Assembly (NCBI RefSeq): GCF_018390695.1
Contig: NZ_JAHBGF010000013.1
Location: forward strand, 62,001 to 126,000
From: Ancylobacter sonchi
GTDB lineage: Bacteria; Pseudomonadota; Alphaproteobacteria; Rhizobiales; Xanthobacteraceae
Direction of reading: 5' to 3'
DNA length: 64,000 bases
Within the stretch, counting starts at the first letter, position 1. Every line of letters starts with the position of its first letter. Positions 1 through 64,000 of this stretch are shown here, piece after piece. The notes below the pieces were generated by a model. The model made no database searches. It was given only the letters and a program-made list of their open reading frames with translations, and had not been told where the DNA came from. The translations under genes were made by a program, and so were the position numbers.

Positions 1-67
1 CCGTCGCGCCGCGCAGGATGTTCTCGCTGTTTGCGCCAAGGAAACTCTGCCGCTCAAGCCGGGTCAT
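1..67 (-). CDS. E1/ThiF-like ubiquitin-activating enzyme, N-terminal fragment (runs off left edge)
   Basis: An ATG at 67 overlaps the stop of the JAB gene as ATGA. It opens a frame reading MTRLERQSFLGANSENILRG and then alanine and threonine before the window ends. The stretch with RQSFLG..SE.IL resembles the start of bacterial ThiF/HesA/MoeB-type E1 enzymes, which have this segment just before the nucleotide-binding glycine-rich loop. In the family, E1 adenylates the C-terminal glycine of a ubiquitin-like protein. Here it would be the fourth gene of the ubiquitin-like operon. Only 22 residues are visible, so the identification rests on this short stretch, the overlapping start and the operon context. 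Confidence 0.62.
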   Translation of the reverse strand, partial: MTRLERQSFLGANSENILRGAT

Positions 68-567
68 GCTGCGCTCCACATGCTGGTCGGTGCGCCGATC
101 GCATTGAATGTCGCGATGAAGGGACGCGGTCTGTCCCTGCCAAGCCAGACCTGTCCGAACGCGGCGGTATCGCTAAGAACAATGGCGCCATGCACCGCGA
201 ACGGCGCCACAGATACGAAATTGGGGATGAACTTCGCATTCTCGCGGTTGTCGACAGAGCTGAAACTGGGAATGCCGCGACCACCGTGTGTGTGGACGTG
301 GAACATGGCGGCGCGGCTGTTCATCGCCCATTGGCGGGCGCGGCGTATTGCCGACGCATCAATCATCGCGCCGACGTGCGGATCGTCGAGGTAATCCCCG
401 TCGTCGACCGGGCGATAGTCGCGCGCCAGGATCAGCAACTCGTCGTGGGCGGCGGCCAAACCCGCCGCGACAAAGCCGATGCGCTCGTGCGCGATCGCAT
501 GCCGGCGTCGAAGGTCGCTGCGTATCGCGTCAAGGAGCCGCTGGGTGATCTTGAACCGGATTCTCAT
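64..567 (-). CDS. JAB/JAMM-type metallopeptidase (Mov34/MPN/PAD-1-like, Prok-JAB)
   Basis: A 167-residue protein. Near residues 92-106 it carries HTHGGRGIPSFSSVD, which gives the JAMM zinc pattern H-x-H followed by S-x2-D; Glu28 (in HERIGFV) is a candidate catalytic acid. The spacer after H-x-H is eight residues rather than the usual seven, so activity should be checked. Known JAMM proteins of ubiquitin-like operons trim the ubiquitin-like C-terminus or remove conjugates, and the neighbouring ubiquitin-like protein here has two residues after its Gly-Gly. The start at 567 is preferred over an upstream ATG at 606 because it forms an ATGA overlap with the preceding gene; the next gene is joined the same way. 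Confidence 0.85.
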   Translation of the reverse strand: MRIRFKITQRLLDAIRSDLRRRHAIAHERIGFVAAGLAAAHDELLILARDYRPVDDGDYLDDPHVGAMIDASAIRRARQWAMNSRAAMFHVHTHGGRGIPSFSSVDNRENAKFIPNFVSVAPFAVHGAIVLSDTAAFGQVWLGRDRPRPFIATFNAIGAPTSMWSAA

Positions 568-896
568 GCCACGGCCCTCAGGTGGGCGGAGAGCATCTGT
601 GTCCACTTCAATGTAGCGGGCACATCATTCCAGGATGGCGCCCACCATGGGCGCTCAATCACACGATGCTGGTTCCAATTGGCGCCCCGCCCGGCGATCT
701 GCTGGGCGAAGAAGAGGCGGGTGACATAACCGGAGTGGAAAAACGGAACGAGGAGAAGGTCCATGCGCTGCGGCTCGCCGCCCGCCAGGAAGGCAAAGGC
801 GGGCAACAAGGCGACATGCTGGCCGCCCTCCTTGAGGAGGACGGCGCTGCCATGCATCGCCTGCAAGCCGGCGAATTCCTGCGACGGGTCGCTCAC
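564..896 (-). CDS. E2/UBC-like protein (prokaryotic E2 family E type), no cysteine
   Basis: A 110-residue protein with a Trp/His-rich C-terminal half (ANWNQHRVIERPWWAPSWND) of the kind seen in the divergent bacterial E2 family encoded beside multi-ubiquitin genes (Prok-E2_E, from memory). A true E2 carries ubiquitin as a thioester on cysteine. Reading the whole translation I find no cysteine at all, so this protein cannot work by the classical mechanism. It may be a scaffold, use another nucleophile, or use His chemistry; these are inferences. It overlaps both neighbours by ATGA, so the operon order is ubiquitin-like protein, E2-like, JAB, E1. Confidence 0.75.
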   Translation of the reverse strand: MSDPSQEFAGLQAMHGSAVLLKEGGQHVALLPAFAFLAGGEPQRMDLLLVPFFHSGYVTRLFFAQQIAGRGANWNQHRVIERPWWAPSWNDVPATLKWTQMLSAHLRAVA

Positions 897-1603
897 GACG
901 AACCCCCGCAGGGTACCTGCTGGAAGAACTTCATCCCCTCCTTGATGCGGAGCTTGCCGTCCGGCCCCAGGGGAGTCAGCTGGCCCTCGTCATTGAGGTA
1001 CTCCAGAATGTAGCCGGCGTGGACGCCGAACAGGCTAACCAGCTGCTCGGTCGAGTACTTGCCGCGAGGGATCTCGCGCGGATCGTTCTCGAAGTAGACG
1101 GTGATCAGACGCTTCTCGGTGTGCAGATGCTCCGTGCCGTCCGGCGTGAGGTTGATCACCCCATCGCGCGGCAGCTCGATCTCATCGCCGTCGCGCTCAA
1201 GGACCACGACCTCGTCCCGACCCACATGCCCGGATTCGCGCAGCTCCTGCACCAGCGCCTTGCCGACGCCCCATTCGAATCCGTAGCCGTTGAGCGTAAA
1301 GCGGAAGATGCGATCGCTCTTGAATGCGCGGAAGGCCTCCGTGCCCGCGAGCGCCAGGTCGACGGTCTCGTCGAGACCGATGGAACGCGACCCACGGCGG
1401 GTGAAAAGGATCAACACATGGTCGCCAATCGGATCGAAGCCGGCCTTCTCGAGGATGCGCCCGCCAGTCGGCTCAGGCTTGGCAAACTTCACAGCCACAC
1501 CGTTCACGGTCGTGGCGAACGAGCCGTCAGCATCAGGGTGACGGGCAGCCGGTCCAATGAGGCTGCTGGGACCGGATTCCTCCGGGAGGGCGATATGGTT
1601 CAT
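893..1603 (-). CDS. Multi-ubiquitin domain protein (three tandem ubiquitin-like repeats)
   Basis: A 236-residue protein. After a roughly 30-residue N-terminal tail it has three beta-grasp-like repeats at about residues 31-94, 99-160 and 166-233. Each follows the same plan: a hydrophobic strand pair, a helix, strands such as HVLILF, EVVVLER and YILEYLN, and an acidic Gly-rich end. The C-terminus is PCGGSS, so Gly233-Gly234 would be exposed only after removal of two serines, plausibly by the JAB protein. Known relatives (Multiubiquitin family) occur with E1, E2-like and JAB genes in bacteria. It is the first gene of the operon, with a divergent promoter shared with the XRE regulator. A role in phage defence is inferred by analogy with bacterial ubiquitin-like (Bil-type) systems. 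Confidence 0.85.
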   Translation of the reverse strand: MNHIALPEESGPSSLIGPAARHPDADGSFATTVNGVAVKFAKPEPTGGRILEKAGFDPIGDHVLILFTRRGSRSIGLDETVDLALAGTEAFRAFKSDRIFRFTLNGYGFEWGVGKALVQELRESGHVGRDEVVVLERDGDEIELPRDGVINLTPDGTEHLHTEKRLITVYFENDPREIPRGKYSTEQLVSLFGVHAGYILEYLNDEGQLTPLGPDGKLRIKEGMKFFQQVPCGGSS

Positions 1604-1653
1604 GGTTCAACTCTTAGCGTGATGCTCCCGGCCCAATGCCAAAGCGTGACGCT

Positions 1654-1727
1654 AATGTGATGCGGCATGCAAAGAATGTCAAGCACATCGCGAGCATGCT
1701 TGACATATCAAGCGACCCGGCTTAAAT
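1654..1727. promoter_or_regulatory. Divergent promoter pair with a shared inverted-repeat operator
   Basis: A perfect 9-bp inverted repeat, ATGTCAAGC (1676-1684) and GCTTGACAT (1698-1706), has a 13-bp spacer. The right arm contains a rightward -35 TTGACA (1700-1705) with a -10-like TTAAAT 16 bp further (1722-1727), serving the XRE gene. The left arm contains a leftward -35 TTGACA (1677-1682, reverse strand) with a weak -10 CACATT (1654-1659) 17 bp away, serving the ubiquitin-like operon. The right arm also sits in a small palindrome CTTGACATATCAAG (1699-1712). A dimeric XRE protein bound here would block both promoters. A further imperfect repeat TTAGCGT/ACGCTAA spans 1614-1655. Confidence 0.6.
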
Positions 1728-1761
1728 TCACATTTTGAATCAAGGACTTCAGGAGGACTTT

Positions 1762-2160
1762 ATGCCGAGCAGCGGCGCAGGGCCGGAGAGCAGGCTCACG
1801 CTGGGGAGGTATCTCGCTTCAATACGCACCGACCGCGGTCTCTCACAGCGTGACGTTGAAAAAGCCACAGATAAGGTGGTTTCCAACGCCTACCTCAGCC
1901 AAATCGAGAACGACCAGATCAAGAAACCCAGCCCGAACATACTGCACGCGCTCGCGGAACTCTACGCGGTAAGCTACGAGAATCTGATGGAGCGCGCGGG
2001 CTTTGTTGTTCCCACCCGCAGTCGGAGCGGCGACGACCAGCGCCATGGTCGGCTGCCGACATTCGCCGATCACAACCTCACCGCCGAGGAAGAGGCGGAG
2101 CTGATCAAGTATCTCGGGTATCTACGCAGCGTTAGGAAGAAGCCGGGTGGTCAAGACTGA
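1762..2160 (+). CDS. XRE-family HTH transcriptional regulator
   Basis: A 132-residue protein with an N-terminal XRE helix-turn-helix (LGRYLASIRTDRGLSQRDVE, then ISNAYLSQIE-like recognition helix VVSNAYLSQIEND and KPSPNILHALAELY). The C-terminal part is acidic and charged (LTAEEEAELIKYLGYLRSVRKK). I chose the ATG at 1762 because AGGAGG lies at 1751-1756, five bases upstream; an earlier ATG at 1735 has no such site. It overlaps the ImmA/IrrE gene by 14 bp. An XRE repressor paired with an IrrE-type protease is a recognised arrangement in which the protease cleaves or removes the repressor (DdrO-PprI/IrrE and ImmR-ImmA). Here it would control both divergent operons. Confidence 0.85.
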   Translation: MPSSGAGPESRLTLGRYLASIRTDRGLSQRDVEKATDKVVSNAYLSQIENDQIKKPSPNILHALAELYAVSYENLMERAGFVVPTRSRSGDDQRHGRLPTFADHNLTAEEEAELIKYLGYLRSVRKKPGGQD

Positions 2161-3058
2161 CGACAGTTCCATCGACCCAGAGCAGCAGCGCGCCGTGCAT
2201 GATGCAGCTCGGCGCGCTCTCGACCGAGCATCCGCGTGGGGTGTCTTTCCAACGCCCGTCGCCGATATCCTGACGGCCGCGAAGCTGCGCGTCGCGCCGA
2301 CGAGCGCGTTCGATCCGCGCCGCATCGTCACCTATCTCGCCGACAAAGCCGAACGGTCCGCCTCGGTGTTGAAATCCGCGATCGAGAAGGTGCTCGGCAT
2401 TTACGATGCCGGCGAGAGCATCATCCATATCGACGATTCGGTTCATCGGTCCAAGCAGACATTTCTCAAACTCCATGAGGCAGGGCATCACGAGATGCCC
2501 ACGCATAGGAAGATCTTTCGCTTTTTCCAGGATTGCGAGAAACACCTCGACCCCGACATTGCTGACGCGTTCGAGCGCGAAGCTAACAACTTTGCCCGGT
2601 TCGTCCTCTTCCAGGGCAACGCGTTTCGCGATGTCGCGGCAGATCATCCGCTCGAGATCAAATCGATCCTAAAAATCGCGCCCGACTTCGGGGCGTCGAT
2701 CTATGCATCGAGCCGTGAGTACGCCCGGACCCACCGGCGAGCCTGCGCGGTGTATATCCTGGAGCCGGTCACCTTTTGTGAAAGGACCGGGGCGCGAGCG
2801 GAGGTTCGCCGCATCGAAGTCTCTGCGGAGTATGCGCGGCAGTTCGGCCAGCCGACGGAGACGGCCATAACACTCAACCATTCACTCGGCAAAGTGCTGC
2901 CCATCGGACGCAAAATGATACGGGCAACGCCCGTCTCGGTCACCGATCGCAACGGGCATGCCCATGCGTGTCTTGCGGAGGCCTTCGATACCACCTTTAA
3001 TATCATCGTCTTGGTCTACCCGATCCGGGAGCTTGGCTCGAAATTGAAGCCAAGCTGA
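2147..3058 (+). CDS. ImmA/IrrE-family metallopeptidase
   Basis: A 303-residue protein with the zinc-peptidase motif HEAGH at residues 110-114 and a following FEREANNFARFVLF segment in which Glu145 is a candidate third ligand. That layout is typical of the ImmA/IrrE (DUF955) family. Members cleave partner XRE repressors in response to DNA damage or phage signals. The GTG start at 2147 overlaps the XRE gene and suggests translational coupling. The roughly 140 residues after the zinc motif form a second domain that I do not recognise and which may sense the signal. The protease role on the adjacent XRE protein is inferred from family and gene pairing. Confidence 0.83.
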   Translation: MVKTDDSSIDPEQQRAVHDAARRALDRASAWGVFPTPVADILTAAKLRVAPTSAFDPRRIVTYLADKAERSASVLKSAIEKVLGIYDAGESIIHIDDSVHRSKQTFLKLHEAGHHEMPTHRKIFRFFQDCEKHLDPDIADAFEREANNFARFVLFQGNAFRDVAADHPLEIKSILKIAPDFGASIYASSREYARTHRRACAVYILEPVTFCERTGARAEVRRIEVSAEYARQFGQPTETAITLNHSLGKVLPIGRKMIRATPVSVTDRNGHAHACLAEAFDTTFNIIVLVYPIRELGSKLKPS

Positions 3059-3097
3059 TCGGCTCGTCGGGACCATGTCGTCGCAGGGTGGGGGGCA

Positions 3098-4438
3098 ATG
3101 GTGTGGGAAGAGCGCCGTGAGGTATGGCGGCAACGATCGTTCGATGCGCGCACGTCCGGCGACGTTGACTACGCCCGCGTCATCCATTCCGCTTCGTTTC
3201 GCCGCCTCCAGGGCAAGACTCAGATCCTGAATCTGGGCGACAGCGACTTTTACCGGACACGTCTGACCCACTCGCTTGAGGTTGCGCAGATCGCGGTCGG
3301 GCTGACGATCCAGCTCCGGCATAATCGGCCCGATCACGATGCCACCAAGTACCTGCCCGAGCGCAGCATGATGCAGGCGATTGCATGCACACACGATCTT
3401 GGACATCCGCCCTTTGGCCATGGCGGCGAGGTCGCGCTGAACTACTGCATGCGCGATGCCGGCGGCTTCGAGGGCAATGGGCAAACCCTGCGCATCCTCT
3501 CAAAGCTCGAGAAGATGTCCAAAGCAGCTGGCTCCAATCTCACGCGCGAGACGATGCTCGGCGTGCTGAAATACCCAGTCGCGTACACAGCGGCGACAAA
3601 CGACAGCCGCAAGCCGAAACTGCTTACCGACACCAGTGGCACGCCAATCCTCGACCGCAAGGCGTCGAAGCCGCCCAAATGCTATATGGATTGCGAACAG
3701 GATGTCGTTGACTGGATGCTTAAACCGTTGGCCGGGAGCGATCGCGAGGAGTTCCAGGCATTCAACGAAGTGCCCGGAAAGCACCAAGAGGCCCGGCATA
3801 AATCATTCGCGTGCAGCCTGATGGATCTCGCGGATGACATCAGTTTCGGAATCCACGACCTCGAAGACGTTCTCGCAATGGGGCTCATCTCGCGTGCTGA
3901 CTTTGAGAAGCACGTAACGCCAGAGCACTGCACAGCGCTATTGACTTACCTCAACACGGAATATCCCGGCCAGTACGGCAACGACGTCTACACCGGCTTC
4001 GCTGACCGGCTTTTCGGCGACGGAAGCGAGCGGAAGCATCAGATTAATCGTGTACTCAACATGGTGATCCCCGCCGTCGATATTCAGATGAAGGAGGAAT
4101 TCAAGGAGTCGCGGATAAAGTATCAGGCGATACTGCCAGCGCCCGTCATGGAATTCGTGCTGGCGATCAAAAATCTTGTGCGGGAGGAAGTCGTTTACAG
4201 CCCGAGCGTTCAGCACCTCGAATTCAAGGGCCAGATGATGGTCATCGCCGTCTTCGAGGTGTTGCGTTCCGAGCCGGAGAAGTTTCTGCCTGCCGATGTG
4301 TTCGCACGGTTCAAGAATGCCGCTGATCCATTGCGCCTCATCTGCGACTACGTGGCCGGCATGACGGATGGGTATCTGCTGCGGACCTATGACCGCCTGT
4401 TCAGCCCGCGCATGGGCTCGGTATTCGACAAGCTTTAG
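3098..4438 (+). CDS. dGTPase-like dNTP triphosphohydrolase (HD domain)
   Basis: A 446-residue protein with the dGTPase plan: FRRLQGKTQI near residues 35-43, RTRLTHSLEVAQ with His58, the HD dyad at 99-100 in CTHDLGHPPFGHGGE, and a later SLMDLADDISFGIHDLED segment supplying the last metal-binding aspartate. These enzymes hydrolyse dGTP and other dNTPs to the nucleoside and triphosphate. Bacterial homologues can starve phages of dNTPs. The gene follows the metallopeptidase by 39 bp on the same strand. That position, beside a ubiquitin-like operon and under an XRE/IrrE pair, argues for a defence role rather than housekeeping, but this is inference. Confidence 0.87.
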   Translation: MVWEERREVWRQRSFDARTSGDVDYARVIHSASFRRLQGKTQILNLGDSDFYRTRLTHSLEVAQIAVGLTIQLRHNRPDHDATKYLPERSMMQAIACTHDLGHPPFGHGGEVALNYCMRDAGGFEGNGQTLRILSKLEKMSKAAGSNLTRETMLGVLKYPVAYTAATNDSRKPKLLTDTSGTPILDRKASKPPKCYMDCEQDVVDWMLKPLAGSDREEFQAFNEVPGKHQEARHKSFACSLMDLADDISFGIHDLEDVLAMGLISRADFEKHVTPEHCTALLTYLNTEYPGQYGNDVYTGFADRLFGDGSERKHQINRVLNMVIPAVDIQMKEEFKESRIKYQAILPAPVMEFVLAIKNLVREEVVYSPSVQHLEFKGQMMVIAVFEVLRSEPEKFLPADVFARFKNAADPLRLICDYVAGMTDGYLLRTYDRLFSPRMGSVFDKL

Positions 4439-4690
4439 TCCGCTTTCGCGTCGTGATATGCAAAGTTTTTTCCTGTCAGAAAATGTAACTCTACTAATAT
4501 TGACTGTAGGTTGCGCGGCCTACCGGATAGCTCGAATGTCACTAGGTCCGCTTGAGTGGGCCTTGAGCAGCTAAGCTGCTGTTCCGCTCTCGGCCCCATA
4601 CCGGACGTTCATACACGCATTTGGCAAGGTCCGGTTCTGGCGCACTACGTTGCTATCGGCCTTCGACTGATCGCCGCCGCATACTAGCTA

Positions 4691-5344
4691 CTATTGAGCA
4701 ACAATCCTCAACGCATTCAATGTTTCCGGCGTAATTGTTCCCGTCGGTTTTAGTCCGTAATCTGCCTGCAAGCGCGTTAGTGCGTCACGGGTCTGCGGAC
4801 CGACCTTGCCGTCAACAGGACCGCTAAAATATCCGAAGGCAACCATTGCGGTCTGAACCTGGCGCACGATAGCCGCAAACTTGTCGGTGTTTCCAGGAAG
4901 CGGGACCGGTCCGGTGCGCGTTGGCGGAACAGGGTTTGGTCCAATCTCCACAGGCGCGGACAGAGCCGGTGCCGGCGTCGTCGCGTAGCTTCCTGTTGCT
5001 GGCGAACCGCTGATGGTGGGGGCCGGTGCGGCCGGTCGTGTTGGTACAACTGGCGGCGGCGCATAGAGGGGCGTCGCGTAGGAGGGTGAGGGGCTATAGC
5101 TCGGACTATAGTAGCTGCCGCCAGTCGAGGAGCGGTGGCTCGTGTGGCTGCTATGGCTTCGATGCGAGCTATGACTGCGATGTCCGGCCAACGTATAAAT
5201 GTGGTCGAGTTTGAAGATGTCGAAGAGCGATTTGCTCTTCTGGGGGTCAAAGCCTGGCGGCGCGCTGAGCGGAAGGGCCAGGCCTTTTGACGGGAGAAGG
5301 CCAGCCGCGAGCAGCGAGGGAATGGCAAAAAGCCTGCGTTTCAT
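4691..5344 (-). CDS. hxsA: His-Xaa-Ser repeat protein HxsA, probable modified target
   Basis: A 217-residue protein. The first 24 residues (MKRRLFAIPSLLAAGLLPSK and following) look like a signal peptide. Residues 55-72 are six consecutive His-Xaa-Ser triplets, followed by a Ser/Tyr/Pro-rich linker (about 73-150). A peptidoglycan-binding-like domain occupies about 155-215 (VQTAMVAFGYFSGPVDGKVG, then TRDALTRLQADYGL). Family knowledge: HxsA is the presumed substrate of the HxsB/HxsC radical SAM enzymes. The domain order suggests a modified His/Ser-rich segment tethered to the cell wall. I chose the start at 5344 because it overlaps the hxsC stop as ATGA and gives the signal peptide. The chemistry and purpose of the modification are unknown. 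Confidence 0.88.
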   Translation of the reverse strand: MKRRLFAIPSLLAAGLLPSKGLALPLSAPPGFDPQKSKSLFDIFKLDHIYTLAGHRSHSSHRSHSSHTSHRSSTGGSYYSPSYSPSPSYATPLYAPPPVVPTRPAAPAPTISGSPATGSYATTPAPALSAPVEIGPNPVPPTRTGPVPLPGNTDKFAAIVRQVQTAMVAFGYFSGPVDGKVGPQTRDALTRLQADYGLKPTGTITPETLNALRIVAQ

Positions 5345-6444
5345 ATGCGAGCGAGCCTCTGGAAGCCTCGATCCTCTGGATACCACTCAAAGAACCCACC
5401 GCAAATGTCCCGCTCCTGGCAGCCGCTGCACTCCCCCAGATAGCGTCGTTTCCAGTCTGAGATCGTCGACGGCGCGCGATCGCGATAAGGCTGTGGGACC
5501 GTGCAGCGAGGAAAGTTGAAGAGTACGGCTTCGACGTTTCGCGCTTTTGCGATATTCAGGGCATCTGCAATCGGCGTGAACTCGGTCGAATGGTCGAAGA
5601 AAAGCCGGTCCCAATTCTGCCGGCCGAAGCCGATGCTCTCCAGCTGCATGAGAGCCCAGCGGTTGATGAACGGCAAATGCATGATCACGAAGCTGGCGAG
5701 GCGCGCAAGTAAGGCAGCGTTCTCGCGCATGATGACCGTACGCAGTTCGATCGATGCACCGGCACGGGCGAAGATGGGAAGGGTCTCCATCAGCTGGAGG
5801 AAAGCACCCGACTTGCCGACGATGCGATCGTGCGTGGCGGCGTCGGCCGCATAAAGCGGAATGCCCCACAGCACGCGGTCGCGCATGCCAACCAGAGGAT
5901 CCAGATCGTCTTCGTCGATATGCTGGGCGTTGCTCAGTACGTGAAATCCGAGGTCCGGTCTGTGCGTGAGGACCCTCTGCATCATCGGCAGGAGCGCCGC
6001 CTTATAGAGCAGCGGCTCTCCCCCTGAGATGCCGATTGTCATGCCGGCGGGCGCGAGCAGCGCCGCCGCCTCGAAGAACGGCAGCAAATCCGCGTGATGA
6101 TGCTTCGGTGGCTGAGAGCACATCAAGCATAGCTGGTCGCAGCGCTCGGTGATCAAAAACGTGTTGTGGGGTGATGTTGCCCGGATCAGTCGCTGGGCAG
6201 CCCGTCCGCCAGGCAACGCCAGCACTACGTCGCCGTCAACCTCTTCGGCGGTCGTACCTTCGATGACGAGTGTGCCCCGGGGGCTCGCATAGGTCAGACG
6301 CTGACCCGCCACCTCAACCAGGTCTCCATCAAATTCCGTACGCAGGCCCGTTCTATCGAGTTCGTATGCCCGCACCTCGGCGTTAAGCCGCATGACGAAG
6401 GGTTCAGGCTGTGACGATCGAGCTGCGAACCTGAGCGGAATCAT
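5341..6444 (-). CDS. hxsC: His-Xaa-Ser system radical SAM maturase HxsC
   Basis: A 367-residue radical SAM protein. The iron-sulfur motif C-x3-C-x2-C is CDQLCLMC at residues 102-109, followed by the SAM-binding GISGGEPLL. The C-terminal end has further cysteines (GECSGCQERDICGGF) suggesting an auxiliary cluster. It lies between hxsB and hxsA with four-base ATGA overlaps on both sides. The likely role is a radical-based modification of HxsA's His-Xaa-Ser repeats; family membership is clear but the reaction is not known. The N-terminal roughly 90 residues are not part of the radical SAM core and may bind the substrate. Confidence 0.87.
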   Translation of the reverse strand: MIPLRFAARSSQPEPFVMRLNAEVRAYELDRTGLRTEFDGDLVEVAGQRLTYASPRGTLVIEGTTAEEVDGDVVLALPGGRAAQRLIRATSPHNTFLITERCDQLCLMCSQPPKHHHADLLPFFEAAALLAPAGMTIGISGGEPLLYKAALLPMMQRVLTHRPDLGFHVLSNAQHIDEDDLDPLVGMRDRVLWGIPLYAADAATHDRIVGKSGAFLQLMETLPIFARAGASIELRTVIMRENAALLARLASFVIMHLPFINRWALMQLESIGFGRQNWDRLFFDHSTEFTPIADALNIAKARNVEAVLFNFPRCTVPQPYRDRAPSTISDWKRRYLGECSGCQERDICGGFFEWYPEDRGFQRLARI

Positions 6445-7850
6445 TGGTGCTCTCGCACGAGATGTTCGGGCCAGCTCTCCAGGTCCGCCCAGCGGCTCAG
6501 AGAGAAGCGCGTCGCCTCATCACGGCGATACAAGAGCTCGAAAACCTTATCGAACAGGCTTGTGTGGCGGCGGCAAAACCATGTCGCTTGCTTGGGGAGG
6601 TCAATGCGGCCGTATCGCGAAATGTCGTCGACCAGATCAGAGCCGCAGAACGGCTGATAGGGACAATGGATGCAGTCCGGGTCGAAATTGTTGCACGAGG
6701 CCGCGTTGAGCGTAGCTACCTTCTCGGTGTCGATGCCATGGTGGACATGGCCGACTGACAGATCGATCCGACCGATGCGCGACTGCATGCGGGCCTCATC
6801 CGTTGGATACAGCACGCCATCGTGGTCAATGACGAGGTAGTCCGACGCGAAGAAATTGGGGTTGCGCAGATCGACATGCTCGTCGGCGCCAGCGCGCAGC
6901 ACACGCTTGAGACACTGACTGAAATAATACTCCTCAAGGATAGTGCCTGTACGGAAGTTCCGCTCGATCAGATGCTCGATGAAGGCCGCATGCCAGGCAT
7001 TCCAGCGATCAAGACCCACATCAGGGTCCCTGCCGCGACGGGCAAAGCCTTGATGATTGATCGGACGGAGATAAATCGATCGCAAGCCGCGGTCCACGAA
7101 ACTGCTGATGATTTCGTCGACCGCAGGCGGGCGTTCAATGTCGATGGTTGGCAGAGCCGAGACCTTGCTCGAACCGAACTGCTCGATGGCTCGGTCAAGG
7201 TTGCCAAAGAATGCATTAGTAAGCTCGGTTGACCGGGTACGTTGGCGCTGGTGCGTCACTGCATCGCCGTCGAGCGAAGTGCTGATGAAGGTATCCGGTG
7301 CCGCCAAATAGTCCCACGCCTCCGCGCTCACCGCTTGCAAGTTCGTGCACACGACGAACTCGGCTTTGCCGAACCGTTGGCGGCAAAAATCCCGCACGCG
7401 CTCAAGGAGGTCGAGGCGTAGTAGCGGCTCACCTCCCTGGAATTCGATCTTGATTTCCGGGGCTGCCAGTCCCCCGATAAAGGCCAGCACGGCGTCGAGG
7501 GTGTCTTCGGTCCAGTCGAAGCCACGCGCACCTTCGGGCGCCCGCGACACTTGGCAATAGCTGCAGGTCAGATTGCAACGAAGCGTCGGGACGAGGATTA
7601 CATATCCCAGTTGGCGGCGGGGTGCCTGGCGCGCGCACCAGCGATAGGCGAAACCGAGATAAGAGAGATCGAGTTCTCGCTGAAAGGTATGGCCGCCTTC
7701 GTGGAGAAACGCTTGGTCCTCGTCGGTCAGGGCATTAAGGGCATAGCGATCCAGAAAGTCTTCGGTTCCCTTGAAGAATCCCCCGGCGTCATCAGCGAAA
7801 AGGAGCGAGCCGCGGCCGAGGTCGCGAAAGCGAAGCGGCCAGATGTTCAC
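6441..7850 (-). CDS. hxsB: His-Xaa-Ser system radical SAM maturase HxsB (SPASM type)
   Basis: A 469-residue radical SAM protein with the cluster motif CNLTCSYC after LVPTLR, the SAM-binding FQGGEPLLR, and a SPASM-like C-terminal cysteine set (CNNFDPDCIHCPYQPFCGSD and a later WFCRRHTS). SPASM proteins often modify ribosomally made peptides, which fits a maturase acting on HxsA. The start overlaps the hxsD stop as ATGA. Two different radical SAM enzymes for one small repeat protein imply two modification steps or two cooperating enzymes; that is inference. Confidence 0.88.
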   Translation of the reverse strand: MNIWPLRFRDLGRGSLLFADDAGGFFKGTEDFLDRYALNALTDEDQAFLHEGGHTFQRELDLSYLGFAYRWCARQAPRRQLGYVILVPTLRCNLTCSYCQVSRAPEGARGFDWTEDTLDAVLAFIGGLAAPEIKIEFQGGEPLLRLDLLERVRDFCRQRFGKAEFVVCTNLQAVSAEAWDYLAAPDTFISTSLDGDAVTHQRQRTRSTELTNAFFGNLDRAIEQFGSSKVSALPTIDIERPPAVDEIISSFVDRGLRSIYLRPINHQGFARRGRDPDVGLDRWNAWHAAFIEHLIERNFRTGTILEEYYFSQCLKRVLRAGADEHVDLRNPNFFASDYLVIDHDGVLYPTDEARMQSRIGRIDLSVGHVHHGIDTEKVATLNAASCNNFDPDCIHCPYQPFCGSDLVDDISRYGRIDLPKQATWFCRRHTSLFDKVFELLYRRDEATRFSLSRWADLESWPEHLVREHQ

Positions 7851-8083
7851 CTGAGCACCCGATTCAGCAATTCCTCGCGCAGGGGCAACGTTTCGGTATA
7901 GATTTTTTCGCGATAGACTGCGTGCAGCACGGTAGATCGAAGATTTTCCGGAACTAGACAGCCCGCGTTCGTCTGAATGCCACCTTGCGTTCGTTCAAAA
8001 AGGATTTCGGGAAACTGACCCTGCAGTCTAATTAGCGCGGCATCGACGAAGCCGGCTAGCGACGATGGAATATCGATTTGCAT
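7847..8083 (-). CDS. hxsD: His-Xaa-Ser system protein HxsD
   Basis: A 78-residue protein, first gene of the hxsD-B-C-A operon, overlapping hxsB by ATGA. HxsD is a small protein of unknown biochemical role found only with the other three genes. It has no signal peptide and is probably cytoplasmic; it could be a chaperone or recognition factor for the maturases (inference). The identification rests on size, position and the presence of the other three system genes. Confidence 0.75.
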   Translation of the reverse strand: MQIDIPSSLAGFVDAALIRLQGQFPEILFERTQGGIQTNAGCLVPENLRSTVLHAVYREKIYTETLPLREELLNRVLR

Positions 8084-8482
8084 GACGGCGCGCGCACCAA
8101 GTGACTGATATCAGCCGCGTCGATATAGAGGCGGCTTCCGACGGATCGCAGTTTACAACCCCTACGATAATCAGCCAGTCGTTATTTCGATTTTCGAAAC
8201 GCCGAGCCACGATGTCAACCGGTTGATCACCGCTTGCTCGCCCGATCCGCTGAGGCAAGCTGGTGCCAATTGCCGACGCGTCGCGCTATCGGGCCCGTTA
8301 TGGCGATGCCGGAGGTCTGGTTTCGGTCGGACCGCCAACGTCGGCTCTCTGGCGCAACAATGACCTCCAGAGCCTTAAACGAAACGTCTGCTTTCGGGAA
8401 ATCGCAAGTCCGATCTCTACGGCCGAGATGGCGGCGCAAAGCGGACGTCGCTGAAAGGGCAGTCGAGGGTCAGCAAAGGGTC
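8084..8482. other. Intergenic region upstream of hxsD with an inverted repeat
   Basis: I see no convincing gene here. It must contain the hxsD promoter, but no strong -35/-10 pair stands out. An imperfect inverted repeat, ACGTCTGCTTT (8384-8394) and AAAGCGGACGT (8438-8448), bounds a 65-bp segment that looks like a small non-autonomous repeat; related GTCCGCTTT-type sequence is found at about 51780. The right end abuts the IS1182-like element. Confidence 0.4.
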
Positions 8483-10009
8483 GATTGTGTTGAAGAAGTC
8501 GGAGTTGCTGGCGGCCTGAAGTCCTGATTCACTCCTCGCGGGTCAGGAGGCTGAACTGATGATGGGCGAGCGGACGGTCTCGCAGGAGGCGTTGTTCTAC
8601 GAGTTCAGCCTGGAGCGGCATGTCCCCGGCCACCACCTGCTACGCGCAATAGACCGCTTCGTCGATCTGTCCGGCATCCGAGCGCATTTGCGGCCCTTCT
8701 ACAGCGAGACCGGTCGGCCCTCGATCGATCCCGAACTGATGATCCGGATGCTGGTCGTCGGCTACTGCTTCGGCATCCGCTCTGAGCGCAGGCTCTGCGA
8801 CGAGGTCCATCTGAACCTTGCCTACCGGTGGTTTTGCCGGCTCGGGCTTGAGGGCGATGTGCCCGACCATTCCACCTTCTCGAAGAACCGGCACGGCCGT
8901 TTCCGCGACAGCGATCTGCTGCGCGAGGTGTTCGAGACGACGGTTCAGCGCTGCATGGCGGAGGGCCTGGTCGGTGGCGAGGGCTTCGCGGTCGATGCCA
9001 GCCTGATCAAGGCCGACGCCAACCGCCAACGTGGCGCGCCGGGCCGTGACGGGTTGCCACCCGAGGCCACGAACCAGGCCGTGCGCGAGTATCTGGCCGT
9101 GCTGGACGATGCCGCGTTCGGCGCGGCGACGCCGGTCGTGCCAAAGTTCATCTCGCCGGCAGATCCCGCCGCGCGCTGGACCGCCGCCCATGGCGGGCAG
9201 GCCTTCTTCGCCTATGCGACGAACTATCTGATCGACCTGAAGCATGCCGTCATCATGGATGTGGAGGCGACGACAGCTGTGCGGCAGGCCGAAGTGACCG
9301 CTGCCCGCACGATGATCGATCGCACGCAGGACCGGTTGGGCACCTGGCCCGAGAAGCTGGTGGCGGATGCCGGTTACGGCTCGGCCGAGAACCTCGCCTG
9401 GCTGGTGCATGAGCGTGGGATCGAGCCGCATATCCCGGTGTTCGACAAGTCCCAGCGCAGTGACGGCACCTTCAGTCGGTCCGACTTCACCTATGATCAC
9501 AAGCGCGATCTCTACACCTGCCCGGGCGGCAAGGAGCTCCGGCAGTTCCGCCGCCAGTTCGAGGTGCCGCGCGACGGCGTCGATAGCGAAGGCCTCATGC
9601 GCTACCGGGCGAGCAAGCTCGACTGCGATTCCTGTTCGTTGAAGCCGCAATGCTGTCCGAAGGCGCCAGCCCGCAAGCTCCTGCGCTCCATCCATGAAGG
9701 CGCCCGCGACATGGCGCGCGACATCGCGGACACCGATGCCTATGTCACCTCAAGGCGCGAACGGAAGAAGGTCGAGATGCTGTTCGCGCACCTGAAGCGC
9801 ATCCTGAAGCTCGATCGCTTGCGGCTGCGAGGGCCATGCGGTGCCCGCGATGAGTTCCTCCTCGCCGCCACCGCCCAAAACCTCCGGAAAATGGCAAAGC
9901 TCATGCCGATCGGACCGCAAGCCCAGCCCACGTGACGAGGGGCGACCCCGTTTTGTAGCTCTCGGCGCCGACCGCAGCCCGCTCTAATGCCGACTTCTTC
10001 AACGCAATC
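8483..10009 (+). mobile_element. IS1182-family insertion sequence, complete (copy 1)
   Basis: The element is bounded by near-perfect 20-bp terminal inverted repeats, GATTGTGTTGAAGAAGTCGG at 8483-8502 and the reverse complement GATTGCGTTGAAGAAGTCGG at 9990-10009 (one mismatch). It contains a single intact transposase gene. No obvious target duplication is seen. Copy 2 at 38378 and a remnant at 19670 share the same ends. Confidence 0.85.
8559..9935 (+). CDS. IS1182-family DDE transposase
   Basis: A 458-residue transposase beginning MMGERTVSQEALFYEFSLER. It has the N-terminal domain typical of IS1182/IS5-group enzymes (YCFGIRSERRLCDEVHLNLAY and DHSTFSKNRHGRF), a central DDE core (first Asp in FAVDASLIKADAN, second in ADAGYGSAENLAW), a cysteine-rich insert (CDSCSLKPQCCP) and a C-terminal KKVEMLFAHLKRILKLDRLR holding the final Glu. 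It is full length and without internal stops, so it is probably active. It closely resembles the transposase at 38456. Confidence 0.92.
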   Translation: MMGERTVSQEALFYEFSLERHVPGHHLLRAIDRFVDLSGIRAHLRPFYSETGRPSIDPELMIRMLVVGYCFGIRSERRLCDEVHLNLAYRWFCRLGLEGDVPDHSTFSKNRHGRFRDSDLLREVFETTVQRCMAEGLVGGEGFAVDASLIKADANRQRGAPGRDGLPPEATNQAVREYLAVLDDAAFGAATPVVPKFISPADPAARWTAAHGGQAFFAYATNYLIDLKHAVIMDVEATTAVRQAEVTAARTMIDRTQDRLGTWPEKLVADAGYGSAENLAWLVHERGIEPHIPVFDKSQRSDGTFSRSDFTYDHKRDLYTCPGGKELRQFRRQFEVPRDGVDSEGLMRYRASKLDCDSCSLKPQCCPKAPARKLLRSIHEGARDMARDIADTDAYVTSRRERKKVEMLFAHLKRILKLDRLRLRGPCGARDEFLLAATAQNLRKMAKLMPIGPQAQPT

Positions 10010-10639
10010 GGTCACTTCAGGATGTCGCGTCGGTCAACCATGACGTCCACTTTGACCGGCCTGACGCTAGAAGTCGACAGTCAGCTCGGCCCCGATACGG
10101 TCATCCCCAAGCCTATTCGCTGATTGAGACAAAGGGGACTGTGGCGGGCGATCGGCGGTGTACGGGTAGAGCTATCCCGCTTGGTTGAACGTGCGAGAAC
10201 CACTCCCCATAGCCCAAGTGCCTATCTAATTGATAAATAAAGATATAGCCGGTCAGTTTGTGCGGTAATCGGCGGTGTTCGGCGGGCCATACGGGAACCG
10301 GATGGGTACTACGTCTACTCCATAGCTCTCTAATCCACGCCAAAGCCTCCTTAAGGGAGCAAGGGCGGACATCTTTCGGTGGAAAACATTACCGGGCGGG
10401 CCGGAGGATGCTACGGTTCGCCTGTTTAACTGCCCGATAATCCGGCAAAGCGGGCCGCTATCGTTACTATGCCTGCTGGACCAGGGCTCAGCTGGGACCT
10501 TCGGCCTGCCCAGGCATAAGCCGGCATTGAGAACGTCCGGTTTTGGATCGTTCGCCGCTGGGCTTGTAGGGCATGATGCGAGTAAAGCGAGAAGAGAATA
10601 ATATGCAGCCTATCAGGCATTTATCATACCAAAACATTA
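10010..10639. other. Intergenic region between the IS element and the iron module
   Basis: I see no gene. The region holds copy A of a 64-bp repeat (10270-10333) and additional ATCGGCGG-type motifs near 10150. From about 10600 the sequence becomes strongly AT-rich, which is unlike the surroundings and continues into the fecI promoter region. Confidence 0.5.
10270..10333 (+). repeat. 64-bp dispersed repeat, copy A
   Basis: It starts CGGCGGTGTTCGGCGGG and ends with a CTACTCCATAGCTCTCTAA-like segment. Copies of exactly the same length and orientation are at 20796 (B) and 24025 (C). By hand count A and C agree at 46 of 64 positions with no gap. Both ends are conserved and the middle is variable. 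It is not coding. Confidence 0.65.
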
Positions 10640-10654
10640 TTAGAATAAATCTAA
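10640..10654. promoter_or_regulatory. Irr-type iron control element (ICE-like box) upstream of fecI
   Basis: TTAGAA-N3-ATCTAA lies in AT-rich DNA about 100 bp before the sigma-factor gene. It differs at one position from the rhizobial Irr/ICE consensus TTAGAA-N3-TTCTAA (recalled). This would put the whole iron module under the haem-sensing Irr regulator. It is a single site, so chance occurrence in AT-rich DNA is possible. Confidence 0.5.
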
Positions 10655-10756
10655 AAATTTCAAGAAACATTACAATATAGACCCAAGATATTGCTTTCTG
10701 GTTTGATTGGCACCTAAAAACCTGCACCCTGTTGGGATGGGGCGGGTCGCTTCTCA

Positions 10757-11254
10757 ATGCGCAGTAAGGATCGGTTGCGAGCACTTTTCGTCTCTGAGCG
10801 CTCGTCGGTGCTTGGGTTCTTCCGCCGCGCGACCGGCTCCTCCGCCATTGCGGAAGACCTGACGCAGGAAACCTTTCTGCGGCTCGCCGCAATCGATGTC
10901 GCCGCGCTGGCCAATCCATCGGCCTATCTGCGCCGGATTTCGTCCAATCTCATCGCCGACGTCAACCGCAGCCATGTCCGCCGCCGGCTGGCCGAGGCGG
11001 AGATCAACGACCTGCTCGACGTGCCTGATCCCGGCGCCGACCCCGAAGCCCTTCTGATTGCTCGGGACAGCGTCGATCGCGTGCTCATCGCACTCGCCGA
11101 ACTGCCGCAAAGGCGGCGCGACATCTTCCTGGCCTCGCGGCTCGAGAATGTGCCGCACCGCGAGCTTGCCGAGAGGCACGGCATCTCCACACGAACGGTC
11201 GATATCGAAATCCGCAAGGCGCTCGAGTCCTGCGCCCGGTGCCTGCTGGACTAG
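10757..11254 (+). CDS. FecI-like ECF sigma factor
   Basis: A 165-residue ECF sigma factor with region 2 (FRRATGSSAIAEDLTQETFL and a following YLRRISSNLIADVNRS) and region 4 HTH (LAELPQRRRDIFLASRLE, then HRELAERHGISTRTVDIEI). Region 4 of this type is typical of FecI. It is followed by a FecR anti-sigma gene and a TonB-dependent receptor with a signalling domain, the classic surface-signalling trio. The likely role is transcription of the downstream receptor and transport genes when the ferric ligand binds outside. An Irr-like box lies upstream. Confidence 0.87.
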   Translation: MRSKDRLRALFVSERSSVLGFFRRATGSSAIAEDLTQETFLRLAAIDVAALANPSAYLRRISSNLIADVNRSHVRRRLAEAEINDLLDVPDPGADPEALLIARDSVDRVLIALAELPQRRRDIFLASRLENVPHRELAERHGISTRTVDIEIRKALESCARCLLD

Positions 11255-11341
11255 GTACCGCACCGATGGTCTCCCCGGCCTCCCCCCATATCGCCTATAC
11301 AGGCCGGCGAGCTTCGCTTGGACAGGCGGTTTTTGGGCGCG

Positions 11342-12295
11342 ATGGAATCGGGTGACGACACGGTGGGCGGCACGAACGGCGGCCGAAGGGAACTCGATGC
11401 CCTGCAGCGCGAGGCCATCGGCTGGGTGACCCGCCTCACCTCCGGCGAAGCGACGGTCGAGGATGCCCAGCAGCTCCAAGCCTGGCGCGGACGCAGCCGG
11501 GCGCATGAGGAGGCGTTTCGTCTCGCCAGCCAGACATGGCGTCATGCCGGCCTTCTCGCGACCGCTAATGTCCGCCGGCCGGCACTGACGCGTCGGCTCG
11601 TGCTCGTTGGAGCCGGGACGGCGCTTGCCGCCGGCTGGGTCGGGGTTTCGCTCGGGCTGCTCCCCGGCCTTGACCAGATCATGTCGGACTACGCGACCGG
11701 TGTCGGCGAGCAGGCCAGCTTCGCCCTGCCGGACGGCTCCATGATCTATCTCGACGGCGCCACCGCGCTTGATGTCGACCTGACGCAGGATGCGCGTACG
11801 GCAAAGCTGGTGAACGGAGCCGCCGCCTTCGACATCGCGGCCGGCGCCTTCCCTTTCCGTGTCGCTGCGGGTCCCTGCGTGATTTCCGCCAACGATGCCG
11901 ACTTTACCTTGACGGCGGGCTCGGGACCGATCCGCATCGAATGCACCCGCGGCAGTCTCGCCATTTCGGGGGCCGTCACGGCTAGGCTAAATGCCGGCGA
12001 GCGGATCACCCTTGCCCCCGACTACCCGGCAGAAGCGGAGCCGATGAACCCGACCATGGCTGGCGCATGGCGGCGCGGGCTTCTGGTGTTCGAGAACCGT
12101 CCGCTCTCCGAGGTCGTCGACGACATCAACCGTCATCGCCGCGGCCGAGTCGTGCTGGCACGGCCGGGCCTCGGAGCCCGACGGGTGGACGGCGTGTTTC
12201 ATCTCCAGCGGCCGGACGAGATTGTGGACAATCTCGTCGCCTCACTCGCGCTTAGCGAGACGCGGCTTCCCGGAAACATCGTCATCCTGATCTGA
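11342..12295 (+). CDS. FecR-like anti-sigma regulator
   Basis: A 317-residue protein beginning MESGDDTVGG. It has a short cytoplasmic FecR N-terminal domain (AIGWVTRLTSGEATVEDAQQ, LQAWRGRSRAHEEAFRLA), a transmembrane segment (LVLVGAGTALAAGWVGVSLG, about residue 95-115), then a periplasmic FecR domain (FALPDGSMIYLDGATALDVD). The C-terminal STN-like part (PLSEVVDDINRHRRGRVV) contacts the receptor's signalling domain. I prefer the ATG at 11342 to an upstream TTG at 11318. It relays the receptor signal to the adjacent FecI. Confidence 0.87.
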   Translation: MESGDDTVGGTNGGRRELDALQREAIGWVTRLTSGEATVEDAQQLQAWRGRSRAHEEAFRLASQTWRHAGLLATANVRRPALTRRLVLVGAGTALAAGWVGVSLGLLPGLDQIMSDYATGVGEQASFALPDGSMIYLDGATALDVDLTQDARTAKLVNGAAAFDIAAGAFPFRVAAGPCVISANDADFTLTAGSGPIRIECTRGSLAISGAVTARLNAGERITLAPDYPAEAEPMNPTMAGAWRRGLLVFENRPLSEVVDDINRHRRGRVVLARPGLGARRVDGVFHLQRPDEIVDNLVASLALSETRLPGNIVILI

Positions 12296-12401
12296 ATTTT
12301 TTGCCGAGCGGGATTCGGATTCCCCGCGCGCCGACGTCTTTACCTAACGGGGTGCCTCGACGCGCTCCCTGGGGCTCAAAGACGATGGGGATCACTGGAC
12401 T

Positions 12402-14852
12402 ATGACCGCAAACAGCCTGACCGCGCGCGCGAACCGATGCCGGTGCGTAAACCATCGTCAACGTCTGCTCGCCGGCTGCGCGCTGATCGCTCTGGCGAGC
12501 GTCGCGGCACCCAGCCCCGGCACCGCGCAGACCCAGGCCGCAGTAACGCAGACCGCCGTCTACGCGATCCCCGCCGGTCCGGTCTCCGGTGCACTAGCGG
12601 CCTTCGGCGCGGCTAGTGGCGTGCAGATCGTCTATGACAGTTCGATTGCCCAGGGGCTGCGCTCTCCCGGCGTGCGTGGCGCACGCACCAGCGAGCAGGC
12701 GCTTGTCGAGCTGCTCAACGGCACCGGGCTGAACTGGCGTTTCACCTCGCCGCGCTCGGTGACGATCGAAGCGCCTGCCTCGGGCTCCACAGCCTCGGTG
12801 GTGGTCAGCGAGGACATGATCGAGCTCGACGCCATCACCGTCTCCGGCGAGAAGCTGACCCGCGATCTTGCAAACGTCTATTCGAGTGTCGGCGTCGTCA
12901 CCGGACAGCAGTTCTTTGACTATGCCATTGAGGATCTGCGCGGTGCGCTGAACAAGCTGGCAAATACCCGCGTTTCCTCCGCCAATCGCGGCAATAGCGG
13001 CATCGTCATTCGCGGCCTGTCCTCGGATGGCATCTCGCAGCCGGCCAACTCGTCCCCGACCATCGCGCTCATCGTCGACGGCGCCTCGCAGAACGGCGAG
13101 GGCCTGCGGCGCGGCAATCGCGGCACCTGGGACGTTGCCAATGTCGAGGTGTTCCGCGGACCGCAATCGACCTTGCAGGGCCGCAACGCCATGGGCGGCG
13201 CGGTGGTGGTCAACACCAACGATCCGACGTGGAACTACCAGGCAGCCCTCGAAGGCGACTTCGCCACGTCATCGGGTTCCGGCGATTTCGGCAACGGCGC
13301 CTTCATGCTTTCCGGCCCGATGATCGAGAACCAGCTCGCCTTCCGCGTCACCGGCCAGTATTTCGAGGACGAGAGCGGGATCGGCTATGCCGACCCGCTG
13401 AACGAGGATCTGGGCCAGGGACATTTTGGCCAGTTGCGGGCGAAGTTCCTGCTCACCCCCGCCGCGCTCGACGGGTTCGAGGCGCTGTTCACTATCAGCC
13501 ACACTTCGGACAAGCCGTCGGTCTCGGCGGTGACCGGCCCGGACTTCTTCGCCCGCCGCTTCGATTCCGACGTCTCCGCTGTCGAGCTACGCCAGACCGA
13601 GGTGACCAACGTCGTCGCCAATCTCTCGCAGGAACTCGGTGAGGGTATCACGCTACGCTCGGTCACCGCCTATGTGGAGACCGACGCGACGATCGAAAGT
13701 CCCGCCGGAGCGGTGGCGTTCATCCGCGACGAAGTGCGTCCGGGCAACGATTTCACGGAGGACCTGCGCCTCGAGCTGGAAGAGGGCGTGCGGCCCCTGA
13801 GCGGCGTCATCGGCCTGAATGTCGGGCACTTCAGTTACAAGCGCGATTCCAACATCACCGTAACCAATGCCTTCTACGGCCTGTACAATCAGCTATATCA
13901 GGATCTCCTGGCAACGAGCACGTTGACGTCTTACGCACTCTACGCCGATATGCGCTACGCTTTCGCCGAGCGATGGTCGCTGCTGTTTGGCGGGCGCCTC
14001 GGCTATGAGACCGTGGATGTAACCAACAGCGGCGAGGTGCTGAACCTCCGCAGTCTCGGCTACAACCAGATCGACCAGAACGCGTCCACCGACTACACGG
14101 TCGCCCTGCCCAAGATCGGCATCGCCTACGAGATCGACCCGAAGCAGAACATTGCCATCACCGCCAGCGAAGGTTTCCGCGCTGGCTTCGCGGCCATAGA
14201 CAGCTTCGGCAACTCCTACGAAGTCGATCCCGAGAGATTGTGGGCGTATGAGGTGGCCTATCGATCCAAGTGGTTCGATGACCGGCTCGAATTCAATATT
14301 AACGGCTTCTATTATCAGTACAGCAACCTTCAGATCACGGTGGAGGATCCGAACCCGCTCTTGCGGCAATCCATCACCATGAATGCCGGCGAGGCGCATT
14401 CCTATGGCGCGGAATTCGAGTTGCGCGCGCGGCTGACGCAGGAATTCTCGGCATTTGCCTCTATCGGCCTGCTGAAGACTGAATTCGACAGCGCGGTAAC
14501 GGCGACCGGCGACTATACCGGCAACGCGTTCCCCGAGGCGCCCGCCGTCACCTTCAACATCGGCGGCGTCTATCGCCATGCCTCGGGCCTCTTCGCCTCC
14601 GCCGATCTCACCTACACCGACGGCTACTATTCGGTTGGCGACCTAGCCAATACTGCGGACCAGGAAGTCTCCGCCTTTACCCTCGTCAATGCAGCCGTGG
14701 GCTATGAGGCGGAGAACTGGTCGGTCACGCTCTATGCCAAGAACATCTTCGACGAGCAGTATCTGACAAGCATCTATGTCGACTCCGTCGGCTCGGAGGC
14801 CAATGTCGGCGACGGACGCGTGATCGGCGTGCGTGCCCGGGCGACGTTCTGA
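12402..14852 (+). CDS. TonB-dependent siderophore receptor with STN signalling domain
   Basis: An 816-residue outer-membrane receptor. A signal peptide ends near residue 43. An STN (secretin/TonB short N-terminal) domain spans about 51-122 (YAIPAGPVSGALAAFGAASG). A plug domain spans about 140-260 (VEVFRGPQSTLQGRNAMGGA). A long beta-barrel ends in a terminal phenylalanine (VRARATF). The STN domain marks it as a transducer that signals through FecR and FecI. With the adjacent FhuF-like reductase and ABC importer, it should import a ferric siderophore; the exact ligand cannot be read from sequence. Confidence 0.92.
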   Translation: MTANSLTARANRCRCVNHRQRLLAGCALIALASVAAPSPGTAQTQAAVTQTAVYAIPAGPVSGALAAFGAASGVQIVYDSSIAQGLRSPGVRGARTSEQALVELLNGTGLNWRFTSPRSVTIEAPASGSTASVVVSEDMIELDAITVSGEKLTRDLANVYSSVGVVTGQQFFDYAIEDLRGALNKLANTRVSSANRGNSGIVIRGLSSDGISQPANSSPTIALIVDGASQNGEGLRRGNRGTWDVANVEVFRGPQSTLQGRNAMGGAVVVNTNDPTWNYQAALEGDFATSSGSGDFGNGAFMLSGPMIENQLAFRVTGQYFEDESGIGYADPLNEDLGQGHFGQLRAKFLLTPAALDGFEALFTISHTSDKPSVSAVTGPDFFARRFDSDVSAVELRQTEVTNVVANLSQELGEGITLRSVTAYVETDATIESPAGAVAFIRDEVRPGNDFTEDLRLELEEGVRPLSGVIGLNVGHFSYKRDSNITVTNAFYGLYNQLYQDLLATSTLTSYALYADMRYAFAERWSLLFGGRLGYETVDVTNSGEVLNLRSLGYNQIDQNASTDYTVALPKIGIAYEIDPKQNIAITASEGFRAGFAAIDSFGNSYEVDPERLWAYEVAYRSKWFDDRLEFNINGFYYQYSNLQITVEDPNPLLRQSITMNAGEAHSYGAEFELRARLTQEFSAFASIGLLKTEFDSAVTATGDYTGNAFPEAPAVTFNIGGVYRHASGLFASADLTYTDGYYSVGDLANTADQEVSAFTLVNAAVGYEAENWSVTLYAKNIFDEQYLTSIYVDSVGSEANVGDGRVIGVRARATF

Positions 14853-14878
14853 ACGGCTCCGGTGACAAGGCCATTGCC

Positions 14879-15820
14879 ATGAGCGGACGGACAGACGACC
14901 GCGAGAACACCAACGCGGCGGCGCGAAAGCTTCGCGCCGCCTTCGCCGTCATGGCGCAGCACTGGTCGTTGCCGGAGGTGGAGATCGGGCCCATGGCGCC
15001 CGGCTTCACACCCGTCCCGTCGCTGTTCGCCGACGACCGGTTCCTTGCCGCCATGCTCGCGCGCCAGCAGGCGGGCACGCCCGGCCTCGATGCCAAAGGC
15101 GCGGCGGCGTACTTCATCTCAGAATATGCCGGCGTGCTCGGCCTTGCTGCCGCCTCGCCCTATCTGTCGCACGGTCTGGTTCCGGCGTTCGTGCCGGAGA
15201 ACAGCGCCCTGGCCTTCGAACTGCCTGCCGAAGGCAGGCCGAGGGTGCGGCTGCGGCTGCTCGACCCGCACTGTGTCACCGACAGACCGGGCAAATCGCG
15301 ACAAGGCTCAAGCTGCCGTCCTGTTGATCGAGAAGGATTGCGGAGCGATCTGCGCGAGGGGCTGGAAGCCCATATGGAGCCTCTGATCCATCGTCTGCAA
15401 GGGCGCACCGGCCTGCCCTGGCAGGCGATGTGGCGCCTCGTCTCGGATTCCGTCGCCGCACGCTTCCTGGAAGCCGGCCGGCAGTTTGGATGCGAGGAGG
15501 AAGCGCAGGTCGAAGCCCTCGCCATATTGAAGGAACCCGGCTCGCCGCTCGCCAACCGGCAGCTGCACTTCTTCGAGATCGTCATACGCGACGAGGCGAG
15601 CCCGCGCCGCATCATCGCCCGTCGCAACTTCCGTGCGCGAGGCGGCTGCTGCCGGTTCTACACGGCGCCGGGCGGCTCTTATTGCTCGACCTGCGTGCTG
15701 GTTGCTCCGCACGAGCGCCGCCGCCGCATCGAAGCACAGATGCGTCATCGCCTCGGCCTGCCCGCACTCGACGAGACGACCTCCGCCGATGGCGCGTACC
15801 CGAAAGACCTCTCTTCATGA
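14879..15820 (+). CDS. FhuF-like siderophore-iron reductase
   Basis: A 313-residue protein whose C-terminus carries Cys257-Cys258-x10-Cys269-x2-Cys272 (GCCRFYTAPGGSYCSTC), matching the 2Fe-2S motif of FhuF. FhuF-type proteins reduce ferric siderophores in the cytoplasm to release ferrous iron. The rest of the protein is poorly conserved, as is usual. It lies directly downstream of the receptor (26-bp gap) and overlaps the next gene as ATGA. Confidence 0.83.
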   Translation: MSGRTDDRENTNAAARKLRAAFAVMAQHWSLPEVEIGPMAPGFTPVPSLFADDRFLAAMLARQQAGTPGLDAKGAAAYFISEYAGVLGLAAASPYLSHGLVPAFVPENSALAFELPAEGRPRVRLRLLDPHCVTDRPGKSRQGSSCRPVDREGLRSDLREGLEAHMEPLIHRLQGRTGLPWQAMWRLVSDSVAARFLEAGRQFGCEEEAQVEALAILKEPGSPLANRQLHFFEIVIRDEASPRRIIARRNFRARGGCCRFYTAPGGSYCSTCVLVAPHERRRRIEAQMRHRLGLPALDETTSADGAYPKDLSS

Positions 15821-16749
15821 CATTACGGGCCGCTCTGCTTGCCTGCTGGACCGCACTCGTCCTCTTGCTCCCTCCCTCCCATGCGCAGGGCAGTTGCGGC
15901 GGCCGGCTGATCGACGACCCTGACGTGCTGCATGCGCCGGTCTGCGTGCCCAAGGATCCCGCGCGCATCGTGGTGCTGGACCCGACCTACAGCCTCGGCA
16001 TGGGCCTGGAGCTTGGCCTGCCGATCGTCGGGGCGCCGCTCAGCCTGATGAGCGACCGGGTCCTTCGCGATGAAGCCATGCGCCATGGCGTCGCCGATCT
16101 CGGCAGCTATCTTGAGCCGAGCATCGAGAGGCTGGTCGTGCTCAAGCCCGACCTCATCATCGGCAGCTCCATGGCGGACAGCGCCTATCCGCTGCTCTCG
16201 AAGCTGGCGCCGACGCTGTTGATCTCGGCAGGGAACTGGAAGAGCTATCTGTCGCTCATGGCCAAAGCCACCGGCCGCGAGCACAGGGCAGTGGAACTGC
16301 TCGCGGCCTATGACGCTCGCGTTGCGACGTTGAAGCCGCACATTCCAGACCAGCGGGTCTCTGTGGTGCGTATCACCCCCTGGGATTTTCAGGTCTATCT
16401 CGATGCGTCGAACGCCTATGGCCCGTTCCTGGTACTCCGGGATGTCGGCGTGCGCCGAACCGACTATGAGAAAGCGCAGGGCAACGCGACGCTGAAGCGG
16501 CCGGACTGGGAGGAACTCGCCAATCTCAAGGGCGACACGCTGCTCTACATCGTTGGCGGCGCGAACAGATCGGACACCAACGGTCGGCACGAGGAAGTGA
16601 CCAGCAATCCGCTCTGGCGCATGCTTCCGGCAGTAGAGGCCGGACGTGTGCACCGGGTCGATGCCGGCACCTGGATGGAGTTCAGCGGCGTTGCCTCCGC
16701 CCATCGCGTGTTGGACGATATTGAGCGCCTGATCATTGCCAAACCCTGA
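15817..16749 (+). CDS. Siderophore ABC transporter substrate-binding protein (FecB/FhuD-like)
   Basis: A 310-residue periplasmic binding protein. A signal peptide (MTLRAALLACWTALVLLLPP, then SHAQG) is followed by a class III binding-protein fold (ARIVVLDPTYSLGMGLELGL, then LVVLKPDLIIGSSMADSAYP) and a C-terminal lobe ending GRVHRVDAGTWMEFSG. The start at 15817 is preferred because it overlaps the upstream stop as ATGA and gives a good signal peptide. It delivers the ferric ligand to the two FecCD permeases encoded next. Confidence 0.9.
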   Translation: MTLRAALLACWTALVLLLPPSHAQGSCGGRLIDDPDVLHAPVCVPKDPARIVVLDPTYSLGMGLELGLPIVGAPLSLMSDRVLRDEAMRHGVADLGSYLEPSIERLVVLKPDLIIGSSMADSAYPLLSKLAPTLLISAGNWKSYLSLMAKATGREHRAVELLAAYDARVATLKPHIPDQRVSVVRITPWDFQVYLDASNAYGPFLVLRDVGVRRTDYEKAQGNATLKRPDWEELANLKGDTLLYIVGGANRSDTNGRHEEVTSNPLWRMLPAVEAGRVHRVDAGTWMEFSGVASAHRVLDDIERLIIAKP

Positions 16750-17761
16750 CGCTCTCCCGCCGCGCCGCCGCGGGAACCGGCGGGCGCTCGGCCTCGTGCT
16801 GCTCATTGCCTTGGTGCCGCCGATGGCATTGTGGAACCTGACGGTAGGCAGTTCGCAGATCGCCCCCGACGTGTGGTTTGAGGCCCTGATGCACCCGGAC
16901 GGCTCGCGCGAGCATATCGTGCTGCTGGACGTACGCCTGCCCCGGATGCTGGCCGGACTTCTGGTCGGTGCACAGCTCGCGGTTGCCGGCGCCATCATGC
17001 AGGCGGTGACCGCCAATCCGCTGGCCTCCCCGGGCCTGCTCGGCATCAATGCCGGCGCCGCCTTCGCTGTCGTGCTGGCTCTCGCCTTCACCAGCATCGA
17101 CGCCAGCGGCAGTCTGGTGTGGTTCGCGTTCGGTGGAGCGGGTGTCGCAGCGCTCTGCGTCTATGCGCTGGGTTCGATCGGCCGTGGCGGTGCGACGCCA
17201 CTGAAGCTTGCTCTGGCCGGCGCGGTGTTGACCGCTTTCCTGACCTCGGCGACCACCAGCCTGCTGCTGCTGAACCAGGGCACGCTGGACAATCTGAGGC
17301 TTTGGGCAGCCGGTAGCCTCACGGGGCGATCGCTATCGACCGTGGCAGAGCTCGCACCCTATGGCCTTGCGGGGCTGGCATGTGCTCTTGTCGCCGCGCG
17401 GCCGATCATGACGCTGAGCCTCGGCGGCGACCTTGCCAGCACGGTCGGCCAGAACGTGGTGCGGTGGCGGCTGCTCGCGGGCCTGCTGGTGGTGGTGCTG
17501 GCGGGCTCCGCCGTGGCCTTGGCCGGTCCGGTCGGCTTTGTCGGCCTTGTCGTTCCCCATGCCGCCCGGCTGCTCGTCGGAGCCGACTACCGATGGATCA
17601 TGGGCTATAGCGCCCCGCTTGGCGCGCTGCTGGTACTTCTCGCCGACACCGGCATACGCTGGCTCGCCGGCATCGATCTACCGGTCGGCATCACCATGGC
17701 GCTGATCGGCTCCCCGGTCTTCATCGCACTGGCGCGCCGGCGCAGCGGGATGATGCGATGA
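16736..17761 (+). CDS. Iron-siderophore ABC transporter permease (FecCD family), first subunit
   Basis: A 341-residue membrane protein of the BtuC/FecCD family: many hydrophobic segments, the conserved RLPRMLAGLLVGAQLAVAGA and MQAVTANPLASPGLLGINAG, and the cytoplasmic coupling region PVGFVGLVVPHAARLLVG. The start is a TTG at 16736, giving a 14-bp overlap with the binding-protein gene; later starts would lose the first membrane segment. It forms a heterodimer with the next gene product. Confidence 0.9.
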   Translation: MPNPDALPPRRRGNRRALGLVLLIALVPPMALWNLTVGSSQIAPDVWFEALMHPDGSREHIVLLDVRLPRMLAGLLVGAQLAVAGAIMQAVTANPLASPGLLGINAGAAFAVVLALAFTSIDASGSLVWFAFGGAGVAALCVYALGSIGRGGATPLKLALAGAVLTAFLTSATTSLLLLNQGTLDNLRLWAAGSLTGRSLSTVAELAPYGLAGLACALVAARPIMTLSLGGDLASTVGQNVVRWRLLAGLLVVVLAGSAVALAGPVGFVGLVVPHAARLLVGADYRWIMGYSAPLGALLVLLADTGIRWLAGIDLPVGITMALIGSPVFIALARRRSGMMR

Positions 17762-18711
17762 ACCGCGGACTGACACTCCTCGTTCTTCTGGTGGTGATCG
17801 TCGCGACGCTGTCGCTGAGTTGGGGCGATCGCGGGCTCGCGCCGCAGGACATTTTCGCGGCGCTTCAGGGCGACCCGATCGCCGCGATCATCCTCGGCAC
17901 GGTACGTGCGCCGCGGATCGCGACCGCGCTGCTGGTCGGTGCCTGCCTCGGCGTCGCCGGCGCCATCACCCAGGCGGTGATGCGCAACCCGCTCGCCGAG
18001 CCCGGACTGCTCGGCATCAATGGCGGGGCGAGCCTCGGCGTCGCGCTGCTTGTGATCGGCGCGGAGGGAGCGGTCGGCCACCTCATGCCGCTGGCCGGCT
18101 TTACTGGGGCCGCCCTTTCTGCCACCGCGATCTATGTGCTGGCCTGGCGAGGCGGCACATCCTCGATCCGGCTGATACTGGTCGGCATCGGCATCGGCGC
18201 AGCGACGGGCGCGGTGACTTCGCTGCTCACCGTGCTCGGCGATATCAGGGATGTGCAGCGGGCGCTCGCCTGGATGGCGGGCAGCATCTACAATGCCGAC
18301 TGGACGAGGCTCCGATGGCTGGCCATGTGGTCGCTGCCCGCTCTTGCCATCACGTGGTGCCTCGCCCGCGATCTCGATCTGTCCGCCTTTGACGACGATG
18401 TCAGCGGCGCGCTCGGCCTGCCGCTGCAGGCGATGCGCGCAGTGCTGACCGCCTTGTGCACTCTGCTCGCCGGGGCGGCGGTGGCAGCTGCCGGGCCGAT
18501 CAGCTTTGTCGGCCTGCTTGCCCCGCAACTGGTGCGCGGCCTGTCTTCCCGGCACGCGATCCGGCTGCCGGCGGCCGCAGTCTGCGGGGCGCTCCTGCTG
18601 GCGAGCGCCGATCTGGTTGGGCGCCTGGTGCAATTGCCGGCAGGGCTTCTGACGCCATTGATCGGCGTGCCGTTCATCGGGCTCCTGCTGTGGAGGCGAA
18701 GGAATGATTGA
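17758..18711 (+). CDS. Iron-siderophore ABC transporter permease (FecCD family), second subunit
   Basis: A 317-residue FecCD-type permease with the same signature segments (RAPRIATALLVGACLGVAGA, MRNPLAEPGLLGINGG, and PISFVGLLAPQLVRGL). It overlaps the previous gene as ATGA and the ATPase gene by 8 bp, so the three are translationally coupled. Two different permease subunits match the FecC/FecD arrangement. Confidence 0.9.
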   Translation: MNRGLTLLVLLVVIVATLSLSWGDRGLAPQDIFAALQGDPIAAIILGTVRAPRIATALLVGACLGVAGAITQAVMRNPLAEPGLLGINGGASLGVALLVIGAEGAVGHLMPLAGFTGAALSATAIYVLAWRGGTSSIRLILVGIGIGAATGAVTSLLTVLGDIRDVQRALAWMAGSIYNADWTRLRWLAMWSLPALAITWCLARDLDLSAFDDDVSGALGLPLQAMRAVLTALCTLLAGAAVAAAGPISFVGLLAPQLVRGLSSRHAIRLPAAAVCGALLLASADLVGRLVQLPAGLLTPLIGVPFIGLLLWRRRND

Positions 18712-19543
18712 ACCGACATCTCCGGTGCTGCTGCAAGCGCACGACGTCACCATCGGCTATCAGGGCCGGAACGTCGTGAATCGGCTCTCGATCGGCATCG
18801 AGCGCGGCCGGTTCACCGCCCTGCTCGGCCCGAATGGTTGCGGCAAATCCACTCTCCTGCGGGCTCTCGCGGGGCTGCTCGCTCCCAAGTCCGGCGCGAT
18901 CAGTCTGGAGGGGCAGCCGATCGCGCAGCTCTCGCGCAAGCAGCTGGCACGGCGACTGAGTTTTCTGCCCCAGATACCGCGTGCGCCGGATGACATCACG
19001 GTGCGCGATCTGGTGGAACAGGGCCGCTACCCGCATCGTCGGCCGCTCGCCCCGTGGTCGGCAGCCGACCGGGCGGCCTGCACCGAAGCGCTGGAGCTGA
19101 CGCACATGGTGGCGTTGGCAGAGCGGCCACTGGCCGCGCTCTCGGGCGGGCAGCGCCAGCGCGCCTGGCTGGCGATGACGTTGGCGCAATCCGCCGACAT
19201 CCTGCTGCTCGACGAGCCGACCACCTATCTCGACATGGCCCACCAGCTGGAGCTGCTCGCGCTGCTGCGCCGGCTGGTCGACGAGCGCGGCAAGACGATC
19301 CTCGCCGTGCTGCACGACATCAACCAGGCCGGGCAGTTCGCCGACAAGCTGGCCCTGCTGAGCGATGGCGCCATCACCAGTATAGGGCCGCCGGCCGATG
19401 TCATAACCACCGAGACCATTCGGACAGTGTTCCATGTCGACGGGATGGTGCTTGTCAATCCGATGGCGCCATGCCCGCTCTTCCTGCCGAGGACGGCGCT
19501 AGCGAGCATCGATGCCGCGGATGATGATACTATGCGAAGCTAG
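18704..19543 (+). CDS. Iron-siderophore ABC transporter ATP-binding protein (FecE-like)
   Basis: A 279-residue ATPase with Walker A GPNGCGKST (about residues 43-51), signature LSGGQRQRAW, Walker B DILLLDEPT and H-loop HDINQA. It is the last gene of the iron module; the C-terminal tail (about 240-279) is typical of FecE/FhuC. It powers import through the two permeases encoded upstream. Confidence 0.92.
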   Translation: MIEPTSPVLLQAHDVTIGYQGRNVVNRLSIGIERGRFTALLGPNGCGKSTLLRALAGLLAPKSGAISLEGQPIAQLSRKQLARRLSFLPQIPRAPDDITVRDLVEQGRYPHRRPLAPWSAADRAACTEALELTHMVALAERPLAALSGGQRQRAWLAMTLAQSADILLLDEPTTYLDMAHQLELLALLRRLVDERGKTILAVLHDINQAGQFADKLALLSDGAITSIGPPADVITTETIRTVFHVDGMVLVNPMAPCPLFLPRTALASIDAADDDTMRS

Positions 19544-19669
19544 GCACCTGCGCCGGAACTGTGACGGTACGGACGACCTGAGCCCTCAATGATGCTGAGG
19601 TCTTACAGCACTGTCGTGCAGCGAGTAACAGATCGTCCTGATTCCGAACGGTGCCGGCTCTGAATGACC

Positions 19670-20285
19670 GATTGCGTTGAAGAAGTCGGCTGTTTGACAG
19701 TGCGCCCCGAGTTGGCGGCCGGGATATGAGCGGCCTTTCGGCTTTTTCAGCCCAGGATTGGGCTGGGGGTGGGGACCAGCTTCGCCAGTTTCCTGAGGTT
19801 TTAGGCGGTGGCGGCGAGCAAGAACTCGTCGCGGGCTCCGCATGGCCCTCGAAGGCGTAATCGGTCGAGCCGCAGGATGCGCTTGAGGTGAGCGAACAGC
19901 ATCTCGACCTTCTTCCGCTCGCGCCGGGAGGCGGCGTAAGCGTCGGTCTTCGCGATGTCCCTTGCCATGTCGCGAGCGCCCTCGTGGATCGAGCGAGGGA
20001 TCTTCCGGGCCGGCGTGTTCGGGCAGCACTGCGGTTTCAGGGAGCAGGCGTCGCAGTCGAACTTGCTTGCTCGGTAACGCATCATGCCGTCGTCATCGAC
20101 GAGCGGAGCCGAGCTTCGGTAGACCCTCTGGCGGGGTCTCAGCTTCTTCCCGGCCGGGCAGGTGTAAAGATCGCGGGCGTGGTCATAGGCGAAGTCCGAG
20201 CGGCTGAAGGTGCCGTCGGTCGGGACGCTCTTGTCGAACACCGGGATGTGCGGCTCGGTCCCGCGTTTATGGACCAGCCAGCGAT
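19670..20285 (-). mobile_element. IS1182-family remnant (copy 3, only one end left)
   Basis: The intact terminal repeat GATTGCGTTGAAGAAGTCGG is at 19670-19689 and is identical to the right end of copy 1. The other end is lost: homology stops at about 20285 in mid transposase and gives way to unrelated DNA. The element is inverted relative to copy 1, so the two copies flank the iron module in opposite orientation. Confidence 0.75.
19747..20285 (-). pseudogene. IS1182-family transposase, C-terminal half, disrupted
   Basis: The reverse strand encodes the C-terminal part of the transposase (WLVHKRGTEPHIPVFDKS onward, through CDACSLKPQCCPNTPARK and KKVEMLFAHLKRILRLDRLR). The N-terminal two-thirds, with the first catalytic Asp, are missing. 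The reading frame has a TAA at 19801-19803 where the other two copies have CAA (Ala-Gln-Asn-Leu), then continues in frame to a TGA at 19747. The deletion and the nonsense change both mark it as dead. Confidence 0.82.
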
Positions 20286-20949
20286 GCACGCCGTGCTGCG
20301 GCACGGCACCGAGTTCCGGCCAGCCTAAGCCACGACAGATGGGCGAGACAGGAGGCCGCAACGAGCTCCCGAGCGGGAGCGACGCCCGAGGGAGGGAGCA
20401 GGTGATGGCGCCGATACTGTAGCATGCTGCCGACCAGGTCGGCCGACTGCGGTTTCAACCAAGCCACCCTGCACCCAGCTAACCCATCAAGTGCCGATGA
20501 GCACGCAGAGAACGCAGGCACCCAATGGCAGCAACCGCTCAAACCGAGCAGCCAGACTTGACCCGTTAGAGAACGGAATCGGCGCACAGCGGTCATGTTC
20601 AGCCGCGATTGTCTGAGAGAGGCGGACTGAGGCTTACAATCGGTGGTCATCTACGGGGGCTGGCTATAAAGCCCGATGGGGGTACGTGAACCAGCCCCTT
20701 AATCGTACTGTGGAGAGCTATCGGCGGGGTTGCTCAACCCACAGCGGACTAAGTTGTGCGGTGATCGAGGGCGATCGGCGGCAATATCGCGCAATCGGCG
20801 GTGTTTGGCGGGCGGCGAGCGATCAAGAAGAGAACTATGTGTTCGCTATAGCCCTATGATGCACGGATACGACGAAGGCCTCACTAAATGGGCGGGGGGA
20901 TTTGTTGTCCCAATCTGTCCGCCTGCGGGCCAGGGGGCTGCGGATGACC
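20286..20949. other. Intergenic region after the IS1182 remnant
   Basis: I recognise no gene in this stretch. The first 350 bp contain weak reading frames without family resemblance, possibly the end of another decayed element. Copy B of the 64-bp repeat is at 20796-20859. Just upstream of copy B, ATCGGCGG-type motifs occur twice about 18 bp apart (20774-20800). Confidence 0.4.
20796..20859 (+). repeat. 64-bp dispersed repeat, copy B
   Basis: It begins CGGCGGTGTTTGGCGGGC and ends CTATAGCCCTATGA, the same length and orientation as copies A and C, with a divergent centre. It sits 91 bp from the end of the LysR gene at 20950. Together with copy A it brackets the iron module as direct repeats. 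Confidence 0.6.
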
Positions 20950-21849
20950 TCAAGGCGTTGGATTTGAAGATCGCGCTTCCGCCAGCAACCAATTTGCAAA
21001 AAGCTGTATTGGCCCTTCACTCAATCGGATCGGCTCCGGTAGGATGAGACTGAAGGTCTTGGAGATCGACTGCCCGTCCGGCCAAGGCGCGACCAGACGC
21101 CCCTCCACCAACTCCTTTTCTATATAAAGGCGCGGCACCAGCGCGACGCCGAGACCGGCCAGCGTGGCTTCGATCTGCATGGAATGAAGATCGTACCGGG
21201 CACCAACCGCAGGGTTGGTCAGCACGATCCCGCTCTCCAGCGCATAGCGTTCCCAGGCATCCGGGTTCTGGCGTCGATGAAGGCGCGGCAGCTCATCTAG
21301 CGATACCGCTCCTTCACCTCTACCGAGAAGCGCCGGATGGCAAACCGGAACCAGCGTCTCGTGCAGCAACCGGTGCGTTCTCATCCCCGTCCAGGCGGGA
21401 TGCTCAAAATGGATCGCGGCGTCGAAGCCGCTTCCGGCAAGCACAAACGGCTCCATGCGTTCGGCAAGGTGCACGATGATGTTCGGGTGCAGGTCACGAA
21501 ACCGCGCCAACCGGGGAATGAGCCAGCGCGTGGCGAAGGTCGGCAGGGTGGCGATGTCGAGGCTCGCGCCGTCGCTGGGCTGCCCCATCAGATATTGGCT
21601 GTCGCGCTCCAGCCGGTCGAGGGACTCGCGAACCTGAACCGCGTAACGCTCGCCGTTCGGCAGGAGCCTGACGCGATTGCCCACCCGCTCGAACAGCGTA
21701 ACGCCGAGGAACGCTTCCAGCCGGCCGATCTGGCGACTAATGGCCCCTTCGGTCAGTGCCAGTTCGTCCGCCGCCCGCGCGAAGCTGCCGTGACGAGCTG
21801 CCGCTTCGAATGCCATGAGCGCGGAATGACTGGGAATCTTGCGGCGCAC
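20950..21849 (-). CDS. LysR-family transcriptional regulator (GcvA-like)
   Basis: A 299-residue protein with an N-terminal winged HTH (LMAFEAAARHGSFARAADEL, TEGAISRQIGRLEAFLG) and a LysR substrate-binding domain (about 90-299). The HTH and the TFATRWLIPRLARF segment resemble GcvA-like regulators. It is divergent from the three-gene set at 22015-23759, and a T-N11-A palindrome lies between them. The effector is unknown. Confidence 0.9.
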   Translation of the reverse strand: MRRKIPSHSALMAFEAAARHGSFARAADELALTEGAISRQIGRLEAFLGVTLFERVGNRVRLLPNGERYAVQVRESLDRLERDSQYLMGQPSDGASLDIATLPTFATRWLIPRLARFRDLHPNIIVHLAERMEPFVLAGSGFDAAIHFEHPAWTGMRTHRLLHETLVPVCHPALLGRGEGAVSLDELPRLHRRQNPDAWERYALESGIVLTNPAVGARYDLHSMQIEATLAGLGVALVPRLYIEKELVEGRLVAPWPDGQSISKTFSLILPEPIRLSEGPIQLFANWLLAEARSSNPTP

Positions 21850-21891
21850 GAGCCTCTCCGCGGCAATGACCGAAATGCGACCCCTTCATAA

Positions 21892-21904
21892 TGACATTTA
21901 GTCA
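21892..21904. promoter_or_regulatory. LysR-type operator (T-N11-A palindrome)
   Basis: TGACATTTAGTCA, with TGAC/GTCA arms around a 5-bp centre, fits the T-N11-A LysR box. It lies in the divergent intergenic region, 43 bp from the LysR start and about 110 bp from the 22015 gene. It is the expected site of autoregulation and divergent control. Confidence 0.55.
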
Positions 21905-22014
21905 CTGAAGGATGACCTCATATCGCTGTTTGGCCGAATTTCGCGGAACTATCATGATCAAACATCAATGAAAGACAAGCCTGTCGCCTCAAGCGACCGG
22001 CCGAGGATGGTCCG

Positions 22015-22560
22015 ATGATCTACACGGTAGAATGCAGCTTTGCCGACCCGGTCAGCGAAGCGGAATGGAACGACTTTTACAGCCTGGACAAGCTGCCCGC
22101 CCTCATATCGGTGAGCGGCTTCCACACCTCGCAGCGTTTCAAGGCGTTGAGCCGTGGCTGTCCCGCCTATCTCGCCCTTCATTCGATAGACGGCCTCGAC
22201 ATCCTGACGGGTGAGGAATACCGCCGGAAGGGCGGCGGCAATTTCGCACGCTGGCAACAGCACATCACCGACTGGCACCGTAACCTCTATGGCGGGATCG
22301 ACCGCGCGCCGGCCATTGCAGAGGGCGAATATCTGGCGTTGAGCGCAACAGGCCCCGACCCTCTGGTCCGGCTGGGCCTCACCCCCTCGGCGATGCGGGC
22401 GGTGGCCATGGAGAAGGTCCCCGAACACCGCTGGCTCGCCAAGGTCGAGCGGAGCGCCGGGCCCGACATCGAGCAACTGCCGGTCGACGTCCATCTCTAC
22501 GCGCCGATGACGGCGCAGTTGAGGAATGAGCATCACGCTTCCTTCGAGAAGGAGCGGTAG
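22015..22560 (+). CDS. Protein of unknown function, possible dimeric alpha-beta barrel (DUF4286-like)
   Basis: A 181-residue cytoplasmic protein starting MIYTVECSFADPVSEAEWND. The opening strand plus the WNDFYSLDKLPALISVSGFH segment is reminiscent of small ferredoxin-like (EthD/DUF4286) proteins, here perhaps in two repeats. No catalytic motif is evident. It is the first gene of a small operon with a tautomerase-like and a metallo-hydrolase gene, so a role in breakdown of a small organic molecule is possible. Confidence 0.6.
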   Translation: MIYTVECSFADPVSEAEWNDFYSLDKLPALISVSGFHTSQRFKALSRGCPAYLALHSIDGLDILTGEEYRRKGGGNFARWQQHITDWHRNLYGGIDRAPAIAEGEYLALSATGPDPLVRLGLTPSAMRAVAMEKVPEHRWLAKVERSAGPDIEQLPVDVHLYAPMTAQLRNEHHASFEKER

Positions 22561-22565
22561 GCCCG

Positions 22566-22892
22566 ATGCCAAATGTCACGATCTATATTCCGACAGACAG
22601 GATGCCGCCGGACGAAGCTCTTGCGGAACTCACGGGGCAATGCACCGACCTCTGCACCGGCATTCTCCGGGCCGCATTGGCGAATGTGCATATTGTCTAT
22701 GTCGCTGTCCGGCACGGCCGGGGCCACCCGGCCTTCGCGGAAATCCAATATCGCCTTGAGCCTTTTCGGACGCCGCAGGTCATGGAGCGGTTCATGGAGG
22801 GGTTGGACAACGCCATAACGCGCAACGCTGGCCTTACCGCGCGCATCCGTTGCTTTGGCTATGAAACGTCGAGCATTCACGCGCGAAATTGA
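22566..22892 (+). CDS. Tautomerase-like small protein
   Basis: A 108-residue protein that begins Met-Pro-Asn-Val-Thr-Ile-Tyr-Ile-Pro. If Met is removed, Pro1 would be the catalytic base, as in 4-oxalocrotonate tautomerase-like enzymes. The hydrophobic first strand and the helical middle (ALAELTGQCTDLCTGIL) fit that fold. It lies 5 bp after the previous gene. Assignment is by N-terminus and size, so moderate. Confidence 0.55.
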   Translation: MPNVTIYIPTDRMPPDEALAELTGQCTDLCTGILRAALANVHIVYVAVRHGRGHPAFAEIQYRLEPFRTPQVMERFMEGLDNAITRNAGLTARIRCFGYETSSIHARN

Positions 22893-22913
22893 GCGGGTGC
22901 CTGGAGAAAACCA

Positions 22914-23759
22914 ATGTCTAGTCTCGCATTTCCGAGCCAACAAATCGGTGACTTCACCATCACCGCAATCAGCGATGGCTATCTCCACGCCAGTTTCGAC
23001 TTTCTCGCGAATATCGATCCGACTGACGCCTCCCGGATGCAGGAGGATGCGGGGATAAGGGATCACACCTCGATCCATATCAACGGCTACCTGGTGCGCG
23101 GAGGCGGTCACACCGTCCTGATCGATGCCGGAGCGGGTGGTTTCAAGCAGTGGGGCGGCCGATTGAAAACCAATCTGCGGCTTGCCGGCATCCAGCCTTG
23201 CGAGATCGACGCGATCCTGCTGACGCACGCCCATCCCGATCATGTCGGGGGTTTGATCGACGCATCCGGGGAAGCCGTCTTTCCGAATGCCGAGCTGGTC
23301 GCGCACCATCGGGAAGTCTCGTTCTGGCAAGACGACGGCAATCTCAGCCGCGCGCCCGAGCGCTCCCGTGGCAACTTCCTCTTGGCGCGGCAAGCGTTCG
23401 ACAGCTATCGCGCCAAACTGCGCGAGTTCGAGGATGGCGAGGTGCTGCCCGGCATCACGGCGATGCCTCTGCCGGGACATACAGCTGGGCACACCGGATA
23501 TCGGCTCGATTCAGGCGATAAGAGCCTGCTGGTCTGGGGCGATATCGTTCATTTCCCGCAGATCCAGATTCCCCGGCCCGACGTTTCGATCGCGTTCGAC
23601 CAGGATGCGCATCTCGCCGCCGAAACACGAACGAGGCTGCTGGACTGCGTCGCCACCGAGCACCTGCTGATCGCCGGCATGCACCTGGGGGAACCCGGGT
23701 TCGCGCGCATCAGACGGACGGGCGATACCTATGCTGTCGCATATGAAAAATGCACATGA
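22914..23759 (+). CDS. MBL-fold metallo-hydrolase
   Basis: A 281-residue protein with the metallo-beta-lactamase metal motif THAHPDHVGG, a downstream metal His in PLPGHTAGHTGYRL, an Asp-containing VWGDIVHFPQIQ and a last His in LLIAGMHLGEPG. This is the lactonase/hydrolase type of MBL fold. It has no signal peptide. Likely reaction: hydrolysis of a lactone, thioester or similar ester made by the pathway; the substrate is unknown. Confidence 0.86.
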   Translation: MSSLAFPSQQIGDFTITAISDGYLHASFDFLANIDPTDASRMQEDAGIRDHTSIHINGYLVRGGGHTVLIDAGAGGFKQWGGRLKTNLRLAGIQPCEIDAILLTHAHPDHVGGLIDASGEAVFPNAELVAHHREVSFWQDDGNLSRAPERSRGNFLLARQAFDSYRAKLREFEDGEVLPGITAMPLPGHTAGHTGYRLDSGDKSLLVWGDIVHFPQIQIPRPDVSIAFDQDAHLAAETRTRLLDCVATEHLLIAGMHLGEPGFARIRRTGDTYAVAYEKCT

Positions 23760-24376
23760 CACCAAGCGTGTTTATGTCCTGAATGGGGACCCTGTCAGTC
23801 TGGGCCCAATATCGACGGGAGCATAGAAAATTCCTCGATCGTCGCGGGCAGTTCATCTGAATAACTACGGTGGGGACCGGGCACATCCCAACCTGATTTA
23901 GTGGTCGAGGGCGACCGCTTTCATCAGGAGCCCCAAATTGCAGCTAAATCTGCTTTTGAAGTTCCCGCGGCAATCGGCGACGACTGAGTAGCCATCGCGC
24001 AGACTGTCGCACCGCAACGTGCAACGGCGGAGGCTGGCGGGCCGTGCGGGATAGCGATGACAACTTTGTCTACTCTATACCCCTCTAAAATGCTCTTCGG
24101 GTGTTGGGCGCAACTAGCAGAAATCACATATTATTTTTCCGATTTCCAATCACGCCGTTTAGATGTGGCGTAAGAGCCCGCCACGTATAGGTTTTATTTT
24201 GCACGGGAGATGGCAACGTTTTGAGCGCCCCGTCAGCCATCTTGAGGATGGGATTGAGGCGATCCGATCTCGTGTCGCGCCGGCGACGGTAAGCATCATC
24301 GATGCCCAATGACGGTTGAGGGTGAATGGCCGGCCATTGTCACGGGCCGGTTCGTGGGTCGACATTCATCGAATGA
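23760..24376. other. Intergenic region with 64-bp repeat copy C
   Basis: I see no gene. It carries copy C of the 64-bp repeat at 24025-24088 and, near the right end, the marR promoter region. The rest has no recognised feature. Confidence 0.45.
24025..24088 (+). repeat. 64-bp dispersed repeat, copy C
   Basis: It begins CGGCGGAGGCTGGCGGGCC and ends GTCTACTCTATACCCCTCTAA. It matches copy A at 46 of 64 positions by hand count and is in the same orientation as A and B. Copies B and C bracket the LysR/tautomerase/metallo-hydrolase set. Confidence 0.62.
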
Positions 24377-24388
24377 GGGTATATACAC
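24377..24388. promoter_or_regulatory. Probable MarR operator, copy 1
   Basis: GGGTATATACAC just upstream of the marR start. It resembles the more symmetric site at 24806 (GGGTATATGCCC). Its position favours the ATG at 24394 over the one at 24373, because the latter would put the operator inside the coding sequence. Confidence 0.45.
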
Positions 24389-24393
24389 GCGCT

Positions 24394-24792
24394 ATGTCTC
24401 GCTGCTACTGTTCCATGCTGCGCTTGGCGACCCGAAGGATAGGCTCGGTCTACGATCGGGCGCTCGCGCCGGTTGGCATTAATATCGCCCAGTTCTCCCT
24501 GCTGCGAACCATCCAGCGTCGCCAGCCCGTGAGCTTGACGGAGCTGGCCCGGAGCGTCGTGCTGGATCGCTCGACGCTCGGGCGCAATGTTCGGGTCTTG
24601 GAGCGTCTCGGCTTGGCGGCGATGGACCGCGGAGAGGATGATCACCGCGAGGCCGCCGTGAAGCTCACAGCCCGTGGAGTCGAAATTCTCGAGCAGGCCG
24701 GTCCGCTCTGGGAGGACTGCCAACGCAAGATCGAGACCCAGCTCGGTCCCGTGAAGGTGACCGCATTGCAAGAGATACTTCGTTCCGTCTGA
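24394..24792 (+). CDS. MarR-family transcriptional regulator
   Basis: A 132-residue winged-helix protein (INIAQFSLLRTIQRRQPVSL, then LARSVVLDRSTLGRNVRVLE, and the wing DRGEDDHREAAVKLT). ATG at 24394 is preferred over 24373 because an operator-like sequence lies between; the RBS is weak for both. It opens the operon 24394-30772, whose next gene is a disrupted MFS carrier. MarR regulators commonly repress adjacent efflux and detoxification genes. Confidence 0.85.
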   Translation: MSRCYCSMLRLATRRIGSVYDRALAPVGINIAQFSLLRTIQRRQPVSLTELARSVVLDRSTLGRNVRVLERLGLAAMDRGEDDHREAAVKLTARGVEILEQAGPLWEDCQRKIETQLGPVKVTALQEILRSV

Positions 24793-24805
24793 TTTTGCCC
24801 ATAAG

Positions 24806-24819
24806 CGGGTATATGCCCG
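24806..24819. promoter_or_regulatory. Probable MarR operator, copy 2
   Basis: CGGGTATATGCCCG is palindromic apart from one base pair. It lies between marR and the MFS gene and shares the GGGTATAT core with the site at 24377. Two such sites 430 bp apart suggest separate control of marR and of the genes behind it. Confidence 0.5.
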
Positions 24820-24834
24820 TGACTGGAGACGTTC

Positions 24835-26147
24835 GTGACAGGCCCAACGCCGCAATCCTCGCAGTCATCTCCCCTGCCGGACCGTCTTGCCGCGCGCGGG
24901 GTCCATTACGGGTGGGTCGTCGTCGCCGTGACCTTCCTGACGATGATGGTGGCGGCGAGCGCGGTTGGTGCGCCGGGTGTTCTGATCGGCCCCTTGCAGA
25001 GGGAGTATGGCTGGACTGTCGCGGATATCTCGGCTGCCTTCGCGGTACGCTTCCTGCTGTTCGGTGCAGTCGGGCCTTTTGCGCCGCGTTCCTTAATCGC
25101 TTTGGCGTCAAGCGTGTCTGCGTCTTCGCGCTCGTTCTTATCGCTGCAGGCGTCATTGGCTCCTTCGCCATGACCAGCCTCTGGGAGTTGTTCCTGCTTT
25201 GGGGTGTCGTGGTGGGCCTGGGCACCGGTTTCACCGCCATGGTGCTCGGCGCGACAGTCGCTACTCGCTGGTTCGCAGCCCGCCGTGGGCTAGTCGTTGG
25301 CCTGCTGAGCGCCAGCGTCGCAACCGGCCAGGTGCTGTTCCTGCCTGCCTTCGCCGCGCTGTCCGAAGCCTGGGGATGGCGACTCGCCCTGGGGCTACTT
25401 TTCGCCATGCTGGCGTTTGCAACGCTCCTCGTGCTGCTTCTGATGCGGGACCGGCCGGTGGATGTCGGTCTTCTGCCCTATGGCGCTACCGAGGCGCCGG
25501 CCGAAGCCTCGCACAACGCGTCTTGGGGCGACACCTTGATTGCGCCGATCCGCGTGCTCGGGGAGGCATCCCGTACCGGGACCTTCTGGATACTGTTCGG
25601 CACCTTCTTCATCGGCGGGTCCACGACGACAGGCTTGGTGCAAACGCATCTCGTCTCCATCTGTGGCGACTTCGGGATCACTGCGGTGACGGCTGCGGGA
25701 CTGCTTGCCGCTATCGGCGCATTCAACTTCATGGGCACGATTGGTTCGGGTTGGTTGTCGGACCGCTTCGACAGCCGCTGGCTGCTGTTCTGGTACTATG
25801 GCCTGCGCGGGCTCTCGCTGCTCTATCTGCCCTTCACCGATTTCGGGCTCTACGAACTTTCCCTATTCACCGTCTTTTACGGTCTGGACTGGCTGGCGAC
25901 CGTTCCGCCCACCGTCAAGCTGACGGCCGAAAGGTTCGGGCCCAACGCCACCATCGTCTTCGGCTGGATTTTCTTTGGCCATCAAATCGGTTCTGCGGTC
26001 GCAGCTTATGGCGCTGGCCTGACCCGCGACGTCTACGCCACCTACCTGCCGGCATTCTATATCGCGGGGCTCCTCTGCCTCATCGCCGCGCTCGCCATCT
26101 TCGCGATCCGCCGCTCACAGGGCGGCGCGGAACCGCAATTGGCCTGA
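24835..26147 (+). pseudogene. MFS transporter (OFA-like), disrupted by a one-base deletion
   Basis: The first 82 codons read from 24835 in one frame (MTGPTPQSSQ, then HYGWVVVAVTFLTMMVAA) and are a good MFS N-terminus. From about 25083 the transporter continues in another frame (AAFLNRFGVKRVCVFALVLI to RRSQGGAEPQLA) up to 26147. Restoring one C after TTTTGC (25077-25082) would give Gly-Pro-Phe-Ala-Ala-Ala-Phe-Leu-Asn and an uninterrupted carrier of about 437 residues with roughly 12 membrane segments. Either the gene is a recent pseudogene or the read has an error. It would export or import an organic acid. Confidence 0.85.
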
Positions 26148-26173
26148 CCCTTCCAGAAACGAAAGGCATCTTC

Positions 26174-27181
26174 ATGGATTACACGACCTTCGGAACCACA
26201 GGGCTTCAGGTCTCGCGGATCGCGCTGGGAACGGGCAATTTCGGGACCGGTTGGGGACACGGCGCCGATCCCGACACGAGCAAGGCGATCTTTAACGCCT
26301 ATGCCGAGGCCGGCGGCAACTTCATCGACACGGCGGATGTCTATCAGTTCGGCCAGTCGGAAGAGATCCTCGGCGACCTGCTTCAGGGCCGGCGCGAGGA
26401 GTTCGTGCTGGCGACGAAATTTACCAGAGGCGATGCGCCAAACGCCGGCCGTCTGGTCACCGGAAACAGCCGCAAGGCGATGGCGGCTTGCGTCGACGCC
26501 AGCCTGAAGAGGCTCAAGACGGATCGGATCGACATCTACTGGGTTCATTGGCCGGACAATGTGACGCCTGCCGAGGAGATCGTCCGCGGCTTCGAAGGCC
26601 TCGCGCGGGCCGGCAAGATCCTCTATGCGGGCCTCTCCAACTTCCCGGCGTGGCGGCTGGTGCGCGCGGTCACCCTGGCGGAGCTGACCGGTGCAGTCCC
26701 GATCGCCGCGGCACAGTTCGAGCACAGCCTCGTCCATCGCGAGCCCGAAACGGACCTGTTTCCTGCCTCGCAGGCGTTGGGCCTCGGTGTCGTCACATGG
26801 TCACCGCTGGGTGGTGGCATGCTGACCGGGAAATATAGGCAAGGCGAAAAGGGCCGCGCCGAAGGCTTCGGCGGCAAGGTGTTCCAGCCGGAAAACTCCG
26901 AGCAGCGCACGAAAATCCTCGACACGGTTCTGGCGATCGCCGGAGAGCATGGCGTCAGCGCCGACCAGGTCGCGATCGCCTGGGCCGGCAGCCACGGCGC
27001 GGTCCCAATGATCGGCCCGCGCTCCGTGACGCACCTTACCAGCAATCTCGGCGCTCTCGCCGTCGCGCTCTCGGACGAGCAGATCGAGCGGCTCGATGCC
27101 GTCAGCAGCCTCGACCCGGCCGCTTCGAAAGGGAGGCCCGTGCCGACCGGCGCGCAAGGTGTCCGAGCTCCGGTCGCCTGA
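26174..27181 (+). CDS. Aldo/keto reductase
   Basis: A 335-residue AKR with the conserved GLQVSRIALGTGNFGTGWGH start, FIDTADVYQFGQSEEILGD (catalytic Asp and Tyr), ATKF (catalytic Lys), DIYWVHWPD (His) and a C-terminal NADPH region (PMIGPRSVTHLTSNLGAL). The ATG at 26174 directly follows the MFS gene (26 bp). These enzymes reduce aldehydes or ketones with NADPH, fitting a detoxification or catabolic operon. The substrate is unknown. Confidence 0.9.
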   Translation: MDYTTFGTTGLQVSRIALGTGNFGTGWGHGADPDTSKAIFNAYAEAGGNFIDTADVYQFGQSEEILGDLLQGRREEFVLATKFTRGDAPNAGRLVTGNSRKAMAACVDASLKRLKTDRIDIYWVHWPDNVTPAEEIVRGFEGLARAGKILYAGLSNFPAWRLVRAVTLAELTGAVPIAAAQFEHSLVHREPETDLFPASQALGLGVVTWSPLGGGMLTGKYRQGEKGRAEGFGGKVFQPENSEQRTKILDTVLAIAGEHGVSADQVAIAWAGSHGAVPMIGPRSVTHLTSNLGALAVALSDEQIERLDAVSSLDPAASKGRPVPTGAQGVRAPVA

Positions 27182-27211
27182 CAGACACGAATTCCAATCG
27201 GGAGAAACCCC

Positions 27212-28396
27212 ATGAGCACCACCGATATCATCCTCGCCCATCCGATCCGCACCGCCATCGGCGCCTATAACGGAACGCTGAAGGGTGTGCCCGCCACCGA
27301 GCTCGGGGCGATCGCCGTGAAAGAGACGCTCAAGCGCGCCAGCCTGTCGGGAGAGGACATTGGCACGGTGGTCATGGGCAACGTCATCCAGGCCGGGAAC
27401 CGGATGAATCCGGCAAGACAGGCGGCGCTCGGTGGCGGCCTGCCGGTGTCCGTGCCGGCGCTGACCGTCAACCGCGTCTGCGGCTCCGGCGCTCAGGCGA
27501 TCCTGAGCGCCGCGCTGGAGATTGCCGCCGGAGCGAGCCATGCCGCCATCGCCGGCGGCATGGAGAACATGGACCGCGCGCCTTATCTCATGGATGGCGG
27601 GCGCTGGGGCTACCGCATGGGCCCCGCCCAGATCCTCGACAGCATGCTGACGGACGGGCTCAACGATGCCTTTTCAGGCGAGCACTCCGGCTGGCACACC
27701 GAAGACCTCGTCACACAGCTCCAGATCACGCGCGAGGCGCAGGACGCCTTCGCGGCGCGTTCCCAGCAGCGTTTCGCTGCGGCACGCGACGCCGGAAAAT
27801 TCTCGGACGAGATCGTGCCGGTCGAGATCAAGGGCCGCAAGGGAACCGAGATCTTCGACACCGACGAAGCGCCGCGCCCCGATACGACGGCGGAGACGCT
27901 CGCCAGGCTGAAGCCCGCCTTCCGCAAGGACGGGACGATCACCGCCGGTAACGCGCCCGGCCTGAACAGCGCCGCCGCTGCGATGATCGTCGCCGAGCGC
28001 GGCTTCGCCGAGACCAAGGGCATCGAACCGTTCGCGCGACTGGCCGGCTTCGGGGTCGCCGCCGTCGAGCCGGGTCTGTTCGGCCTCGGACCCGTTCCCG
28101 CCGTGCGCAAGGCGCTCGACCGCGCCGGCTGGACGCTCGGCGACATCGAGCGGATCGAGATCAACGAGGCCTTCGCGGCCGTGCCTCTGGCGATCATCAA
28201 GGAACTCGGGTTGCCTGAGGACATCGTCAATGCCGAAGGCGGCGCCGTTGCTCATGGCCATCCCATCGGCGCGACCGGCGCGATCCTGACCACGCGTCTC
28301 CTTTACTCCATGAAGCGTGACGGTCTGTCGAAGGGCATCGTCACGCTGTGCATCGGCGGCGGACAGGGCATCGCGCTCGCGCTCGAGGCGCTCTGA
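27212..28396 (+). CDS. Acetyl-CoA acetyltransferase (thiolase)
   Basis: A 394-residue thiolase: nucleophile Cys90 (VNRVCGSGAQA), the NEAFA motif (EINEAFAAVPLA), His350 (GHPIGATGA) and Cys380 (LCIGGGQG). Length and motifs match biosynthetic-type thiolases that condense or cleave acetoacetyl-CoA-like substrates. It has a 30-bp gap to the AKR gene. With MaoC (30856) and the reductases it may act in a CoA-linked degradation pathway (inference). Confidence 0.92.
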   Translation: MSTTDIILAHPIRTAIGAYNGTLKGVPATELGAIAVKETLKRASLSGEDIGTVVMGNVIQAGNRMNPARQAALGGGLPVSVPALTVNRVCGSGAQAILSAALEIAAGASHAAIAGGMENMDRAPYLMDGGRWGYRMGPAQILDSMLTDGLNDAFSGEHSGWHTEDLVTQLQITREAQDAFAARSQQRFAAARDAGKFSDEIVPVEIKGRKGTEIFDTDEAPRPDTTAETLARLKPAFRKDGTITAGNAPGLNSAAAAMIVAERGFAETKGIEPFARLAGFGVAAVEPGLFGLGPVPAVRKALDRAGWTLGDIERIEINEAFAAVPLAIIKELGLPEDIVNAEGGAVAHGHPIGATGAILTTRLLYSMKRDGLSKGIVTLCIGGGQGIALALEAL

Positions 28397-28418
28397 TCCC
28401 GCGGCGAAAGGACCAGCC

Positions 28419-28823
28419 ATGCCGGTTTTCAACGCCCATATTCCCGCAGGCCGCTTCTCGCGTGAGCAAAAGCGTGCGCTTGCCGACGCGCTCAACCAGT
28501 CCCTCGTCCAGGGCCTCGGAATCCCGGAGGACGACCGCTTCGTCATCCTGAGCGAGCACGGCCCCGACGAACTGTTCATCCACCCGACATTCTTCGGCAT
28601 GGAGCGCGATCCGGCCAATGCGATGATCGTCACCGTCATGGTTGGCGCTCATCGTCCCCTGGACGACAAGCGCAATCTGCTGGCCGCCATCAACCGCCTT
28701 GTCGTCGAAGCCGTCGACATTTCGCCGGACGTTATCTTCATCACGCTCATCCCGATCCCGAACGAGAACTTTTCATTCGGCCGGGGTGAGCTTCAGTCGG
28801 CGGACGCCGCACCGCGCTGGTAG
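28419..28823 (+). CDS. Tautomerase-family protein
   Basis: A 134-residue protein beginning Met-Pro-Val-Phe-Asn-Ala-His-Ile-Pro, so Pro1 would be the catalytic base after Met removal. It contains an REQKRALADALNQSLVQGLG helix and repeats the strand-helix-strand pattern twice (second unit near TVMVGAHRPLDDKRNLLAAI), typical of fused 4-oxalocrotonate tautomerase-like enzymes. The ATG at 28419 is 23 bp after the thiolase stop. Confidence 0.78.
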   Translation: MPVFNAHIPAGRFSREQKRALADALNQSLVQGLGIPEDDRFVILSEHGPDELFIHPTFFGMERDPANAMIVTVMVGAHRPLDDKRNLLAAINRLVVEAVDISPDVIFITLIPIPNENFSFGRGELQSADAAPRW

Positions 28824-28899
28824 GCCGCCGAGCCGATACAATTCGCCAGGGACCGGTGCTGAGCCCGCCTTTGCCCGGCGGATAAGGGAGTTAGACCGC

Positions 28900-29937
28900 A
28901 TGACGACACCACCCTATCTCAATCGCCAGGTGCTCCTGGCTTCCAGGCCGGAGGGCGCGCCCACGCTTGAGAACTTCCGCTTCGAGGACCGGCCGGCGTC
29001 TGATCCGGCCGAAGGCGAAGTGCTGCTGAAGACCCTCTATCTCTCGCTCGACCCGTATATGCGCGGCCGAATGAGCGCCGCAAAGTCCTATGCCAAACCG
29101 GTCGAAGTCGGGGACGTGATGGAGGGCGGCACGGTCGCGCAGGTGCTTCTGTCCCGCCATCCTGGCTTTGCGGCCGGGGATATTGTCCTCTCCTATTCCG
29201 GCTGGCAGAGCTTCTCGGTCTCCGACGGCAGCGGCCTGCGGAAGCTCAACCCCACACAAGCGCCCATTACCACCGCGCTGGGCGTTCTCGGCATGCCCGG
29301 ATTCACCGCCTATTCCGGCCTGCTCACGATCGGGCAGCCCAAGCCCGGCGAGACCGTCGTCGTCGCGGCGGCCAGCGGCCCGGTCGGCTCGCTGGTCGGG
29401 CAGATCGCGCGGATCAAGGGGGCGCGGGCCGTGGGCATCGCCGGCGGGGCGGACAAATGCGCCTTCGTGCGCGACGAGCTCGGCTTCGACGCCGTGATCG
29501 ATCATCGCTCTGCGGACTTCGCCACGGAACTCGCTTCCGCCTGTCCCGACGGCATCGATGTCTATTTCGAGAATGTCGGCGGAAAGGTCTGGGATGGGGT
29601 CTTTCCGCTCCTAAACGACTTCGCCCGCATTCCGGTCTGCGGCCTCATCGCTCAGTACAACCATGCCGGAGAGAGCTTTCCCGGCCCCGACCGCCTGCCC
29701 GGGCTGATGCGCGCGATCCTGAGCAAGAGCCTCCTTCTGCGGGGCTTCATCCAGCGCGAGTTCGTCTGCCAGTATCCGGATTTCCTGCGCGACGTCTCCG
29801 CCTGGATCGCATCGGGTGAGGTTCGCTACCGGGAAGACGTTGTCGACGGCCTCGACAACGCCCCGTCAGCCTTCATCGGCCTGCTCGACGGCCAAAACTT
29901 CGGGAAGCTCATCGTCCGGGTTGGTGACGCCGAATGA
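28900..29937 (+). CDS. NADP-dependent MDR oxidoreductase (CurA/2-alkenal reductase type)
   Basis: A 345-residue zinc-less medium-chain reductase: LSLDPYMRGRMS near residue 50, a Rossmann segment (VVVAAASGPVGSLVGQIARI), IDVYFENVGGKVWDGVFPLL and GFIQREF. These are typical of NADPH-dependent curcumin reductase and plant 2-alkenal reductases, which reduce the C=C of alpha,beta-unsaturated carbonyls. The start is an ATG at 28900. It continues the MarR operon. Confidence 0.88.
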   Translation: MTTPPYLNRQVLLASRPEGAPTLENFRFEDRPASDPAEGEVLLKTLYLSLDPYMRGRMSAAKSYAKPVEVGDVMEGGTVAQVLLSRHPGFAAGDIVLSYSGWQSFSVSDGSGLRKLNPTQAPITTALGVLGMPGFTAYSGLLTIGQPKPGETVVVAAASGPVGSLVGQIARIKGARAVGIAGGADKCAFVRDELGFDAVIDHRSADFATELASACPDGIDVYFENVGGKVWDGVFPLLNDFARIPVCGLIAQYNHAGESFPGPDRLPGLMRAILSKSLLLRGFIQREFVCQYPDFLRDVSAWIASGEVRYREDVVDGLDNAPSAFIGLLDGQNFGKLIVRVGDAE

Positions 29938-29989
29938 CGGCCGCCAAAGCCGCATTGCGGTCTGCCCTCGGGTGAAGAAGGAAAGCGAG

Positions 29990-30772
29990 ATGATATCCAG
30001 TTCGGAACCAGGGGATGCGGCAATTCGCGGAAGCATCCTGATTGCCGGTGTCGGGTCCGTCCAAGGCCTTGGGGCGGCCATCGCGCGCCGGTTTGGCAGG
30101 GAGGGCTATCCTGTCGTGCTCGCCGGACGCAATGCCGAGAAGCTGGAAGCGACCCGATCCCGGTTGGACGCCGATGGCATCACCGTCCGCGCGACATCAG
30201 GCGATGTGGCGAACCAGGAAGATGTGAAGCGCTTCGTCGCCGCCGCCGAGGAGCAGGCGCCGCTCGCGGTCGCCGTCCACAACGCCGGCAGCAATCGCCC
30301 CGCGCCGTTCCTCGAGTTGGCGCAGGAGGAATTCGAGGCGCATTGGCGCGAACATGCGCTGGGAGCATACCATCTGGCGCGCGCAGCCTTGCCCGCGCTC
30401 CTCGCCCGCCAGAACCGCGATCAACCCTTCAACCATGGGCCGAGCCTCATCTTCACGGGTGCGAGCGGCAGCCTCCGGGGCAAGGCGAATTACGCGCCGT
30501 TCAGCGCCGCGAAGGGCGCGCTTCGCAACCTCTCCCAGTCCCTTGCGCGCGAATTTGGCCCTTGGGGGGTGCATGTCGCGCATGTGGTGATCGACGGGGG
30601 AATCGCCGGCGAGCGCCTGCTGTCGAAGCGCCCGGAATTGCAGGACAGGCGTGGCCCGGATGGTCTTCTGAACATCGACGCGATCGCCGACGCCTACTGG
30701 ACCCTGCACCATCAGCATCGCAGCGCCTGGACGCAGGAGCTGGATTTACGGCCGTGGTCGGAGAGCTTCTGA
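29990..30772 (+). CDS. SDR-family oxidoreductase
   Basis: A 260-residue protein with a short-chain dehydrogenase fold: GVGSVQGLGAAIARRFG (dinucleotide-binding turn; the Gly spacing is slightly unusual), VAVHNAGS in place of the usual NNAG, and an active-site region FTGASGSLRGKANYAPFSAAKGA with Ser, Tyr and Lys in SDR spacing. The last gene of the plus-strand operon, it converges on MaoC. Confidence 0.85.
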   Translation: MISSSEPGDAAIRGSILIAGVGSVQGLGAAIARRFGREGYPVVLAGRNAEKLEATRSRLDADGITVRATSGDVANQEDVKRFVAAAEEQAPLAVAVHNAGSNRPAPFLELAQEEFEAHWREHALGAYHLARAALPALLARQNRDQPFNHGPSLIFTGASGSLRGKANYAPFSAAKGALRNLSQSLAREFGPWGVHVAHVVIDGGIAGERLLSKRPELQDRRGPDGLLNIDAIADAYWTLHHQHRSAWTQELDLRPWSESF

Positions 30773-30855
30773 TCCCTGACCCATGGGCTGGATGGCTTAC
30801 GTGATCAGATATGGAAGCTGACGACTCGGCGACACCGCAGCGAACATGCGGCTGG

Positions 30856-31311
30856 TTACTCAGCAGGTCGCATCCGAAGCACGACAAGGTTGCCGACTGA
30901 AATCTGCACTGGATCGTTATTCTGGTTCAGCGTTGTGGTCCGGACCTTGATCATGCCCTGATCCGGTTTCGACTTCGACGGTCGAACTTCAAGGATTTCG
31001 GCTTCGATCCGCAGTTCATCATCTGGCCGGACAGCGCGCGGCCACCGCAGTTCGTCGAATCCGGCGCCGATAATCCCGCCGGCAGGCTTCAATTCGCTCT
31101 CCACCAGCAAGCGCATGGTGATTGCGGCAGTGTGCCAGCCGCTGGCCGCCAGTCCACGGAAGAAACTGCTCTGCGCCGCTGTGCTGTCGAGATGGAACGG
31201 CTGGGGGTCGAACGCGCCGGCGAACTGCTTGATCTCACTCTCCTCGATCCGCACTGGTCCGGCCGTGAAGGTCTGACCCACTGCAAAGTCCTCCAGATAG
31301 CGCAGGGACAT
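30856..31311 (-). CDS. MaoC-like (R)-specific enoyl-CoA hydratase
   Basis: A 151-residue hotdog-fold protein with the hydratase motif FAGAFDPQPFHLDSTAAQ (catalytic Asp and His), then FFRGLAASGWHTAAITMRLL. MaoC enzymes hydrate enoyl-CoA esters, but free-standing members with other substrates exist. It is the last gene of the TetR-controlled minus-strand operon and is convergent with the SDR gene at 29990. Confidence 0.88.
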   Translation of the reverse strand: MSLRYLEDFAVGQTFTAGPVRIEESEIKQFAGAFDPQPFHLDSTAAQSSFFRGLAASGWHTAAITMRLLVESELKPAGGIIGAGFDELRWPRAVRPDDELRIEAEILEVRPSKSKPDQGMIKVRTTTLNQNNDPVQISVGNLVVLRMRPAE

Positions 31312-31330
31312 CGCCGCTTTCCTCTTCCGT

Positions 31331-31485
31331 TTACGTCGTCATGGGGTCGATCAGGAGATAGGTGACGTCGGCTCCGGCCCGCAGCAGCCAGCGGCCCGGC
31401 GCCCTGGGATGTGAAATAGAGGGCAAAACCCATGGCGAAGAAGCCGTAAACGGCCGGTCCGGCCGAGCGTCATATCGTTCATCAT
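31331..31485 (-). pseudogene. Possible remnant of a small membrane-protein gene
   Basis: Between MaoC and the hydrolase the reverse strand starts with ATG at 31485 and ends with TAA at 31331, but three frames are needed to follow protein-like sequence: MNDMTLGR, then VYGFFAMGFALYFTSQGAGP, then WLLRAGADVTYLLIDPMTT. This looks like a frame-damaged small membrane protein of about 50 residues, but the identification is weak and the family is unknown. Confidence 0.28.
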
Positions 31486-31515
31486 GTGTATCCCTGTTGG
31501 ATCGAGCCTCACCTG

Positions 31516-32367
31516 TCAGGCAGCCAGGAAGACCTTTGCCTTCGTCAGGAAGGCCTCGTTGTACTGGAAGATGCCGCCATGCCCGGCGTCGGGGTAAAGG
31601 ACGAGCTCGGCTCCGGGGATGCGGCGCGCCAGGTCCGACGAGTTCTCGCTCGGCACCATGATGTCATGATCGCCGTTCGCCACGAGGACGGGCGTGCGGA
31701 TGGACTCCAGCGGCTGCGACGCCTGTTGGCCCCAGGCCTTGATCGCCTTCAACTGGCGCAGGAAGGCTGTTAGCGAAACCGCCTTGTCACGATCCCTCGT
31801 CCGCTCCTTCAATCGAGCAAGGAATTCAGAGGCGGCATGTCTGCCTGCCGCGCTTGATGTGAAGAAGAGATAGAATTTGGGATCGCGGAAGGTGAGCAGG
31901 CCTTTGATGATGAGCGGCCACGATACGGCGCCCACCCGTTCGATCCCGGTCCCACCTGCCGGACCCGTGCCGGCAAGGATGGCACGACGGACGAGATCGG
32001 GCGCTTCGAACAGGATCTGCTGCGCGACGAAGCCGCCAAGCGAAAAGCCAATCAGGTCGACCGATGTCAGTCCCAGCGCGCGGATCGTTGCGATCGTGTC
32101 GTTCGCCATCTCGGCCACGCTGAGCGGCGCCGTGCCGCCGGATGTGCCGATGCCGCGATAGTCGAGTGCATAGACAGGCCGATCGGCCGCCAGACCCTCG
32201 ACGATGGGGGGATCGAAATTGTCGAGGTTCGCGCCCCAGTGATTGAGCAACACCACCGGTACGCCGGCGTCAGGCCCGGGACGACGATAGGCGAAGCGCG
32301 TGCCGGCAGCCTCAACGTGACGGGTGGGCGTCGTCTTCCAGTCTGCGCTGCGGGTGTAAGTGGCCAT
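31516..32367 (-). CDS. Alpha/beta hydrolase
   Basis: A 283-residue alpha/beta hydrolase: oxyanion region LLNHWGANLDNFDPP, nucleophile elbow GFSLGG with Ser109, acid in NGDHDIMVP and His in PDAGHGGIFQ. The family is broad (esterases, haloperoxidase-like enzymes, C-C hydrolases). I chose the ATG at 32367, which gives MATYTRSADW, over one 33 bp upstream that overlaps the neighbouring gene. It has no signal peptide. Confidence 0.88.
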   Translation of the reverse strand: MATYTRSADWKTTPTRHVEAAGTRFAYRRPGPDAGVPVVLLNHWGANLDNFDPPIVEGLAADRPVYALDYRGIGTSGGTAPLSVAEMANDTIATIRALGLTSVDLIGFSLGGFVAQQILFEAPDLVRRAILAGTGPAGGTGIERVGAVSWPLIIKGLLTFRDPKFYLFFTSSAAGRHAASEFLARLKERTRDRDKAVSLTAFLRQLKAIKAWGQQASQPLESIRTPVLVANGDHDIMVPSENSSDLARRIPGAELVLYPDAGHGGIFQYNEAFLTKAKVFLAA

Positions 32368-32396
32368 GATCGAAGTCCTCGTTTCGGGATATCGCG

Positions 32397-33398
32397 TCAC
32401 CTCTGTGTGACGACGACCTTCCCCTTGGCGCGACCGGTGTCGATGTAGGCGAACGCGTCGTTCAGCTTCTCGAACGGGAATGTGCGATCCATGACCGGAC
32501 GGATCGTGCCGTCTTCGATCAGCTTCGTGATCCGCTCGAGCTGTCTCCCGTCAGCGCGCATGAAGAGGAAGGAATAGCCGACACCCGCGCGCTTCGCCTT
32601 GCGCCGGATATCCGCGCTCAAGAGGCGTACCACAAACCGAAGCACCACATTCAAGCCCTGGGCGCGCGCGAAGGCGGGATCGGGCGGACCGGAGATGGAG
32701 ATCAGCTTGCCGCCAGTCTTCAGGACCTTCAGCGATTTTTCCAGCGTGGCCGCGTCCAGACTATTGAGGACGACGTCGTAGCCTGACAGCTCTTCCTCGA
32801 ATTTCTGGCTGCGATAGTCGATGACGACATCCGCCCCCAGTTCTTTCACCATCGCGGCATTGGCGGCGCTCGCCGTCGTCGCGACGGTCGCGCCGAGATG
32901 CTTGGCGAGCTGGATGGCGAAGGTGCCGACCCCGCCCGATCCGGCATGGATCAGGACCTTCTGTCCCGGCTTGATCTGCGCGCGCTCGATCAGCACTTGC
33001 CAGGCGGTCAGTCCGACCAGCGGGATCGATGCGGCCTCCGCCATCGACAGATTGGCAGGCTTGAGCGCGAGATCGGCTTCCTTGACGGCGATGCGTTCGG
33101 CGAAGGTGCCGATCTGTCCGTCGCGCGGTCGCGCATAGACGGCATCGCCCGGCTTGAAGCGCCGCACATTTGCGCCGACCTTGACGACGGTCCCGGCCAG
33201 ATCATGGCCGAGCACGAGCGGCGGCTTGTAGGGCAGGATCGGCTTGAACGCGCCGTCCCTGATCTTGGAATCGAGCTGGTTGAGTCCGGCGGCCTCGACC
33301 TCGACCAGCACGTCGTCGGGACCGGGCACGGGTTCGGGCATGTCGCCGAGACGCAGCGCCTGTTTCTTGCTGTAGCGGTCGAGGATGAAGGCCTTCAT
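32397..33398 (-). CDS. NADP-dependent quinone/enoyl reductase (MDR superfamily)
   Basis: A 333-residue zinc-independent medium-chain reductase with VLGHDLAGTVVKVG (early domain), VLIHAGSGGVGTFAIQLAKH (NADPH loop) and GADVVIDYRSQKFEE. It resembles quinone oxidoreductase/RTN4IP1-type proteins. It reduces activated double bonds or quinones; the substrate is unknown. It belongs to the TetR-regulated operon. Confidence 0.88.
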   Translation of the reverse strand: MKAFILDRYSKKQALRLGDMPEPVPGPDDVLVEVEAAGLNQLDSKIRDGAFKPILPYKPPLVLGHDLAGTVVKVGANVRRFKPGDAVYARPRDGQIGTFAERIAVKEADLALKPANLSMAEAASIPLVGLTAWQVLIERAQIKPGQKVLIHAGSGGVGTFAIQLAKHLGATVATTASAANAAMVKELGADVVIDYRSQKFEEELSGYDVVLNSLDAATLEKSLKVLKTGGKLISISGPPDPAFARAQGLNVVLRFVVRLLSADIRRKAKRAGVGYSFLFMRADGRQLERITKLIEDGTIRPVMDRTFPFEKLNDAFAYIDTGRAKGKVVVTQR

Positions 33399-33437
33399 GC
33401 TGTCTCTCTCATCGGTTCGAGAATCCTCACGGAATCC

Positions 33438-34424
33438 TCAGGCGTTGACGTCGACGACGGTGCGCCCCCGGATCTGGCCCGCAAGGACGCGTCTCGCGAT
33501 ATCGGGCACGTCGGCGAGGCCGACCACCGTCGTCGTGCGGGCGAGCTTGTTGAGATCGAGATCACGGGCCAGGCGCGACCACGCCTCGATGCGGACATCC
33601 TGCGGCGCGTTGACGGAATCGATGCCGGCAAGCGTGACATTGCGCAGGATGAAGGGCAGGACGGTCGCGGGAAGATCGAGGCCCTGGGCCAGACCGCACG
33701 CCGTCACGACGCCCCGATATCGGGTCTGGGCCAGCACATTCGCCAGCGTATGGCTACCCACGGAGTCCACCGCACCGGCCCAGCGTTCGCCCGCGATCGG
33801 CTTTCCCGGCTCCGAAAGCGTGCGGCGATCGATGATGTCGGCCGCACCGAGGTCACGCAGATAGTCAGCTTCTTCGAGACGGCCGGTCGAGGCGGCCACG
33901 CGGTAGCCAAGACCGGAGAGGAGCGCGATCGCAATCGAACCGACCCCGCCATTGGCACCCGTGACGATGATATCGCCGCGATCGGGCGTGATGCCGCCAT
34001 GTTCGAGGGCCAGTACGCACAGCATGGCTGTGTAACCGGCCGTGCCGATTGCCATGACGTCCTTTGTAGAAAAGGGCGCCGGGATCTTGACCAGCCAGTC
34101 CCCGCTCAGCCGCGCCTTCTGAGCATAGCCGCCGTGGTGGGTCTGGCTGAGGCCCCAACTATTCGCGACGACCTTGTCACCCACCGCGATGCCTGGATGG
34201 GACGAGGCTTCCACCGTACCGGCCAGATCGATGCCCGGGATCAGCGGAAACTGCTTGACGACGTCGATCCGGCCGCTCAGCGCGCCCGCGTCCTTGTAGT
34301 TCACGGTCGAATAATCGACCCTGACCGTGACATCGCCTGGCATCAGATCGGCGTCGTCGAAGTCGGTCACCTTCGTCGAGAGCGCTTCATTCTCTCGCGT
34401 GGCTACAAGTGCTCTGAAAGTCAT
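33438..34424 (-). CDS. AcuI/YhdH-family acrylyl-CoA reductase-like oxidoreductase
   Basis: A 328-residue MDR protein with the YhdH pattern: VDYSTVNYKDAGALSGR, FPLIPGIDLAGTV, VVANSWGLSQTHHGGYAQKA, MAIGTAGYTAMLCVLALE and VTGANGGVGSIAIALLSGLG. Family members reduce acrylyl-CoA to propionyl-CoA or similar substrates with NADPH. I chose the ATG at 34424 (MTFRALVATR) because it matches the family N-terminus. Confidence 0.88.
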   Translation of the reverse strand: MTFRALVATRENEALSTKVTDFDDADLMPGDVTVRVDYSTVNYKDAGALSGRIDVVKQFPLIPGIDLAGTVEASSHPGIAVGDKVVANSWGLSQTHHGGYAQKARLSGDWLVKIPAPFSTKDVMAIGTAGYTAMLCVLALEHGGITPDRGDIIVTGANGGVGSIAIALLSGLGYRVAASTGRLEEADYLRDLGAADIIDRRTLSEPGKPIAGERWAGAVDSVGSHTLANVLAQTRYRGVVTACGLAQGLDLPATVLPFILRNVTLAGIDSVNAPQDVRIEAWSRLARDLDLNKLARTTTVVGLADVPDIARRVLAGQIRGRTVVDVNA

Positions 34425-34528
34425 TGCGCTATCCTCCTTTGGGTTGCCGATCACCGCGCACATGCGGATGCGGAAGGCATGGATCGGGTTGATGGGTTTG
34501 ACGACCGCCTGTTCGGCCGATGGTCGCG

Positions 34529-35611
34529 TCAGCCGGAAACCGTGGGATAATCGGTGTAGCCCTGCGCGCCGCCGCCATAGAGCGTGGCCGGATTGAGCGG
34601 GGCGAGCGGGGCGCCGCTTTTCAGCCGTTCGACCAGATCGGGATTGGCGATGAAATTGTGGCCGAAGGCGAACAGGTCGGCTTTGCCCTCGGCAAGGCGG
34701 GACTTGGCCAGCTCAAGATCATAGCCGTTGTTGGCGATGTAGGTATTGCGGAACTTCTTGCGCAGTGCATCGAAATCGAACGGCCTTGCATCGCGCGGCC
34801 CGCTTGTCGCGCCCTCGACCACGTGAATGTAGGCGATGCCGAGCCGATCGAGAGCTTCCACGACATGGTTGAACTGCGGTTGCTCGTCTTTCGACGGGAC
34901 GATGCCGCTTGCCGGCGACGCTGGTGAGAGGCGGACGCCCGTGCGCTGCGCGCCGATCTCGCTTACCACCGTAGCGGTCACGTCGATCAGCAGCCGGGCG
35001 CGGTTCTCGATCGAACCGCCATAGGCGTCGGTGCGGACATTGGCGGTTTCGCGCAGGAACTGGTCGAGCAGATAGCCGTTCGCGCCGTGCACCTCGACCC
35101 CGTCGAAACCGGCCTCGATCGCATTGGCGGCGGCCTTACGGAAATCCTCGACGATGCCCGGAATCTCCTCCAGATCCAGCGCGCGCGGCTCAGACACATC
35201 GGCAAATCCGTTGTTCACGAATGTCTTGGTCTCGGCGCGGATCGCCGAGGGCGCGACCGGGGCTTCACCGCCATGAAGATCGACATGGCTAACGCGGCCG
35301 ACATGCCAGAGCTGGACGAAGATGCGACCGCCCTTGGCATGAACCGCATCGGTCACCGGGCGCCAGCCTGCGATCTGCTCGGGCGTGTAGATCCCGGGCG
35401 TGTTCTGATAGCCTTGAGCCTGCTTCGAGACTTGGGTGGCCTCGGTGATGATGAGCCCGGCGCTGGCGCGCTGGGCATAATAGTCTGCCGCAAACGGGCT
35501 CGGCACGAGGTCAGAGCCGGCACGGTTCCGGGTCAGCGGCGCCATGACGATGCGGTTAAACAGATTTAGCGGGCCGAGTTTGTACGGCTCGAAGAGCGAG
35601 GGGGTGGACAT
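34529..35611 (-). CDS. Old yellow enzyme-family alkene reductase (NemA-like)
   Basis: A 360-residue flavoprotein with typical OYE features: NRIVMAPLTRNRA, LIITEATQVSKQAQGY, FVQLWHVGRVSH, and the His-Asn pair in DGVEVHGANGYLLDQFL, plus a C-terminal IANNGYD and FGHNFIANPDL. It reduces electron-poor alkenes, nitroesters or N-ethylmaleimide-like compounds with NADPH through FMN. Such genes are often under a TetR repressor responding to electrophiles. Confidence 0.93.
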   Translation of the reverse strand: MSTPSLFEPYKLGPLNLFNRIVMAPLTRNRAGSDLVPSPFAADYYAQRASAGLIITEATQVSKQAQGYQNTPGIYTPEQIAGWRPVTDAVHAKGGRIFVQLWHVGRVSHVDLHGGEAPVAPSAIRAETKTFVNNGFADVSEPRALDLEEIPGIVEDFRKAAANAIEAGFDGVEVHGANGYLLDQFLRETANVRTDAYGGSIENRARLLIDVTATVVSEIGAQRTGVRLSPASPASGIVPSKDEQPQFNHVVEALDRLGIAYIHVVEGATSGPRDARPFDFDALRKKFRNTYIANNGYDLELAKSRLAEGKADLFAFGHNFIANPDLVERLKSGAPLAPLNPATLYGGGAQGYTDYPTVSG

Positions 35612-35668
35612 GTCGCGTTTCTCTCGTGAGGCTGTTTCGTTCGATCACCGGAGTGGCTGCGCGACGGC

Positions 35669-36457
35669 TCAGACGCCCGCGCGGTAGCGCTCGGCGGGAA
35701 GTGCGTTCCGGTAGTTCGGCAGCATGGCCTGGCGCGCGGCCTGAAGCGCGTCCCACTGCCCGGCATCGGGAAGCGGCGGGATGGTGACGGGTTCGCGGCG
35801 GTCGAAGCCCACCAGCGCCGCATCGACCAAGTCGCCTATCTCCATCACACCGGAGAACGTGCTGAGGTCGGCGCCGACATGGTCCCAGATCTCCGTCCGC
35901 GTCGTGGCGGGAAGCACGGCCTGGACGTAGACGCCCTTCGGGCCGAGTTCGAGGCTGAGCCCCTGCGACAGGAACAGAACGAAGGCCTTGGTCGCACCGT
36001 AGACGCTCATGCCGAACTCCGGCGCCAGACCGACCACGGAGCCGATATTGACGATCGCGCCTTCGCCGGCCTTTGCAAGTCGCGGAGTGATGGCGCTGGC
36101 CAGCCGCAAGACCGCGGTGGTGTTGAGCGCCAGCAGTTGCGCAACGGTATCGGTGCTCTGCTCGATGAAGCTGCCGCCGATGGCGGTTCCGGCATTGTTG
36201 ATCAGGATCCCGATGCGCGCGTCGTCGCGCAGCCTCGTCTCCACCGCCGCCAGATCGGCGGGCTGCGTAAGATCGGCCTTGATGATGTCGACCGACACAC
36301 CCGTCTCCTGACGCAGCCGGTCCGCCAGGGCTTCCATGCGCCCGGTGTTACGGGCGACCAGCACCAGATCGTGGCCGCGCCGCGCGAAGCGCTCGGCATA
36401 GGCCGCACCGATGCCGGTGGAGGCGCCGGTAATGAGGACGGACGGTTTGGCGGTCAT
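35669..36457 (-). CDS. SDR-family oxidoreductase
   Basis: A 262-residue short-chain dehydrogenase: TGASTGIGAAYAERFARRG, ILINNAGTAIGG, and the active-site Ser/Tyr/Lys in NIGSVVGLAPEFGMSVYGATKAF. The ATG at 36457 (MTAKPSVLIT) starts the fold. It is the first gene of the minus-strand operon divergent from the TetR regulator. Confidence 0.9.
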   Translation of the reverse strand: MTAKPSVLITGASTGIGAAYAERFARRGHDLVLVARNTGRMEALADRLRQETGVSVDIIKADLTQPADLAAVETRLRDDARIGILINNAGTAIGGSFIEQSTDTVAQLLALNTTAVLRLASAITPRLAKAGEGAIVNIGSVVGLAPEFGMSVYGATKAFVLFLSQGLSLELGPKGVYVQAVLPATTRTEIWDHVGADLSTFSGVMEIGDLVDAALVGFDRREPVTIPPLPDAGQWDALQAARQAMLPNYRNALPAERYRAGV

Positions 36458-36491
36458 GGCATTGCCCTTTCGCGGCATCGAAACTATATTC

Positions 36492-36533
36492 ATGACAATC
36501 ATCATCAATGGGCGTAAATATGATCATCGTCAT
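36492..36533. promoter_or_regulatory. Paired TetR operator (inverted ATGAC-type 14-mers)
   Basis: ATGACAATCATCAT (36492-36505) and, on the opposite strand, ATGACGATGATCAT (36520-36533) are 14 bp apart and agree at 12 of 14 positions. They lie in the 108-bp gap between the divergent SDR operon and the TetR gene. Each site is itself partly symmetric (ATGA/TCAT). Confidence 0.6.
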
Positions 36534-36565
36534 CAAAATGTCAATGCCGAACGGAGACCCCGGGA

Positions 36566-37150
36566 ATGAAAGTGAGCCAGGATCAGAAGGCGCAGAACCG
36601 CAGTCGCATCCTGACTGAGGCAGGACGCCTGTTCCGCGAGAAGGGTTTCGATGCCGTGAGCGTCGCCGAGGTGATGAAGGCTGCCGGGATGACCCATGGC
36701 GGCTTCTACGGGCACTTCCAGTCGAAGGACGATCTGGTCGCCCAGACCATCGCGCATGCCGTCGGCAGCCAGTCCGTGATCGACGATCTCAGCGCCTGGA
36801 TCGACATCTATCTCTCGGACCCCCACCGTGAGCATCCGGATCTGGGCTGCCCGATGGCCGCCCTAGCGGGCTTCATGCGGCAACAGGCCCCCGCGGCACG
36901 CGCGTCCATGGCCCAGGTCCTCGCCGCGCAGATCGCCACTCTCACAGACATCATGCCGGGTGAGGATCTCGCCAAGCGCCGCCGGGCGGCCATCGGCAGT
37001 TGGTCGGCAATGGTCGGCGCGCTCATCCTCGCCCGATCGATCGATAGCCCCGCGTTGTCGGACGAACTCTTGTCCGAGACTCGGGCCTGGATCGACGACA
37101 GAAAGGCGCCCGACAAACCCAGCCCGGCGCAGAAGGGCCGCGCGGCATGA
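36566..37150 (+). CDS. TetR-family transcriptional regulator
   Basis: A 194-residue protein with the TetR HTH (RSRILTEAGRLFREKGFDAV, then VAEVMKAAGMTHGGFYGHFQ) and a ligand-binding C-terminal domain containing LGCPMAALAG, whose Cys could sense electrophiles. It is similar to NemR/AcrR-type repressors, which control old yellow enzyme genes. It is divergent from the SDR-OYE operon; the inducer is unknown. Confidence 0.9.
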   Translation: MKVSQDQKAQNRSRILTEAGRLFREKGFDAVSVAEVMKAAGMTHGGFYGHFQSKDDLVAQTIAHAVGSQSVIDDLSAWIDIYLSDPHREHPDLGCPMAALAGFMRQQAPAARASMAQVLAAQIATLTDIMPGEDLAKRRRAAIGSWSAMVGALILARSIDSPALSDELLSETRAWIDDRKAPDKPSPAQKGRAA

Positions 37151-37524
37151 ATATGCGGGCATTAAGCGTTAGCGTGGAATCGGCGGGAATATCGGGTTAT
37201 CGACGGTAAGTCGTTCGCCCAAAAAGCGATCTGGACTCGATCCGCGATCTCCATACAGGCCAGCAGCCGTGATGATGGCTGCATCAACAGGCCGGACACA
37301 CGGAAGCACCTGAACCCGCGCAACATGCCTCAAAAACCTCTTGCATCCAACAGGGCGTCCACACACGGACATTAGCGAGGTGGGGCACGTCGGCACCTTT
37401 GCGCCATCATCTCGGTCATTGATCTGGTGACGACCGCGGCCCAAAAGCATGCGTAATCGGGCGGACCCGCGAGGGTTCAAGCTCCCGTTAGGATCTTGGC
37501 AGATCCAAGAGGGAGGAATTAGCG
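37151..37524. other. Intergenic region before the IS110 fragment
   Basis: I see no gene. Near 37175-37208 there is ATCGGCGGG-AATATCGGG-type sequence like that found just upstream of repeat copy B, perhaps the edge of a related element. The last roughly 80 bp, ending in AGAGGGAGGAATTAGCG before the start codon, is the left end and RBS of the IS110 element. Confidence 0.4.
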
Positions 37525-38298
37525 ATGTTCTACGCTGCGTTGGACGTGTCGCTGCGCTCGGTGGCGATCTGCATCATCGACCATGACGGGAAGATTTGCC
37601 TTGAGCGCTCGGTGCGCTCCGACGTTCCCGATGTCCTTCTTTGCCTCGCGGGGTTCGATCAACCCATCCACCAGGTCGGGTTTGAGGCCGGTGCGCTGAC
37701 ACAGCCCATCACGTACGGACTGACGGAGGCTGGCTACGACGTCGTCTGCATGGAAGCGCGTCAGGTCGCGGCTGCGCTTTCGGCCATGCGGAACAAGACG
37801 GACAAGCACGACGCCCGTGGCATCGCCCAGATTCTCCGATCGGGGTGGTACAGCCGGGTGCATGTGAAGAGCGTCGAGAGCCACCACATGCGAGCGCTGC
37901 TGACCAGCCGCAAGGTGATGCAGCGCAAGTGCATCGACCTCGAGAACGAGATCCGCGGCCTGCTGCGGATCTTCGGCGTCGTCCTGCCTATCCGGCTATC
38001 CCGCGGCGCTTTCGATGTCGCTGTTCGCGAGACGATCGAGACCGACCCTGCGCTCAGCCATGCGCTCCTGCCAATGCTGGAGGCGCGGGCGATGCTCTTC
38101 GAGACCTTCACCGAGCTTGATCGGCGGGTGAAGCGGGCTGCGCGCGAAGACGCGATCTGTCGGCGCTTCATGACCGTGCCGGGCGTTGGTGAGATCACCG
38201 CCCTGAGCTTCAAGGCTGCCGTGGACGATCCTGCCCGCTTCAAGAGCTCTCGCACGGTCGGAGCTCACTTCGGGCTGACACGTCCGCTTCCCGGTTGA
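37525..38298 (+). pseudogene. IS110-family transposase, C-terminus lost
   Basis: A 257-residue open frame with the DEDD-type N-terminal domain (FYAALDVSLRSVAICIIDHD, VGFEAGAL, MRNKTDKHDARGIAQILRSG) and most of the Transposase_20 domain (RFMTVPGVGEITALSFKAAV). It stops right after GAHFGLTR, where the family continues with a Pro-Arg-Tyr-Gln-Ser-Gly-Glu segment and about 80 more residues. The break at about 38280 is followed by an unrelated CCAATAGCGGAC-type repeat and then the IS1182 element, so the 3' end was lost before or with those insertions. Confidence 0.82.
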
Positions 38299-38377
38299 AG
38301 TCGCCAATAGCGGACGATCTGCTATCGGCCCCAAACCGGCCATTCGTTGTGTTAGGAGCGAATTTCTGCTTCTGGCG

Positions 38378-39913
38378 GATACCGTTGAAAAACTCGGCAT
38401 TGCTGCGGGGGTGAAGTCCTGATTCAGTCGTCCTTGGCGATAGAGGGCGAAGCTGATGATGGGCGAGCGGGCGATGGCGCAGGAGGCGCTGTTCTACGAG
38501 TTCAGCCTCGAACGCCACGTGCCGGTCAGTCACTTGATCCGGGCGATCGACCGGTTCGTCGATTTGTCTGGCATTCGTGCGCATCTGCGGCCTTTCTACA
38601 GCGACATGGGCCGTCCTTCCGTCGACCCGGAACTGATGATCCGGATGCTGCTCGTCGGCTATTGCTTCGGCATCCGTTCGGAGCGGCGGCTGTGCGAGGA
38701 GGTGCATCTCAACCTCGCTTATCGCTGGTTCTGCCGGCTCGGCCTCGAAGGATCAGTTCCCGATCACTCAACTTTCTCGAAGAACCGGCACGGCCGCTTC
38801 CGCGATAGCGATCTGCTGCGCGAGTTGTTCGAGGCCACGGTCCGGCGCTGCATCGAGGAAGGCCTGGTGGGTGGTGAAGGTTTCGCCGTCGATGCCAGCC
38901 TGATCAAGGCGGATGCGAACAAGCAGCGCTCCGCCGAGGGCTCGGAGGAGGTCGAGTGGAACACCCTCGCCGAAAGCCGCCGCTCGGTTCGGGAATATCT
39001 CGACACGCTCGACGAGGCGGCCTGGGGTGCGGCCAGCGAGGTGAAGCCGAAGTTCGTCTCAAGGTCCGATCCAGCGGCACAATGGACTGGAGCCCTGAAG
39101 GGACATGCCTTCTTCGCCTATGCCACGAATTATCTGATCGATCTCGACCACGCCGTCATCGTCGATGTCGAAGCTTGCCGCGCCATCCGGCAAGCCGAGG
39201 TCGGGGCGGCCCGTACCATGATCAAACGTACGCAGGACCGGTTCGACCTCTGGCCTGCACGCCTCGCCGCCGACAGTGCCTACGGCTGCGCGGAGAACCT
39301 CGCCTGGCTGGTCCACGAGCGCGGGATCGAGCCCCACATCCCGGTGTTCGACAAATCCGAGCGCCAGGACGGCTCCTTCAGCCGGTCCGACTTCACCTAT
39401 GATCGCAATACCGACGCCTATGTCTGTCCTGCCGGCAAGCTGTTGCGGCAGCGACAGAAGGCCTATCGAACGCCGCGGCCGCTGGTCGATGATGACGGCA
39501 TGATGCGCTACCGCGCCAGCAAGCTGGACTGCGACGCCTGCTCGTTGAAGCCCCGGTGCTGTCCCAATACGCCCGCTCGCAAGATCCCACGCTCGATCCA
39601 CGAGGGCGCCCGCGATATGGCACGGGACATCGCCGCCACCGACGCCTATGTCACCTCACGACGGCAGCGCAAGAAGGTCGAAATGCTCTTCGCCCATCTC
39701 AAACGCATCCTGAAGCTCGATCGGCTGCGATTACGCGGCCCGAACGGTGCTCGCGACGAGTTCCACCTCGCCGCCGCAGCCCAGAACCTCAGGAAGCTCG
39801 CCAAGCTCCTCCCGAATGGGACGCAAGCCACGGGAGCCTGAGAAGGAGAGGTTGCACGCCCGACGCGAGCGGTGATGTCACCGCCTTCCAGCACCGACTT
39901 TTTCAACGACATC
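38378..39913 (+). mobile_element. IS1182-family insertion sequence, complete (copy 2)
   Basis: The terminal inverted repeats are GATACCGTTGAAAAACTCGG at 38378-38397 and, reverse complement, GATGTCGTTGAAAAAGTCGG at 39894-39913 (three mismatches). The central GTTGAA core is shared with copy 1 but the ends have diverged, so this is a related, not identical, IS. It contains one intact transposase. Its right end is 23 bp from the stop codon of the AKR gene at 39937. Confidence 0.83.
38456..39841 (+). CDS. IS1182-family DDE transposase
   Basis: A 461-residue transposase that follows the protein at 8559 throughout: MMGERAMAQEALFYEFSLER, YCFGIRSERRLCEEVHLNLA, FAVDASLIKADANKQ, ADSAYGCAENLAW and KKVEMLFAHLKRILKLDRLR. 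The region after the first catalytic Asp (about residue 160-190) is the most different. It is intact, with no internal stop or frameshift. Confidence 0.92.
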   Translation: MMGERAMAQEALFYEFSLERHVPVSHLIRAIDRFVDLSGIRAHLRPFYSDMGRPSVDPELMIRMLLVGYCFGIRSERRLCEEVHLNLAYRWFCRLGLEGSVPDHSTFSKNRHGRFRDSDLLRELFEATVRRCIEEGLVGGEGFAVDASLIKADANKQRSAEGSEEVEWNTLAESRRSVREYLDTLDEAAWGAASEVKPKFVSRSDPAAQWTGALKGHAFFAYATNYLIDLDHAVIVDVEACRAIRQAEVGAARTMIKRTQDRFDLWPARLAADSAYGCAENLAWLVHERGIEPHIPVFDKSERQDGSFSRSDFTYDRNTDAYVCPAGKLLRQRQKAYRTPRPLVDDDGMMRYRASKLDCDACSLKPRCCPNTPARKIPRSIHEGARDMARDIAATDAYVTSRRQRKKVEMLFAHLKRILKLDRLRLRGPNGARDEFHLAAAAQNLRKLAKLLPNGTQATGA

Positions 39914-39936
39914 GGCGCTTCCCGTCCATGGGTCGC

Positions 39937-40764
39937 CTACGCCGTCGCGTCCCAATCTGGCGCGAAGGGCGGGCGCACGAAACGCTGGTCCTTCGGGAGC
40001 GCGGCAATGGCGGCGCGGTCCTCTGCGTCGAGGCGGATAGTGAGGGCATCGAGATTGGCTCGCTGGCTCTCGGCACGGGCGGCCTTGGGGATGACCGCGA
40101 CCCCCGGCTGGTCCAGCAGCCAGGCTATCGCCATCTGCGCGGCGCTGCGGCCATGCTTGGCGCCGAGCGCGGCCAGCGTCGGATCATTCGCTGCCCGCCC
40201 CTGCGCCAGTGGTGCATAGGCGGTCAGTGGAATGCCCTTCTGCCGGAGGTAGGCCAGCATCGGCGCCTGCGATAGGAACGGGTGATATTCCAGCTGCACG
40301 CTCGCGATCGGCGCGCCAATCTCCTCCACGGCACGACGAAGCATCGGCAGGTTGAAGTTGCACACGCCGATCGCCCGCGTCAGGCGACGCTCGCGCAGCG
40401 ACATCAGCGCGTCCAACGTCGCCGCCATGTCCATGTCCCGCGAGGGCCAATGGATCATGTAGAGGTCGACATGATCGAGACTGAGCTTGCGCAGGCTGGC
40501 GTCGAACGCGCGATGCAGCGCCTCCGGTGCGAGCTGGTCGTGCCAGACCTTGGTGGTGACAAAGAGTTCGTCCCGCGCGACGCCGACACTTGCGATGGCG
40601 GCGCCGACGGCAGTCTCGTTCTCATACATCGCCGCCGTGTCGATATGCCGGTAGCCGAGCGCGATGGCGCTTTCGACCACAGGCTGGGCGTCGGCGCCGG
40701 GCATGCGGAACGTGCCGAAACCGAGACGGGGGATGGCGACGCCCTGCGTGGTGATGGTTTCCAT
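39937..40764 (-). CDS. Aldo/keto reductase (2,5-diketogluconate reductase-like)
   Basis: A 275-residue AKR with IPRLGFGTFRMPGADAQPVV, YRHIDTAAMYENETAVG (catalytic Asp and Tyr), TTKVWHDQ (Lys), DLYMIHWPS (His) and AVIPKAARAESQRANL (cofactor pocket). It closely resembles DkgB-type NADPH reductases. It is the last gene of a three-gene operon divergent from the LysR gene at 43161, and an IS1182 element has inserted just behind its stop. Confidence 0.9.
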   Translation of the reverse strand: METITTQGVAIPRLGFGTFRMPGADAQPVVESAIALGYRHIDTAAMYENETAVGAAIASVGVARDELFVTTKVWHDQLAPEALHRAFDASLRKLSLDHVDLYMIHWPSRDMDMAATLDALMSLRERRLTRAIGVCNFNLPMLRRAVEEIGAPIASVQLEYHPFLSQAPMLAYLRQKGIPLTAYAPLAQGRAANDPTLAALGAKHGRSAAQMAIAWLLDQPGVAVIPKAARAESQRANLDALTIRLDAEDRAAIAALPKDQRFVRPPFAPDWDATA

Positions 40765-40799
40765 GATCTTCTCCTATAGGTGCCTGCGGAGCCGGCGGC

Positions 40800-41681
40800 T
40801 CAGGCTGCAGACTTTCCGCGACCGGCTGCCACCATCTCGGCGATGACGCTTTCAATCTTGATGGACCCCTTCCGCGCCGCGCGGCCCTGATCGGCGAAGT
40901 CGATCCAGCCTTCATTGAAGCCGTCGATCATACGGACTCGAGGCTCCGGGTTGCGGGTGCCCTGCGCGCGAAAGAGGCTCTCCCATGTCTCGCGCGGCAC
41001 GATCTCGACCGAGACAGGGCGCCCGAGCGCAACAGCGAAGGCGTGGGCAATATCGTTCGGGGAGACGCGGGCGGGACCCTCGAGCTCGACGACGCGCGTT
41101 CCACTCCAGTCCTCGCGCAGCAGGCTGGCGGCGGTGCGGCCGACGTCCTGCGTCGCGATCATCGGGAAGGGCTTGTCGGCGGGCTGCAGGAAGCTGCGCA
41201 GCACGCCTTCATCGCGCGCGGCGGGGATATCCCACTGCGCATTTTCCATGAACCAGCCGGGTCGCAGGAAGGTGACCGGCAGGCCGAGTGCGGCCACCGC
41301 CTCCTCCAGCAGCGTGCGCTGGGTCAGCAGGTTCTCATGCGGCGCGTCGGCGCCGATGGTCGACAGGCAGACGATTTTGGTGGGGCGAGCCTCTGTAAGA
41401 GCTTGCGTCACCGCCTCTATGACGCGACAGGCTTCGGGAAAGCCGGGCTCCGGGTCGAATTCCGACGGCGGCAGGATGAAGACGCCCTCCGCATCCCTAA
41501 AGGCGGCGGCAAGGCTTGTCGCGTCATTCATTTCGGCGATGGCGACGGCGCAACCTCTGGCGCGCCACTCGGCCGCCTTGGCTTCGTCGCGCAGCACGGC
41601 CCGTACGGGCAGCTGCTCGGCGAGCAAGCTGCGCGCCAGTGCGCCGCCGACCTTGCCGGTGATTCCGGTGATGGCATACAT
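40800..41681 (-). CDS. NmrA-like NAD(P)-binding protein (atypical SDR)
   Basis: A 293-residue Rossmann protein with a compact MYAITGITGKVGGALARSLL glycine motif, ILPPSEFDPEPGFPEACRVI and LRPGWFMENAQWDI, as in NmrA/QOR2-type proteins. Members act as redox sensors or quinone reductases. No Ser-Tyr-Lys triad of classical SDRs is apparent. It is in an operon with the AKR and the serine hydrolase genes. Confidence 0.83.
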   Translation of the reverse strand: MYAITGITGKVGGALARSLLAEQLPVRAVLRDEAKAAEWRARGCAVAIAEMNDATSLAAAFRDAEGVFILPPSEFDPEPGFPEACRVIEAVTQALTEARPTKIVCLSTIGADAPHENLLTQRTLLEEAVAALGLPVTFLRPGWFMENAQWDIPAARDEGVLRSFLQPADKPFPMIATQDVGRTAASLLREDWSGTRVVELEGPARVSPNDIAHAFAVALGRPVSVEIVPRETWESLFRAQGTRNPEPRVRMIDGFNEGWIDFADQGRAARKGSIKIESVIAEMVAAGRGKSAA

Positions 41682-41714
41682 GGTGGTTCTCCAGTGGCAT
41701 TGGGATCGCGCGGC

Positions 41715-42994
41715 TCAGGCGAGGCCGGCATAGAGTTCGCGCTCGAAGGCGCCGTAGAGGGCGACCACCCGCTCGTCGTAAAACGGCAGGACCTGCGTGA
41801 AGAGTGCGCCGGTGACGTGCTTCACCGGGTCGATCCAGAAATAGCAATTGAGCAGGCCGGCCCAGGAGACGCTGCCGGCCGAACGCCCGTTCGGGCCTGG
41901 CTCAGTGTTGATGTCGAACGACAGGCCCCATTTGTGCGGCTGGCCGGGAAACTGGTCGAAGCTGCGGGAGTAGCCCGGCTGCGCCGAGCGCATCTCGTGA
42001 ACGTTCAGCTCGCCAATCTGGTTTAGCATCATCAGCGCCACCGTCTCGGGCCGCAGGATGCGCACGCCGCCCACTGCGCCGCCGTTCAGCAGCGCCTCCA
42101 GGAAGGCCATGTAGTCGCGCGGGGTCGAGAAGGCGCCGCCGCCGCCCATGAAGAATTCCGGCCGCTGCGGCATCTCGAACGGACCGGGCTCCAGCCCGCC
42201 ATCGGTGCCGCGGCTGTGGAAGGTCGCGACGCGCTTCTTCTGCGCACTTCCGATCAGGAAGCCGGAATCCTTCATGCCGAGCGGGTCGAAGATGTTCTCG
42301 CGGAAATACACCTCCAGCGACTGGTCGGAGACCGCCTCGACGAGCTTGCCGACCCAGTCCAGGCTGATGCCATATTCCCAGCGCTCGCCGGGATCGAATT
42401 CCAGCGGCGCGGTGAAGGCGGCGTTCTTGCAGGTGGCGATGTCCGGCATGCCGGTGACCTGCTGGTAGCGGGTCAGCGCTTCGCTCCAGATCGAATAGGT
42501 GAAGCCGGAGGTGTGGGTCAGCAGGTGGCGCACGGTGATCGCCCGCTTGGCGGGGCGAAGGCGCGGCGTGCCGTCAGCGGCATAACCCTCGAGGACCTGG
42601 GGCACGGCCAGTTCCGGCAGGTATTTCGACGCTTCGTCATCGAGATTGATACGCCCCTGCTCGACCAGCTGCATGCAGGCCGTCGCGGTGAAGGCCTTGG
42701 TCATCGACAACAGCCAGAACACGGTGTCGACCGTCATCGGCGCTCCGGTTGCGGCGTTCGATGTGCCAAAGGTGCCCTCGTAGACGAGGCCCTTGCGCGT
42801 CGCTGCCATGGCGACGACGCCGGCAACATCGTTGCGGGAGACACCGCCCCGCAGGGCGGCATCGATGCGCTCGCGCTCGGCAGGGAGGCGGCAGGTCGCG
42901 TCGCGGCAAAAGCCGGGCGGACGGCGTCGAGCGCCAGAAGTCCGCCCAGCAAGCCGCCGCGCTGGAGAATGGTTCTGCGAGTCATCGGGTTCAT
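41715..42994 (-). pseudogene. Tat-exported serine hydrolase (class C beta-lactamase family), frameshifted
   Basis: The 5' end (ATG at 42994, preceded by AAAGGAG) encodes a Tat signal MNPMTRRTILQRGGLLGGLL followed by ALDAVRPAFAATRPAASLP. The mature enzyme continues in another frame from about 42885 (AERERIDAALRGGVSRNDVA) to 41715. A one-base loss near 42885 explains the break. The enzyme part is complete: SxxK in LLSMTKAFTA, YGISLDW as the YxN/YxS-type motif, and a C-terminal LYGAFERELYAGLA. It would be a periplasmic esterase or beta-lactamase-like hydrolase if not disrupted. Confidence 0.82.
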
Positions 42995-43106
42995 CACCGG
43001 CTCCTTTCGGGGATCGCAAGAACGCGGCCTTTGGCTGCTCGCCCGCGATGGTGTTGCGATGAAGCGGTTCTACGCCGTGCCGCCGGGTGACTCACGCGCA
43101 TTACTA

Positions 43107-43121
43107 TCAGTGCTATGCTGA
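43107..43121. promoter_or_regulatory. Possible LysR operator upstream of the LysR gene
   Basis: TCAGTGCTATGCTGA is an inverted repeat, TCAG-N7-CTGA, in the divergent region between the serine hydrolase operon and the LysR gene. The spacing is two bases longer than the classical T-N11-A box, so this is weak. Confidence 0.35.
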
Positions 43122-43160
43122 CTGAGGTTCACTCTTGGCCGACGACGGAGCGCGCGAGGC

Positions 43161-44072
43161 ATGGTGTTCGACACGCGACTTCTGACCGGAGTGGGCGTCA
43201 TGGCCGCGGTCACCGAGGCGGGCAATTTTGCCCGCGCCGCCGAAATGCTGGGCCTGACGTCTTCCGGGGTGAGCCGGGCCGTCGCGCGGCTGGAGGCCCG
43301 GGTCGGCGTGCGGCTGTTCGACCGCAACCCGCGCGAAGTCAGCCTGACGGAAGAGGGGCGACGCTTCCACGCGCAGGTGGTGCCACTGCTTGCCGGATTG
43401 GAGGAGGCCGCGTCCGAGGCCGCCGGTGCCGCAGCGGTGGTGCGCGGACGGCTGCGTGTCTCGGTGGACCCGTGGTTCGCGCGCATGATGCTGGCGTCAA
43501 AGCTGCAGACGTTTCTGCAGCGCCATCCCCAGCTGTCGGTGGATGTCTCCACCAGCAATTATCGCGAGGAGATGATGGCGGGCTTCGACGTGGCCGTGCG
43601 CTTCGGGCCGCCGGATGCATCCTCTCTGATCGCCCGCAAGCTGCTGGAGACCCACGTGGTGACGGTGGCCGCCCCCGACTATCTGGAGCGGCACGGGGAG
43701 CCGCACTCGCCGCACGACCTCGCCCATCACGAGGCGCTGCTGTTTCGCGATCCGCAGACCGGTCTGCCCTTCCCTTGGGAATTTAACCGCGACGGTGAGT
43801 TCGTCGAGGTCAAGGTCTCCAGCCGCCTAATGCTGGACGACCCCTCTGTCGCAATATCCGCGTGTGTGGCGGGCCAGGGGATCTTCCAGAGCCTCGCGGT
43901 CGGTCTCGCGCCCTTTCTGTCACGCGGCGACCTCGTGCAGGTTCTGCCGGAGTGGTCGGATGAGCTTTATCCGCTCTACGCCTATCATCCCTCGCGTCAC
44001 CTGCCGCCGGCAAAAGTCCGGGCCTTTCTGGACTTCGTACGGGAGATCGCGCTGGACGCCGGGGTGGCGTGA
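43161..44072 (+). CDS. LysR-family transcriptional regulator
   Basis: A 303-residue protein with the LysR HTH (VMAAVTEAGNFARAAEMLGL, TSSGVSRAVARLEARVGVRL) and the effector domain (about 90-303, including RGRLRVSVDPWFARMMLASK). It is divergent from the serine hydrolase/NmrA/AKR operon and therefore its probable regulator. It does not closely resemble the LysR protein at 20950. Confidence 0.9.
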   Translation: MVFDTRLLTGVGVMAAVTEAGNFARAAEMLGLTSSGVSRAVARLEARVGVRLFDRNPREVSLTEEGRRFHAQVVPLLAGLEEAASEAAGAAAVVRGRLRVSVDPWFARMMLASKLQTFLQRHPQLSVDVSTSNYREEMMAGFDVAVRFGPPDASSLIARKLLETHVVTVAAPDYLERHGEPHSPHDLAHHEALLFRDPQTGLPFPWEFNRDGEFVEVKVSSRLMLDDPSVAISACVAGQGIFQSLAVGLAPFLSRGDLVQVLPEWSDELYPLYAYHPSRHLPPAKVRAFLDFVREIALDAGVA

Positions 44073-44152
44073 ACCAGGGCGGTGTGAATGTCGGATTGTC
44101 GGCGCGCGTCGAATGTCCAGAGTTGGCGCTAGGTGAACGTTGCACTCGTCAT

Positions 44153-44181
44153 CTTGAAAGCCGCGGACTTCCTTGCCATCT
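44153..44181 (+). promoter_or_regulatory. Putative heat-shock (RpoH) promoter of htpG
   Basis: CTTGAAA (44153-44159), a good sigma-32 -35, is followed after 14 bp by TGCCATCT (44174-44181), which matches CCCCATNT at five of seven fixed positions. It lies 36 bp upstream of the htpG start. Confidence 0.5.
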
Positions 44182-44217
44182 GTCGCGCCGGACTTTTCAT
44201 CGACGCGACGGGATCCT

Positions 44218-46095
44218 ATGATGATCGAGACCAGCGAAAACCGCCCTTTCGAGGCCGATGTTTCCCGCTTGCTGCACATGATGGTGCATTCGGTCTATTC
44301 CGACCGCGATGTGTTCCTGCGCGAGTTGGTCTCTAACGCGGCGGACGCCTGCGAGAAGCTTCGCTACGAGGCGATCACCAGCCCGGAACTGCTCGGCGGC
44401 GACGCCGAGCTCGGCATCACCATCTCCGCCGATCCCGAGGCTGCCACGCTCACCATCGCCGACAATGGCATCGGCATGAGCCGCGACGAGATGATCGAGG
44501 CGCTCGGCACCATCGCCCGCTCCGGCACTCGCAATTTCGTCGACCGCATCGCGCAGGCTGAGGGCAAGGAAGGCGCCCAACTGATCGGCCAGTTCGGCGT
44601 CGGCTTCTACTCGGCCTTCATGGTGGCCTCACAGGTCGAGGTGATCAGCCGCCGCGCCGGCAGCGACGAGGCGTGGCAGTGGGCCTCTGACGGCAAGGGC
44701 GAGTTCTCGGTCTCGCCGGTCGCGCTGGAAGACGCTCCGGCGCGCGGCACAAGTGTGGTGCTGCACCTGACCGAGGAAGCCAAATCCTATGCCGAGCGCT
44801 GGACGCTGGAGCGCATCGTCAAGGAGCAGTCCGGCCATGTGCCTGTGCCGATCAGCTTCGTCGAGAAGCCCGGCGAGGAGGCCACCTCGCTTTCGGATGG
44901 AGCGGCGCTGTGGACGCGTTCCAAGTCCGAGATCACCTCGCAGGAATATACCGACTTCTACCGCAGCGTCGCCGGCCAGTATGACGAGCCAGCGCTCACC
45001 GTGCATTTCCGCGCCGAGGGCCGGCACGAATACACCGCGCTCGCCTTCGTGCCGGGCGCGCGACCGTTCGACCTATTCGACGCCGACCGCAAGGGCCGCA
45101 TCAAGCTCTATGTGAAGCGCGTCTTCATTACCGACGATGCCGAGCTTCTACCGCGCTATCTGCGCGTCGTGCGCGGCGTGGTGGATAGCGCCGACCTGCC
45201 GCTCAACGTCTCGCGCGAGATGATTCAGGACAGCCCGCTGCTCGGCGCCATCAAGAAAGGCGTCACCAACCGGGTGATCTCCGAGCTGTCGAAGCTCGCG
45301 GAATCGGACGCCGAGGCGTTCGGCAAGGTGTGGGAGAATTTCGGTGCGGTGATGAAGGAGGGCCTCTATGAGGACTTCGAGCGCCGCGAGCAGTTGCTGA
45401 ACCTCGCGCGCTTCAAGACCACGGCTTCGGGCGAAGGCACGCGCAGCCTCAAGGATTACGCGGCGGGGCTGAAGGAGAACCAGACCGCGATCTATTACAT
45501 CGCCGGCGACGACGCCGCGCGGATCGCCAACTCGCCGCATCTCGAAGGTTTCCGTGCGCGTGGCATCGAGGTGCTGCTGCTGGCCGATCCGGTAGATGCG
45601 TTCTGGGTGGCGAGCGGGATCGACTATGAGGGCAAGCCGTTCAAGTCGATCACGCAGGGCGCCGCCGATCTCGGGCTGATCCCGCTGCTCAACGCCGAGG
45701 CTGCGCCTTCCAGTGAGGCGGGCGAGGAGGTCGTCGCGCTGATCGCCGCTATGAAGGACGTGCTCGGCGACGAGGTGGCCGATGTGCGCGCCTCCGACCG
45801 CCTCACCGATAGTGCGGTGTGCCTTGTGGCCAGCGAGAGCGGGCCAGACCGGCAATATGAGCGCTTCCTCGCCGCTTCCGGTCGCCTCGGCAGTGCGGCA
45901 AAGCCGATCCTTGAGATCAACCCGAAGCACGCGATGATTGTCGGCCTTGCCGGCCATTCTGACGACGCTTCACGCGCGGATGTCGCGCATCTCCTGCTCG
46001 ATACCGCGCGCGTGCTCGATGGCGACCGGCCGGGCGACGCGAAGGCGTTCTCGGAGCGCATGACCCGACTGGTGACGCGCAGCTTCGGGGCGTGA
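44218..46095 (+). CDS. htpG: Molecular chaperone HtpG (Hsp90)
   Basis: A 625-residue protein with the Hsp90 layout. The N-terminal GHKL ATPase domain includes RELVSNAADACEKLRYEA, ADNGIGMSRDEMIEALGTIA and GQFGVGFYSAFMVA. The middle domain includes FDLFDADRKGRIKLYVKRVF and LPLNVSREMIQD. The C-terminal dimerisation domain ends RLVTRSFGA. The start is ATG at 44218 (a second ATG at 44221 is equally possible). It is a housekeeping heat-shock chaperone in an otherwise accessory region. Confidence 0.95.
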   Translation: MMIETSENRPFEADVSRLLHMMVHSVYSDRDVFLRELVSNAADACEKLRYEAITSPELLGGDAELGITISADPEAATLTIADNGIGMSRDEMIEALGTIARSGTRNFVDRIAQAEGKEGAQLIGQFGVGFYSAFMVASQVEVISRRAGSDEAWQWASDGKGEFSVSPVALEDAPARGTSVVLHLTEEAKSYAERWTLERIVKEQSGHVPVPISFVEKPGEEATSLSDGAALWTRSKSEITSQEYTDFYRSVAGQYDEPALTVHFRAEGRHEYTALAFVPGARPFDLFDADRKGRIKLYVKRVFITDDAELLPRYLRVVRGVVDSADLPLNVSREMIQDSPLLGAIKKGVTNRVISELSKLAESDAEAFGKVWENFGAVMKEGLYEDFERREQLLNLARFKTTASGEGTRSLKDYAAGLKENQTAIYYIAGDDAARIANSPHLEGFRARGIEVLLLADPVDAFWVASGIDYEGKPFKSITQGAADLGLIPLLNAEAAPSSEAGEEVVALIAAMKDVLGDEVADVRASDRLTDSAVCLVASESGPDRQYERFLAASGRLGSAAKPILEINPKHAMIVGLAGHSDDASRADVAHLLLDTARVLDGDRPGDAKAFSERMTRLVTRSFGA

Positions 46096-46109
46096 AGCAA
46101 GGGTTGGCC

Positions 46110-46128
46110 GGCGGCCGCGCGTGCCGCC
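46110..46128. terminator. Possible stem-loop after htpG
   Basis: GGCGGC (46110-46115) and GCCGCC (46123-46128) form a 6-bp stem with a 7-base loop just behind the htpG stop. There is no U-tract, so this is only a weak terminator candidate. Confidence 0.3.
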
Positions 46129-46140
46129 GCCGGTACTCGC

Positions 46141-46234
46141 TCAGGCCTGCCGTGCCTTCATCGCGGTGACCGACATGCAGAGAATCTCGAACAGCACCTG
46201 AGCGGCGGCGTGGGAAGTGGCGTGCGCTCCTTGA
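46141..46234 (-). pseudogene. C-terminal remnant of an unidentified gene
   Basis: The reverse strand ends with a protein-like tail reading DQGAHATSHAAAQVLFEILC and then MSVTAMKARQA before a TGA at 46141. No start codon is seen; upstream sequence runs into the end of the Tat-protein gene at 46235. It looks like the last 30-35 codons of a gene cut off by rearrangement. The family is not recognised. Confidence 0.32.
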
Positions 46235-46987
46235 TCAACCGGAGCTAACGCGCCATTGCTGCGTAACGGACGATCGAACGTCCGCATCCCTACTTTCTGC
46301 GTTAGAAACGCGTGTAGTGCGTGAAGCAGTGAAGCCGGCTGCCCTGTGTCGGTGCAACTGCATCAAGCTCCCGATATCCCTGCGAATGCGCCGGAGTTCC
46401 GGCCAGGGAAACTGCCGCCCTTCTGCGCCATCAGCGCCGACGGCAATGAGCACGTCGAGCTTTGCTGAAAGACCGCGCAGAGACGTGGCGTCTGCCGCAA
46501 AGAGCCTCGCGATCAAGCGCTCTTCATCGGCGGATGCCGCCGTCTCTTCCTGCCGGGTGACGGAATAGCCGATAGCGTGATCCGCGTCGTCCCAGCGCTG
46601 CTGATGTGCGCGCAGCGCCTCCGCGACTTCGACGCGCCGTGTGCAAAGCGATGGCAGATCGACCGTAAGCTCATCGAGCTGCCGCAACGAGCCGATCCGA
46701 ATCGGCGACGGCAGCTCGGCTACAGTAAGGACCGCCTGCGGAAAACCGATCGTCCGCGCCAGTTCGGATTCCATTCGCTGCTGTTTCCGGCACAGAGCAA
46801 GCGTGCGCCGATGCGCGGCGCGCCACGCCTCCCATGCAAGGACAGCCGCATCCGCTGCGCCGCCATCCTGCGGCGCAGCTGCAGCGGAATTGTTGAAGGA
46901 GGTGCCGCCGATCGTCATCAGGGCGGCAGAGAGAACGTCCCTCCGGGATGGTCTGGACAGACTCGTGCTAATCTCAGAATCAGCCAT
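46235..46987 (-). CDS. Tat-exported protein of unknown function
   Basis: A 250-residue protein. The N-terminus has a twin-arginine signal (SRPSRRDVLSAALMTIGGTS followed by FNNSAAAA). The mature part is helical and highly charged, with RAAHRRTLALCRKQQRMESE and RRVEVAEALRAHQQRW segments, and has no enzyme motif that I recognise. The start ATG at 46987 (MADSEIS) is preferred. It is divergent from the small XRE protein. The function is unknown. Confidence 0.6.
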   Translation of the reverse strand: MADSEISTSLSRPSRRDVLSAALMTIGGTSFNNSAAAAPQDGGAADAAVLAWEAWRAAHRRTLALCRKQQRMESELARTIGFPQAVLTVAELPSPIRIGSLRQLDELTVDLPSLCTRRVEVAEALRAHQQRWDDADHAIGYSVTRQEETAASADEERLIARLFAADATSLRGLSAKLDVLIAVGADGAEGRQFPWPELRRIRRDIGSLMQLHRHRAAGFTASRTTRVSNAESRDADVRSSVTQQWRVSSG

Positions 46988-47101
46988 GATCCGAGCTCCA
47001 CTCAGCTTGGGTGTGGTCAGGCCGGGCGCGTGGTGCAAACACGCGTTCGGCCGTCATGAGTCACCAAAGGTACACTTCTGTAGATCGATGAACAATAAAA
47101 A

Positions 47102-47118
47102 TCACCATATTATGGTGA
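47102..47118. promoter_or_regulatory. Perfect palindrome upstream of the small XRE gene
   Basis: TCACCATATTATGGTGA has 8-bp perfect arms around one central base, five bases before the start codon at 47123. Its position suggests an autoregulatory operator for the XRE protein. Confidence 0.55.
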
Positions 47119-47122
47119 CTTC

Positions 47123-47359
47123 GTGACCCCGGCGCAGTGCAGGATGGCGCGCGCGGCGTTGACGTGGGGAGTGCTCGATCTCGCTCGCGAGGCTTCTATT
47201 TCCACGCAGACGATCGTGCGTTTCGAACGCGGTGAACAGCTTCGTTCTTCAACCGTTTCAGCGATGCGGGACGCTCTCGAAGCCGCCGGCATCGAATTCA
47301 TTCCAGAGAACGGCGGCGGTGTCGGCGTGCGCTTCCGCAAACCATCAGCGTCCGAATAA
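47123..47359 (+). CDS. Small XRE-family HTH protein
   Basis: A 78-residue protein with an XRE HTH (MARAALTWGVLDLAREASIS, TQTIVRFERGEQLRSSTVSA) and a short tail IEFIPENGGGVGVRFRK, which is common in small stand-alone Rhizobiales regulators. The start is a GTG at 47123. It may be an antitoxin-like or autorepressing regulator; no toxin partner is adjacent. Confidence 0.78.
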   Translation: MTPAQCRMARAALTWGVLDLAREASISTQTIVRFERGEQLRSSTVSAMRDALEAAGIEFIPENGGGVGVRFRKPSASE

Positions 47360-47665
47360 GGATGCGTTGGCTGCAGCTGACGCGTGAAGAAGCTGCGGGC
47401 TCAACGCAGCTCGACGGCAGTTTTGTTGCAATGTTTCAGCACGGGAGCGGACACTCGTTCGCATCTTCGATTGAGGTTCGACAGCAGCGCGACTGCGGCC
47501 TAATCGGCATTTGACCGCAAACTCGCGGCATCAATATTCGCCCCTACCAGGCTGGCTGCAGCAGCTGAGGCGGCGTTAGCGCGTCATAGGTTGACCTGGG
47601 CAGTAGCTGACGTTGATCGGTTCCAGCTTCATAGTATATTTGGCATGTATTTTTTGCTTATTTTA
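47360..47665. other. Intergenic region, no gene seen
   Basis: No reading frame or family resemblance stands out. The right part becomes AT-rich at about 47630-47665 directly before the iteron-like repeats. Confidence 0.4.
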
Positions 47666-47721
47666 GCCAGAGATAAAGCATAGGGGATTGATGGCCAGAG
47701 ATAAAGCATAGGGGATTGATG
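47666..47721. repeat. Two tandem 28-bp direct repeats (iteron-like)
   Basis: Two identical 28-bp units start at 47666 and 47694 (each beginning GCCAGAGATAAAGCATAGGG). A third partial unit (GCAAGATAAAGC) follows at 47722. There is no spacer, so this is not a CRISPR array. Such repeats suggest a Rep-, relaxase- or partition-binding site. Confidence 0.8.
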
Positions 47722-47731
47722 GCAAGATAAA

Positions 47732-47748
47732 GCGGATTTTAAATCCGC
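47732..47748. promoter_or_regulatory. Perfect palindrome near the iteron-like repeats
   Basis: GCGGATTTTAAATCCGC has 8-bp perfect arms around one base. It lies 10 bp after the second 28-bp repeat and 262 bp before the relaxase gene. Confidence 0.6.
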
Positions 47749-47782
47749 GCGGGCGGTGCCCTTAGTGCGTTGTCTGCACGTT

Positions 47783-47801
47783 GTTTTCCGTGCCGGAAAA
47801 C
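47783..47801. promoter_or_regulatory. 8-bp-stem hairpin, candidate oriT/processing site
   Basis: GTTTTCCG (47783-47790) and CGGAAAAC (47794-47801) form a perfect stem around the 3-base loop TGC. With the upstream repeats and palindrome, and lying 193 bp before a relaxase gene, it could be part of an origin of transfer or of replication. Confidence 0.5.
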
Positions 47802-47993
47802 GGATCTTAGTGGCTTTTTGAAAGGTGCTAGTTTGCACCCTGATCGTTCAAACTATTGATAGATTTCTAGTTTTCGCGCGCATGCGCAATGTGCGCTCCG
47901 CCAGGCCTGCGCCAGAGACGACGTTTCCACGCTATACTTTGATCGATTGAATTTCACCTTGCAGGAAGCGATTGCGCGGCCAAACCTGCGATC

Positions 47994-50102
47994 ATGACAC
48001 GCCGCGACGACGATGATTTCCGCATCACGCCGGGCCGCCCGCGAAGCCGTGACACGCGGCTGAAGACGCACGAGCTACCGTTCGTCCAGCAGGCGCTGAT
48101 TGCCACGCGCCATGCCGGTGGCGGGGCGCGGTCGAGTGGTGGAGTTGCCTGGGAAGGGGGCGGCAGCGGCCGGTTCAATGCGCGGGGGCGCGGCGCCAAG
48201 GTGATGGCGTCGCTGCCGCGCGACAGTGGTGGATGGCAGAGCGGTTCGTCCGGCCGGTTCCGTTCTCGCCGCGTCGTGGTCAAGGCGCGGGTGGTGAGGC
48301 TTGCCGGAAATGGGAAGAGCGCGCGGGCCCCGAAGATGCGCGGCGCCGTCTCGGTTGGCGCGGTCGGGGCTCATCTGCGCTACCTCGAACGTGACGGCGT
48401 CACCCGCGACGGCGAGAAGGGCCGCGCCTACTCGGCGGTTGGTGACGAAGTCGACGCCAAGGTCTTCGTGGAGCGGAGCGGTGAGGATCGCCACCAGTTC
48501 CGCTTCATCGTCGCACCGGAGGATGCCGCCGAGCTCGGCGACCTGAAGCGCTTCACCCGTGACCTGATGCGGCAGATGGAGAGTGACCTCGGGACCAAGC
48601 TCGACTGGATCGCCGTTGATCATCACAATACGGGCCACCCGCACAGCCACATCCTCGTGCGTGGCGTGCTGGATGATGGCCGTATCCTCAACATCGCCGG
48701 CGACTACATCGCCCATGGCATCCGCCATCGGGCGAGCGAGCTGATGACGCTGGAGCTCGGCCCGCAGACCGAGGTCGAGCTGCAGAACAAGCTGCGCCAT
48801 GAGGTGGACGCCGACCGCCTCACCCGACTGGACCGGATGATGATCGCCGAGCAGCGGGACCATGGTGTCCTTGATCTGCGGCCGGACGCTGGCGAGAGCT
48901 ACCTCGTACGGACCAACCGGCATTTCCTCATCGACCGGGTGAAGCGGCTGGAGAACTTCGGTATCGCGGAGGAGATCGAGCCCGGACGCTGGAGCATTGC
49001 CGAGGGAGCGGAGCGCACGCTCCTGGCACTGGGCGAGCGCGAGGACATTCTGCGCACCATGCACCGCGCGCTGACCGATCACGGGCTCGCTGACGAGCGC
49101 GGCGCCGAACAATACGTCACCCATGGCAATCGCATCTCCCATGCCCTCGTCGGACGCGTGCTCGACAAGGGACTGGCCGGAGCTGAGATGGGCGAGCGGT
49201 TCTATCTGGTCATCGATGGGGTGGACGGACGCACCCATCATGTCGAGACCAGCGACGCCTCCCGGCTGGACGACATCAAGCGCGGCCACATCGTCGCGCT
49301 CGACCCGCTGCCGACGAGATCAGCCCCACGACCTGCGGACCTCAACATCGCCTCCATGGCCGAGAGGAGCGGCGGCATATATCGGCCGAGCGAGCATCTG
49401 GAGCTGGCGCGCCCGGCGATCGAGCAGCAGCGCGGCGATCCGGATGCCTTCATTCGCGCTCATGTGCGCCGGCTGGAATCGCTACGCCGCGCGGGCCATA
49501 TCGAGCGCATCGATGCGGATCACTGGAAGATCCCGGACGATCTTCCCGAGCGCGGCATCGCCCATGATGCGCGAACCGAGCGGAAGGACTTTGCGGTGCG
49601 CACGCTCTCCGCCTTCGATCTCGACCAGCAGGTTGCCAGCGATGGCGCCACCTGGCTCGATCGGGAACTGGCCTCACGCCAACGCACCGAGCTTTCCGAC
49701 GCGGGCTTCGGCCGCGAGGTGAACGACGCTCTGGAGCGTCGCCGTCAGAGCCTCGTCGATCAAGGGCATGCCGTGCGGCTGGAGAACGGCAATATCCGTG
49801 CGCCGCGCGACATCCTCGCCCGGCTTGAGGCGGTCGAAGTCGATCGGGTCGGACGTGCCATAGCGGCGGAGCGCGGCCTGGCCTACGCTCCGAGCCAACC
49901 GGGCGACTATGTGTCCGGCCGGCTCGCCGGCTCGGTCAATCTGGTCAGCGGGCGTTTCGCCATGATGGACGACGGTCTCGGCTTCCAGCTCGTGCCTTGG
50001 CAGCCCGTGCTGGAGAAGCAGATCGGCCGGCACATCTCCGGTGTCTCCCGCGACGGCGGGGTCGAGTGGAGCCTTGGCCGCAATCGGGGACTTGGGCTTT
50101 AG
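47994..50102 (+). CDS. Relaxase/mobilization nuclease (VirD2/DUF3363-type)
   Basis: A 702-residue protein. The relaxase domain has the histidine cluster DHHNTGHPHSHILVRG (residues 209-224; HUH-type metal site) and a candidate catalytic tyrosine near residue 130 in AHLRYLERDGV. The long C-terminal part (from about 340) is the DUF3363-type tail seen in Rhizobiales mobilization proteins. It nicks at an oriT and starts conjugative transfer; the candidate oriT lies just upstream. No T4SS or coupling-protein genes are seen here, so this may be a mobilizable element. It converges with the next gene with a 4-bp overlap. Confidence 0.87.
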   Translation: MTRRDDDDFRITPGRPRSRDTRLKTHELPFVQQALIATRHAGGGARSSGGVAWEGGGSGRFNARGRGAKVMASLPRDSGGWQSGSSGRFRSRRVVVKARVVRLAGNGKSARAPKMRGAVSVGAVGAHLRYLERDGVTRDGEKGRAYSAVGDEVDAKVFVERSGEDRHQFRFIVAPEDAAELGDLKRFTRDLMRQMESDLGTKLDWIAVDHHNTGHPHSHILVRGVLDDGRILNIAGDYIAHGIRHRASELMTLELGPQTEVELQNKLRHEVDADRLTRLDRMMIAEQRDHGVLDLRPDAGESYLVRTNRHFLIDRVKRLENFGIAEEIEPGRWSIAEGAERTLLALGEREDILRTMHRALTDHGLADERGAEQYVTHGNRISHALVGRVLDKGLAGAEMGERFYLVIDGVDGRTHHVETSDASRLDDIKRGHIVALDPLPTRSAPRPADLNIASMAERSGGIYRPSEHLELARPAIEQQRGDPDAFIRAHVRRLESLRRAGHIERIDADHWKIPDDLPERGIAHDARTERKDFAVRTLSAFDLDQQVASDGATWLDRELASRQRTELSDAGFGREVNDALERRRQSLVDQGHAVRLENGNIRAPRDILARLEAVEVDRVGRAIAAERGLAYAPSQPGDYVSGRLAGSVNLVSGRFAMMDDGLGFQLVPWQPVLEKQIGRHISGVSRDGGVEWSLGRNRGLGL

Positions 50103-51358
50103 ATCGAGCTTTCCTGCGGCGGCGGTGTCTCCAGATCAGGATCGGCCGGCAGCGGAGAGAAGGGGTCGACTTCCGGGAACAGCGTGCGTTCACGCAGCCA
50201 ATCGCCAAACGAGGCGGGATCGAGCGCACGCTCCAGTTCGCTGAGGCGCTGGCGAGACCAGTCCAGCATGCGCTGCGTCTCGGTGTCCTCGATCCCCTCC
50301 GCCCAGACGATCCACGAGCGCAGCTGGTCAGCCCTGCGGCCCATCTCGACAATCTCGTCGAGCAGTTCGTCGCGCTCCGTTTCGCGCTTCGTGCGCGCCT
50401 CCGTCCGCTTCCGGTTCTCCTCCGCGCGGCGGCGTAGACGTACATTGCGCTCGTCTTTGAGACGGTCATCGCGCCGGTAGTCGATCCAGCCGTGGAGTTC
50501 CTCGATGATGGAGTTGAGTTGGGCCTCTAGGGTCGCACGAGTGTTGTCCCGCCAGTTGCGACGGCGCTGGTCCATGCTCCAGGCTTCAATGGAGATCGTC
50601 AGCTCACCGCTCGGGATGAAATCGAACTCGGGATATTGGCGTTCGTAGGCGAAATCCCAATCACGGTAGCGGGCCGAGCGCCGATAGCGTTCCTCCGCCT
50701 TCAACTCATCGACCGTCGGATCGTGCTTTCGGCGCTTTATCGTCTCCGCCAGGATGAAGGGCACCTTGTCGACGCCCCGGCGAACTTCGACGTGCTTGCC
50801 CGCGAGGGTGCAGGAAATTTCCCGCGCCTCCATCCCGCGCGCGATGCTGTCGAGAATGAAGATCGCCCTCTCGATCGAACCGGCTCCCAGCCGCATCGAC
50901 AGCAGGCCTTCCCCGCTAATGGCGATGATGCCGTCGTGATCCGGCTTGGCGTGGCGCAGCGTATGGGCGGTCAGCGATACGGCAGTGTGGGGGCTGTTCA
51001 CCCGGCTGCACTCGATCGTCCGTGTGTTCGGCTCTCGCGGCTTCATGAGCCGGCGAGGCGCGCTCGCTGCCTTGCGCGCCCGTTCGAGGCGCTCCTCTAC
51101 GAACGGATCTGACGGGCTCGTCGGATCGAGGCTGATGAGCTCGACCGCGGGATCGGCCGAGGAGGCAAAGATTGTCTGCCTCGGGTTCTTGCCGGCCGCT
51201 CGGTCACGCCAATAGGCTCCCGTCGGCAGCGGCACGCGATGCTGGACGCAGAGATCTTTCAACCGCCAATGCGAAAGGCCGAGTTTGCCGGCGACGGCCT
51301 CAAGCGGCTCGGCCCAAACGAGATCGTACATCTCGCGGCGGGTGATATGGGCAATCAT
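50099..51358 (-). CDS. HTH-containing protein of unknown function, mobile-element associated
   Basis: A 419-residue protein. Its N-terminus (residues 1-60: REMYDLVWAEPLEAVAGKLG, SHWRLKDLCVQHRVPLPTGA) matches a widespread HTH-like module whose usual pattern is LTREELYELVWS...PVPPRGYW. The rest is charged and helical, with a coiled-coil-like stretch about residue 290-370 (RRRAEENRKRTEARTKRETE). No enzyme motif is recognised. Placement beside a relaxase suggests an accessory gene of the element. The function is unknown. Confidence 0.7.
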   Translation of the reverse strand: MIAHITRREMYDLVWAEPLEAVAGKLGLSHWRLKDLCVQHRVPLPTGAYWRDRAAGKNPRQTIFASSADPAVELISLDPTSPSDPFVEERLERARKAASAPRRLMKPREPNTRTIECSRVNSPHTAVSLTAHTLRHAKPDHDGIIAISGEGLLSMRLGAGSIERAIFILDSIARGMEAREISCTLAGKHVEVRRGVDKVPFILAETIKRRKHDPTVDELKAEERYRRSARYRDWDFAYERQYPEFDFIPSGELTISIEAWSMDQRRRNWRDNTRATLEAQLNSIIEELHGWIDYRRDDRLKDERNVRLRRRAEENRKRTEARTKRETERDELLDEIVEMGRRADQLRSWIVWAEGIEDTETQRMLDWSRQRLSELERALDPASFGDWLRERTLFPEVDPFSPLPADPDLETPPPQESSI

Positions 51359-51797
51359 GCGGATATGCGAGCGACGTCAACGGAAGCCCGCAATCTATCG
51401 CTGATCGATGACATCTCCCGCCAGCCGACCAACGCCATTCACAGAAAAGAACTTTCGCGAAGAACGAGTAGGCCGGTCCGCCGCAGCCGCATCAAGGCTG
51501 GCGCTTCGCACCACCGCTCACGCGGCTACGGCCTTGACCCCGCCGCGGCAGACCGGCAGGGGCTAGCCATCGCGTAACGCGGAGTGCGAGCAGCTTGCTC
51601 CGCTAGCGAGAGAAGCAGAACGGTCAGGGCGCGCGGCAAGCGGAAGCTCGCTGCGGGCTAACGAAAGGTTAGATTGTGGCCGGTTGTGGACGGTCCGCTA
51701 TTGGGGACTTTAAAACGAGAAGCGAACTTATCGTCGATGAATGACTGAGGCCGAAATTGACCCAAAGCTGCCTCTGAGAATGTCCGCTTTGCAGCGA
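51359..51797. other. Intergenic region, possible small repeat
   Basis: No gene is recognised. Near 51676-51695 the reverse complement reads CCCAATAGCGGACCG, sharing CCAATAGCGGAC with sequence at about 38308, and a GTCCGCTTT-type stretch is near 51780. This indicates a dispersed, non-coding repeat in this genome. Confidence 0.4.
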
Positions 51798-53885
51798 TCA
51801 GCTCAGGCTCTGAGCAATCTCGGGCTTTCTCCTGCGCTGCAACAGCAGCACCGGCACGAACAGCGCGAGGCCGAGCAGCGACGAATAGAGCTCCGGCGCC
51901 ACCAGCAGCATGGCGGCGAGCGCCAGCACGAGCCGCTCCCATGCCTGCAGCCGCGTCAGCAGCCAGCCGGATATGCTGGCGCCGAGGCAGGTGATGCCGA
52001 TCACGCACCCTGCGAAGGCGAGGACGAAGTCCGGCCAGTTGAACCCCTTGGTGACCAGCAGCAGCGAGGGCGAGAACACGAAGACGAAGGGCACCAGCAC
52101 CTTGCCGAGCCCGAGGCGGAACGCCGTGTTGCCGGTGCGGAACGGATCCGCATTGGCCATGCCGGCGGCGGCATAGGCGGCGAGCGCCACCGGCGGCGTG
52201 ATGTCGGCGAGCACGCCGTAATAGAACACGAAGAAATGCGCCACGATCGGCTCGACGCCGAGCAGGCCGAGCGCCGGCGCGGCGATGGTCGCCATGATGA
52301 TGTAGTTGGCCGTGGTGGGGATGCCGCAGCCCATCAGGATGCAGACCACGCCGGTCATCAGGAGTGTGAACAGCAGCGTCAGCGTCTGCGGCGCCACCAG
52401 CACGGCCGGCAGCACCGCGCCGGCCCAGGACGCCATCGAGGCGGCGGTTGAGGTGACGATGAACGACACCTTGAAGCCGACGCCGGTCAGCGTCACCACG
52501 CCGACCACGATGCCGACGGTGGCCGCCGCCGCGCCGACGGCGAGCGCATATTTGGCGCCGTCGCGCAATCCGGCGGCGATGTCGGCGATGCTCATCCGGT
52601 TGCGCGGATTGAGCAGGCCGACGGCGATGCACAGCGTGATGCCCCAGAAGGCGGCGAGATAGGGCGTGTAGCCGGCGAGCAGGATGCCGATCAGCGCCAC
52701 CAGCGGGATGATGGTCGGCCAGTCGCGCTTCAGCGCCGCCTTCACGTCCGGCATCTCGTGCGGCTCGAGGCCGCGCAGGCCGTTGCGTTTCGCCTCGAAA
52801 TGCACCTGGATGAACACGCCGAAGAAATGCATGAAGGCCGGCACGATCGCCGCCAGGATGATCGTGGTATAGGGCAGGTTCAGGAACTCGATCATCAGGA
52901 ACGCGGCGGCGCCCATGATCGGCGGGGTGATCTGCCCGCCCGTCGAGGCGGTCGCCTCCACCGCGGCGGCGAAGTGGCGCTTGTAGCCAAGGCGGATCAT
53001 CGCGGGGATGGTGAGGGAGCCGACCGTCACCGTATTGGCAACCGAGGAGCCGGAGATCATGCCGAACAGCGCCGAGCCGAAGATCGACACTTTGGCCGGG
53101 CCGCCGGCATAGCGCCCCGCGACCCAGGCGGCGCAGTCGAGGAACAATTGGCCGAGGCCGATGCGGGTGGCGAACACGCCGAACAGCACGAAGTGAAACA
53201 CATAGGTCGCCACCACGCCCAGCGCGACGCCGTAAATGCCCTGCGTGGTCAGGTAGAGATGGTCGATGAGCTGGGAGACGCTGGCGCCGGGATGCACCAG
53301 GATGCCCGGCATGTGCGGCCCCCACAGCGCATAGGCCATGAAGACGATGGCGATGATCGGCAGCGGCACGCCGAGCGAGCGGCGCGTCGCCTCCAGCAGC
53401 GCCAGGATGAGCAGGCCGCCGAGCACGACGTCGAGCGTCGTCGGGTTGCCGACCCGGAAGGCGAGGTCGTCCAGCGGGATCAGCGGGATGTGCATCACCG
53501 CCACGACGGCGGCGATGGCCAGCGCCCAGTCCGGCAGCCCGATGCCGAGCGGGCGCAGCAGCCCGGACCGCGCCGGCTGCGTGTAGCCGCGCCGCGCCGC
53601 CGGGAACACCAGGAAGACCAGGCCGAGCACGAAGGACAGGTGGATGCCCCGGTGCATCGTCTCCTGCAAGAGCCCGAAGCCCGCCGTGTAGTAGTGGAAC
53701 AGCGACAGGACGACCAGCAGCCCGCCGACCAGATAGCCGGCTCCCGGCGCCAGCGGCCGGAAGCGGATCTCGGGGTCATAGGCCTCTTCCAGCTCCCGGA
53801 CCTTCGCCTCGTCGAATTCGAGCGGGATGGTCTCGGCGGGAACGGTTTCGACAGCCGGAGAGGAGGAGTTTTCCCGGACGCTCAT
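51798..53885 (-). CDS. TRAP transporter permease, fused DctQM type (TAXI-TRAP)
   Basis: A 695-residue membrane protein. The N-terminal part (residues 1-190) resembles a small TRAP subunit with four helices. The rest is the large TRAP subunit with conserved SIFGSALFGMISGSSVANTV and ATASTGGQITPPIMGAAAFL. Fusion of both subunits is typical of TAXI systems. It is encoded 16 bp after the matching binding protein, and the transporter uses an ion gradient rather than ATP. The substrate is unknown, although the neighbouring genes concern sugar acids. Confidence 0.92.
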   Translation of the reverse strand: MSVRENSSSPAVETVPAETIPLEFDEAKVRELEEAYDPEIRFRPLAPGAGYLVGGLLVVLSLFHYYTAGFGLLQETMHRGIHLSFVLGLVFLVFPAARRGYTQPARSGLLRPLGIGLPDWALAIAAVVAVMHIPLIPLDDLAFRVGNPTTLDVVLGGLLILALLEATRRSLGVPLPIIAIVFMAYALWGPHMPGILVHPGASVSQLIDHLYLTTQGIYGVALGVVATYVFHFVLFGVFATRIGLGQLFLDCAAWVAGRYAGGPAKVSIFGSALFGMISGSSVANTVTVGSLTIPAMIRLGYKRHFAAAVEATASTGGQITPPIMGAAAFLMIEFLNLPYTTIILAAIVPAFMHFFGVFIQVHFEAKRNGLRGLEPHEMPDVKAALKRDWPTIIPLVALIGILLAGYTPYLAAFWGITLCIAVGLLNPRNRMSIADIAAGLRDGAKYALAVGAAAATVGIVVGVVTLTGVGFKVSFIVTSTAASMASWAGAVLPAVLVAPQTLTLLFTLLMTGVVCILMGCGIPTTANYIIMATIAAPALGLLGVEPIVAHFFVFYYGVLADITPPVALAAYAAAGMANADPFRTGNTAFRLGLGKVLVPFVFVFSPSLLLVTKGFNWPDFVLAFAGCVIGITCLGASISGWLLTRLQAWERLVLALAAMLLVAPELYSSLLGLALFVPVLLLQRRRKPEIAQSLS

Positions 53886-53901
53886 GGCGCGGTCGCCGGG
53901 G

Positions 53902-54882
53902 CTATTTCAGCACGCCGGCTTCCTTGTAGAAGCGTTCGGCGCCGGGATGCAGCGGGACGCCGAGGCCGTTGGTGGCATTTTGCAGGGTGATCAGCTTGCC
54001 CTTGGCATGGCCGGCGTCGAGCGCGGCGCGCGAGGCATCGTTCCACAGCACCTTGGCGATGTCGTAGACGAGTTGGTCCGGCTGCTTGGCACTGGTGAGC
54101 CATTGCGCGTTGACCGAGATGGTGTCGGTCGCGCCGACGCCCTTATAGGTATCGGCCGGCACCTTGTCCCTGGCGAAGAACTTGTACTCGCCGAGCAGCT
54201 TGTCGACTTCCGGCCCGGTGATCGGTACCAGCTCGATCCCGGAGGAGGAGGCGAGCTCGGAGATGGCGCCGGTCGGGTAGCCGCCGACGAAGAAGAAGGC
54301 GTCGAGCGCGCCGTCGCGCAGCCGGTCGCCGGCCGGGCCGGGCTTGAGATATTCCGGCTTGATGTCCTTTTCGGTCAGCCCGTAGGCGCCGAGCACGATG
54401 CGCGCATCCACCAGCGTGCCGGAGCCCGGCTCGTCGAGCGCGACGCGCTTGCCCTTGAGGTCCTTCACCGACTTGATGCCGGCGGACTTGGCGGCGACGA
54501 GGTGGATGGTCTCCGGGTAGAGCGTGGCGATGATGCGCAGGTCCCCGACCTTCGGCTTGCCGTCATAGAGACCGGTGCCGGTATAGGCCCAATAAGCGAC
54601 GTCGGACTGCGAGAAGCCGGATTCGGCGGCGCCGGACTGGATGGCGTTCACATTGGCCACCGAACCGTTGGAGGCGATGGCGGTCGCCACGAGGCCGGGA
54701 ACGCCCTTGTCGCCGGCCGCCGAGATCGCGTTGGCGATCAGGCCGCCGACCGGATAATAGGTGCCCGCCGTGCCGCCGGTGCCGATGCGGAAGAAGGTGG
54801 GCTGCTGAGCCAGCGCCAGCCCCGTCATCGCGGTGAGGCCAGCAAGGGCCGCCACGAGATTCAACTTGCCGAAGAACTTCAT
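53902..54882 (-). CDS. TAXI-family TRAP solute-binding protein
   Basis: A 326-residue exported protein: signal peptide MKFFGKLNLVAALAGLTAMT followed by GLALAQQ, then the TAXI hallmark FFRIGTGGTAGTYYPVGGLI, and later KSVKDLKGKRVALDEPGSGT. It captures the substrate in the periplasm and hands it to the fused permease encoded downstream. It is divergent from the GntR gene. Confidence 0.92.
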   Translation of the reverse strand: MKFFGKLNLVAALAGLTAMTGLALAQQPTFFRIGTGGTAGTYYPVGGLIANAISAAGDKGVPGLVATAIASNGSVANVNAIQSGAAESGFSQSDVAYWAYTGTGLYDGKPKVGDLRIIATLYPETIHLVAAKSAGIKSVKDLKGKRVALDEPGSGTLVDARIVLGAYGLTEKDIKPEYLKPGPAGDRLRDGALDAFFFVGGYPTGAISELASSSGIELVPITGPEVDKLLGEYKFFARDKVPADTYKGVGATDTISVNAQWLTSAKQPDQLVYDIAKVLWNDASRAALDAGHAKGKLITLQNATNGLGVPLHPGAERFYKEAGVLK

Positions 54883-55128
54883 GAATCGTCTCCGCTACGG
54901 GCGCCGGTGATCGCGAAGCAATGATGGTGCCCTCTCGTTGCGGAGCCGACAAGAGACGCATGAAGATTGCGCCGGACGCCCCGGAAACAGCCGATCTGTA
55001 CGCACATCCGGCCGATCCGGTGCGGCGGTCTTGCTGTCGGACTGGGAATGTCCGACGAATCACCTTGCGTAGGCGGCCCGGTTTTCGCGGTGGGCGGGAG
55101 GTCGAAGCCGTTGCCATCCCCGGTCGCA
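54883..55128. other. Intergenic region between TAXI-TRAP and gntR
   Basis: No gene is seen. It must contain the promoter of the TAXI-TRAP operon, but no clear promoter was found. The GntR-type operator and promoter follow at 55129. Confidence 0.4.
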
Positions 55129-55160
55129 AACTTGCATACTAGTTTTCTACATATTAGAAT
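55129..55160 (+). promoter_or_regulatory. gntR promoter with GntR operator
   Basis: AACTTGCATACTAGT (55129-55143) is identical, as reverse complement, to the sequence at 63428-63442 in front of the catabolic operon. It covers a weak -35 TTGCAT (55132-55137); a -10 TAGAAT (55155-55160) follows after 17 bp. The operator ends 41 bp before the gntR start, so autoregulation is likely. Confidence 0.65.
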
Positions 55161-55184
55161 CGCATTTTCTCATCGGGTGATGCA

Positions 55185-55931
55185 ATGGGCAGCGGCTCTC
55201 GCCTGGGCAAGTTCGACGGCATTCGGCGCGGCGAGGATGGACAACTCGTCGGCGCGCCGCCGTCGACCGCCAGCATTCGCGACGCGATCCGCCGCGACAT
55301 CATCGCCCTGAAGCTGAAGCCGGGCACGCGTGTCTCGGAGAACGAGCTGGCCGCCCGCTTCGGCACCAGCCGCACTCCTGTGCGGGAGGCGCTGCTCGGT
55401 CTCGTCGATCAGGGGCTGATCGCGGTGCTGCCCCAGCGCGGCACCTACATCACCTATATTTCGCTGAAGGGCGTGCGGCGGGCGCGGTTCCTGCGCTTGG
55501 CGCTGGAAGTCGCGATCTTCCGCAGCGCCGCCGAGCAGGGCCTGTCGCGTGCCATGCTGGGGGCGGCGGAGGACGTCATCGACGAGCAGGTGGCGGCCGA
55601 GGCCGACCCGGAGCGCTTTACCCGCGCCGACGACGCCTTCCACCGGCTGTTCGCCGACGGCATCGGCATGGGCGATCTATGGACCGTGCTGGAGCAGGAG
55701 AAGGCGCAGTTCGACCGGATCCGCTTTCTCAGCCTACCCAATGTGACGCCGATCGACACGCTGATCGGCCAGCATCGCGCCATGCTGGAGGCAGTGCGCA
55801 CCCGCGATCCGATGGCGGCGGAAGAGGCGGTGAAGATCCACCTCTCGGAAGTGCTCAAGGTGACGTTCGAACTCGCCGAACGCCACCCCGACCTGATCAT
55901 CGACGACCTCGACGCGCCTCAGAGCCCGTGA
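55185..55931 (+). CDS. GntR-family transcriptional regulator (FadR/FCD subfamily)
   Basis: A 248-residue protein with an N-terminal GntR winged helix (RDIIALKLKPGTRVSENELA, RFGTSRTPVREALLGLVDQG) and an all-helical FCD effector domain (about 100-235) containing DDAFHRLF and GQHRAML metal-site-like segments. FCD-type GntR proteins regulate sugar-acid and hexuronate catabolism (UxuR/ExuR relatives). It converges with the last gene of the uxu operon with a 13-bp overlap and diverges from the TAXI-TRAP genes. It probably represses itself and the uxu operon through the shared 15-bp site. Confidence 0.9.
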   Translation: MGSGSRLGKFDGIRRGEDGQLVGAPPSTASIRDAIRRDIIALKLKPGTRVSENELAARFGTSRTPVREALLGLVDQGLIAVLPQRGTYITYISLKGVRRARFLRLALEVAIFRSAAEQGLSRAMLGAAEDVIDEQVAAEADPERFTRADDAFHRLFADGIGMGDLWTVLEQEKAQFDRIRFLSLPNVTPIDTLIGQHRAMLEAVRTRDPMAAEEAVKIHLSEVLKVTFELAERHPDLIIDDLDAPQSP

Positions 55932-56776
55932 CGGTCGAGGATGCGGCCCCCGCTCTGCGCCACCTCGTCGCCATCGCGGAACAGCGGCCGCCACGCGGCG
56001 ACGCCGCGTGCCACGTCCGGCCCGCTGACCGCCGAGGAGAACGCCTCGACGCCGATCAGCTTGTCGTAGCCGGCCGCCTTGAGCCGGGCGAGGAACGGCG
56101 CGAAGTCGATCTGTCCGCGATCGAGCAGCCCGCGATCGTTCTGGTCGAGCTCGAAATAAGCGAGATGCGGTAGCGCGGCGTCCAGCGCCGCCATCGGATC
56201 GGCTTCCTCGATGTGCATGTGGAACGTGTCGAGATGCAGCCAGAGATTGGCCGGGCGGCCGACCAGATCGAGAAAGGCCAGACCCTCCTCCACCGTGGTC
56301 AGCATGTTGGTCTCGTAGCGGTTCAGCATTTCCATCGCGAAGCGCAGGCCAAAGCCCTTCGCCTCCTCGGAAATCTCGGCCAGCGCCTCGGCGCTGCGCC
56401 GGCGCATATCCGGCGTGGCGACGGCGTCGGCCTTGCCGAACAGCCCGTAGGTGATGCCGCCGACATGGACGGCGCCCATGTCGCGCGCGAGGCGCAGCGC
56501 GGCGCGGTGCCGCTCGATCCCCGCCTTGCGGATCGCCGGATCATCGCTGGTGATGTCGGCGCTGGGCAGCTGGTTGGCCGAGCCGACCGCGGTGATGCCA
56601 TGCGCGCCGAATATCCGCGCGATGGCCGGAGCATCGATCACCGAATGGTCGCGCAGCGGCACCACGACATGGTCGAAGCCGGCGGCCGCCGCGCGCGGCG
56701 CGACATAGTCGGCCGCCTCGGCGGACCAGCCGGGAATCCACGAGAAGGAGTGGATCGAGCGATTGGCCATGGTCAC
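55919..56776 (-). CDS. Sugar phosphate isomerase/epimerase-like TIM-barrel protein
   Basis: A 285-residue protein of the xylose-isomerase-like TIM barrel family: MEMLNRYETNMLT and the HLDTFHMHIEE pair carry metal-binding Glu, Asp and His, and IGVEAFSS a last Glu. The family includes D-tagatose and D-psicose 3-epimerases and hydroxypyruvate isomerase-like enzymes. As the last gene of the uxu operon, it may epimerise a ketose or ketouronate intermediate. The ATG at 56776 overlaps the uxuA stop as ATGA. Confidence 0.85.
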   Translation of the reverse strand: MTMANRSIHSFSWIPGWSAEAADYVAPRAAAAGFDHVVVPLRDHSVIDAPAIARIFGAHGITAVGSANQLPSADITSDDPAIRKAGIERHRAALRLARDMGAVHVGGITYGLFGKADAVATPDMRRRSAEALAEISEEAKGFGLRFAMEMLNRYETNMLTTVEEGLAFLDLVGRPANLWLHLDTFHMHIEEADPMAALDAALPHLAYFELDQNDRGLLDRGQIDFAPFLARLKAAGYDKLIGVEAFSSAVSGPDVARGVAAWRPLFRDGDEVAQSGGRILDRHGL

Positions 56777-57960
56777 GTGCCTTCCAGCTGATCGACCGCC
56801 GCCATCACGCCGCGCAGCTCGGCGAGGCCGCGCAGCCGGCCGATGATCGGGTAGCCGGGATGCGTCTTGCGCGTGGCGTCGTCGATCAGCTCATGACCAT
56901 GGTCCGGACGCATCGGGATTTCCCAGTCGGCGCGGCCTTCCGCCTTGCGACGGCGCTCCTCAGCCATCAGCGTGCGCACCAGCTTCACCATGTCGGTGTC
57001 GCCGCCCAGATGGTCGGCCTCCATGAACGAGCCGTCGGCATCCTTGCGGACGTTGCGCAAATGGGCGAAGTGGATCTTGTCGGCGAAGCGGGCGGCGATG
57101 GCCGGGACATCGTTCGCGGGATTGGCGCCGAGCGAGCCCGAGCACAGAGTCAGCCCGTTGGCCGGCGAGGGCACGCAGCCGAGCACGAAGGCGATGTCCT
57201 CGGCGTTCGACACGATGCGGTCGAGCCCGAACAGCGCGCGCGGCGGATCGTCCGGGTGCACGCACATCCGCATGCCGCATTCCTCGGCGGTCGGGATGAT
57301 CTCCTCGAGGAAACGCTTGTAGTTGGCCTTCAGATCCTCGTGCGAGACCTCGTCATAACGCTCCAGCATGGCGCGGAGCTGCGGCACGTCATAGCGGTCA
57401 TAGGCGCCGGGCAGGCCGGCCATGATGTTGGCGAGCAGCCGGTCGCGGTCGTCCTGCGTCGAGAGCGCGAACCATTCCGCCGCCCGCGCCAGCACCTCCG
57501 GCGAGTGGCCAGCCTCGGCGCCGGGGCGCTTAAGGATGTGCAGGTCGAAGGCGACGTATTCGTGGATATTGAAGCGCAGCGCCGTGCCGCCGCCCGGCAG
57601 CGGCGCGTAGATCTGGGTGCGCGTCCAATCGAGGATGGGCATGAAGTTGTAGCAGATGACCTTGAGGCCCTCGGCGGCGAGGTTGCGCATCGAGGCGCGG
57701 TAGGTGTCGAACAGTGGCGCGAGGTCGCCATCGCCGAGCTTGATGCGCTCGTGGATCGGCAGGCTTTCGACTACCTTCCAGCGCAGGCCGAGCGCGGGAT
57801 CTTCGACCAGCGCCTTGCGCCGCCCGATCTCCTCGCGCGTCCACACCTCGCCATAGGGGATCTGATGCAGCGCCGTGACGACGCCGGTCGCCCCGGCTTG
57901 CACGATGTGCTTCAGCTCGACGGCGTCGTCGGGGCCGAACCAGCGCCAGGTCTGTTCCAT
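56773..57960 (-). CDS. uxuA: Mannonate dehydratase
   Basis: A 395-residue enzyme, the usual UxuA length, beginning MEQTWRWFGP. It shows ALHQIPYGEVWTREEI and the metal-site motif CVHPDDPP (residues 233-240), and ends near GLAELRGVMAAVDQLEGT. It dehydrates D-mannonate to 2-keto-3-deoxy-D-gluconate, a step of hexuronate catabolism. The longer open frame to 58128 is rejected because the family N-terminus starts at 57960. Confidence 0.93.
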   Translation of the reverse strand: MEQTWRWFGPDDAVELKHIVQAGATGVVTALHQIPYGEVWTREEIGRRKALVEDPALGLRWKVVESLPIHERIKLGDGDLAPLFDTYRASMRNLAAEGLKVICYNFMPILDWTRTQIYAPLPGGGTALRFNIHEYVAFDLHILKRPGAEAGHSPEVLARAAEWFALSTQDDRDRLLANIMAGLPGAYDRYDVPQLRAMLERYDEVSHEDLKANYKRFLEEIIPTAEECGMRMCVHPDDPPRALFGLDRIVSNAEDIAFVLGCVPSPANGLTLCSGSLGANPANDVPAIAARFADKIHFAHLRNVRKDADGSFMEADHLGGDTDMVKLVRTLMAEERRRKAEGRADWEIPMRPDHGHELIDDATRKTHPGYPIIGRLRGLAELRGVMAAVDQLEGT

Positions 57961-57973
57961 GAAAGTCTCCGGT

Positions 57974-59476
57974 CTATCGGAAGGTGCCGGCCTCGCGGAG
58001 GCGGCGAAGCGTGGAGCGCGTCCCGGCGGTTGCCAGCCGGGCATGAGCGGCCGTGACGGCCGCGACGAAGGGGTCGACCGTGCCCAGCGTGCCGAAGATC
58101 GGCTCGATGCCGACCGCCCGCCGCACATAGTCGGCCGGGTCGGCGGCCTGTTGCCGCGCCTCGGCCAGCTTCGGGGTCAGGGGATCCGACACGCGAAGCG
58201 GCGCGCCGTCGTCGGCCCTCCCGCCGGCGTGGCGCAGAAAGGCGGCCACCACCAGCGCCAGCCGCTCGAAGCTTTGCCCCGCTGCCAGGCGGTCGCGGAT
58301 CGGCGCGAGGATGCGCTGCGGCAGCTTCTGCGAGCCGTCCATGGCGATCTGCGCCGTGAGATGGCGCACGCCGGGGTTCTCGTAGCGCGCGCGCAATTGC
58401 GCGGCATAGGCGGCGAGGTCGGCGCCGGGCGGCGGCGGCACGGTGGGGATGATCTCCTCGCGCCACAGCGCCTCGACGAAGGGGCCGATATCCGGGTCGG
58501 CGATGGCAGCGCTGACCGTCTCGACGCCGGCGAGCGTACCGAGATAGGCCATCGCCGAATGGGTGCCGTTGAGCATGCGCAGCTTCATCAGCTCGAACGG
58601 CTCGACGTCGGTCGTCATCTGCGCGCCGGCGAGGTCCCAGCGCGGGCGGCCGGACGGGAAATTGTCCTCGATCACCCATTGGCGGAACGGCTCGTGCAGC
58701 ACCGGCGCCTCGTCGCGCAGGCCGATCAGCTCCGCCGTCGCGGCGATGCCCTCCGGCGTGACGGCAGGCACGATGCGGTCGACCATGGTGGAGGGGAACG
58801 CCACCTCCCGTTCGATCCACGCCGCCAGCGCCTCGTCCTTCAGCGCCGCGTAGTCGGTGACGACGCGGCGGGTGACATGGCCGTTGCCGGGCAGGTTGTC
58901 GCAGCACAGAACGGTGAACGGCGCGACGCCGGCCGCCCGGCGCGCCGCCAGCGCCGCGACGATGAGGCCGGGAGCGGTGGCAGGCCGGCTCCCCGCCATA
59001 AGGTCGGCGCGGATCTCCGGATGGTCGGCGCGCAGATGCCCGGTCGCCGGGTCGTGGCAATAGCCCTTCTCGGTGATGGTCAGGCTGACGATCCGCGTCG
59101 CGGGATCGGCCATGAGCGCGGCCAGCCGCTCACCCTCGCTCGGCGCGTGGATGGCCGCGGCGAGCGAGCCGATGATACGGGCATGGCTGCCGCCCGGCCC
59201 GCGCTCGACGGCGGTGTACAGGAAGTCCTGCGGCTCCAGCCGCGCCTTCTGATCGGGGCTGCGCAGGCTGACGCCGGCGAGGCCCCAGGACAGGTCGCCG
59301 GTCGCCTCCATCGCCTCGTCGTTGAACGCGGCGACATGGGCCCGCACGAAGGCACCGAGCCCGATATGGACAATACCGGTGCCGACATGGGCGGGATCGA
59401 AGCCGGGCAGCCGGGCGCGGGCGCACGGAAGGCTGCGCCGGTCGAGGCGCTCGAAGGAAGACGTCGTGTCCGTCAT
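57974..59476 (-). CDS. uxuB: Fructuronate reductase (mannitol dehydrogenase family, UxuB-like)
   Basis: A 500-residue member of the mannitol dehydrogenase family: GIVHIGLGAFVRAHVAAFND (cofactor loop), VLCCDNLPGNGHVTR, VIEDNFPSGRPRWDL, and KLRMLNGTHSAMAYLG with the catalytic residues of this family. UxuB reduces D-fructuronate to D-mannonate, feeding UxuA. It is immediately upstream of uxuA (13 bp). A mannitol dehydrogenase role is possible, but the uxuA pairing favours UxuB. Confidence 0.88.
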   Translation of the reverse strand: MTDTTSSFERLDRRSLPCARARLPGFDPAHVGTGIVHIGLGAFVRAHVAAFNDEAMEATGDLSWGLAGVSLRSPDQKARLEPQDFLYTAVERGPGGSHARIIGSLAAAIHAPSEGERLAALMADPATRIVSLTITEKGYCHDPATGHLRADHPEIRADLMAGSRPATAPGLIVAALAARRAAGVAPFTVLCCDNLPGNGHVTRRVVTDYAALKDEALAAWIEREVAFPSTMVDRIVPAVTPEGIAATAELIGLRDEAPVLHEPFRQWVIEDNFPSGRPRWDLAGAQMTTDVEPFELMKLRMLNGTHSAMAYLGTLAGVETVSAAIADPDIGPFVEALWREEIIPTVPPPPGADLAAYAAQLRARYENPGVRHLTAQIAMDGSQKLPQRILAPIRDRLAAGQSFERLALVVAAFLRHAGGRADDGAPLRVSDPLTPKLAEARQQAADPADYVRRAVGIEPIFGTLGTVDPFVAAVTAAHARLATAGTRSTLRRLREAGTFR

Positions 59477-59489
59477 CGGTGTTCCCGGC

Positions 59490-60767
59490 TCAGTCGAACA
59501 TCAGGCTAGGCAGCCACAGCGAGATCGCCGGCATGAAGGAGACCAGCATCAGCACGAGGATGTTGCACAGCAGGAAGGGGACAGTCTCGCGCGCCACCGT
59601 TCCGAGCGGCACCCGCGCGATGTTGCCGGCAACGAACAGGCAGACACCGACCGGCGGCGTGGTGAGGCCCAGCATCAGGTTGATGACGCAGATCATCGCG
59701 AAGTGGATCGGATCGATGCCGACCGCCGTCGCCACCGCCAAGAGCGGCGGGAATAGGATGATCAGCGCGGCGATGGTTTCCATGAAGGTGCCGACGATCA
59801 GCAGCAGCACGTTCACCAGGAGGATGATGACGTACTTGTTCTCGGTCATCGCCAGCATCGAGGCGGCGATCTGCTGGGGGATCTGCTCGGAGGTAAGGAT
59901 CCAGCCGAACAGGTTGGCGAGGCCGACCAGGAGGATTAGCGCGCCGGAGCCGATGGCGCTGTCGAGCAGGATCTTCGGCAGCTCCCGCAGCCGGAACCCC
60001 TTGTAGATGAACAGGCCGACCAGGAAGGCGTAGATCGAGGCGACGATGGAGGCCTCCGTCGGGGTGAAGATGCCGCCGACGATGCCGTAGAGGATGATCA
60101 CCGTCATCAGGATGGCCCAGAAGGCCGCCTTGCCGGAATTGAAGATTTCGCCGAAGCCGGCCCACGTGCCCTTGGGATAGTTTCGGGCGCGCGCGATGAG
60201 ATAGCAGGTCACCATCATCCCGAGGCCCATCAGCACGCCCGGAATGGCGCCGGCGAGGAACATCCGCCCGACCGACAGGCCGGTGAGCGTGCCGACGATG
60301 ATCATCGGTACCGAGGGCGGGATGATCGGACCGACGGTCGAGGCCGAGGCGGTGAGCGCGGCGGCGAAGCCGGCGGAATAGCCGGACTTCTTCATCGCCG
60401 GGATCATCACCGCGCCGATCGAGGCGGTCTCGGACACGGCGGTACCAGAGATGCCGGCGAAGATCATCGAGCCGCCGACATTGGCGAGGCCGAGGCCGCC
60501 GCGAATATGGCCGAGCACCGCGCTGGAGAACCGCACGATCTGGTCGGTGATGCCGCCGCGGTTCATCAGATTGCCGGCGAGCACGAAGCCGGGGATGCAG
60601 AGCAGCACGAAGCTGTCCATTCCGGTGTACATGAACTGCGGCACGACGGTGAGGTCGATGCCGGCGCCGAGCAGATAGGCCAGCGAGGCGACGCCGAGCG
60701 AGATGGCGACCGGCACGCCGAGCATCAGGCAGGCAGCGAAGGTACCGAACAGGAGCGCGACGAGCAT
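59490..60767 (-). CDS. TRAP transporter large permease (DctM)
   Basis: A 425-residue integral membrane protein with typical DctM segments: AVSETASIGAVMIPAMKKSG, GPIIPPSVPMIIVGTLTG, and MLGLTTPPVGVCLFVAGNIA. Length fits the 12-helix large subunit. The start overlaps the dctQ stop as TGATG. With DctP and DctQ encoded upstream it forms a sugar-acid-type TRAP importer. Confidence 0.93.
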   Translation of the reverse strand: MLVALLFGTFAACLMLGVPVAISLGVASLAYLLGAGIDLTVVPQFMYTGMDSFVLLCIPGFVLAGNLMNRGGITDQIVRFSSAVLGHIRGGLGLANVGGSMIFAGISGTAVSETASIGAVMIPAMKKSGYSAGFAAALTASASTVGPIIPPSVPMIIVGTLTGLSVGRMFLAGAIPGVLMGLGMMVTCYLIARARNYPKGTWAGFGEIFNSGKAAFWAILMTVIILYGIVGGIFTPTEASIVASIYAFLVGLFIYKGFRLRELPKILLDSAIGSGALILLVGLANLFGWILTSEQIPQQIAASMLAMTENKYVIILLVNVLLLIVGTFMETIAALIILFPPLLAVATAVGIDPIHFAMICVINLMLGLTTPPVGVCLFVAGNIARVPLGTVARETVPFLLCNILVLMLVSFMPAISLWLPSLMFD

Positions 60768-61261
60768 CAGACCAGCTCCTCAAGCGTGGGGGTACGGCCA
60801 TAGCCGAGAAGCCGGGCCAGGGCGAAGAACACCAGGCAGACCGGGATGATCATCACGTCGACATAGGACCAAAGCATCGGCGCGTCGAAGGAGCGCGCCC
60901 GCTCACCGAGGCTCATCTCCAGATAGACCCAGGCGCTGGGAATGATGGCGAGGCCGAACAGCAGGATGACCACGTCAACCAGCTTGGCGGCGAGGCTTCG
61001 CGTCGGCTCCGGCAGCATCGAGGTGACGATGTCGACATTGACCATCTCGCCGTCCAGCAGGGCGAGCCCGCAGGAGAACGACACCAGATGGATGAGCGCG
61101 AAACGCGAGACCTCTTCCGTCCAGGCCGGCACGTAGACATTCGGCAGCCGCCCCAGCACCTGCATGGTGACGACGGCGATCAGCACGACGAACGCGACCA
61201 CCGTGCCGATCCGGCAAATCCATTTCATGGCGCAGAGCGCCAGCTCGAACAGCGTACGCAT
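60767..61261 (-). CDS. TRAP transporter small permease (DctQ)
   Basis: A 164-residue protein with four helices: WICRIGTVVAFVVLIAVVTM, SRFALIHLVSFSCGLALLDG, LVDVVILLFGLAIIPSAWVY and VDVMIIPVCLVFFALARLLG. The EEVSRFALIHLVSFSCGLAL stretch is typical of DctQ. The ATG at 61261 gives MRTLFELALC; an upstream open frame is not used. Confidence 0.88.
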   Translation of the reverse strand: MRTLFELALCAMKWICRIGTVVAFVVLIAVVTMQVLGRLPNVYVPAWTEEVSRFALIHLVSFSCGLALLDGEMVNVDIVTSMLPEPTRSLAAKLVDVVILLFGLAIIPSAWVYLEMSLGERARSFDAPMLWSYVDVMIIPVCLVFFALARLLGYGRTPTLEELV

Positions 61262-61322
61262 CCAGATGCTCCGCGACAGGCAGGACGGCGCGGCCCCATC
61301 GAGGCCGCGCCACGGGAGGGCG

Positions 61323-62297
61323 TCACTTGGTCGAGAGGATCTGCTCGTAGAGCGGACGCAGCTGGTCGCCGAGCGCCTTCGACACCGCCTCCTGGCCGGC
61401 CTTGGCGAAGGCCTCCTTGTCGACGGTGACGAACTCCATGCCGGCCTTCTCGAGGGCGGCGCGGTCTTCCGCGTCGGTCTTGGTGAACAGCTCACGCTCA
61501 TAGGCCTGCGCGATCTTGGCGGATTCGCGGATGGCCTCCTGCTGTTCCTTGGTCAGCTTGTTGAAGTTGCGCTCGCTGACCACGAGATAGATCCAGCTGC
61601 GCACGTGATCGGTGAGGTTCACGTATTTCTGGACCTCGTTGAAGCTCGCCGAGCGGATCAGCGCCAGCGGGTTCTCCTGCGCGTCGATGACGTGGCTCTG
61701 GAGGCCGGTGAACACTTCCGAGAACGCCATCGGCGTCGCCTTGGCACCGACCGCGTTCCAGAACACCACATGCAGCGGCACGTTGGAGACGCGCATCTTC
61801 AGCCCCTGCAGGTCGGCGGGGCTCTTGATCGGCCGGTTGGAGGTCAGCTCGCGCGGGCCGCGGGCGAAATAGGTCAGCGGGATGACGCGGACGCTCTTCT
61901 GGATCTCCTCGGAGATTTTCTGGCCGACCGGGCCGTCCACCACCTTCTGCAGGTGATCGAGGTCGCGGATCGCATAGGGCACCGCCAGCAGCGAGGCATA
62001 GGGCGTCCAGTTCTGCATGGACTCGCCGGAAATGGTGAAGTCGACGGTGCCGAACTGCATGCCCTTGATCAGGTCGACTTCCTTGCCGAGCGTGTCGTTC
62101 GGGAAGACCTGGATCTCGATCTCGCCATTGGTGCGCTTCTTCACCTCCTCGGCGAATTTCAGCGAGGCGAGGTGCCACGAGTTCTGCTCGTTGGCGAGAT
62201 GGCCGAGCTTCATCACCGTCTTGGCGTCGGCGGTGCCGGCGAACAGCGCGGCGGTCATCGCGCCGGCCAGAATGGCGCTCTTCAGATGTGCAAACAC
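61323..62297 (-). CDS. TRAP transporter solute-binding protein (DctP)
   Basis: A 324-residue exported protein. A GTG start at 62297 is preceded by GGGAGGAAAGAC, a strong ribosome-binding site, and gives a signal peptide (FAHLKSAILAGAMTAALFAG then TADA). The mature part has LKFAEEVKKRTNGEIEIQVF, LKMRVSNVPLHVVFWNAVGA and LQSHVIDAQENPLALI, typical of DctP proteins that bind sugar acids via an Arg. It is the second gene of the uxu operon. Confidence 0.92.
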   Translation of the reverse strand: MFAHLKSAILAGAMTAALFAGTADAKTVMKLGHLANEQNSWHLASLKFAEEVKKRTNGEIEIQVFPNDTLGKEVDLIKGMQFGTVDFTISGESMQNWTPYASLLAVPYAIRDLDHLQKVVDGPVGQKISEEIQKSVRVIPLTYFARGPRELTSNRPIKSPADLQGLKMRVSNVPLHVVFWNAVGAKATPMAFSEVFTGLQSHVIDAQENPLALIRSASFNEVQKYVNLTDHVRSWIYLVVSERNFNKLTKEQQEAIRESAKIAQAYERELFTKTDAEDRAALEKAGMEFVTVDKEAFAKAGQEAVSKALGDQLRPLYEQILSTK

Positions 62298-62367
62298 GTC
62301 TTTCCTCCCAGTTTTTTGATGTTCGGCCTGGCAGCAAGACTTGGCAGCAGGCCGGCAGGCAGCGGCG

Positions 62368-63387
62368 TTACTGCGCGAAATCCAGCTGGATCTTGATGGT
62401 CTTGCCCGGCTCCTTCTCGAAGAGCTCGAAGGCGGCGGCGGCATCCTTTGCCGCGAAGGTCTGGGTGATCATCGCCTCGGGCTTCAGCTTGCCGCCCTCC
62501 AGCCACTCGACCACCTTCGGGATCAGCCGGCGGTTGAGCCGCGAGCCGTAGAGCGTGAGCTCCTTCTTGACGATCTCCTGCTGCGAGATGTTGCAAGGCG
62601 CCGGGGAGAACCCCATGACCCCGACCCGCCCTGCCGGAGAGGCGACGCGGCAGGCCTCCTCCAGCAGCGCGGGAACCCCGGCGCAGTCGATCACCAGCGT
62701 CGGGCCGAGACCGTCGGTCTCCGGGGCGACGCGGGCGGGAATGTCGTCGACGCCAGAGACCAGCACCTTGTCGGCACCGAAGCCGAGAGCGCGCTCCAGC
62801 CGGGCCCGGTCGGGATCGGCGACGATCACCCGGGCGCCGTTCATCTTGGCGACCTGCATCACTGTCACCCCGACCGTGCCGGCGCCGTAGAGCAGCACGG
62901 TGTCGTCCGGCCCGCAGCCGGTGCGCTCCAGAATGTTGGCGGCGATGGAGAACGGCTCGGCCAGCGCGCCGATGCCGATGGGAGTTTCGGCCTTGAGCTT
63001 CACCGCATTGCCCGCCGGCACGGCGATGAAGTTGCGGAAGCCGCCGTCGCGGTGCACGCCCATCACTTCGAGATGGGCGCAGACGTTCGAGCGACCGATG
63101 CGGCAGGGATAGCAATGCCCGCAGGCGACGACCGGATCGACCACGACGCGATCGCCGGCCTTGAAGCCGGTAACGTTCGGCCCGACCTCGGCGATCTCGC
63201 CGGCGAACTCATGGCCGATGATGCGCGGGTAGCGGGCGAAGGGATTGCTGCCGTGGAAAATATGCATGTCCGAGCCGCAAATGCCGGCGCGCACCACACG
63301 GACCAGCACCTCGCCCGACGCGACCGCGGGTATCTCGGCCTCGACGACACGCAGATCGTGAGGGCGAGCGACACTGACGGCGATCAT
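62368..63387 (-). CDS. Zinc-dependent L-gulonate/L-galactonate-type 5-dehydrogenase
   Basis: A 339-residue medium-chain alcohol dehydrogenase. Catalytic zinc ligands are Cys37 (GICGSD) and His59-Glu60 (IIGHE); structural zinc Cys89, Cys92, Cys95 and Cys103 are in CGHCYPCRIGRSNVC. The cofactor loop is LLYGAGTVGVTVMQVAKMNG. It resembles E. coli YjjN (LgoD) type enzymes that oxidise L-galactonate or L-gulonate to tagaturonate or fructuronate. First gene of the operon, its product would feed UxuB. The exact hexonate is not settled. Confidence 0.85.
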   Translation of the reverse strand: MIAVSVARPHDLRVVEAEIPAVASGEVLVRVVRAGICGSDMHIFHGSNPFARYPRIIGHEFAGEIAEVGPNVTGFKAGDRVVVDPVVACGHCYPCRIGRSNVCAHLEVMGVHRDGGFRNFIAVPAGNAVKLKAETPIGIGALAEPFSIAANILERTGCGPDDTVLLYGAGTVGVTVMQVAKMNGARVIVADPDRARLERALGFGADKVLVSGVDDIPARVAPETDGLGPTLVIDCAGVPALLEEACRVASPAGRVGVMGFSPAPCNISQQEIVKKELTLYGSRLNRRLIPKVVEWLEGGKLKPEAMITQTFAAKDAAAAFELFEKEPGKTIKIQLDFAQ

Positions 63388-63419
63388 GGCGTTCCTCCTG
63401 CCTTATGGCTTGAGGTGAC

Positions 63420-63447
63420 ATTGCAACACTAGTATGCAAGTTGTCAA
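63420..63447 (-). promoter_or_regulatory. Promoter of the hexonate operon with GntR operator
   Basis: On the reverse strand, TTGACA (63442-63447), a 16-bp spacer and TGCAAT (63420-63425, four of six matches to TATAAT). The spacer and flanks contain ACTAGTATGCAAGTT (63428-63442, plus strand), identical to the site upstream of gntR, so GntR would sit on the promoter core. AGGAGG precedes the first gene. Confidence 0.68.
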
Positions 63448-63667
63448 TCGATGGATCGGCGACCTTTCAGGCCCGTGCAGAACCCACCATTCCGGCCGAC
63501 CGGCCTTTGCCATGTCGCCGCGCACAAACCATTGCCGTGCTTGATTGCCAGGAGATGCCCGATGTGGAAACCGGGCCATCCGTCGACGCGGCGAGGGGTC
63601 CTAGCAGCCGCTTTCAGGGGCCGCCCCACAGCAACAGGGTACCGAGAAACCGTCGCATCGCCAAAAC

Positions 63668-64000
63668 TCAGAAGCGCCGGGCGATGATCGCATCCAGCGA
63701 AAGGCTCCCCGGCCCGCGCAGCGCGAGCAGCAGAAAGCAGGTTGCCCAGACGCCATGCGTCGGCCAGGCGTCGGGATAGACGAAGATCTCGATCACCATC
63801 GTCATGGCGAGAAGCGCGAGGGCCGAGAGCCGCGTAGTAAGGCCGACCACCAGCAGCACCGGGAAGAAGTGCTCCGCAAAAGCGGCGAGATGCGCGGCCA
63901 GCCACGGATCGACGAGCGGCAACCGGTACTCCTCCTGGAACAGGGCAACCGCGCTGTCGGTGACCTGCCAGCCTTCGACCTTGGTCTGGCCGGATTGCCA
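63668..64000 (-). CDS. DoxX-family membrane protein, 5' end outside the window
   Basis: At least 110 residues are visible: WQSGQTKVEGWQVTDSAVAL, EEYRLPLVDPWLAAHLAAFA, then membrane segments (FPVLLVVGLTTRLSALALLA, WATCFLLLALRG) and a C-terminus ending IIARRF. The sequence agrees with the DoxX/SURF4-like small membrane proteins. Its frame runs unbroken to the right edge, so the start lies beyond it. The 220 bp between it and the operon at 63447 show no gene. Confidence 0.85.
   Translation of the reverse strand, partial: WQSGQTKVEGWQVTDSAVALFQEEYRLPLVDPWLAAHLAAFAEHFFPVLLVVGLTTRLSALALLAMTMVIEIFVYPDAWPTHGVWATCFLLLALRGPGSLSLDAIIARRF

Follow-up and report, generated by a model that had tools for sequence, protein, structure and literature searches.

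The window, the 64,000-nt stretch of Ancylobacter sonchi DNA that we analysed, opens with two divergent gene sets (Table 1). The start of an E1 gene and the genes for a JAMM peptidase, an E2-like protein and a triple ubiquitin-like protein (mUbl) are read leftward, and the genes for an XRE repressor, an IrrE-type metallopeptidase and a dGTPase are read rightward. The remainder of E1 lies beyond the window (L002 13168-14079, 303 aa), followed by genes for IetA (L002 11865-12992) and IetS (L002 9631-11856). All of the mUbl-E2-JAMM-E1 junctions overlap (GTGA, ATGA, ATGA), so that JAMM and E1 are two overlapping, unfused genes. The XRE and IrrE genes overlap by 14 bp, and for XRE the ATG at 1762, which lies behind an AGGAGG, is a better start than the TTG at 1735. 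The dGTPase gene begins 39 bp behind IrrE and is therefore probably co-transcribed with it.

Table 1. Features at the left end of the window (positions in the window)
Feature	Position	Strand	Details
E1 (ThiF-family) start	1..79	-	ATG at 67, or GTG at 79
JAMM/JAB peptidase, 167 aa	64..567	-	alternative GTG start 606; intact E..HTH..D zinc motif (by eye)
E2-like (UBC-fold) protein, 110 aa, no cysteine	564..896	-	
Triple ubiquitin-like protein (mUbl, polyUbl), 236 aa, C-terminal VPCGGSS	893..1603	-	
Putative operator common to both operons: perfect 9-bp inverted repeat ATGTCAAGC-13-GCTTGACAT, arms 1676-1684 / 1698-1706	1676..1706	.	holds both -35 hexamers
Promoter-like site of XRE operon, TTGACA-17-TAAATT	1700..1728	+	consensus scan
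XRE repressor (CapH-like), 132 aa	1762..2160	+	Pfam HTH_31 4.2e-11; PADLOC HTH_VI 1.5e-8, capH 9.6e-5
IrrE/ImmA-type metallopeptidase (CapP-like), 303 aa	2147..3058	+	Pfam Peptidase_M78 1.3e-6; PADLOC capP 2.2e-13
Anti-phage-type dGTPase, 446 aa	3098..4438	+	NF041026 528 bits (cut-off 400); PADLOC dGTPase 1.5e-137

A first-pass annotation of this DNA had named these genes, called the ubiquitin-like protein triple and described the genes of its operon as overlapping throughout. The genes are all present at the same or nearly the same coordinates, the overlaps are as described, and the triple reading agrees with a Pfam Multi_ubiq match in two stretches (1.1e-18) and with strand and helix elements in three successive segments of the mUbl model. 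That model matches the multi-ubiquitin protein 9cd2 in Foldseek (7e-17), and the tail motif P-x-G-x-S-S is present in all 25 of the extracted mUbl sequences. E1 matches Pfam ThiF (2.2e-27), and its top PDB match by sequence is Citrobacter BubCD (4e-16). Profile comparison by hhalign aligns JAMM with the JAB portion of BubCD-type proteins (probability 93%, E 2.7e-7), and IrrE carries the HExxH motif as HEAGH at residue 110. Searches of IrrE and of JAMM against the PDB with phmmer led nowhere.

The same annotation had reported the perfect inverted repeat between the two operons and proposed that a single repressor acts there on both. We found the repeat where it had been placed, with TGTCAA (1677-1682) and TTGACA (1700-1705) inside its arms. 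Its centre is the best dyad of the 254 centres tested in the intergenic DNA of the window, with 10 of 13 pairs; among single-base shuffles, pooled over 15 intergenic sequences, the best dyad reached at least 10 in 2.1% of cases. The site is present in all 15 of the related loci that we aligned, although it is weaker in L024 and L011, and the arm centre ranks as the top dyad in 13 of them. The arms are 93% conserved, compared with 65% for the DNA outside 1660-1712, and they covary in L012. By eye, identical half-sites occur in six further XRE-IrrE loci. Given that the repeat is the most conserved intergenic block across the 15 loci, one operator common to both divergent operons is well supported, and it is here that the repressor would bind. 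A consensus promoter scan of the window returned the rightward promoter only, the leftward -10 being weak. By eye, the leftward -10 resembles TATCTT in several relatives.

The XRE and IrrE genes are found in all 13 clade-A loci in which that side was sequenced, the window included, with a frameshift in the IrrE gene of one (L004). The PADLOC matches in Table 1, the HExxH motif and the divergent operator beside a putative defence operon identify the pair as a predicted CapH/CapP-type switch, which is in keeping with the protease-triggered switch claimed earlier. Relatives of the window IrrE occur in 15 plasmid records, 12 of which cover more than 80% of the query; the 10 of these that we inspected are all divergent from a mUbl-ThiF operon, and it is this constant neighbour that distinguishes the window pair from CapH/CapP as such. 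Excerpts of PMC13373217 report that 219 of 544 Bub operons adjoin CapW or CapH plus CapP (the two pooled), and that CapP shows single-stranded DNA-activated cleavage of the repressor and derepression.

The ubiquitin-like (Ubl) operon is, on its predicted proteins, a polyUbl (type 6e, Bub-like) cascade. Operons with polyUbl, an inactive E2, JAB and E1 make up row 6e of Iyer et al. 2006, and the available portion of that paper (PMC1779556) describes two to three tandem Ubl domains, with the three of Mesorhizobium loti mlr6139 named as typical, an RWD/UBC-like E2 that lacks the catalytic cysteine, and JAB and E1 fused, with variants, in one multidomain protein. The window operon likewise has tandem Ubl domains, a cysteine-less E2-like fold, and JAB together with E1, but, unlike type 6e, it encodes JAMM and E1 separately, has XRE-IrrE and IetAS as constant partners and gave no match for the additional metal-binding protein, taken to be DUF6527-like. 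Among the Bub (bacterial ubiquitination-like) operons of Corbett and colleagues, with structures of Citrobacter BubA, BubB and BubCD, the E1 and JAMM matches given above relate it to BubCD, and the E2-like model is nearest to BubB, with no match at 0.001 by Foldseek alone and with a sequence profile comparison that is not significant (hhalign probability 1.4%). It departs from Bub in the unfused JAMM and E1, in the attached IetAS and, again, in the DUF6527-like metal-binding protein, which a profile of three DUF6527 sequences found in none of the 14 clade-A loci but which is found in other mUbl loci. In the parts of PMC13373217 available to us, Bub operons are described as not shown to protect against phage. 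Bil systems also combine Ubl, E2, JAMM and E1 in one operon. Membership of the window operon in Bil was rejected, since PADLOC gave no Bil model for mUbl, JAMM or the E2-like protein, and the best 25 of the 26 matches of E1 include none either; the same library does recognise BilABCD in L079. The pairing of a polyUbl operon with a CapHP-type switch is thus already described in kind, and the earlier view that the unit is not a described one gives way, for the Ubl operon and the switch, to the type 6e row in the PMC1779556 excerpt and to the Bub operons with CapW or CapHP in that of PMC13373217.

The first-pass annotation had gone further and read the Ubl operon, XRE-IrrE and the dGTPase as one compound dNTP-depleting defence system, a claim meant to stand or fall on whether homologous Ubl operons mostly lack the XRE-IrrE-dGTPase set. 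The set came apart: the XRE-IrrE part stays with the operon throughout clade A, whereas the dGTPase is absent from all 12 of the other clade-A loci read directly on that side. This rules the dGTPase out as a core component and gives no support to its place in a general unit. The probable co-transcription with IrrE speaks for the compound system, as do a dGTPase (82-88% identical) that was indirectly placed on the same contig as mUbl in 4 of the 9 nearest homologues listed, and a Mesorhizobium plasmid in which a remnant of IrrE lies about 60 bp before a dGTPase that is 88% identical. Among the other 111 listed mUbl, none shares a contig with a listed dGTPase (an indirect comparison by eye, with 120 listed on each side), and we regard the compound system as very improbable. 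This indirect evidence is more consistent with an optional, lineage-specific addition that is present only in the nearest sub-lineage. The gene itself scores above the cut-off of the anti-phage dGTPase family NF041026, from which it differs in its position behind an IrrE gene.

The most constant extra partner of the Ubl operon is IetA-IetS, which lies outside the window. IetA is an AAA ATPase (PADLOC 3.5e-77) and IetS a subtilase (PADLOC 8e-37), the gene pair that marks the IetAS defence system. The pair lies downstream of E1 in fixed position and orientation in all 14 clade-A loci, with the two genes 8 bp apart (window locus) or overlapping in each. The order XRE-IrrE / mUbl-E2-JAMM-E1-IetA-IetS holds in 13 of the 13 loci sequenced on both sides, and the fourteenth, L005, which is cut before XRE, also has IetAS. 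By eye, the flanking genes vary between these loci. Over 13 loci, the distances of the eight proteins correlate with r of 0.55-0.88, and for every pair at most 1 in 2000 permutations was as high. The gap between E1 and IetAS is 129-194 bp and IetAS has its own conserved palindrome in front, so by sequence IetAS is not part of the XRE regulon.

In a survey of the host family (391 genomes), the IetA matches listed at at least 58% identity all adjoin an E1 operon (12/12). Seven of these close loci belong to clade A and five do not, four of the five being identified by Pfam/PADLOC as well, and the neighbouring operons are of four kinds: polyUbl, Bub, Bil and DUF6791-ThiF. Two loci of this IetA group have BilABCD beside XRE-ImmA-IetAS (profile scan; L079 also by PADLOC). 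Only 2 of the 21 next-best, more distant IetA loci and none of 20 long-ORF AAA controls lie beside an E1 operon, a count that depends on E1 profiles derived in part from the close loci, so that dissimilar E1s beside distant IetA may have escaped it. On plasmids, where an IetA homologue occurs in 19 records, 5 of the 6 matches at 56% identity or more adjoin a mUbl-E1 operon, one Paracoccus plasmid carries a close IetAS (57.5% identity) without E1, and the 4 inspected records below 53% all lack E1. A tblastn search of the intermediate and clade-B polyUbl loci gave no IetAS; some of these have other neighbours, such as an exonuclease or a PD-(D/E)XK/UvrD pair. Relative to the IetAS defence system, then, the window pair falls in a close group that mostly adjoins Ubl-conjugation operons. 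Among the open-licence PMC texts searched, no listed title or passage describes a link of IetAS with ubiquitin or of XRE/ImmA with ubiquitin-like proteins in this form.

From the gene content and order, the operator conservation, the linkage frequencies and the fold and motif assignments, we infer that the locus encodes a polyUbl conjugation system of the type 6e/Bub kind that DNA damage can switch on, together with a downstream IetAS ATPase-protease pair (probability roughly 0.7). The CapH-like XRE would bind the shared palindrome, cover the -35 boxes and silence both promoters, and cleavage of XRE by the CapP-like IrrE on a DNA-damage or single-stranded DNA signal would release both operons together. 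JAMM would then trim the mUbl at its conserved tail, and could also reverse conjugates, and E1 would adenylate the exposed end. The E2-like protein may aid transfer in the absence of the usual thioester on E1 or E2, since outside the zinc-type site of E1 neither protein offers a conserved cysteine as a candidate. IetA and IetS, from their own conserved promoter, would join this pathway, most probably by acting on modified proteins or by being controlled through conjugation, and the Ubl proteins may contact IetAS. The dGTPase would be an optional effector of one sub-lineage and, as it was added behind IrrE, under the same switch. The locus as a whole would have an antiviral function. There are hints here that the polyUbl operon and the ATPase-protease pair make up a bacterial tag-and-destroy system. 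We raise, as a tentative possibility, that one branch of IetAS serves polyUbl, Bub, Bil and DUF6791-ThiF cascades as their degradative arm and either breaks down tagged proteins or is set loose by conjugation, with repressor cleavage turning on the tagging arm.

The genes could instead be independent modules of one island, with a CapHP-controlled polyUbl operon, IetAS and the dGTPase travelling together without cooperating. The separate promoter-operator of IetAS and the Paracoccus plasmid fit this account, as does the independent spread of the dGTPase, with homologues in 74 plasmid records of which 51 are from Escherichia. The fixed placement of IetAS, the same in all 14 clade-A loci, is harder to reconcile with it, as is the contrast between close IetA, always beside one of four kinds of E1 operon, and distant IetA, so we consider it rather unlikely. 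The genes ietA and ietS were first described as a plasmid-stability pair, and IetS might be a toxic protease restrained by IetA that, on loss of the Ubl operon or an attack on it, kills the cell or secures retention of the element. The helix-turn-helix-like look, by eye, of the conserved C-terminus of IetA, the palindrome in front of IetA, as in self-regulated pairs, and the 19 plasmid records would suit such a guard or addiction role. By itself it leaves the preference of close IetA for four kinds of Ubl operon unexplained, and we think it unlikely.

There might also be no protein conjugation at all: mUbl would be a scaffold or filament, its tail adenylated or sulphurated without being conjugated, and the E2-like protein a binding adaptor. 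The window E2-like protein has no cysteine and there is no conserved cysteine column across 27 loci; in E1 the only cysteines conserved in 27/27 are C172, C175 and C255, which look like a zinc site. The predicted mUbl model matches the multi-ubiquitin filament structures 9d59 and 9d5b, and such E2 domains are called inactive and probable ubiquitin binders in the PMC1779556 excerpt. Yet BubB-type E2 relatives also lack a conserved cysteine, and for that pathway conjugation is reported in the title of Ye et al. 2026, as cited in the PMC13373217 excerpt. The intact JAMM motif and the P-x-G-x-S-S tail, both conserved, also favour conjugation, and we find its absence doubtful.

Ubl conjugation in bacteria is known in defence, and the question addressed by the proposed conjugation system with its IetAS pair is the fate of the conjugates and whether a dedicated protease machine acts on them; in 2006, links to ATP-dependent proteolysis were called less clear (PMC1779556, in part). 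Because one AAA ATPase-subtilase group is recurrently linked to four kinds of conjugation operon, this question is directly testable, and the conserved operator could readily be used to report when such systems switch on. A viral home was rejected: seven stretches in viral_contigs matched a pattern, none confirmed as a relative. The E2-like profile matched only the genome of the window itself among the 397 and 398 genomes of the order and phylum surveys, which suggests that the E2-like family is rare.

Because the window (62001-126000) lies within its host contig (L002, in which window position equals L002 position minus 14000), the ubiquitin-like operon cut at the window edge could be completed. 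Downstream of its E1 gene stand IetA and IetS, an AAA ATPase and subtilase pair. The operon layout and features described in the first-pass annotation were confirmed, with GTGA/ATGA overlaps joining all four genes of the ubiquitin-like pathway.

Features of the module and its flank in the window or on host contig L002
Feature	Coordinates	Strand	Position
mUbl (triple ubiquitin-like)	window 893-1603	-	first in transcription order
E2-like	window 564-896	-	after mUbl
JAMM	window 64-567	-	after E2-like
E1 (ThiF family)	L002 13168-14079	-	after JAMM; read from host contig
IetA	L002 11865-12992	-	175 bp after E1
IetS	L002 9631-11856	-	after IetA
serine recombinase	L002 7258-8922	-	beyond IetS
XRE	window 1762-2160	+	
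IrrE	window 2147-3058	+	
dGTPase	window 3098-4438	+	

Clade A, defined by E2 identity of 69% or more to the window, comprises 14 loci including the window; all 14 have the order mUbl-E2-JAMM-E1-IetA-IetS, and divergent XRE-IrrE is found in 13/13 with that side sequenced. In L004, a clade-A locus of B. murdochi, IrrE is split over two frames (L004 7861-8747), and the remaining module was found. By eye, neighbours past IrrE and past IetS vary between loci, so the ends of these two genes look like the module borders. Across 13 loci, the between-locus distances of each of the eight proteins track those of the other seven (r 0.55-0.88, with at most 1/2000 permutations as high), and the same holds for the six protein pairs rechecked without the window (r 0.57-0.78). 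This comparison has no housekeeping control and the L004 IrrE entered it as its longer open piece, so it shows shared history of the eight proteins, not thereby shared function.

A search that starts from IetA, across 391 genomes from the host's family, tests the linkage without selection for ubiquitin-like genes. Counting the window's own, the listing holds 12 IetA places with identity of at least 58%, and seven of them are clade A. The remaining five (L077-L081) adjoin an E1 operon and ImmA: two lie by BilABCD (L079 and L081; BilD 465 bits in L079), two by DUF6791-ThiF plus DUF6527, and one by a Bub-type JAB-ThiF/DUF6527 operon. Thus 12/12 close IetA places have an E1 operon beside them, compared to an E1 within about 10 kb in 2/21 of the next-best (L082 and L092), which were taken from the next 24 listed places by omitting two second places in genomes already used and one 158-residue fragment at 51%. 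No E1 was found near 20 long-ORF AAA controls, which were drawn from the lowest entries of that listing and are taken to be FtsH. With the query left out the difference is 11/11 versus 2/21 (Fisher p 6e-7, ignoring relatedness). The E1 profiles contain the close loci's own E1s, so other kinds of E1 near distant IetA may be missed; independent confirmation covers the E1s of L077-L080, and that of L081 comes from the profile scan. Among 19 plasmid IetA records, those at 56% or more have the mUbl-E1 operon in 5/6 cases (absent in Paracoccus), and it was absent from the four inspected of 13 records below 53%. A tree of IetA clusters the clade-A genes (87/92) and leaves the remainder poorly resolved; all five of its rows with the label 'none' proved to have an E1 beside them, so the number of pairing origins is not readable from it. 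Limited literature searches found nothing tying IetAS to ubiquitin-like systems, and we regard this attachment to ubiquitin-like conjugation operons, undescribed within those searches, as the notable part of the locus. In L079 and L081, BilABCD is divergent from XRE-ImmA-IetA-IetS, an arrangement in which the Bil system appears linked to an IetAS operon under peptidase control.

Fifteen plasmid records have IrrE relatives, 12 of them covering >80% of the query. IrrE is divergent from a mUbl-ThiF operon in all ten inspected of those 12 (L024, L025, L084-L089, L130 and L136; H17, another record from the same strain, and H21, Deinococcus, lie outside the inspection, as do H22, Mycolicibacterium, and H23, a Sinorhizobium fragment, both with coverage below 80%). 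The IrrE of L130 runs across two frames, and L136 is unannotated, so its count covers IrrE versus mUbl-ThiF and not XRE. H24 (Mesorhizobium AR07, L083) has merely an IrrE remnant before a dGTPase.

The first-pass annotation had joined the ubiquitin-like operon, XRE-IrrE and the dGTPase into one compound unit under one operator. The switch half of this interpretation is supported and is already known in kind: PMC13373217 gives 219/544 Bub operons by CapW or CapH+CapP, the two pooled, and IetA, subtilisin and dGTPase do not occur in its main text. The other half is not supported: the dGTPase is absent from all 12 further clade-A loci in which that flank was read, and is regarded as a lineage-specific addition. 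Four dGTPases (82-88%) match mUbl proteins (76-87% identity) in source labels and exact contig size (8797, 157202, 13179 and 33033), and two also match E2-like proteins; size matching is supported by the window's own dGTPase, listed with 143783, the true size of the host contig. By eye, such matches occur for 4/9 of the nearest listed mUbl and 0/111 of the others, comparing 120 of 286 mUbl with 120 of 1983 dGTPases. They point indirectly to dGTPase and mUbl on common contigs, saying nothing of gene order.

We compared the XRE/mUbl intergenic DNA (153-168 bp) of 13 clade-A loci, L012 and L011. Conservation is 0.93 in the arms of the putative operator (1676-1684 and 1698-1706) versus 0.65 outside 1660-1712, and the palindrome centre ranks first among dyads in 13/15 loci; in L024 and L011, whose palindromes have three mismatches, it ranks second. 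The L012 arms are altered jointly, TTTGTCAAGCAC/GTGCTTGACAAA. Several loci have a second, offset dyad, which may indicate a third half-site. By eye, six further XRE-IrrE loci (L084-L089) also have the half-sites TCAAGCA and GCTTGA in the DNA separating XRE from mUbl; the automatic dyad score did not rank this site top in all six. A separate conserved palindrome, GTGGACGA...TCGTCCAC, lies in the 129-194 bp that separate E1 from IetA (L002 12993-13167 and the equivalent gap in 13 other loci), and related palindromes precede other close IetA genes (by eye). It is unlike the XRE operator, so IetAS probably has its own regulation; a candidate binder is the IetA C-terminus, which by eye resembles a helix-turn-helix.

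The window's E2-like protein has zero cysteines, and a conserved cysteine column is absent across 27 loci, as in BubB-type relatives. E1 keeps C172, C175 and C255 in 27/27 loci (C115 in 24/27), and together with His257 these three look like a zinc site. For these reasons the transfer route, if any, probably differs from the standard thioester relay. The Bub mechanism paper reportedly describes a non-standard intermediate. The mUbl tail P-x-G-x-S-S is identical in all 25 mUbl extracted from the 27 loci (mUbl was not found in two), which fits removal of the final residues by JAMM, a step that would expose a glycine.

E2-like relatives were found at 10 loci in genome_contigs, in 11/391 genomes of the host's family (own genome counted), in 3/394 of another family and in nine plasmid records, with none confirmed in viral_contigs. 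L033, L036 and L038 (same contigs twice), L046 (almost the same as L026) and the initial short copies L013-L023 and L030-L032 were dropped before counting; plasmid hits H5 and H7 lie outside the loci examined. Clade-A locus L009 is in a Terriglobia (Acidobacteriota) MAG and may reflect transfer or mis-binning. Among intermediates, L012 has XRE-IrrE and lacks IetAS, L011 has XRE and then the contig ends, and L010 has an XRE-ImmA pair of a different kind. In clade B, L026, L027, L039, L044 and L045 have XRE-ImmA-exonuclease, L028 and L040 have Xre-RES, and some have a PD-(D/E)XK/UvrD pair (after E1 in L026 and L044). The exonuclease-domain gene of those five loci follows ImmA, the dGTPase's place in the window.

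Beside the dGTPase, a His-Xaa-Ser cassette (window 4691-8083, minus strand) encodes HxsA (162 bits, cut-off 122), HxsC (287, 268) and HxsB (394, 370), with a small ORF (7847-8083) in the HxsD position as a putative HxsD. A 458-aa ORF at window 8559-9935 (plus strand) is transposase-like in appearance.
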